From a virus, in IMG/VR virus record IMGVR_UViG_3300047284_000277, positions 1 through 22,854 of that record: a stretch of 22,854 nt of DNA, one strand, 5' to 3'. Below the pieces are notes generated by a model. It searched no databases, was not told the DNA's origin, and saw only the letters and a program-made list of their open reading frames with translations. Position numbers and translations under genes: made by a program. Positions 1 through 22,854 of this stretch are shown piece by piece; the first letter of the stretch is position 1; each line of letters starts with the position of its first letter.

Positions 1-2665
1 GCGTAGATCGCCATGACCCTGTGTAACTACCAAACGATGATGGATTGGTTCCAGTTGGAACTATCCGCAATGCTCTGGTTTGAGACGAAGCCCCGGTGGT
101 TCCGACAGTGACTGTCCCGGTAAGCGTACCGCCGCTTAACGGCAAGGCGTAGGAACTGTAGTTGCTGCTATCAAGTACGGTGTTGCCCTTGAACGACAAC
201 GCGGTGTTGTTCCTGCGAGCATCGAGAACCGTAGTCCAAGTGATTGGTGTGCCTACTGCGCCGCCTGCCGCTGATCGAACGATGAGACCGTCGTATGCCT
301 CCCAGAGCGAGACGATGTCATTGAAGGCGTAATTATGGACGCCAGACGTTCCCGTGTACGTTATCCCGTAGCCAGCCGCGCCGTAGTTACCGCCAGACCA
401 GCCGATCGCTAGTGAGCGAGGGTTGCCGCTGTTGTGCGGCCCAGTAGCGCCGAACTTTACCTCTCCGCTGAATGTTGCCGATGTGCCAGATAGAGACCCA
501 CTCAGCGTCCCACCGCTTAACGGCAGATAGCTGCTCAACGCAGAGCTAGTGATGTACCCGCTCGGATTCGTCGCGTTGTACGGCGTATACCCGAGAGCAG
601 TCGTAACCATCCCTGACGTAATGCCAGAGATGTACCCAGACGGATTGCTGCTGTTGTACGGGGTGTAACCAAGCGCAGTCGTTACCTGTGAGCCAGTGAT
701 GCCGGTCAGGTATCCACTGTCGTTTGTAAACGTGCTGACATTGGTCGGCTGCGTATACGAGAAGATTCCAGTTCCGACATCGTACGACAGAGAGCCTGAA
801 GCGGTAACAGAAGCCCTTGCGCGAGCGGCTGTGAAGTACAGATTAGTGCTGCCTTCAGGAACAGCATCTGTGCTGCCCGGAGACGATGTGATCTCTACAT
901 AGGCAGAGCCAGACCAGCGATAGGTCTTGACCGTGTCGATGGCAATATAGATCTTTCCAGTCTCGCCAGTACCGGGGAATGCCGCGAGGTTCGCGTACTC
1001 CAGCACGTCATCCACGTAGGACGGAAGCTGGTTTGACGGAACTTTCCCTGAGCCATCAAGCGATGCATATCCGCCAGCAACAGCCTTGTTGGCGACATTC
1101 TCCGGGGTGAACCCAAGTGCAGTCGTGACATCGCTAGAGGCAATGCTCTCGCCAGCCGTGACGCGACCCTTGAGGTCAACAGTGACCTTTGAGTACGTGC
1201 CGGCAGTGACGCCGCTGTTGGCAAGCGTCAGGGCGACAGGCGAGCCAGTCGTGCCAGTTCCCGTGACATCGCCTGTGAAGTCCAGAGAGCCGGACGGGAT
1301 GGCAGCCCAAGACGGATTCGTGCCGTCAGTGCTGAGGTACTTACCAGTGTTGCTGGTCTGCGAAGGTAGAAAGCTGTTTTTAACAGCCTGAGTCGGGCTG
1401 CGTACTTCAGAGACATGCAGGTACTGGGCGTGATCGTCATCGCCCAAGCCGGAAAGGTTTCCGTGATCCTGAACGAGGGCAGCAGCAACGCCAGCAGACT
1501 GCAGGCTACGGAGGTCATACACAGCGACCGTGCTGGCTTTAACGCTGTTCGTGAAGCCAGTCTTGTGGGTGTAGATGACCTTGTAAAGGGGGCGGAACTC
1601 AACGGAAGGAAATCCGCTGAGGCTCAATCCCTCGAACGTCATGGCTTCGGCTTGCGATAGCTGGTTCGTTGGGGCTTGACTGATGATCGAGAGAACAGGG
1701 TAGTTCAGGTTGTTCGTGGCAAGAATCCACGAAACAAAGTACTCGTTATTGTTGACGTTGGCAGTAGACCAAACGCCACCGCTGTACAGGTTGTACTGCG
1801 GAATTCCGGCAACAGACTTAAACGGGAAGTCGGTAGGCGCGTCAATTACCCAAGCGCTGCCGCTAAGGTACATAACAGGAATGCGAGCAGGGCCAGACAA
1901 ATCCTGCTGCCACGTATTTGCGACAGGAGAATTAGTCGAGACGATATCGACTTGCATGTCCTCATCAAAGAACGTGCCGCCAGCGATATCAATCTGCGCA
2001 TCCGCATCCGTAGCGCCAGTACCAGTCGTCGTGTAGTTGCTGGCCCCAAAGCCATTTGCGATCGCAGCGCCGCGAGTACGGTGAAGGTACTCGTGAGTCT
2101 GCCAATCAAGCGTGATGCCATGGCGCTCGTCGCCAAAGTAGACAGCCGTCGACGTAGTCGCATTCCAATAGACGTATGCCGTAGGAGCATGTTCTTCCCA
2201 AGAGAAAAAAGACATCTGGGCCGAGAGGACGCCAGACGAACTGAAGTAGATGTAGTGCAGTCCAGTCGTGTTCGGGATCACGACAGTCTGGGCGGACGTA
2301 TAGGTGTACTTTACGCCCTTGCACCAGACTACGAACTCAGACGAAACAGGGGCAATCGTAAATGTACGAGAACTACTGTCGAACGAGATCGTGGACTGCG
2401 TCTTATCGGCATGGCCAATAGGCTCGCCGGTAGGATCTACTGACGGTTCCCACGCCGTACCGCTCCAGACGAGCTTCTCCCCTGCAGCCGGGGCGTCAGT
2501 CGAGACGGCACGGCCTTGGATCTTAGCTACGTTGGGAGCAGACGAAGTTCCGGAAAGGTCTCCGCCAACCTCAACCTTGTCTGCATTGAGGTTAGTGAAG
2601 TTGGCGTCCAGCTCATTATTAGTGAGTGGACTGCCCTTTCCTGCGCGGGTAGTAAGCGTCGACAT
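1..2665 (-). CDS. Long tail fibre protein, 3' end outside window (at least 888 aa)
   Basis: An uninterrupted minus-strand frame starts at 2665 and reaches the left edge without a stop, so the C-terminus is missing. The start is set by GGAG six bases upstream. The N-terminus reads MSTLTTRAGKGSPLTNNELD, a typical opening of phage fibre proteins (…ANFTNLN follows). Later segments are classic fibre modules: LGDDDHAQYLH near 1430-1460, GDVTGTGTTGSPVALTLANS near 1200-1270, three VTTALG(Y/F)TP repeats (about 1100-1130, 640-690 and 555-610), and two LPLSGGTL repeats (about 500-530 and 125-150). No transmembrane or enzymatic motif is seen. The expected role is host-receptor binding as a trimeric fibre attached to the tail through its N-terminal end. 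It lies last in the visible part of the late block, 12 bp behind the 147-aa gene. Confidence is high that it is a fibre; receptor and final length cannot be told. Confidence 0.9.
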   Translation of the reverse strand, partial: MSTLTTRAGKGSPLTNNELDANFTNLNADKVEVGGDLSGTSSAPNVAKIQGRAVSTDAPAAGEKLVWSGTAWEPSVDPTGEPIGHADKTQSTISFDSSSRTFTIAPVSSEFVVWCKGVKYTYTSAQTVVIPNTTGLHYIYFSSSGVLSAQMSFFSWEEHAPTAYVYWNATTSTAVYFGDERHGITLDWQTHEYLHRTRGAAIANGFGASNYTTTGTGATDADAQIDIAGGTFFDEDMQVDIVSTNSPVANTWQQDLSGPARIPVMYLSGSAWVIDAPTDFPFKSVAGIPQYNLYSGGVWSTANVNNNEYFVSWILATNNLNYPVLSIISQAPTNQLSQAEAMTFEGLSLSGFPSVEFRPLYKVIYTHKTGFTNSVKASTVAVYDLRSLQSAGVAAALVQDHGNLSGLGDDDHAQYLHVSEVRSPTQAVKNSFLPSQTSNTGKYLSTDGTNPSWAAIPSGSLDFTGDVTGTGTTGSPVALTLANSGVTAGTYSKVTVDLKGRVTAGESIASSDVTTALGFTPENVANKAVAGGYASLDGSGKVPSNQLPSYVDDVLEYANLAAFPGTGETGKIYIAIDTVKTYRWSGSAYVEITSSPGSTDAVPEGSTNLYFTAARARASVTASGSLSYDVGTGIFSYTQPTNVSTFTNDSGYLTGITGSQVTTALGYTPYNSSNPSGYISGITSGMVTTALGYTPYNATNPSGYITSSALSSYLPLSGGTLSGSLSGTSATFSGEVKFGATGPHNSGNPRSLAIGWSGGNYGAAGYGITYTGTSGVHNYAFNDIVSLWEAYDGLIVRSAAGGAVGTPITWTTVLDARRNNTALSFKGNTVLDSSNYSSYALPLSGGTLTGTVTVGTTGASSQTRALRIVPTGTNPSSFGSYTGSWRST

Positions 2666-2677
2666 GCTTTGCTCCTA

Positions 2678-3121
2678 TTAGGAGATCGTTACAGTCCAAG
2701 TCACGGTCATGCTATCGGCGGCCCCTTTGTTGACCACCGCGAACACCGTGCGACAAAGCATTGTCCCAGCAGCTCCTGCGTTGAAAATACCAGCTTCAGT
2801 GATAGGGCCAGTGCCAGTACCAGCGCCAAACGTAGCCACGTAAGTAGCCACTGCGCCAGTTGCCGAGCTGATGGCCAGCGCGACACGACCAAGCTCGTTG
2901 CCGAGAGTCGTGTTGCCGACAACCGGGCTTGTTGCGCCTTCGCCAATGGCCATGTGGCTCATAACAGCCGAAGCCGTGCCGACCATGCGAGAAGCAATGA
3001 ACTCCTTGCCAACGGTGACAACGAGGTTATTGAACTCGCGGTCATCCTTCAGGTTGCCGTTCTCGTCGAACAACTGCACCCGAAGCTGGCCGGTAGCCTT
3101 GATGTCTTCTCCAAGTTTCAT
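2678..3121 (-). CDS. Conserved phage virion-associated protein, 147 aa
   Basis: The protein begins MKLGEDIKATGQLRVQLFDE and contains NLVVTVGKEFIASRM, MSHMAIGEG, LGNELGRVAL, TYVATFGAGTGTGPITEAG and a beta-rich end TVTWTVTIS. I recognise this as a widespread small protein found beside tail-fibre genes in many phages, with this SHMAIG…ELGR…FGAG…EAGIF pattern. Its function is not established; a structural or fibre-accessory role is inferred from position. It has no signal peptide or membrane segment. The ribosome site is weak (GGGG about nine bases before the ATG). It sits between the repeat protein and the fibre gene with gaps of 16 and 12 bp, so it is probably co-translated with them. Confidence 0.85.
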   Translation of the reverse strand: MKLGEDIKATGQLRVQLFDENGNLKDDREFNNLVVTVGKEFIASRMVGTASAVMSHMAIGEGATSPVVGNTTLGNELGRVALAISSATGAVATYVATFGAGTGTGPITEAGIFNAGAAGTMLCRTVFAVVNKGAADSMTVTWTVTIS

Positions 3122-3137
3122 TTAAGAACCCCTGTTT

Positions 3138-4106
3138 CTAGAAAGTGCGTGAAACGCCTACATAGTCTTCGGCAAAGTAGGTTATGTCCGCATAGTCGGT
3201 CATAAACAACGCGCCGGAGTCTGATGTTCCTGCGGAGTCGCTGTTCCCTTTTAGGAACGAGATCTCCTGATAATCAATTACGTACTCTGTCTCATCAAAG
3301 CTTCTTGAGAAGCTGACCACAATCTGCTGGCTGTCGCTAACCGAGAAGTCGTCAGCAAGGGATTTACCAATCGCCTGCTGCAGCTCGTCCTCGATGCTAA
3401 AGCGGTCATCAGTCAGGGCCGTGTCAGATAACAGTTTCGATAAGTCGAACAGCTTGTTATCAACTGTTGATACATCGTCAGATTTATTGGAAAGGAACCC
3501 AATAAACGACAGGTCAGAAACGTCATAAGAATCGGCCAGCGGCTTCGACAAGTTTAACAGTTGTTGGTCAACAGCCGTCGCTGTGTCGAACTTGGCCACG
3601 CTCATCGAACGGACTAGAGAATCCGTGATGGCCTGAATGTCGCTAAGCCCCTTGCCTACCGAGAAGGTCGGAGCCTGATCCGCTACCGACTGAATGTCGC
3701 TAGATGCCTTCCGGAATAGCGAGCGATATGAGTCCTCAGCAGAGGCAGTCTCTGAAGGGCGCTTTTGGACAGAAAGGCGGCTGGCATCTGCGGTCGATAC
3801 CGAGTCTGCAGCAACCTTCTCGAAAGTGATGAGTAGCTGGTCTGCGGTGACTTGGAAGTCGTTGACCCAGCGGTCAGGCGGAGTCGGGTCTGCGTAGACA
3901 TTAGCTGCCTGCAGATTGACGTACCGGAGCTGGCCTACGAGATTGACGTACTCAAGGCTGCCCTGCATGTTGACATACTCGATATCCCCGGAAAGGGCTA
4001 CCCAGTCTGTCTGAGCCTCAGCGTATCGATATCGTACGTCTGCTGCGACATCCGATACCTCTATCGTAGCGCCCGGATTCGCAACCTCGAAGATTGCGCG
4101 AATCAT
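3138..4106 (-). CDS. Tandem-repeat structural protein, 322 aa
   Basis: The start ATG shares one base with the stop of the upstream gene (TAATG), indicating coupled translation. The N-terminal third holds three short repeats of the form (E/R)YVN(M/L)x(G/A) around residues 43-70 and a predicted beta strand DQLLITFEKVAAD near 108-120. From about residue 120 to 305 the protein is built of 9-11 degenerate units of about 17-20 residues with the theme SxxD-hydrophobic-SxxKxxxD, for example SVGKGLSDIQAITDS and LSKPLADSYDVSDL. The protein is acidic, serine/aspartate rich, and has one cysteine-free, membrane-free chain. Similar DS/VSD repeat proteins occur in tail and fibre regions of marine-type phages. 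I infer an elongated virion or fibre-linker protein. Function is unknown, and homology to a named family is not claimed. Confidence 0.8.
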   Translation of the reverse strand: MIRAIFEVANPGATIEVSDVAADVRYRYAEAQTDWVALSGDIEYVNMQGSLEYVNLVGQLRYVNLQAANVYADPTPPDRWVNDFQVTADQLLITFEKVAADSVSTADASRLSVQKRPSETASAEDSYRSLFRKASSDIQSVADQAPTFSVGKGLSDIQAITDSLVRSMSVAKFDTATAVDQQLLNLSKPLADSYDVSDLSFIGFLSNKSDDVSTVDNKLFDLSKLLSDTALTDDRFSIEDELQQAIGKSLADDFSVSDSQQIVVSFSRSFDETEYVIDYQEISFLKGNSDSAGTSDSGALFMTDYADITYFAEDYVGVSRTF

Positions 4107-4477
4107 TAGAAGTCAGCTCTGACCTTCAGCTTGAGCAGGTCGTAAACGGTCTGAATGGTTCCGTTTAAGTAGGTAACCTCGACCTCGGCCTCGTAAGTGC
4201 CTGCGGTATCCAAGGCAGCAGACGACCACTGGAATGCAACACGGCCATTAGCGGCATCTGTCACAGATCCTACGATCGTGGCCTTGATCACGGTAGAGCC
4301 TACAGCTCGCACCTTCAGGCGCACGGTTGAGTTGGTTAGATCGATGGGTGCCCACGTAGCCGGGTTGGTCGAGTCCAGAGTCTGACCGACAGCAGGCTCA
4401 TTGCTGTCCTTCAGATTCATGTACAGGATCGGGAGGGTGTCGCCCTCAACAAGCGGGATAGTTGTGCTGTAAGCCAT
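4106..4477 (-). CDS. BppU N-terminal-like baseplate/fibre-attachment domain protein, 123 aa
   Basis: The small all-beta protein reads GDTLPILYMNLKD near residues 12-24, then IDLTNSTVRLKVRAVGSTVI around 50-69, and ends GTYEAEVEVTYLNGTIQTVY followed by a last strand. The order 'GD…P…L.D…DLT…V.L.VR…G…GTY..EV..T..GG' is characteristic of the BppU_N immunoglobulin-like domain found in upper baseplate proteins and many small tail-region proteins. It consists of this domain alone. Both ends are coupled: its ATG overlaps the upstream stop and its stop overlaps the next ATG, each as TAATG. The role as a fibre or adaptor attachment piece is inferred from family and location. Confidence 0.75.
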   Translation of the reverse strand: MAYSTTIPLVEGDTLPILYMNLKDSNEPAVGQTLDSTNPATWAPIDLTNSTVRLKVRAVGSTVIKATIVGSVTDAANGRVAFQWSSAALDTAGTYEAEVEVTYLNGTIQTVYDLLKLKVRADF

Positions 4478-5127
4478 TAGAGTCTCCGCATCTGCACAGA
4501 AAGATCAGACCGAACGTGTCCGCGACCAGCTCTGCTGCGAGCCGTGTTCACTCCGCGACCGAACATGTCCATCAGTGCGACGGCAAGCTGTGGGTTGGTG
4601 TACGTCTTACCGGGGGACATCATGAGACGGGCCTTGGCTCCGGCTGCGATGACCTCGGCATAGTCCTCGAACAGAACGTCCTCGAACGAGCTGGCGGTAC
4701 GGGTAGGCTTGTAAGCCACGCGCATCGTCAAACCGTTGGCGACGTTGACATCAGGAATCGGGTACAGCGAGAAAGTGCGCTCGTCCTTCTGAAGAATGTA
4801 CCTCGGCTGTGAGCCGGTGGTGTTCGCATCAGAGAAGGAGCGATTGTACAGCTCAGCGTCCTCGACCTCGTCCGGTGCAAGCGGGATCAGCTCCTCAGAC
4901 TTGTACCAAGCCTTCATGACCTTGACGACAAGGCTGCCGGTGGGCGGCTCGAAGTCGTAATCCACGACGCCAGCCACAACGGTGAGCGGGTCATGGTCTC
5001 GCTGAATGACGAGGCTCTTCTCGCAGAACTCAATCAGCGACGATCGCAAGGCGACATCAACCGAGATCTCCGGGCATCCGGGGACTTCCGGCAGGACGTA
5101 CGGGTAGAAGTTGCTTAGTGTAGCCAT
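4477..5127 (-). CDS. Head-tail adaptor / tail tubular-type protein, 216 aa
   Basis: The protein starts MATLSNFYPYVLPEVPGCPE, followed by a helical segment (VALRSSLIEFCEKSLVIQRD, residues about 25-44), a beta-rich central part and a helical C-terminus with AEVIAAGAKARLMMSPGKTY. This arrangement is common in the second of two paired adaptor-like proteins of podoviruses, where a PEVPGCP opening and a RYILQKDERTFSLYP-like segment recur. It probably docks below the portal at the head-tail junction. It follows the first adaptor gene by three bases and is coupled to the BppU-like gene. Family assignment rests on pattern memory and context, so the exact ring position is uncertain. Confidence 0.72.
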   Translation of the reverse strand: MATLSNFYPYVLPEVPGCPEISVDVALRSSLIEFCEKSLVIQRDHDPLTVVAGVVDYDFEPPTGSLVVKVMKAWYKSEELIPLAPDEVEDAELYNRSFSDANTTGSQPRYILQKDERTFSLYPIPDVNVANGLTMRVAYKPTRTASSFEDVLFEDYAEVIAAGAKARLMMSPGKTYTNPQLAVALMDMFGRGVNTARSRAGRGHVRSDLSVQMRRL

Positions 5128-5130
5128 GGC

Positions 5131-5832
5131 TTACCCTGCTGCCTCCGGAGTGGCTGCGCGAGGCACTGCGCCACCCACATTGTTGACGTTAGGGGAGTAC
5201 GTGAATCGCTTCTTGTTGCCAATGCCAACCACGTTTGCGAACGCCTGATAGTGCATGACGGCTCGCTGGGCGTTGCCAGCAAACTCTGCGTCCTTGCTCA
5301 AGCAGCGGTACACGATGTAGTCGATCAAGGCGCTTGCGAAGATGTCTTCCTTGGCAAGGACAGAAGTCGAGTTAAGGTCTCCAGAGACAACATCGACTGG
5401 AGCCTTAGAGTATACGACTGTAAGCTTGTTCCCTGCGACGGCAGGCGGGTAAACGTAGAAAGTTTTCGGCTCCCGCTCGTCATACATGAAGTGCTTGACG
5501 GTGTTAGCAGAAGGCTCTGCATGCCAGTCAGGAAGCTGAGCATCGAGCAGCTCTCGCTCAACAAGACGGACAGAGCGGCCAATGACACCGGCAGCAGACA
5601 CGTTGCGGATCGCATCTACGAAACGGGTTCCGTCTGACGGAACAGACTGCTTGGTTCCGACAACGAGAGTCAGGTCGGCAGTCTCGGAGAACAAGTCCGG
5701 TCTGGCCGCAGCCAGATCGCGGCGTCCGTCATTCAGGTAGTTGATAAGCTCGTTGTCAGTCCAACGAACCTTGCCAACGTCCTGAATAAGATCGCGTACA
5801 CGATCAAACAGGTTATTCGGCGTTAGTGCCAT
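5131..5832 (-). CDS. Phage adaptor protein (DUF6682-like), 233 aa
   Basis: The N-terminal helix bundle reads LFDRVRDLIQDVGKVRWTDN then ELINYLNDGRRDLAAARPDLF, the signature I associate with phage adaptor proteins of the DUF6682 type, which bind beneath the portal and connect it to the tail. The middle is beta-rich, with an FYVYPP segment, and a second helical part includes FASALIDYIVYRCLSKDAEF, a conserved feature of this family. The C-terminus is a flexible Gly/Ala/Pro tail. The start at 5832 has GGAG six bases upstream and lies 20 bp inside the end of the 66-aa gene. It follows capsid in the late block, as expected for connector genes. Confidence 0.82.
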   Translation of the reverse strand: MALTPNNLFDRVRDLIQDVGKVRWTDNELINYLNDGRRDLAAARPDLFSETADLTLVVGTKQSVPSDGTRFVDAIRNVSAAGVIGRSVRLVERELLDAQLPDWHAEPSANTVKHFMYDEREPKTFYVYPPAVAGNKLTVVYSKAPVDVVSGDLNSTSVLAKEDIFASALIDYIVYRCLSKDAEFAGNAQRAVMHYQAFANVVGIGNKKRFTYSPNVNNVGGAVPRAATPEAAG

Positions 5833-6013
5833 TAGTTTCTCCAGCCTTCTTTGGCTTTCTCTTTCTTACCGGAACAGCGATTGTTTCTTCAGCGACACTT
5901 TCATGCGCTTGAGGAACAGGCGGCGTCTCTTCAAACACCTCGAACTCAGGGTCATTAGCAAGAACCTTAGCGTACGAGTAAACGAATCCAGTCCGCTTGT
6001 TTCTCAAAAGCAT
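5813..6013 (-). CDS. Small basic protein between capsid and adaptor genes, 66 aa
   Basis: The sequence begins MLLRNKRTGFVYSYAKVLAN, then an acidic stretch (PEFEVFEE) and ends in a lysine/arginine-rich tail with KRKPKKAG. Small proteins with an 'LRN..TG.V..Y...LA....ME.V' opening commonly follow capsid genes in phages. A strong Shine-Dalgarno (GAGGAGG, about eight bases before the ATG at 6013) supports the start. It lies just downstream of the hairpin behind the capsid gene, so its expression depends on read-through or on ribosome access after the hairpin. It overlaps the adaptor gene by 20 bp. Function is unknown; a minor head or head-completion component is a guess from position. Confidence 0.72.
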   Translation of the reverse strand: MLLRNKRTGFVYSYAKVLANDPEFEVFEETPPVPQAHESVAEETIAVPVRKRKPKKAGETNGTNAE

Positions 6014-6030
6014 TGCCTCATCCTCCTCAA

Positions 6031-6060
6031 AGAGAGAGGGGAGCCGAAGCTCCCCCCTCT
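6031..6060 (-). terminator. Hairpin (leaky terminator or processing site) behind the capsid gene
   Basis: Read on the minus strand this is GGGGAGC-TTCG-GCTCCCC, seven perfect pairs closed by a stable UUCG tetraloop, followed by CTCTCTCTTT rather than a clean U-tract. It sits 15 bases after the major capsid stop and before the 66-aa gene. Such partial terminators after capsid genes favour capsid over downstream genes. The same stem-loop with flanking bases occurs on the plus strand at 21730-21756. Confidence 0.7.
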
Positions 6061-6074
6061 GTTACTACTAGGGA

Positions 6075-7049
6075 TTAGCCCTTGTAGAAGAAGCCCTCAA
6101 CGAGAGCCTCCGGCTTCACGACCTTGTAGCCGTACACGTTCAAGCCACGGATGATGTTGCCGAACGTAGAGGTGCTACGCAGGGTCTCCATCTTCGTGAT
6201 CTGAGACGCGAACGTGATCGCATCGCGGGTGCCAGCGAAGCAGCTAAACGCCTTCACGCTGGTATCCGTGCCTTCGCCCGTGATGCCAGTCTGCGACGGG
6301 AGCAGGTTGCTGACATACAGGGTGAAGCGATCGATCATGCCGAGGCGGCCATTGCGCAGCGGCGAGAGCGAGTCGTTCGTGATCGAGGCATCCTTGAGGT
6401 CGGAGGTCTTGATCTTCGACGCCATCCACGCCGGGATGACGACCCAACGGCCGTCTTCCGGAGCGTTCTGCTCGTCCAAGCACTGACCCATCGAGATCAA
6501 GTAGTCGATCACGTTGGTCGAGGTGACCTTACGGGCAGCCTTCGATCCACCGGTCGACACACCGAGGTTGAGGTCGCCAGAGATCGCACCGGCAGCCGCA
6601 CCCTCGTTGGCCGAAGCCGACGCGCCCACGAGCGCACCCAGCACGTCCGTGTCCACAGCGATCTTCATCTGCTGCGAGGCATCGTTCGTGAAGATGTCCA
6701 TGAGCTTGAGGTCAGACTGGATGTCGTCCACATCGTCGACCACGACCGAGAAGTACTTGCCCTTGTCGATCAACAGCTCAACAACGTCGTTCGTCGGGGT
6801 TTGCGGCGTGAGAACCTGACCCTTCGAGTAGTTGTTGATCGTGACCGTCGGAACCGTGCGGATCTCGACCTTGTCGCCTTGGTCGCGGATCTCACCTTCC
6901 CAGTCGTTGTTCGTGATGTCAGACAACACCGTCGTCTGATAGAACTTGACCTGAAGCTTCCCTGACCAAATCTCAGGAATGAACTTGCCGGTGTAGGCAT
7001 CGACGCCAGAGCCAGCGCCGTAGTAGTTACCACTTACTGCGAGAGACAT
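6075..7049 (-). CDS. Major capsid protein, 324 aa
   Basis: The 324-aa protein starts MSLAVSGNYYGAGSGVDAYT and has the layout of an HK97-fold coat protein of the podovirus/P22-like kind. An early segment reads FIPEIWSGKLQVKFYQTTVL, then DKVEIRTVPTVTI, an alpha-helical spine beginning near residue 110 (DVDDIQSDLKLMDIFTND), a Gly/Ala-rich mobile loop around 145-170, and WVVIPAWMASKIK. The end, IIRGLNVYGYKVVKPEALVE, is a strongly recurring C-terminal pattern in such coat proteins. It directly follows the acidic scaffold gene and is followed by a hairpin, the usual context of a highly expressed capsid gene. The ribosome site is AAAGGAAAC upstream of the ATG at 7049. Confidence 0.92.
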   Translation of the reverse strand: MSLAVSGNYYGAGSGVDAYTGKFIPEIWSGKLQVKFYQTTVLSDITNNDWEGEIRDQGDKVEIRTVPTVTINNYSKGQVLTPQTPTNDVVELLIDKGKYFSVVVDDVDDIQSDLKLMDIFTNDASQQMKIAVDTDVLGALVGASASANEGAAAGAISGDLNLGVSTGGSKAARKVTSTNVIDYLISMGQCLDEQNAPEDGRWVVIPAWMASKIKTSDLKDASITNDSLSPLRNGRLGMIDRFTLYVSNLLPSQTGITGEGTDTSVKAFSCFAGTRDAITFASQITKMETLRSTSTFGNIIRGLNVYGYKVVKPEALVEGFFYKG

Positions 7050-7087
7050 ATTAAGTTTCCTTTAAGTTGACTTTGCCGGGTAGGGGG

Positions 7088-8053
7088 TTATCGCAACCGA
7101 CCTTCTACCTGAGCGGCAAAGATATCTTTCTCAATCCTCTGCGCCTCTTCCGGTGAATACACATTGCGACGCAGGTCGGCGTAGAAACGCGCAACTTCTG
7201 CATTGCTATATATCTTCTTACCTTGCGGGGGAGGAGTCTTGCCGGTTGTTTTCGGCACTACCTGATCCGCAAGATTCGGCTTCGGTGCAAGAGGTTCCTT
7301 TTTCTGAACGCCCTCGTTATAAGCGTTGAAGAAGTTGGCGACTCGCCACGCATCTAACTTTGCATAAGCGTCGTCGAACAATGACTGGCGCTGCTGGCCG
7401 GTGTAGGGATCAAGTTCCCCAAGCCAATCCAGAAACTCCTTGTCCGTGTTCAGCGACTCCCAAGTGGGAGATAACCCAACAAGCTCATCAAAGAACCGCT
7501 TGCGTTCAAGCTGGCTGTTCGTGTTGCGCAACTCATTGACCGTCGAACGCAGCTCCTCGACATCGGAAGGAACAACCTCCTTGGCTGCTCGCTTCACAAA
7601 GTCGACAAACTTCTCGCCATACTCAGCGACTTCTTCAGGCTTGACCAAGGTCTCGGCCTTTTGAGTCTGAACTGGCTTCTGCTCTGCGGCTTTCTTGAGG
7701 TCTGCTATCTCAGCCTTGAGAGAGCGAATCTCTGCCGCATATCGCGGAACTTCAGCGGAGTACTTGTTAGCAAGTACCTTGTACTTCTGTTCCCAGCTTT
7801 TATCGTTCGGGTCAGCATCAGGGAATTTAGGTTTCGGCTGATCATCAGCGTTTTCCGGCTTAGCCTCGGCGGGAGCCGCTGCTTCCGGAGCGCTTTGCTC
7901 AACTACCTGTTCCTCTGAAGGAGCGACAACCGTTTCCGGCTTCGCGGGTTCATTGCCTTCTGGAGCCGATTGCTCGGTATTCCTGTAGAGCTTGTTATAC
8001 ATCTCATCTGCAAGTTGTGACTGCTTCTCAACTACCTTATTAACGCGGGGCAT
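7088..8053 (-). CDS. Capsid scaffolding protein, 321 aa
   Basis: The protein is highly charged, with an Ala/Pro/Glu-rich low-complexity N-terminal third (residues about 25-90), a predicted coiled coil around 95-190 (AAEIRSLKAEIADLKKAAEQ and SDVEELRSTVNELRNTNSQL), and a helical C-terminal end with YSPEEAQRIEKDIFAA. There is no membrane segment or catalytic motif. Such composition immediately upstream of the coat gene, with a gap of only 38 bp, is typical of phage scaffolds that direct procapsid assembly and leave before packaging. The basic C-terminal helix may bind coat subunits, as in P22, but that is inference. The start at 8053 has GGAG about eight bases upstream. Confidence 0.85.
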   Translation of the reverse strand: MPRVNKVVEKQSQLADEMYNKLYRNTEQSAPEGNEPAKPETVVAPSEEQVVEQSAPEAAAPAEAKPENADDQPKPKFPDADPNDKSWEQKYKVLANKYSAEVPRYAAEIRSLKAEIADLKKAAEQKPVQTQKAETLVKPEEVAEYGEKFVDFVKRAAKEVVPSDVEELRSTVNELRNTNSQLERKRFFDELVGLSPTWESLNTDKEFLDWLGELDPYTGQQRQSLFDDAYAKLDAWRVANFFNAYNEGVQKKEPLAPKPNLADQVVPKTTGKTPPPQGKKIYSNAEVARFYADLRRNVYSPEEAQRIEKDIFAAQVEGRLR

Positions 8054-8138
8054 TTAACACTCCATGAGCCGACCTTCGCGCAAGAGAGCCTATCGGTGTT
8101 CTCTGCCTACGATCCGGTATTCAGGCTGTTACTTAACT

Positions 8139-8177
8139 CCGGATTCCTCCGGTCTCGAATACTAGGATTTCCTAGTA
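8139..8177 (-). other. Two consecutive hairpins between the 66-aa gene and scaffold gene
   Basis: TACTAGGA-TT-TCCTAGTA (8160-8177) is a perfect 8-bp inverted repeat that contains the last codons and the stop of the 66-aa gene. CCGGA-TTCC-TCCGG (8139-8152) follows it downstream in the minus direction. Neither has a U-tract, so I read them as possible RNA-processing or transcript-stabilising structures ahead of the scaffold/capsid genes rather than clear terminators. The rest of the 108-bp gap down to 8054 shows no gene. Confidence 0.45.
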
Positions 8178-8362
8178 CCCATCTGTACGACATCACGCAA
8201 TGCTTGGCAGTAGCCCTGAAGCTTGTTTACTTGGAGCGCCACCGTAGCGTCTTCCAGTTCCACAAGCCTCGCATCACGCAATGCCGATAGATATGAAACG
8301 AAAATCTGAAAGTCTGAGTCGGCACTCAGGCGCTTCAGAGCCTCTTTGGTTCTTTGATCCAT
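8162..8362 (-). CDS. Hypothetical small helical protein, 66 aa
   Basis: The sequence begins MDQRTKEALKRLSADSDFQI and ends ALRDVVQMGTRKS. It is predicted to be wholly helical and has no membrane segment. Small proteins with this ending are seen between portal and scaffold genes in several phages, without known function. The ATG shares a base with the stop of the 116-aa gene (TAATG), which makes it a convincing gene despite its size. The stop codon lies inside a perfect 8-bp inverted repeat. I do not assign a function. Confidence 0.7.
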   Translation of the reverse strand: MDQRTKEALKRLSADSDFQIFVSYLSALRDARLVELEDATVALQVNKLQGYCQALRDVVQMGTRKS

Positions 8363-8712
8363 TAGAAGCTAGGCGTTCCCTTCTTGAACGACTGCTTCTG
8401 CCACATGAAACGATCGTAATGCTTGGGCATCTCGCCAACCATTCCGCCATTAGCTTTTCTAACGCCCATAGCAGAAGCGCCAAATCCTTCGATAGGCTCC
8501 TGCTCTTCGATGCGATCGGCCTCGGCAGCGCCTTCGGCCATGGCATTCGTTGCAGCAGGAGCGGCAACCGGAGCAGCAGCATCCTTCTTTTTGCTAAGAA
8601 GGGACTGATACATCTCGCGGTCGAGCTTGCGATCTTCGCGACGCTCTTGCTCCTGCTTGTAGCCTACATAGCCGCCAAGCAGCCCTGCGGCGACATTACC
8701 TAACTTGCTCAT
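8362..8712 (-). CDS. Hypothetical protein with Gly-rich N-terminus, 116 aa
   Basis: The N-terminus MSKLGNVAAGLLGGYVGYKQ is Gly/Ala-rich and mildly hydrophobic and could be a short amphipathic or membrane-associated helix. A strongly charged helix follows (EQERREDRKLDREM), then an Ala/Pro linker (residues about 45-60), and a C-terminal part with GVRKANGGMVGEMPKHYDRF. The 'KANGGMV' element recurs in small phage structural-region proteins. The start ATG overlaps the portal stop as ATGA. It may be a minor head or ejected internal protein, but this is only a guess from location between portal and scaffold. Confidence 0.68.
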   Translation of the reverse strand: MSKLGNVAAGLLGGYVGYKQEQERREDRKLDREMYQSLLSKKKDAAAPVAAPAATNAMAEGAAEADRIEEQEPIEGFGASAMGVRKANGGMVGEMPKHYDRFMWQKQSFKKGTPSF

Positions 8713-10652
8713 TGCATTACTCCTTGGGGTTGCATCTGCTCGGGCGGCATCATTTCAGGTTGCTGAGGCTGCTGAGCCATCTGTTCGCTTAAAATCTTCT
8801 GCACTTCCGCGATCTTCTCGGGGTCGGGAATGATCTTGTCGATGTCCATGTTCAATGTCTTTGCCGCCTCGCGCAGAAGCATTGCACGGCCACTCGGCCC
8901 CATGATCTGGATGTCCACCGGGTTGGCTGTCATCTGCAAGAACTCGTTACGTCGCTGCTGGACAGACTCCTTGAGCAGCGTACCAACGACGCCAGCAGGA
9001 ACAATCTGCATGTCGCCCTTGATCGACGAATCGTCGTCGTAAATCATGATGTGATCATACAGGCGCTGCAGCACTTCCGTGTTGGCAGTATCCAAAGCAA
9101 GGATAGCCTGCTTGATTCCCTTAGCGGCATTCTCCATCAGCATCGAGAGACCAGACGCAGTGCGTCCGGCTCCAGACATCTGGCCGCTGCCGTAGATGTA
9201 GTTCGGCACACCGGTCACTTCGTCAGCTACTCGCTGGAAGTGCTGGTACACACCAAGCAAAGTGTTGGCATTCATGTCCGGCTGGAAGAAGCGGATAGCA
9301 GGCTGGCCACCGCCAGTACGGTCAGAGGTCGTCTGCCATATCTTCCACGGATACATCTTCGTGAGGTCTTCGCCGTCAGGGAGGCGATCCACGCTCACTT
9401 CAACCTGCGGCCCAGAGGCGATGCCCATGTTGTTAGCCAGCGCACGGGCTGCAGCATTACAGACCGTCTGAACGTCGGTCATCATCTCAGGCAGGGCAAG
9501 ACCCCAGAAAGCGCCGGGGATCGACTCCCAAGAAGCCTTCGAGTACGGGCGACGGGACAGCGGGTCAGGATTCTTAACGCACTTGATGACGTAGCTACCG
9601 ACCTGCCACACGCAGACTTCGTACTCGCGGTAGTCCTCGACATCGTCCATGCCCCACTCGCGGAGCATGTAGCCAGAGACAGAGCCCCAGAACTCGATGC
9701 TCTCGATCAGCTCAGTTCCGACCAACGTGTTGTTGCGGCCTTCGAGCAGGTTGCGCTCCGTGTCGGACTGGGTCAGCTCACGCAGACCGCTGTTGCCGTA
9801 GGTACGCAGCACTTGGTCGATGGCATCGACATTGAAGCTGGGCGAGTTACGCAGATCTTCGAGGTCGGCTCGGGTGAGCTGGTGGCGCTCGATGATGTAG
9901 CCGTCTTGAGTATTAGACGCATTGGGAGACGGGAAGATGTCGTACGGCGATACGCGCTCGAAGTCTTCAACGATCTCGTCGGTCACAACCGGAGTCCAGT
10001 TCTTACCCCAGCTCAACTTCTTCTTCGTGCGAACAACCGGGCCTTTGATGAAGGCAGTCGGGTACGTGCAGAAGTCGTAGATAACTTCAGAGAGAACCGT
10101 GTTGAACTTGGACTGCTGCATCTTATCGAGGATGCGCTTCTCCATCTTGAGAGCTGCTTCCTTCGAGCGATCCATGAGGCGCTTCTTAACTTCCTCGTAG
10201 ATCTCTTCCATCCGCTTTTCAATCGTCTGCGGATTGACGCCAATGCCAGCGCTCTGCACTTCATCGGCCTCTGCCGTGACAGCCTCGATGATCTCGTTAC
10301 GGAGTTCATCAGGCACAGAAGGCTCGGCAGTCGGAGTCAGGCTCCACGGCTTCTCGCCAGAAGACAGCATGACATCCTTGATCCAGCTCTCAGCCGCACG
10401 GCACTTGATGTCCGTGAGCATCATGTAAATATCAGAGCCGCCGGTCTGGCGAATCATGGCCAGCTTGTCAGGATCGTAGACTCCACGACGCTGGCGCTCA
10501 GAGCGCAGCAGTCGCTCGGTTACATCAGACTTAGCGGTCTTTGCTTCCTCATAGCAACGACGGACGTATCCCGCAAGCGACAATACGACCGGCTCATCGG
10601 AGATGGCCGACTCTTCTTGCGCTTTTCGTAACTTGACCGAATTAAGTGCCAT
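8709..10652 (-). CDS. Portal protein, 647 aa
   Basis: At 647 aa this matches the usual size of podovirus portals. The N-terminal helical region reads YVRRCYEEAKTAKSDVTERL, followed by SDIYMMLTDIKCRAAESWIK, a crown/clip-type helix pair near residues 80-105. Later come FERVSPYDIFPSPNA (about 240), ALPEMMTDVQTVCNAAARAL, GVPNYIYGSGQMSGAGRTAS and LSMLMENAAKGIKQAI, the 'GxxxxxGRTASGLSMLM' pattern being characteristic of portals. The C-terminus is a Gln/Pro/Met-rich tail. It forms the dodecameric DNA-entry ring and docks the terminase, which is encoded immediately upstream with a three-base gap. The ribosome site is poor, so translation is probably coupled to terminase. Confidence 0.93.
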   Translation of the reverse strand: MALNSVKLRKAQEESAISDEPVVLSLAGYVRRCYEEAKTAKSDVTERLLRSERQRRGVYDPDKLAMIRQTGGSDIYMMLTDIKCRAAESWIKDVMLSSGEKPWSLTPTAEPSVPDELRNEIIEAVTAEADEVQSAGIGVNPQTIEKRMEEIYEEVKKRLMDRSKEAALKMEKRILDKMQQSKFNTVLSEVIYDFCTYPTAFIKGPVVRTKKKLSWGKNWTPVVTDEIVEDFERVSPYDIFPSPNASNTQDGYIIERHQLTRADLEDLRNSPSFNVDAIDQVLRTYGNSGLRELTQSDTERNLLEGRNNTLVGTELIESIEFWGSVSGYMLREWGMDDVEDYREYEVCVWQVGSYVIKCVKNPDPLSRRPYSKASWESIPGAFWGLALPEMMTDVQTVCNAAARALANNMGIASGPQVEVSVDRLPDGEDLTKMYPWKIWQTTSDRTGGGQPAIRFFQPDMNANTLLGVYQHFQRVADEVTGVPNYIYGSGQMSGAGRTASGLSMLMENAAKGIKQAILALDTANTEVLQRLYDHIMIYDDDSSIKGDMQIVPAGVVGTLLKESVQQRRNEFLQMTANPVDIQIMGPSGRAMLLREAAKTLNMDIDKIIPDPEKIAEVQKILSEQMAQQPQQPEMMPPEQMQPQGVMQ

Positions 10653-10655
10653 GTT

Positions 10656-12098
10656 TTATACCCAACCGCCTGTGGTTGCTTCTTTGATAACTTTTCGACG
10701 AACAGGATTCATCTCGTGGCGCATGTGCAGACAGCCATATTGTAAGGCGTCGTGTACGTGCGAGAACTTGTCCTTAACTGGACGATCCTTGAACTTCGTC
10801 GTACCTGATGACCGGATACGCTCATAGCGGTATCCACCGTTGAATCCTTTGCGCAGCATCTTGCAGTCAGGCCCAAGCACAAAGCCGGGGCCGCTCGAAG
10901 ACATGCGCTGAAGGAAGAAGGCCACGCTTTCTCGACGGGCCAAGAACTCGTTTGTCGGCGCTGGTTCACAGATCAAGCCAAGCGACAGAAGTTCCTGCAT
11001 GCAGGTCTTCTCGTCAGTCTGCGCTCGAATGTTGCCAGCAGGATCTCCCACTGCTTCGAGTCTGCAGCGAGAGTACTTCTGCATAATGAAAGGCCTGACG
11101 ACTTCTGAGTAGAACTGGCGGATGCCCATGTCCTCAGAGACAAGCTCATCGAGAATGAGGAGCTGCCCCTTCGGGGACATCTGCAAGAACACACACGCAG
11201 GAGTCAGGCCGAAGTCAAACGACAGGATGACCGGCATACCATCGACCGGTGTGAGAGGAGTCTCACTAAAGTGTTCCTTGTCGCTCCACTCCGGATAGAC
11301 GGGCTTACCGTCCATCGTCGTGCCATAGTCCCCGAGAAGGAAGACCTTGATCCAGTCATCGGTTTTGCCAGCCACCTGATTCAGGTAGTACTGGTAACCG
11401 AGGCTATGGTTCTGGATGTTCTCCGCCTTCGGGTTTGGAATGTACTCCATGAAGGTCTCGGACTTTTCGTCCAAGTCCTGCATGAGGCCTCCGGGCTGGC
11501 GAAAGAACTTATAGCCTTTGGGGCGATCTTCTTCGGCCAGCTTATACCACCAAGAATCATCGTCCGGTGGGTTGGTATCCATGATCACGCCAGTCCACGA
11601 AGGGCCGCCTACGCGCTTTGATGGGAAACGACCCACGCGCTGCGTACACATATCGAGTACTGACTTATCCATCTCAGAGGCTTCGTTGATCCACGCGCCA
11701 GTGAGTTCGAGAGAGCGGAGCTTGTTTACATCTTCCGGTCTATCGATAGCGATGAAGAGAACTTCGATCTCAAGACCAGTGCCATCACCAATGTCATCGA
11801 TGTTGATCATCGAAGTAATTGGCGTGTCCCACTTCATAACCGCAATGTCCTTCATCCAGTCCATCCACGTTTTGATCGTGGTCGACTTGAGTTCAGGATA
11901 GGTGTTACGCAGTGCAGCCCATCGAGAGCGACGGATTCCATCTGGCCCCGGCAGCTGTCGTAAGCCGCGAACCAAGATCTCGTAGCAGCAAGCTGTGGAC
12001 TTTCCAGAACCTACCGGCCCCATCAGTCCACGGACGAACGAGTCATCCAGATGGAAGGCCTCCGAAGAGGGGCCGGGAGGGATATAGCTGATCTCCAT
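10656..12098 (-). CDS. terL: Terminase large subunit, 480 aa
   Basis: This is the packaging motor ATPase-nuclease. Walker A is GPVGSGKST at residues 27-35. Walker B ends AWINEAS with catalytic E139. The coupling motif region is MDTNPPDD (about 173-180). The nuclease domain shows its three acidic ligands at D295 (SFDFG), D352 (GDPAG) and D450 (HVHDAL). An LRNTYPELKSTT segment (63-74) is also typical of the family. Length is normal and no key residue is missing. The gene is coupled at both ends: its ATG overlaps the upstream stop (TAATG) and portal follows after three bases. Unusually, its small-subunit partner is about 3.9 kb upstream, separated by lysis and phosphoesterase genes. Confidence 0.95.
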   Translation of the reverse strand: MEISYIPPGPSSEAFHLDDSFVRGLMGPVGSGKSTACCYEILVRGLRQLPGPDGIRRSRWAALRNTYPELKSTTIKTWMDWMKDIAVMKWDTPITSMINIDDIGDGTGLEIEVLFIAIDRPEDVNKLRSLELTGAWINEASEMDKSVLDMCTQRVGRFPSKRVGGPSWTGVIMDTNPPDDDSWWYKLAEEDRPKGYKFFRQPGGLMQDLDEKSETFMEYIPNPKAENIQNHSLGYQYYLNQVAGKTDDWIKVFLLGDYGTTMDGKPVYPEWSDKEHFSETPLTPVDGMPVILSFDFGLTPACVFLQMSPKGQLLILDELVSEDMGIRQFYSEVVRPFIMQKYSRCRLEAVGDPAGNIRAQTDEKTCMQELLSLGLICEPAPTNEFLARRESVAFFLQRMSSSGPGFVLGPDCKMLRKGFNGGYRYERIRSSGTTKFKDRPVKDKFSHVHDALQYGCLHMRHEMNPVRRKVIKEATTGGWV

Positions 12099-12409
12099 TA
12101 CCAGAGTACTTTTCGTGCCCAGTAATTTGCGGAGAACTTATCGTCCTTAGTTAGCTTGCCTGACTTGTCACGAATGCCAGCAGAGCGAGACAGATAGTTC
12201 TTACGGCGCTTTTCGCTGCCGTGCTGCGTATAGTCTTCCATGCCACGCAAGCCAAAGCGAACGAGCTTCACATCGTCGCCCTTCTTGGCTAGAACTATCT
12301 TCTTTTCCTTAGCGCCAGCCGGTGCGTTCTTTGGCTTATTGAAGCCATCGAACTTTTGCCCGCGATATACGAGCTTTCCATTCTCGCGCTTTACGTCACT
12401 TGCTTTCAT
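12098..12409 (-). CDS. Small basic conserved phage protein, 103 aa
   Basis: I place the start at 12409 (MKASDVKRENGKLVYRGQKF), because GGAGG lies six bases upstream; a longer in-frame start ten codons earlier lacks this support. The protein is lysine-rich. It contains FDGFNKPK, KKIVLAKKGDDVKLVRFGLR, a basic segment EKRRKNYLSRSAG and ends SANYWARKVLW. The pattern 'FNKPK…VLAK.G..VKL.RFG…R..F..R…YWA.KV.W' is one I recognise from many phage genomes, often near structural or terminase genes, without known function. The charge suggests nucleic-acid or capsid binding. The stop overlaps the large terminase start (TAATG). Confidence 0.8.
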   Translation of the reverse strand: MKASDVKRENGKLVYRGQKFDGFNKPKNAPAGAKEKKIVLAKKGDDVKLVRFGLRGMEDYTQHGSEKRRKNYLSRSAGIRDKSGKLTKDDKFSANYWARKVLW

Positions 12410-12419
12410 AGGCTGCCTC

Positions 12420-13004
12420 CTATCTGAACATGATATCAATCAATGACTCGCCTCGGACTTCCAAGGAGAGCCAATTGAATAATAAAAACCCCCCTCCAAG
12501 AATTAGCGACAAGCCCATTGCAACACCAATAAGTATTTCGTTTCGTTCCTGACGGCGATACTTCTCGCGAGTGATCCTAAGCTGCTCTTTGCGGATCTTC
12601 TCGTTTTGCTCTTTACGTATGCGGTCGTACTCTGCTCGCTCGCTTTGAGTCATCGACCAGTAGAAAGCATGCTCCTGCTCTTTCTGGCTTTGGATGATCA
12701 GGGCTTGGCGAGTCGCTTCTTTCACCGCAGTTTGCGCGGTGTTGTATTCCGTAATCACCGCATTAGTATCGCGGCGCGTTACTACGTTGACTGCTCGCTC
12801 TTTATCGAGAGATGGCTTGATCGCAGCTTTTTCTTTTTTGATTTCTCTGCGAGCCGACTCTTTCTCTGCAATTGCTCTAGCGTCCTCGACAAGACCATAG
12901 GTCTCGTTCATCAGGCCGCGAGCAGACTCTACCGTAGACTTGGCGGCAGAGAGAGGATTGGTTGCAGCGTTGGCTAAGTCGGTTAGTTTATCTAGCTTGG
13001 ACAT
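12420..13004 (-). CDS. Coiled-coil protein with C-terminal membrane segment, 194 aa
   Basis: Residues 1-155 are strongly helical and charged, including KESARREIKKEKAAIKPSL and a long Arg/Glu/Lys coil (SERAEYDRIRKEQNEKIRK) near 120-140. One hydrophobic segment follows at about 158-178 (ILIGVAMGLSLILGGGFLLF), with a short polar tail. No signal peptide is visible, so this would be a tail-anchored inner-membrane protein with its coil in the cytoplasm, the reverse of a usual i-spanin. It overlaps the endolysin gene by 13 bp and belongs to the lysis cluster by position. A holin-regulating or antiholin role is possible but unproven. Function is unknown. Confidence 0.72.
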   Translation of the reverse strand: MSKLDKLTDLANAATNPLSAAKSTVESARGLMNETYGLVEDARAIAEKESARREIKKEKAAIKPSLDKERAVNVVTRRDTNAVITEYNTAQTAVKEATRQALIIQSQKEQEHAFYWSMTQSERAEYDRIRKEQNEKIRKEQLRITREKYRRQERNEILIGVAMGLSLILGGGFLLFNWLSLEVRGESLIDIMFR

Positions 13005-13507
13005 GAGAGGTACAAAGCTCGCTCATCTCTGCGCCTCTTCAGAAGTCCCGGTAAAACCCTTCCACCGCCCTTAGTCCATTTCATGAACTCTTCGGCGGCC
13101 TCATCAAACTCGGCCCTGTTGTTCTTCATGCGCAAGCTTGAGCGCTGAAGGTTTCCCAATCCTACATTGAAAGAAAAGGAAACGAGTGCGTCGAAGCGGC
13201 CTTGGCTATCAAGAGCATTAGGGCAATATCTGGCCACGCCGCGCTCAAATCGCGCAAGGTCTTTAGAAAGAAGATCGTCCACTTCAGCAGCAGTCCAGAC
13301 ACGATTGTCCTCCGGTCGTAAGGAAAATTCCTTACGCAGCATCTTCCCGGCATTCTCCACTGTGCGAAGTGCAGGAAGGTTGGCTTGCTCTGGATACAGA
13401 ACGTGACCGACGCCAACAGTCCACAGCCCAGAAGGGCAGAGGTAAGGACGATTCCTTACTCCCTCGTGGTGCTTGATCATCTCCAGAGCTTTGTCGCTTA
13501 CTTTCAC
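12992..13507 (-). CDS. Endolysin, T4-type lysozyme (GH24), 171 aa
   Basis: The protein cleaves peptidoglycan glycan strands (muramidase). It begins MKVSDKALEMIKHHEGVRNR and carries the catalytic pattern E15-8 residues-C24-5 residues-T30, within HHEG…PYLCPSGLWTVGVGH. The second residue is cysteine where P22 lysozyme has aspartate; the E-8-(D/C)-5-T spacing is the known form of this family. A later conserved segment reads ALVSFSFNVGLGNLQRSSL (about 107-125), and the end GGGRVLPGLLKRRRDERALY matches the family's 'GL..RR..E..L' signature. There is no signal or anchor sequence, so release through a holin is expected. The upstream membrane gene overlaps as ATGA. Confidence 0.93.
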   Translation of the reverse strand: MKVSDKALEMIKHHEGVRNRPYLCPSGLWTVGVGHVLYPEQANLPALRTVENAGKMLRKEFSLRPEDNRVWTAAEVDDLLSKDLARFERGVARYCPNALDSQGRFDALVSFSFNVGLGNLQRSSLRMKNNRAEFDEAAEEFMKWTKGGGRVLPGLLKRRRDERALYLSCPS

Positions 13508-13989
13508 TTCTTGTTGAAAGCTTGAGTGCCAAACCAGAAGGCAATGATCGACGAGAGGATTAGCATCTCATCGTCAGAGAACACTTCGGCCATCGCGGCA
13601 GCAAATGGCACACCAGTGTTGTACGCATACCAGACGCCAGCAATGTTAATGGCTACCAGCTCAAGAACGAAGATGTATGTCACAACCGGTCGCACCGAAG
13701 CGCGAAGGTTGATCATCCACTGGCTAGCGCCTTTACCGATCTCGATGTCGTGCTGGTACAGAGCCTGTCGCTCTTCTCCTGCAGTCTGAGTCTGGATCTG
13801 CTCTAGCTTGATCTCTTCTACACGAGCCTGAGCAAGAAAGCCCCGCTCGGCTAGAGCAAGCTCACGCTCCTTCTGTGCGGCTACCAGTGCCAGCTCGTGC
13901 TTCTTATCCTGCCGGTCTTGAACCAAGGACAGGATCTTCGGCAGGCCGCCAGCCAAGAAAGACAAGAAAGTCGAAACCATGGTCATCAT
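13504..13989 (-). CDS. Probable holin-like membrane protein (3-TM type), 161 aa
   Basis: An N-terminal mildly hydrophobic segment (TFLSFLAGGLPKILSLV, about 7-23) is followed by a charged coil rich in Glu/Lys/Gln (about 24-80), then two clear hydrophobic segments: VVTYIFVLELVAINIAGVWY (about 101-120) and LILSSIIAFWFGTQAF (about 143-158). The segment ASVRPVVTY recalls the 'R-(P/x)-RP' entrance of GTA_holin_3TM-type proteins. The stop overlaps the endolysin ATG, the classic holin-endolysin pairing. The start cluster contains three methionines (M1, M2, M4), with AAGGAGAG about nine bases upstream, so a dual-start control as in lambda S is conceivable but not shown. The role of forming the lesion for endolysin export is inferred. 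Confidence 0.75.
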   Translation of the reverse strand: MMTMVSTFLSFLAGGLPKILSLVQDRQDKKHELALVAAQKERELALAERGFLAQARVEEIKLEQIQTQTAGEERQALYQHDIEIGKGASQWMINLRASVRPVVTYIFVLELVAINIAGVWYAYNTGVPFAAAMAEVFSDDEMLILSSIIAFWFGTQAFNKK

Positions 13990-14002
13990 CGGTGCGCTCT
14001 CC

Positions 14003-14236
14003 TTACTTGTCCATCTTGTTTTCTAAGCGATCGAAGATCTTCTCCAGCATTCCTTTCAGATCTCGGATGTCTTCCCGGTAGTCATCCTTGGCTACATAGT
14101 TCCTCGGGATGTCCTCCCTGAGCTTGGCTACGTCTGCCTTTAGACCATTCACGGCTGCCCAGAGTTCTCTGGCAAACCATCCTAATGTTGTCGCGGCGAT
14201 ACCAAACACCACGTTAAGAGCTGATTGAAGATCCAT
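14003..14236 (-). CDS. Small membrane protein with coiled coil, 77 aa
   Basis: Residues about 5-22 form one membrane segment (SALNVVFGIAATTLGWFARE). A helical, charged tail follows with NGLKADVAKLREDIPRNYVA and KDDYREDIRDLKGMLEKIFD. Small proteins with 'GWFARELW.AV..L..D...LR…P..YV.KDDY..D' are common in phage lysis clusters. Topology (short N-terminal helix, long periplasmic or cytoplasmic coil) resembles an i-spanin, but no o-spanin with a lipobox is visible here, so spanin function is only one option; an accessory holin is another. The ATG overlaps the phosphoesterase stop (TAATG), and the next gene is 13 bp downstream. Confidence 0.78.
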   Translation of the reverse strand: MDLQSALNVVFGIAATTLGWFARELWAAVNGLKADVAKLREDIPRNYVAKDDYREDIRDLKGMLEKIFDRLENKMDK

Positions 14237-15315
14237 TACTGGTTCCGCAAGAAGTTGAGATACTTAACGCCTTCCTCTGGCTCCCAGAACAGCTTGATCA
14301 GGTCTGGATGATCTTCAGGAAGGGACGGGTCTATGATCGTCAAGGCGCATGGACTCAGGGTGTTGTCCCTAAAGCCACGCTCCTTTGCGAAGCGATCGTA
14401 GATCTTGTAGCTGCTGACTTTCAGTGCATGCATTGTAATGCCACTGATAGCATCCTTGAGGACACTGTAAGCAGACTCGTGCTTATGTCCTGCAACGTAC
14501 AGGTGATCACGGGTTCCCATGATCGCAGCCTTCATCGGCCCGTGGGCCGGGTTCCACACAGAAGAGCCTGAGTGATCGTGACGGGCATTCACCCGTATCT
14601 CTCGGCCATTCGGGAACTTCAGGGCGATCCGAGCTTCGGATGCCTTGTACATTGCATTCTGTTGCTTGGCGATCCAGCGCAGCGGGTCACCCGCTCCAGA
14701 CCACAAGTCGTGGTTACCGCCGATCATGTAGAGCCAATCGCAACGGTTGACGAACCATTCGGCCAGACGCCATGCCTGTGCAGCTGACGTACTCTGCTCT
14801 CCATACAGACGGGCCAAGCGGCCAGTCCAGTTGTTCAGGGTGTCGCCTACGTTGCAGGCAAACAGTCCCGGTGTGTTCCTGACCAGCTCGGTGTGCCGCT
14901 CAAGAGCCGCAATATCCGTGCCGTCATCGTCTACGTGGGGGTCACCAAAGTGCAGCAAGCCAATCGGCCCCTGCAGCTTGATCTTCACGGGGATGAGCTT
15001 GGCAGCCTCCTCGTGATTCTTCTTGGCCTCGAACTGCCTCTTCCGGTGCGCGACCAGATCCTCAATCGAGATGTCGTCGTCAGGGATCTCCTTGATCTCG
15101 AAGCCCCGAGTCTCAGGATCTGGCTTGAAGCCCTTGTTGCTTCCCACTGGGTATCCGGTCTCAGGGATATGAATCCCCTGCGCCTTCATCCTGCTGAGAT
15201 GTATCAACAGAATCCTATTCGTGATTCCTAGATCATGTGCAGTCTTGTTGCGCACAAAGTTGTTGCGCTCTAGGGCTGCCAATATCTCCTCATCACTAGC
15301 CTTTCTTGCGGCCAT
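14236..15315 (-). CDS. Metallophosphoesterase with N-terminal HTH domain, 359 aa
   Basis: Residues 1-48 look like a Fis-type helix-turn-helix (EEILAALERNNFVRNKTAHD then LGITNRILLIHLSRMKAQG). A linker of about 60 residues leads to a calcineurin-like phosphoesterase domain with all metal-ligand motifs: D125-x-H127 (FGDPH), G157-D158, G200-N201-H202-D203, H246-x-H248 and G276-H277-x-H279. It should therefore be a two-metal phosphatase or nuclease. Substrate is unknown; the HTH suggests DNA is bound or is the target. It is translationally coupled to the 77-aa membrane protein downstream (TAATG) and overlaps the HExxH gene upstream by 20 bp. Placement between small and large terminase genes hints at a late role, for example DNA processing, but this is inference. 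Confidence 0.88.
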   Translation of the reverse strand: MAARKASDEEILAALERNNFVRNKTAHDLGITNRILLIHLSRMKAQGIHIPETGYPVGSNKGFKPDPETRGFEIKEIPDDDISIEDLVAHRKRQFEAKKNHEEAAKLIPVKIKLQGPIGLLHFGDPHVDDDGTDIAALERHTELVRNTPGLFACNVGDTLNNWTGRLARLYGEQSTSAAQAWRLAEWFVNRCDWLYMIGGNHDLWSGAGDPLRWIAKQQNAMYKASEARIALKFPNGREIRVNARHDHSGSSVWNPAHGPMKAAIMGTRDHLYVAGHKHESAYSVLKDAISGITMHALKVSSYKIYDRFAKERGFRDNTLSPCALTIIDPSLPEDHPDLIKLFWEPEEGVKYLNFLRNQ

Positions 15316-15619
15316 TGGTCTTTGCCTCGTATGTCGCCGTTTTCATCGCTTGGTGCAATAGGCCAGCAAACGTGTCTACGAAGGATTCATCCTCCGACAA
15401 CTCGTTCTTGCCTAATGCGAACAAGATGCAATGCACGAGTTCGTGGTAGAACGCATGCTCCATCATCTGTTGGCTTTTAACAACAACTGTGATCTTATGG
15501 CCCATGGGGTCATACATCCCCACGGCGTCATCGTGATCCCAGTTGTCAGGGTGTCGCAGCTCGACTTCGATGTTGCAACCAAGGACTTGAAACCGACTCG
15601 GAATCAACTGCCTGCCCAT
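15296..15619 (-). CDS. Small HExxH zinc-metallopeptidase-like protein, 107 aa
   Basis: I choose the start at 15619 (MGRQLIPSRFQVLGCNIEVE), since GGAGG sits six to seven bases upstream; a longer frame of 14 more codons has no such site. The protein contains FYHELVHCILFALGK, an HExxH zinc-binding motif (about residues 54-58), followed by ELSEDESFVDTFAGLLHQAM, where E/D residues could supply the third ligand, as in ImmA/IrrE-like and SprT-like minimal peptidases. An earlier 'G.Y.P..H.I.V' beta segment (VGMYDPMGHKITVVV) also fits small metallopeptidases. No signal peptide. The target is unknown. It overlaps the phosphoesterase gene by 20 bp and is probably co-expressed with it. Confidence 0.8.
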   Translation of the reverse strand: MGRQLIPSRFQVLGCNIEVELRHPDNWDHDDAVGMYDPMGHKITVVVKSQQMMEHAFYHELVHCILFALGKNELSEDESFVDTFAGLLHQAMKTATYEAKTNGRKKG

Positions 15620-15992
15620 GTCAGCCCTCCATGAGTTGCTGGTTACGACATCCAGCGTCACTACCGCTAGGGGAGGCGACCTAGCTTTGGGCGGATGAGG
15701 AGGTGCCCAGTGACCGATTGGGTTAAGGATGCCTGCAAAAAAATTTTACGAGATGCTTCGATACCCCCACCCCCGGCCTGTCAGTGGCCAGCATGGGGCT
15801 ACCCGGTGCGCGTCGGCGCAGCCAAGTGCGTGTGAGTAGGTATGTGTGGTGGAACCAACGCACCCGGCCTGCGACGCCCGATGGCCAGCTCGGGAGCCGG
15901 TCGAGGCCGTTCGCTCTATAAGGAGTCAGCCTCGCCCAAGAGGCCTCATTGGAGGCCGTGACGGCCAGTGTGGGCCTTCCGGTAGCCGTGGA
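15620..15992. other. Non-coding 373-bp stretch beside the small terminase gene; possible packaging or control site
   Basis: No convincing gene is seen on either strand; the longest ATG-initiated minus frame is about 22 codons. The stretch is GC-rich with several structured elements: TGCGC-GTCG-GCGCA (15807-15820), GGCCGTGACGGCC (15953-15965), the palindrome GAGGCCTC (15940-15947), three GGCCAG copies, a C-run (15764-15776) and an isolated A7TTTT tract near 15737-15748. It separates two same-strand gene groups in a block where nearly all other genes overlap. A terminator, an internal promoter, or a pac/cos-type recognition site close to the small terminase gene are possible; none is proven. 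Confidence 0.45.
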
Positions 15993-16544
15993 TCAGCCAT
16001 CTACCTGCACTGCCTCACCTTCTAGCGTGACGCCTTGGGGGGCGAGGGGCAGCCCTATGCGGAAGGTGACAGCGGTCTGCTGCTTGGGAGCCTGTACCTC
16101 GCCCCACTTGCCGGGGCGCATCTTGGCGGCGATCCACTTGCGGGTGTCTATGCGCAACCGGGCGGCCTGTACGGCCTCCATGCTGCCCCCTGCGGCTGCC
16201 ACTTCGTCGGCAATGTCCACCATCTCGTCGGCCAGAGTGTCGGCGCGGTCTTCGTGCGCACGAGCGTATTTCTGTTGGAAATCGGGCCGATCTCGCATCC
16301 AGCGGTAGATCGTCTGCATTTCCCGGCCATGCATCTTGCACCAGCTGTTGAGGCTGTTCCCCTGCGCTATCCATGCACAGATGCTGTCTGCTTGGTCATC
16401 TGTGTACTCGCTGGGCCTACCTAGCTTCTTGCTTCCCTCTTGGAGAGCCTTGAACTGCGCTAGCTGTCGCTGCTTCAGTGCGGCGGCCTCGTTTTTCTCG
16501 ATGGCGTCTTTCTTGGCCCTGTTCTCTGCTTTCCGCTTGCTCAC
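15993..16544 (-). CDS. terS: Terminase small subunit, Sf6 gp1-like, 183 aa
   Basis: After a basic, helical N-terminal extension (about 1-42), the protein follows the Sf6 small terminase closely in pattern. It reads GRPSEYTDDQADSICAWIAQ, then SLNSWCKMHGREMQTIYRWM (a helix-turn-helix), FQQKYARAHEDRADTLADEM, and AARLRIDTRKWIAAKMRPGK. The 'GRPS.Y…ICSWI..G.SL…T.YRWL…F…YA.A.E.RAD…E…IAD…AKLRIDTRKW…M.P.KYGE' order is the family hallmark. It recognises the packaging site and regulates the large subunit. The start is GTG at 16544, overlapping the previous stop as GTGA. The basic N-terminal extension is longer than in Sf6. Confidence 0.9.
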   Translation of the reverse strand: MSKRKAENRAKKDAIEKNEAAALKQRQLAQFKALQEGSKKLGRPSEYTDDQADSICAWIAQGNSLNSWCKMHGREMQTIYRWMRDRPDFQQKYARAHEDRADTLADEMVDIADEVAAAGGSMEAVQAARLRIDTRKWIAAKMRPGKWGEVQAPKQQTAVTFRIGLPLAPQGVTLEGEAVQVDG

Positions 16545-16696
16545 TGCTTGCCTCGCTTCCCTTTGGCAGTCTTGGCCGCCTTCCGGAAGTCCTGCGCTGT
16601 TGGTGCGCCCTTGGTTCCCGGCTTCCTCATGCTCTCTCCGCTACCAGCGGCGATGCGGCGGCGCTTTTTCCAGATGTTTTCGTATAGGCCGGGCAT
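16541..16696 (-). CDS. Very small basic conserved phage protein, 51 aa
   Basis: I place the start at 16696, giving MPGLYENIWKKRRRIAAGSG at the N-terminus. The protein goes on with ESMRKPGTKGAPTAQDFRKA and a lysine-rich end. I recognise the pattern 'PGLY.NI..KR.RIAAGSGE.MRK.G.KGAPT...F..AAKTAK' from many podovirus-like phages, where it is a tiny protein of unknown function. An in-frame start 15 codons earlier would overlap the preceding gene and lacks this conserved opening. The ATG follows the upstream stop by one base (TGAAATG), and the stop overlaps the small terminase GTG. It is strongly basic, so DNA or capsid binding is plausible but not shown. Confidence 0.8.
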   Translation of the reverse strand: MPGLYENIWKKRRRIAAGSGESMRKPGTKGAPTAQDFRKAAKTAKGKRGKQ

Positions 16697-16697
16697 T

Positions 16698-16886
16698 TCA
16701 GCGCTTGCCGTAGTCCTGCTTGCTGCGGTGGCCGCAAACATAGCCGCCGTCCTTCATTCCGTACTCTGCGGCCTCTGCGGCCTCTGCGGCCATCACTGCG
16801 CGGCCTGCGCCGCCTCGCTTGAGCGCTCGCATCTCATTTCGGCCATGCTTCGAGCTGTGCTTCTTGCCCTTGTGCTTTTCCATCAT
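16698..16886 (-). CDS. Very small Lys/Ala-rich protein, 62 aa, first gene of the late block
   Basis: The sequence opens MMEKHKGKKHSSKHGRNEMR, has an Ala/Glu repeat (VMAAEAAEAAEYG) encoded by three exact 9-bp units, and ends KDGGYVCGHRSKQDYGKR. Tiny proteins with 'KKHSSKH' and 'GMKDGGYV.G' elements are common companions of terminase genes in marine and freshwater phages. Function is unknown. Two adjacent ATG codons at 16886 and 16883 are preceded by AAGGAGTTAGGAGC, so either may be used. It is the first gene behind the candidate leftward promoter at 16912-16939 and the leader would be only about 20 bases long. Confidence 0.75.
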   Translation of the reverse strand: MMEKHKGKKHSSKHGRNEMRALKRGGAGRAVMAAEAAEAAEYGMKDGGYVCGHRSKQDYGKR

Positions 16887-16911
16887 GCTCCTAACTCCTT
16901 GATCCTGCTCA

Positions 16912-16939
16912 AGAATAAAAATATTTCGACAGGTGTGAA
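16912..16939 (-). promoter_or_regulatory. Candidate sigma70-type promoter for the leftward late block
   Basis: On the minus strand TTCACA (16939-16934) and TATTCT (16917-16912) are separated by 16 bases. The matches to TTGACA and TATAAT are five and four of six. Transcription would begin near 16905, about 20 bases before the first gene. The AT-rich surroundings contrast with the GC-rich neighbours. It is a visual call, not scored. Confidence 0.45.
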
Positions 16940-16944
16940 AAAAA

Positions 16945-16965
16945 GTTGTTGACCACAGTTGTTAA
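16945..16965 (-). repeat. AACAAC-type repeat, copy in the divergent control region
   Basis: On the minus strand this reads TTAACAACTGTGGTCAACAAC, two AACAAC half-sites in direct orientation separated by CTGTGGTC. It matches the leader copy at 17895-17915 with few differences and lies five bases upstream of the candidate leftward -35 box, while covering the possible rightward -35. That is a placement expected of an operator, although the same motif elsewhere sits at ribosome sites. Confidence 0.5.
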
Positions 16966-16979
16966 AGCTGTTGAGATAC
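16949..16979 (+). promoter_or_regulatory. Weak candidate promoter for the rightward operon
   Basis: TTGACC (16949-16954) is a good -35 match, but the best -10 choices are poor: TGAGAT after 17 bases or GATACT after 19 bases. If used, it leaves a leader of about 200 bases that contains two hairpins: CTCCC/GGGAG within CCGG/CCGG (17045-17071), and AGTGCC-9 nt-GGCACT (about 17124-17144). A phage-encoded or host alternative promoter elsewhere in 16980-17150 is equally possible. Confidence 0.25.
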
Positions 16980-17152
16980 TCACCACTGGCCTCCCAGACG
17001 GGCCACTCAAACAAAGGTTCTGGTGCCGGATGAGCGCAAGCAGCCCGGCGGCTCCCACAAGGGGAGTCCGGCCTAAAGCAGACCAGTATCTGCCCAATCT
17101 ACCGGGAAGCCTTGATTCAGTAGAGTGCCTTCGATGAGGGCACTGCACTGAG

Positions 17153-17183
17153 TCAACAACTGTCAACAACAACGGAGACTGTC
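17153..17183 (+). repeat. AACAAC leader repeat with ribosome site, copy A
   Basis: The 31 bases before the ATG at 17184 begin TCAACAACTGTCAACAACAA and end CGGAGACTGTC. They match copy B (17493-17523) at 28 of 31 positions with identical spacing to the start codon. GGAG is the Shine-Dalgarno. The A-rich CAA string upstream may enhance ribosome binding or serve as a regulator site. Confidence 0.8.
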
Positions 17184-17492
17184 ATGAACTACGCAAACCA
17201 CATTGGCTACAGCGACGTGAACCCCTTCGAGATCGTCCGTCGCGTGAGCGATAAGACGCTGGAGATTCGCTCGATGAGTGCTGAGCGTGACCCCTCGTGG
17301 AAGCCGGACTTCATACCCGGCGGATTTAGCGGCACGGTGGTCAACCAGTCATCGCAGCGCTGGATCATCTCTAGCGACGATCAAGCCGTCACGTTCCGCA
17401 TCCGGATGGGCAAGCGCGGCTGGCGCGACTCTGGCGGCAACCGCTATGAGCTTTCGGATAAGCCGGTCAAGTTCTACGACTACAACTTTTGA
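17184..17492 (+). CDS. Conserved phage protein of unknown function, 102 aa
   Basis: The sequence starts MNYANHIGYSDVNPFEIVRR and contains RSMSAERDPSWKPDFIPGGF, then SQRWIISSDDQAVTFRIRMG, and ends GWRDSGGNRYELSDKPVKFY plus a short aromatic tail. I recognise this family ('HIGYSD..P.E.…AERDP..KPDF.PGGF.G…W…R..GWR...G.RY.LS..P..FYDYNF') as common in phage early regions, with no known function. It looks like a compact mixed alpha/beta protein with many aromatic residues and no membrane segment. It is the first gene of the rightward operon and has the strongest copy of the repeated leader. Confidence 0.85.
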   Translation: MNYANHIGYSDVNPFEIVRRVSDKTLEIRSMSAERDPSWKPDFIPGGFSGTVVNQSSQRWIISSDDQAVTFRIRMGKRGWRDSGGNRYELSDKPVKFYDYNF

Positions 17493-17523
17493 TCAACAAC
17501 TGTTAACAACAACGGAGAATGTT
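17493..17523 (+). repeat. AACAAC leader repeat with ribosome site, copy B
   Basis: The 31 bases begin TCAACAACTGTTAACAACAA and end CGGAGAATGTT directly before the ATG at 17524. They start within the bases following the previous stop. Together with the two preceding bases, GATCAACAACTG is shared with copy C at 17893. Differences from copy A are confined to three positions. Confidence 0.8.
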
Positions 17524-17688
17524 ATGAAACTTCTGCTAGTCGCTTTCTTCCAGCTTCTCGCCATGGTCGAGATGGCCCTTGGCGTTCTGATCGCCGCTGA
17601 GTCGGGCGGTGTTGGCATCTACTCGCTGATCGCGGTAGCAGCCGCGCTCGTTTGCCTTTTGTCAGCCAATGAGGTGGCCAAGTCATGA
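17524..17688 (+). CDS. Tiny membrane protein, 54 aa, two hydrophobic segments
   Basis: The start at 17524 is fixed by GGAG and the repeated leader. The protein begins MKLLLVAFFQLLAMVEMALG and continues VLIAAESGGVGIYSLIAVAA, giving two hydrophobic stretches (about 2-24 and 30-48) separated by a short polar turn, then a NEVAKS tail. A hairpin insertion in the inner membrane is likely. The stop overlaps the next ATG (ATGA). I do not recognise the family. Possible roles include membrane stress, superinfection exclusion or anchoring of the downstream ATPase system; all are speculative. Confidence 0.75.
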   Translation: MKLLLVAFFQLLAMVEMALGVLIAAESGGVGIYSLIAVAAALVCLLSANEVAKS

Positions 17689-17894
17689 ACTACGAAAAAA
17701 CGATTCCCGAGACGCTGACTGACAGCGATGTGGTGTCGCTGCTTGAGGGCTTACGCGCCAAGCGCAGAGCTGAGTCTGCCGACATGGCAATGGCGATGGG
17801 ACTTGCGCTGGCGTCTCACTTGGATGCCATTGGCATGAGCCGCGAGGCCGGTGAAGTCGAAGCAATCGTCAGTCGCGTCATGGCAACTTTCTGA
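17685..17894 (+). CDS. Hypothetical helical protein, 69 aa
   Basis: The protein opens MNYEKTIPETLTDSDVVSLL and continues EGLRAKRRAESADMAMAMGL, ending in SRVMATF. It is predicted to be mostly helical, with an Ala/Met-rich middle that is amphipathic rather than a clear membrane span. The start overlaps the stop of the 54-aa membrane gene (ATGA), so translation is coupled. It is followed by the third leader repeat. I do not recognise a family or function. Confidence 0.7.
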   Translation: MNYEKTIPETLTDSDVVSLLEGLRAKRRAESADMAMAMGLALASHLDAIGMSREAGEVEAIVSRVMATF

Positions 17895-17915
17895 TCAACA
17901 ACTGAGGCAACAACT
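17895..17915 (+). repeat. AACAAC leader repeat, copy C
   Basis: TCAACAACTGAGGCAACAAC plus one T leads directly to the ATG at 17916. The usual GGAG is absent here; GAGG between the two AACAAC halves, eight bases before the ATG, probably acts as Shine-Dalgarno. The match to the control-region copy at 16945-16965 is very close. Confidence 0.7.
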
Positions 17916-18179
17916 ATGAACATCATCGAATCTGTCGACCAGCTTGGTTCCCTTAACGCCCAAATCGCGGCGCTCTCGAAACAGGCTGATGCCATCAAGT
18001 CCCAGCTACGCAAGTCGGGTGCTGGCGAGTATCGCGGCTCCCTGTTTCGGGCTGTCGTATCGGAGCGCTCAGCGAGCCGTATCGACTCCGAGAAGGTGCG
18101 CAACCTGCTGAGCGAGGAGCAACTGGCCGAAGTGATATCGGAAGTGCGCTCGACCAGCGTATCCCTGTACGACCTGTGA
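17916..18179 (+). CDS. Conserved phage coiled-coil protein of unknown function, 87 aa
   Basis: The N-terminal half is helical (SLNAQIAALSKQADAIKSQL, about 12-31), followed by GAGEYRGSLFRAVVSERSAS and an ending LSEEQLAEVISEVRSTSVSL. The pattern 'L..QIA.L.K.AD.IK..L...GAGEY.G..FRA.VS…R…D...V...LS...…T.V…' is one I have seen in early regions of many phages. Function is not established; a nucleic-acid-binding or inhibitor role has been suggested for such small proteins only by context. Length is typical. No membrane segment is present. Confidence 0.82.
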   Translation: MNIIESVDQLGSLNAQIAALSKQADAIKSQLRKSGAGEYRGSLFRAVVSERSASRIDSEKVRNLLSEEQLAEVISEVRSTSVSLYDL

Positions 18180-18187
18180 GGTGACCT

Positions 18188-18280
18188 ATGGAAGCTTTTC
18201 TGTTCTACGCCGTACGCATGTGGCTTGCCGCCGTCATGCTCGTCGCCGCCTACTTCATTGCAACCTATTCGGAGGAATGA
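18188..18280 (+). CDS. Membrane microprotein, 30 aa
   Basis: A very short frame starts at ATG 18188 with GAGGTG six to seven bases upstream. The product starts MEAFLFYAVRMWLAAVMLVA and ends in AYFIATYSEE. It is almost entirely one hydrophobic helix with an acidic tail. Its stop lies two bases before the next gene's ATG, and its last codons (TCGGAGGAATGA) supply that gene's Shine-Dalgarno. This tight arrangement, good ribosome site and membrane-like composition make it a real gene candidate despite its size. Function is unknown. Confidence 0.6.
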   Translation: MEAFLFYAVRMWLAAVMLVAAYFIATYSEE

Positions 18281-18282
18281 TC

Positions 18283-18450
18283 ATGGACAACAAAGCTGAA
18301 CTCGAACGAATCACCGAAAAGCTGCAGAGCATGCTCGATCGTAATGAGTTGCCCAGCAAGGCAGCTTTGGAGTCTTTTTTCCGGTATGCCTACCAGCTTG
18401 GCCACTTCGATGGCCACATTGCTGGCGTCAAGTTTGCCACCAACAGCTAG
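18283..18450 (+). CDS. Hypothetical small protein, 55 aa
   Basis: I choose ATG 18283, with GGAGG seven bases upstream inside the preceding microprotein; the frame stays open upstream to 18181, but that extension overlaps the microprotein and reads as Arg/His-rich shadow sequence. The product begins MDNKAELERITEKLQSMLDR and ends LGHFDGHIAGVKFATNS. The first half is an amphipathic helix; the second half has the aromatic segment FFRYAYQLG. No family is recognised. It lies 84 bp before the ATPase gene. Confidence 0.72.
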   Translation: MDNKAELERITEKLQSMLDRNELPSKAALESFFRYAYQLGHFDGHIAGVKFATNS

Positions 18451-18461
18451 ATCGAAACGCC

Positions 18462-18498
18462 ACGTCGGGAGACGTTGCGTCTGCCTGTCATTCAGGCA
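18462..18498 (+). other. Two small hairpins upstream of the ATPase gene
   Basis: ACGTC-GGGA-GACGT (18462-18475), with a GNRA-type loop, is followed by TGCCTG-TCATT-CAGGCA (18482-18498). Both are perfect inverted repeats, with no U-tract after them. They sit between the last small gene and the leader of the ATPase gene and may be RNA-processing or stability elements. Confidence 0.4.
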
Positions 18499-18507
18499 CT
18501 GATGAGA

Positions 18508-18534
18508 TCAACTACAACAACTGTGGAGACTGTT
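18508..18534 (+). repeat. AACAAC leader repeat with ribosome site, copy D
   Basis: TCAACTACAACAACTGTGGA followed by GACTGTT leads to the ATG at 18535. The final GGAGACTGTT matches copies A and B almost exactly, while the upstream CAA string is shorter. It fixes the ATPase start and rules out the longer in-frame opening. Confidence 0.7.
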
Positions 18535-19749
18535 ATGCTTAATTCACTTTCCAAGGCCCAGCTCGTCGAGCTGGTTCGTCGCGCCACTGGTTCAGCCGGT
18601 GACTACGCTCGCAAGTCCAAGCAGGACTACATCGAGCAGGTGTCCCAGCTTCCTGACGAGAAGCTCTCTGAGGCGCTCTTGTCGATGGGGCTGATATCGG
18701 GTTCCCTCGCGCCGATCGTGGCCAATAAGCCTTCTGCGGAGCCTGAGCAAGCTGTCGACGTTAAGGTCGTGGCTCGCAAGTCCCTGAAGGACGTTTTCGG
18801 CATTCGCGGCAAGCATGGTCAGGCCATGGTCGATGTCTACGATGACCCTGCAGCCCCTGCTCTCGACCCGCTGTACAAGTTCAACCCGGAACAGTTGTTC
18901 ACTGCTGTGACGGCGATCAATCGCAATCGCAACGTGTGGCTGGCTGGCCCTGCTGGCACCGGTAAGACGGAGTTCGTCAAGAATCTGTGCGCTGGCCTTG
19001 GCCGTGCGTTCGTTCGCGTGAGCTTCGACTCTGGCGCTGAGCGCTACGAGTTTATCGGCGGCGAGCGAGTCAAGAACGGCAGCACGTACTACCAGCGAGG
19101 CATCGTGCTTCGAGGCTTTACCCGCCCCGGCGCGATCGTCCTGCTGGACGAGGTGTCGTTCGCTCGTCCGGAGTACTTGTCTGCGCTACACGCGCCGCTC
19201 GAACCCGAAGGCGTCGTTGCCGTGCCAGAGACTGGCGAAGTGATTCGCAAGGCTCCGGGCGTCGTGTTCTTCGCTGCGGACAACTCGAACGGGCGAGGCG
19301 ACTACACCGGCATGTACGTCGGTGTGCGTGAGCAGAACGTCGCGTTCGTCAACCGCTTCGCTCGCACTATCGAGTTCAAGTACATGGACGAGGACTCTGA
19401 GTCTGACGTGATCAGCAAGCGAGCCGGTGTCCACATCGAGCTTGGCCGACTGATCAGCAAGCTCATGAACGTCATGCGTCAAGCCGGTGATTCGAGTCAA
19501 CTCGATCACGTCCCGACTCTGCGTGAGGCGTTCTACCTTGCCGAAGCTCTGGTCGACGGCGTCGATCCTCGAATCGCGTTCGAGCAGACGATGGTCAACC
19601 GTGCTTCGCAAGAGTCGCGTGAAGTCCTGCAGCAAATCTGGAAGGCGAACATGTCGAATGCTGCTATCGCTAGCGCGATCGACGGTATCCCGCCTGTTGT
19701 CGTGCCGGTCGTTGACCCGGCTGCTGTAACCCCGCCAGAGGCGGCCTAA
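18535..19749 (+). CDS. MoxR/CobS-type AAA+ ATPase, 404 aa
   Basis: The N-terminus (about 1-52; LSKAQLVELVRRATGSAGDY) resembles a SAP-like or Rho_N-like helical domain that often binds nucleic acid. The AAA+ core spans about 110-300: Walker A GPAGTGKT (138-145), Walker B IVLLDEVS (201-208; D205, E206), sensor-1-like N250 in FFAADNS, and arginines in NRFAR (273-277) as candidate arginine fingers. The C-terminal helical lid ends in a Val/Pro-rich tail. CobS/MoxR proteins form hexameric rings that remodel a partner through a VWA protein, and the next gene is exactly such a partner, 16 bp downstream. No motif is missing. Actual target is unknown. The start is set by leader copy D. Confidence 0.9.
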   Translation: MLNSLSKAQLVELVRRATGSAGDYARKSKQDYIEQVSQLPDEKLSEALLSMGLISGSLAPIVANKPSAEPEQAVDVKVVARKSLKDVFGIRGKHGQAMVDVYDDPAAPALDPLYKFNPEQLFTAVTAINRNRNVWLAGPAGTGKTEFVKNLCAGLGRAFVRVSFDSGAERYEFIGGERVKNGSTYYQRGIVLRGFTRPGAIVLLDEVSFARPEYLSALHAPLEPEGVVAVPETGEVIRKAPGVVFFAADNSNGRGDYTGMYVGVREQNVAFVNRFARTIEFKYMDEDSESDVISKRAGVHIELGRLISKLMNVMRQAGDSSQLDHVPTLREAFYLAEALVDGVDPRIAFEQTMVNRASQESREVLQQIWKANMSNAAIASAIDGIPPVVVPVVDPAAVTPPEAA

Positions 19750-19765
19750 GTTATTCGGAGGCAAT

Positions 19766-21727
19766 ATGAAAAAGGTTAAGTCTGCGGCAGTGAAAGCCGC
19801 CGCTCTGAGTCATGCTCGCAAGCAGCTCCGGGCGATCATTGGCAGCGATGCCGTCGGCATCAACTGCGGTAGCGTCGACTTCAAAGGCCAGATTTCGTAC
19901 GCGCAATGGGCGCTGTCGGCAGACCGCTCGTCAATCGCGTCATTCCACATCAACTACCCGGACATGCCGGATAACTCGTGGCTCACACGGCGTGACGCTG
20001 ACTTGATCAGCGCCTACACCAATCACGAGGTGGGGCACGTCGCGTTCACCAACAACCTCGAAGTGCGCGGCGCTAGCCACCTACTCCGTACGTTGTGGAA
20101 CGGCATTGAGGACGCTCGCATCGAGCATGCGGTTGCATTGTCTGGACGAGCCAATGGCGCTCGCTCTGGGTTCAAGCAACTGCTGTCATCGATGACTGCG
20201 AAGATCAGCGACCGCTTCAATCCGACGAGCATCAACAGCGCACCGTTCGCGCTGGCGCTCATCTGCCGTGCAGCCTACGGCGACGGCAATGGATACGCCA
20301 AGAAGCTGCTCGACCGCATTCCGGAGCCGAAGCGTTCGGTCTACAAGGCTGCTGCAGACGGCGTGATCAAGCTTCCGCTCGATCGCTCTGGCACTGCAGG
20401 GGCGCTGGCCCTTGCTCGCGAGTTCATCGAGAGCTGGTCGCGCATCGAGCCTCTCGATGTCAACGATCAACAGCACAAGCAACAGCCGGAACAGTCGTAC
20501 AACTTCGACGATCAAGACGATGACCAGTCTGACGATCAAGACGATAGCCAGACCGACGGTGAAGATGCTCTCGACCAAGAGGCTGAGAACGAGCTTGCTG
20601 CTGCCGAAGATGAATCGGAAGCTGGCGAAGTGTCCTCCGCCGGTAGCTTCGAGCCTGTCGACATTGACGAGGCTTCGGAAGGCTCCTCTGGCGAAGGCAA
20701 CGAAAACTCTGAGATGTTTGCTGAGCAGACTGAGAACTACAGCGAAGAACTGTGCAAGTCTCCGGAGCCTAGCATCGACGAGGTGTTCGACAGAGTCCGG
20801 TCTCGTGTTGAGCGATGCATCACGCTGCCGGTCACGCCGAAGGTGCCGGTCACTCGCATGTCCCAGTGGGCATCGATCAAGCAGAAGCAGGGCGATGAAG
20901 CTGCAGTGCGTCGCGCATTCCGCAAGCTCTCGAAGGCGTCGCTTCCTGCACTGAAGGCACAGTTGTACCAAGTGCTGAAGTCGCCAGAGCGAGTCGGCTG
21001 GGACGGCGGGTCTATCGGCGGTCGCTTCGACTCACGTCGAGCGCCACGCATGATGGCTGGCAGCGAGGCTGTCTTCAAGCGTCGCTGGTTGAGCGAAGGC
21101 ATCGAGACTGCTGTGACTGTTCTGGTCGACATGTCTGGCTCGATGAGAGGCGATCGAGCGAAGGACGCCTCTGAGCTTGCTTGGACGATTGCTCAAGCTG
21201 CTGAGTCTGCAGGTGCCATGGTCGAGGTCGCCGGGTTCCGTAGCCCAAGCATGGGCGAACACGTTATCCGCAACAGCGGGTTCAGCTTGTTTGGCGAGTT
21301 CAACTCTGGCACTGGCTATGACGGCATGCAGGGCGTGTTGGTAATCGCTAAGCAGTTCAACGAGCGCTGCAATGCAGTGCCTCTGAACTTCGCCAAGCTG
21401 CCGTCGATGTCAACGGGCAACACTCCGGACTACACCTGCCTTCGGGCGGCTGTTGAACGGCTGTCGACTGTTGATGCCAACCGCCGCATCGTGATCGTTA
21501 TCACCGACGGGTTTGGTGAGCGCACCAAGGTCAAGCTGATGACCTGCGTGAGCAAGAACCTGTTCGATGTTGAGGTTGTCGCATTCGGCATCGGCACCTG
21601 CGACGAGGAACTCAAGATGGCCTACAACGTAGGCGCTGCTGTTCGTCGGAGCGATGACCTTGCCGCTGTGGCGCTGAAGAAGATCATCAAGCAGCTCAAG
21701 GCCAGCGATCATCGTCGGGTTGCCTAA
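19766..21727 (+). CDS. CobT-like protein with HExxH and VWA/MIDAS domains, 653 aa
   Basis: Three parts are visible. The N-terminal domain (about 1-230) carries NHEVGH (H87-E88-x-x-H91) followed by WNGIEDARIE (111-120), a zinc-peptidase-like pattern with E115 as possible third ligand; CobT-type proteins keep the 'EDARIE' element. A very acidic linker follows (about 245-330, rich in Asp, Gln and Glu). The C-terminal VWA domain (about 445-645) has MIDAS D455-M-S457-G-S459, GNTPD (551-555) and ITDG (D581). Such proteins work with the MoxR/CobS AAA+ ring encoded just upstream. No CobN-like chelatase subunit is present, so cobalt chelation is unlikely. The start has GGAGG upstream at 19756-19760. 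A hairpin follows the stop by a few bases. Confidence 0.9.
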   Translation: MKKVKSAAVKAAALSHARKQLRAIIGSDAVGINCGSVDFKGQISYAQWALSADRSSIASFHINYPDMPDNSWLTRRDADLISAYTNHEVGHVAFTNNLEVRGASHLLRTLWNGIEDARIEHAVALSGRANGARSGFKQLLSSMTAKISDRFNPTSINSAPFALALICRAAYGDGNGYAKKLLDRIPEPKRSVYKAAADGVIKLPLDRSGTAGALALAREFIESWSRIEPLDVNDQQHKQQPEQSYNFDDQDDDQSDDQDDSQTDGEDALDQEAENELAAAEDESEAGEVSSAGSFEPVDIDEASEGSSGEGNENSEMFAEQTENYSEELCKSPEPSIDEVFDRVRSRVERCITLPVTPKVPVTRMSQWASIKQKQGDEAAVRRAFRKLSKASLPALKAQLYQVLKSPERVGWDGGSIGGRFDSRRAPRMMAGSEAVFKRRWLSEGIETAVTVLVDMSGSMRGDRAKDASELAWTIAQAAESAGAMVEVAGFRSPSMGEHVIRNSGFSLFGEFNSGTGYDGMQGVLVIAKQFNERCNAVPLNFAKLPSMSTGNTPDYTCLRAAVERLSTVDANRRIVIVITDGFGERTKVKLMTCVSKNLFDVEVVAFGIGTCDEELKMAYNVGAAVRRSDDLAAVALKKIIKQLKASDHRRVA

Positions 21728-21729
21728 CG

Positions 21730-21756
21730 GAGGGGGGAGCTTCGGCTCCCCTTTCC
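21730..21756 (+). terminator. Hairpin behind the CobT-like gene
   Basis: GGGGAGC-TTCG-GCTCCCC (21734-21751) is a seven-pair stem with a UUCG loop and a short TTT afterwards. It begins a few bases after the stop of the CobT-like gene. Stem, loop and flanking bases (GAGGGG…CCCCT) are the same as in the hairpin after the capsid gene on the opposite strand. Confidence 0.7.
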
Positions 21757-21760
21757 TCTG

Positions 21761-21893
21761 GGCAAAGCGATGCCCGAGGCGGTGCGCAATATAGTTATAG
21801 TTGGAATGCACCTACCACAGATTGTAAACGAATCAAACCACCAATGCGGTGATTATTTAACTACTTTCATCAGTGTCCACAGTGCGGACATTC
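21761..21893 (+). other. AT-richer intergenic stretch between two terminators
   Basis: No credible gene is visible. It contains tandem TATAGT hexamers (21790-21801) without a clear -35 box and an inverted repeat TGTCC-7 nt-GGACA (21874-21890). Being enclosed by a hairpin on the left and a strong plus-strand terminator on the right, it could encode a short RNA, or simply be the boundary between converging transcripts. Confidence 0.3.
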
Positions 21894-21926
21894 GGGGTGG
21901 GGAGGCAACTCCCTGCCCCTTTTTTT
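21894..21926 (+). terminator. Rho-independent terminator of the rightward operon
   Basis: GGGGTGGGGAGGCAACTCCC then TGCCCC forms a GC-rich imperfect stem around a GCAA loop, followed by seven consecutive T residues. The T-tract touches the stop codon of the converging zinc-finger gene. This is the clearest intrinsic terminator in the window and should prevent rightward transcription from entering the opposing genes. Confidence 0.8.
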
Positions 21927-22473
21927 ATTCAAGCTGTTTTGACACCTGTCGACGCGCCGTCCGGTAAGCGTCCCCGGCGATCTCCTTCGCCAAGTCTATC
22001 CTCTTCCCCCACCACCCGCTTGAGTCACTCAAGTCCAGCCCCATCTGGTCTGCCCTCCACTCCCACTCTGGGATGAACTGGCCTGTGCCATTGCACACCG
22101 GGCATTCCCTTTCCTTCTGGTCAGTCTGGTCAGCGGCATCGATGCTGTAGTTAAGCAGCGTCTTGCCTGTCCCGTTACATGCCCTGCAGACTTCCAGTAT
22201 CCATTCCACCAGCGCCTGTTGCGCAGCTACCTTGGCTGCCTTCCAGCCGATACCCCAGTTGCGTCGGCGGCATGCCTTCTTCAGTACCCTAGCCAGCTCT
22301 TCTGCCGCTGGCGCTAGCTCTTCGTTGAACCCGGCACTGATCGCCATCTGCAAGCTCGACCCAAGCTTCGAGGCGTGAGCCAGTGCAGCCACTAGGTCTG
22401 CGTCGAAGTGCGTCTCGTCGCTCTTGAGGTTCTTGCTGTTCAGCGCTGTGCCAATGCGCTCATTGCTGGCCAT
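21925..22473 (-). CDS. CxxCxGxG zinc-finger protein, possible regulator, 182 aa
   Basis: The first 90 residues are helical (for example ADLVAALAHASKLGSSLQMA). Two DnaJ-type half-fingers follow: CRACNGTG with C96/C99 and CPVCNGTG with C124/C127, joined by a loop of about 20 residues. The remaining C-terminal part contains WEWRADQMGLDLSDSSGWWG. Phage antitermination Q-like proteins and some replication accessory proteins carry such a paired CxxCxGxG finger, so late-gene control is a reasonable hypothesis, but the helical N-terminus does not let me assign the Q family. The start at 22473 follows GAGGG by about seven bases and overlaps the upstream nuclease gene by 14 bp. Confidence 0.8.
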   Translation of the reverse strand: MASNERIGTALNSKNLKSDETHFDADLVAALAHASKLGSSLQMAISAGFNEELAPAAEELARVLKKACRRRNWGIGWKAAKVAAQQALVEWILEVCRACNGTGKTLLNYSIDAADQTDQKERECPVCNGTGQFIPEWEWRADQMGLDLSDSSGWWGKRIDLAKEIAGDAYRTARRQVSKQLE

Positions 22474-22789
22474 TTAGAATCCCTCGCATCATTGGTATGA
22501 AGTCGTGCAGTCGAAGCATGACGAGCGGCTTCATGTCACCGTCGACTCGCATGATCACGATCGGGATCTCGCCTTGCTGCGCACCCGTTTCGCACTGCTC
22601 GATGAACTCAGTGACAGCAAGCTTCTTCCGCCTTTTGACTTCGATGCGGAACGGCGGGATGGAGATGTCTTCGCCAGAGTCCCTCGCCTGACCCAGCTTT
22701 CTCTTAACTGTCGTGCCCAGCGTTTCGGATAAGTGGTTCGCAATTTCTCTTTCCGTTTCAGCGCCGCGCTGTCTTTGTCTCTTTCCCAT
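22460..22789 (-). CDS. PDDEXK nuclease / Holliday-junction-resolvase-like protein, 109 aa
   Basis: The protein opens MGKRQRQRGAETEREIANHL, typical of small archaeal-type (Hjc-like) and phage resolvases in which a helix with a conserved Glu (E14) precedes the core. The active-site pattern is D41 in SGEDISI followed by E50-V-K52 (IEVKRR), the PD-(D/E)xK signature. The C-terminal beta strands PIVIMRVDG and MKPLVMLRL complete the fold. It probably resolves branched DNA before packaging. The chosen ATG at 22789 has GAGAGG about nine bases upstream. The frame stays open to the right edge of the window (22854), so an earlier start outside cannot be excluded. The last 65 bases show no other gene. Confidence 0.82.
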   Translation of the reverse strand: MGKRQRQRGAETEREIANHLSETLGTTVKRKLGQARDSGEDISIPPFRIEVKRRKKLAVTEFIEQCETGAQQGEIPIVIMRVDGDMKPLVMLRLHDFIPMMRGILNGQQ

Positions 22790-22854
22790 TTCTTTTGCCT
22801 CTCGTAGTTGTCGATCGCATCGATCATCGAGTTTGCTATCAGACGCACATGCTG

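Follow-up and report, generated by a model that had tools for sequence, protein, structure and literature searches.

A phage CobS/CobT-like gene pair that probably encodes an ATP-driven protein-remodelling machine with a predicted metallopeptidase domain

Pairs of cobS and cobT genes have been described in tailed viruses of eight host orders, for which use of the host's CobN was proposed and the name "peptidase" of a cyanophage protein was called a mistake (PMC8651126). Viral cobS has repeatedly been interpreted as phage influence on vitamin B12; it counts as one of the viral auxiliary metabolic genes conserved worldwide, and was detected at 75% of the water stations in the Baltic (PMC9301287). 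Group 2.2 jumbo phages carry a MoxR-vWA pair with an N-terminal metallopeptidase, and a role in virion assembly was proposed for it (PMC7824862). A pairing like that of the locus described here is not unusual, given that cobST pairs (PMC8651126) and MoxR/metallopeptidase-VWA pairs (PMC7824862) are both in print, the former from many viruses and the latter, with the present architecture, from jumbo phages. What is new here is an active-site split between the CobT proteins of mobile elements and those of cells, and the uniting of viral cobST with the jumbo-phage MoxR-vWA-peptidase descriptions.

The window, by which we mean the whole stretch of DNA analysed, is a linear fragment of 22,854 bases from a virus. 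Its minus strand carries tailed-phage genes, for a major head protein, a portal/head-tail adaptor, both terminase subunits (large and small), an endolysin and tail proteins, in agreement with the phage origin assigned to it earlier; a DNA similarity search found no phage matches to the window. The CobS-like and CobT-like genes are on the plus strand between two minus-strand blocks, 3' of a run of small open reading frames (Table 1). A 99%-identical contig overlaps the window and extends beyond its end, where, past a RusA-like gene at the window's edge, it carries HNH, DnaB-like helicase, replication initiator and exonuclease genes. Comparison with four relatives gave dN/dS values of 0.14-0.23 for the CobS-like gene and 0.23-0.33 for the CobT-like gene, and both are therefore under purifying selection. 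Similar leaders, of the form CAACAAC...GGAGACTGT[C/T]ATG, precede the first small plus-strand gene (17150-17186) and the CobS-like gene (18509-18537). We also noted a plus-strand open frame of 526 aa at 9051-10631, antisense to the portal-like gene, which is probably a by-product of base composition.

Table 1. Features of the locus, with positions counted along the window
Feature	Position	Strand	Evidence and remarks
Small ORFs upstream of the pair	17184..18450	+	102, 69, 87 and 89 aa; PHROG matches to unknown-function families only
CobS-like MoxR-clade AAA+ ATPase, 404 aa	18535..19749	+	ATG start, GGAG upstream of 18535; AAA_5, PHROG_249 and TIGR01650 matches
Walker A GPAGTGKT, residues 138-145	18946..18969	+	G138, G141, G143 and K144 invariant in 7 diverse phage sequences
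Walker B LLDE (D205, E206)	19141..19152	+	D205 and E206 invariant in 7 phage sequences
Sensor-1 N250	19282	+	Intact; invariant in 7 phage sequences
Arginine finger R274	19354..19356	+	Invariant in 7 phage sequences
Sensor-2 R330	19522	+	Intact; invariant in 7 phage sequences
CobT-like protein, 653 aa: predicted zincin-type N-domain, acidic linker, VWA domain	19766..21727	+	ATG start, GGAGG upstream
Predicted N-terminal zincin-type metallopeptidase domain, residues 1-235	19766..20470	+	AlphaFold2 pLDDT 94.8, pTM 0.91; VIA-align
HEVGH, residues 87-91, candidate zinc-binding/catalytic motif	20024..20038	+	H-E-H conservation
N-x2-ED-x3-E (N112, E115, D116, E120), candidate third-ligand helix	20099..20125	+	Conservation; D116 or E120 as ligand
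Acidic low-complexity linker	20471..20920	+	35% D+E in residues 236-340
MIDAS DMSGS of VWA domain, residues 455-459	21128..21142	+	D455, S457 and S459 invariant in 7 phage sequences
Terminator-like hairpin 3' of the cobT-like gene	21894..21919	+	11 pairs then T-run; consensus match only, in a region with fewer such sites than its shuffles

The first gene matches Pfam AAA_5 (6.9e-15), TIGR01650 CobS (3.9e-26), the CobS structure 9ujv in the PDB (8e-26) and, over residues 102-355, the phage CobS-like profile PHROG_249 (7.5e-50). An in-frame TTG at 18475 is an alternative start that would yield a protein of 424 aa. Profiles and motifs together identify the product, at the level of sequence, as a MoxR-type AAA+ motor. 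The earlier reading of this place as a CobS-like ATPase with intact motifs next to a CobT-like VWA protein with an intact MIDAS agrees with the open reading frames, the profiles and the individual residues, and the state of the ATPase in relatives, which that reading had left for checking, proved sound: its key residues are the same in all seven diverse phage sequences.

In several relatives (L230, L233, L235, L006 and L007) the N-terminal end of the CobS-like gene has possible zinc-finger (ROS_MUCR-like) or helix-turn-helix segments before the AAA+ domain. Profile matches of this kind, HTH in Syn19 and ROS_MUCR in Rhizobium Y2_11, SSU5 and hairong, were all below the Pfam cut-offs, and a Pfam search of the window's CobS-like protein found no DNA-binding-like N-terminal end. 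With sub-threshold matches elsewhere and none in the window, we dropped this feature.

The second gene matches CobT_C (1.1e-5), TIGR01651 (2.1e-12) and phrog_1576 (2.2e-25). In its VWA domain, D581 (21506) and G582 are invariant in the seven phage sequences along with the MIDAS residues. Among four relatives the N-domain and the VWA domain are conserved to the same degree, and the acidic linker is the least conserved part (identity 0.32-0.68). Alignments and the structural model together show a CobT-like protein in which a predicted zincin-type peptidase domain at the N-terminus is joined through an acidic tether to a VWA/MIDAS domain at the C-terminus.

The AlphaFold2 model of the N-domain was built from a 39-sequence alignment, and in it HEVGH falls within a predicted helix (residues 75-94). 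A Foldseek search of the PDB with this model gave no match at E < 0.001. With VIA-align, zincins filled nearly all of the top rows at Z scores of 5.0-6.7, all of them weak, being below Z 8: the DUF885 protein 3iuk (6.7), the zinc peptidase 3c37 (5.9), aminopeptidase N (5.5), aureolysin (5.5), selecase (5.4), DPP III (5.4), ZMPSTE24 (5.0) and thermolysin (5.0), with jannalysin also among the top rows. SprT and IrrE matches in the viral library were weak. Each structural match is weak alone, and the argument for a zincin-type fold lies in their agreement and in the position of the motif in a predicted helix.

To examine the active site without selecting for the motif, we used CobS to retrieve viral loci and then read the adjacent CobT. 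Single CobS queries were used, the diversity of alignments A1 and A2 being too great for pattern scans. The first seven phage sequences all share H87, E88, H91, N112, D116 and E120, and the same six residues plus E115 are invariant in 39 N-domains from the viral collection. HExxH is present in the 120 viral CobT-like proteins with a complete N-terminal end that were fetched in this way; the single apparent exception was L033. In that record (894-2505) the CobT-like gene is split over two frames and the first piece has HEVGH, which points to a frameshift or a sequencing error.

We then placed mobile-element and cellular proteins in a common alignment of 249 proteins, with 120 mobile-element rows (one of them from a plasmid), the majority retrieved via CobS, and 126 cellular rows, the latter comprising 80 Rhizobiales-type proteins, 41 drawn more widely from one phylum and 5 belonging to a second cellular clade. 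H87-E88-H91 is found in 119 of the 120 mobile-element CobT-like proteins versus 0 of the 126 cellular CobT, where position 87 is never H and is instead S, A, Q or G; these rows are not independent, and reducing the 109 usable viral N-domains at ~82% identity leaves 56. D116 follows the same split (119/120 versus none, with mostly Q in cells). E120 is present in 120/120 mobile-element rows, and E115 and E120 are found in nearly all rows of both kinds. The second cellular CobST group (L266-L270), also without HExxH, scores ~205-276 bits, well below the CobT equivalog cut-off.

The sole exception among the 120 mobile-element rows is Pseudomonas phage hairong (L235, 6741-8819), which retains CobS and the MIDAS and has SEIAK at the motif. 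Since hairong keeps the pair without the peptidase motif, at least one lineage manages without peptidase activity. This favours a pair that remodels without cutting, its N-domain only binding, zinc-bound or not, as does the fact that CobT functions in cells with an N-domain that has the same predicted topology but is degenerate. In zincins, however, the Glu of HExxH is catalytic rather than structural, and here E88 is kept along with the other residues of the H, E, H, D, E set across deep divergence (119/120), so we regard a purely binding role as rather unlikely. The first-pass annotation had proposed a remodelling chaperone. Remodelling stands, but "chaperone" alone is too narrow; it overlooked the N-terminal zincin-type domain with its conserved H-E-H-D-E, and a remodelling peptidase appears to fit sequence and model better.

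The domain also bears on the cellular proteins. A model of the Sinorhizobium CobT N-domain (30 relatives; pLDDT 90.7) has its helices and strands in the same order as the phage N-domain, with weaker zincin matches (best Z 5.2, to selecase), and profiles connect the phage and cellular N-domains (TIGR01651 at positions 25-293; PF06213 in CRP-810). From the shared predicted topology and these profile links, the N-domain of cellular CobT appears to be a degenerate copy of the phage one. We infer that the peptidase was lost in cells, a direction read against a CobS tree that is unrooted and has several long branches.

The kinship with CobS and CobT is real, and for some other carriers the hosts may have CobN, the Synechococcus elongatus and Haloferax volcanii controls being positive; a phage CobST that joins the host CobN and boosts cobalamin synthesis, as proposed in PMC8651126 and assumed when cobS is called an auxiliary metabolic gene, has to be weighed on these grounds. 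We searched for CobN with PF02514 and found none in the window, as the first-pass annotation had stated for the 22.8 kb, though the record is a fragment and a CobN may lie elsewhere in this phage. Going further, the overlapping contig and 23 related records from phages, viruses and plasmids (25 in total) also yielded none. As controls, the search detected CobN in both bacterial genomes with CobST that were searched. The window's proteins score far below the equivalog cut-offs, at 92 bits versus 558.55 for TIGR01650 and 46.6 bits versus 759.05 for TIGR01651, a cut-off that a protein passes in 80 of 299 genomes of one bacterial phylum. In an unrooted CobS tree with long branches for ICP2, L273, L271 and MaeYong, 21 cellular CobS sequences (a chelatase-type sample) form one clade with 100/100 support, and the window lies outside it in a separate, starred phage clade. 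The pair is also present in the phage-plasmid PhiR41_1, a phage of E. coli MG1655; to our knowledge, E. coli K-12 is without a corrin pathway and MG1655 without CobN. De novo B12 synthesis in E. coli needed an engineered-in pathway, CobN, CobS and CobT included (PMC6249242). Together with the peptidase motif, which is retained here unlike in all cellular CobT sampled, these results make the chelatase-helper reading highly improbable, and they uphold the earlier view that the pair should not be read as a chelatase short of one subunit.

On sequence and modelled structure the pair is probably an ATP-driven protein-remodelling machine with a metallopeptidase and not a cobaltochelatase, a statement about machine class only. 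By analogy with CobST and MoxR-VWA systems, the VWA domain would capture a target, the ATPase ring would strain or unfold it, and the tethered peptidase would cut the strained target.

Genomic context speaks to what such targets may be. In ICP2, T5S1, Rhizobium Y2_11, Syn19, SSU5, PhiR41_1 and hairong the pair is surrounded by genes for primase, polymerase, ligase, clamp or helicase. On the conjugative plasmid pMAQU02 its neighbours are recT, an exonuclease gene and an SSB gene, and the 20 kb read there contains no annotated virion gene. In the window's clade the pair is between terminase/lysis and replication genes, and in CRP-810 it adjoins a DNA-repair gene and an integrase; context there therefore picks no target. 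A tally of 68 neighbouring genes from relatives of several lineages was a mixture of terminase, endolysin, integrase and helicase and does not discriminate. On pMAQU02 (L229), 6284-10734 holds genes for an AAA ATPase, a hypothetical protein, a DUF3150 protein and a VWA protein with HESAH...NLIEDIRIE, adjoined by recT and the exonuclease gene. In the plasmid collection, 1025 records match the CobT-like sequence, and among the matches listed most are ~110 kb elements resembling SSU5-type phage-plasmids. A literature search found no paper on ICP2 with CobS/CobT.

Because the pair lies among replication genes in several other lineages, we favour DNA-associated targets over virion proteins, and tentatively suggest that the likeliest targets are proteins that engage DNA or the replication machinery in the infected cell. 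A machine that assembles or processes head or tail proteins, as proposed for the group 2.2 jumbo phages, would fit the identical domain architecture described there (PMC7824862) and the terminase and lysis genes close on the left in the window's clade. Set against the replication-gene positions in seven phage lineages and the pMAQU02 neighbourhood, virion assembly seems to us on the unlikely side. The small-gene operon in the window and a distribution over hosts that is wide but patchy would suit a machine directed at host defence, which would remove or cut a protein or complex of that defence. The abundance of the pair in T4-like cyanophages, where it is reported to belong to the core genome (PMC8651126), and its position in replication modules are better suited to a core function, so we give counter-defence little credence.

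A wider reading, which we hold as possible though doubtful, is that the pairs of mobile elements represent an old family of AAA+-driven metallopeptidases that act on proteins associated with DNA, that cellular CobST is a recruited branch which lost the peptidase site, and that viral "cobS" is not a vitamin gene. If the pair is a remodelling peptidase, ecological inferences about B12 drawn from viral cobS need revision, the viral cobST and jumbo-phage MoxR-vWA-peptidase literatures describe one kind of machine, and the N-domain of the chelatase CobT gains a testable origin.

Among known systems, RavA-ViaA and other MoxR-VWA chaperones also have an AAA+ motor with a VWA cofactor, a likeness in described architecture, and we know of no metallopeptidase domain in ViaA. 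CobNST (CobS 9ujv, CobT 9uka; TIGR01650, TIGR01651) shares with the window a homologous AAA+ motor, the VWA/MIDAS domain and the same predicted N-domain topology; it differs in that no CobN was found here, in that H-E-H-D is kept in the window and lost in cellular CobT, and in the distance of the window's scores from the equivalog cut-offs. The viral cobST, including the cyanophage cobS and "peptidase" (PHROG_249, PHROG_459), are the same pair as in the window, although, unlike in the present reading, they were published as cobalt chelatase subunits (PMC8651126). The jumbo-phage pair likewise has a MoxR AAA+ protein and a VWA protein fused to an N-terminal metallopeptidase, a likeness based on the described architecture, and its kinship to CobS/CobT is unnamed in that paper (PMC7824862). 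The cyanophage "peptidase" Syn19_136 has HEVGH...NVLEDARIER and the MIDAS motif, and our comparison suggests that its name is apt and that viral cobST and the jumbo-phage pairs are the same kind of machine.
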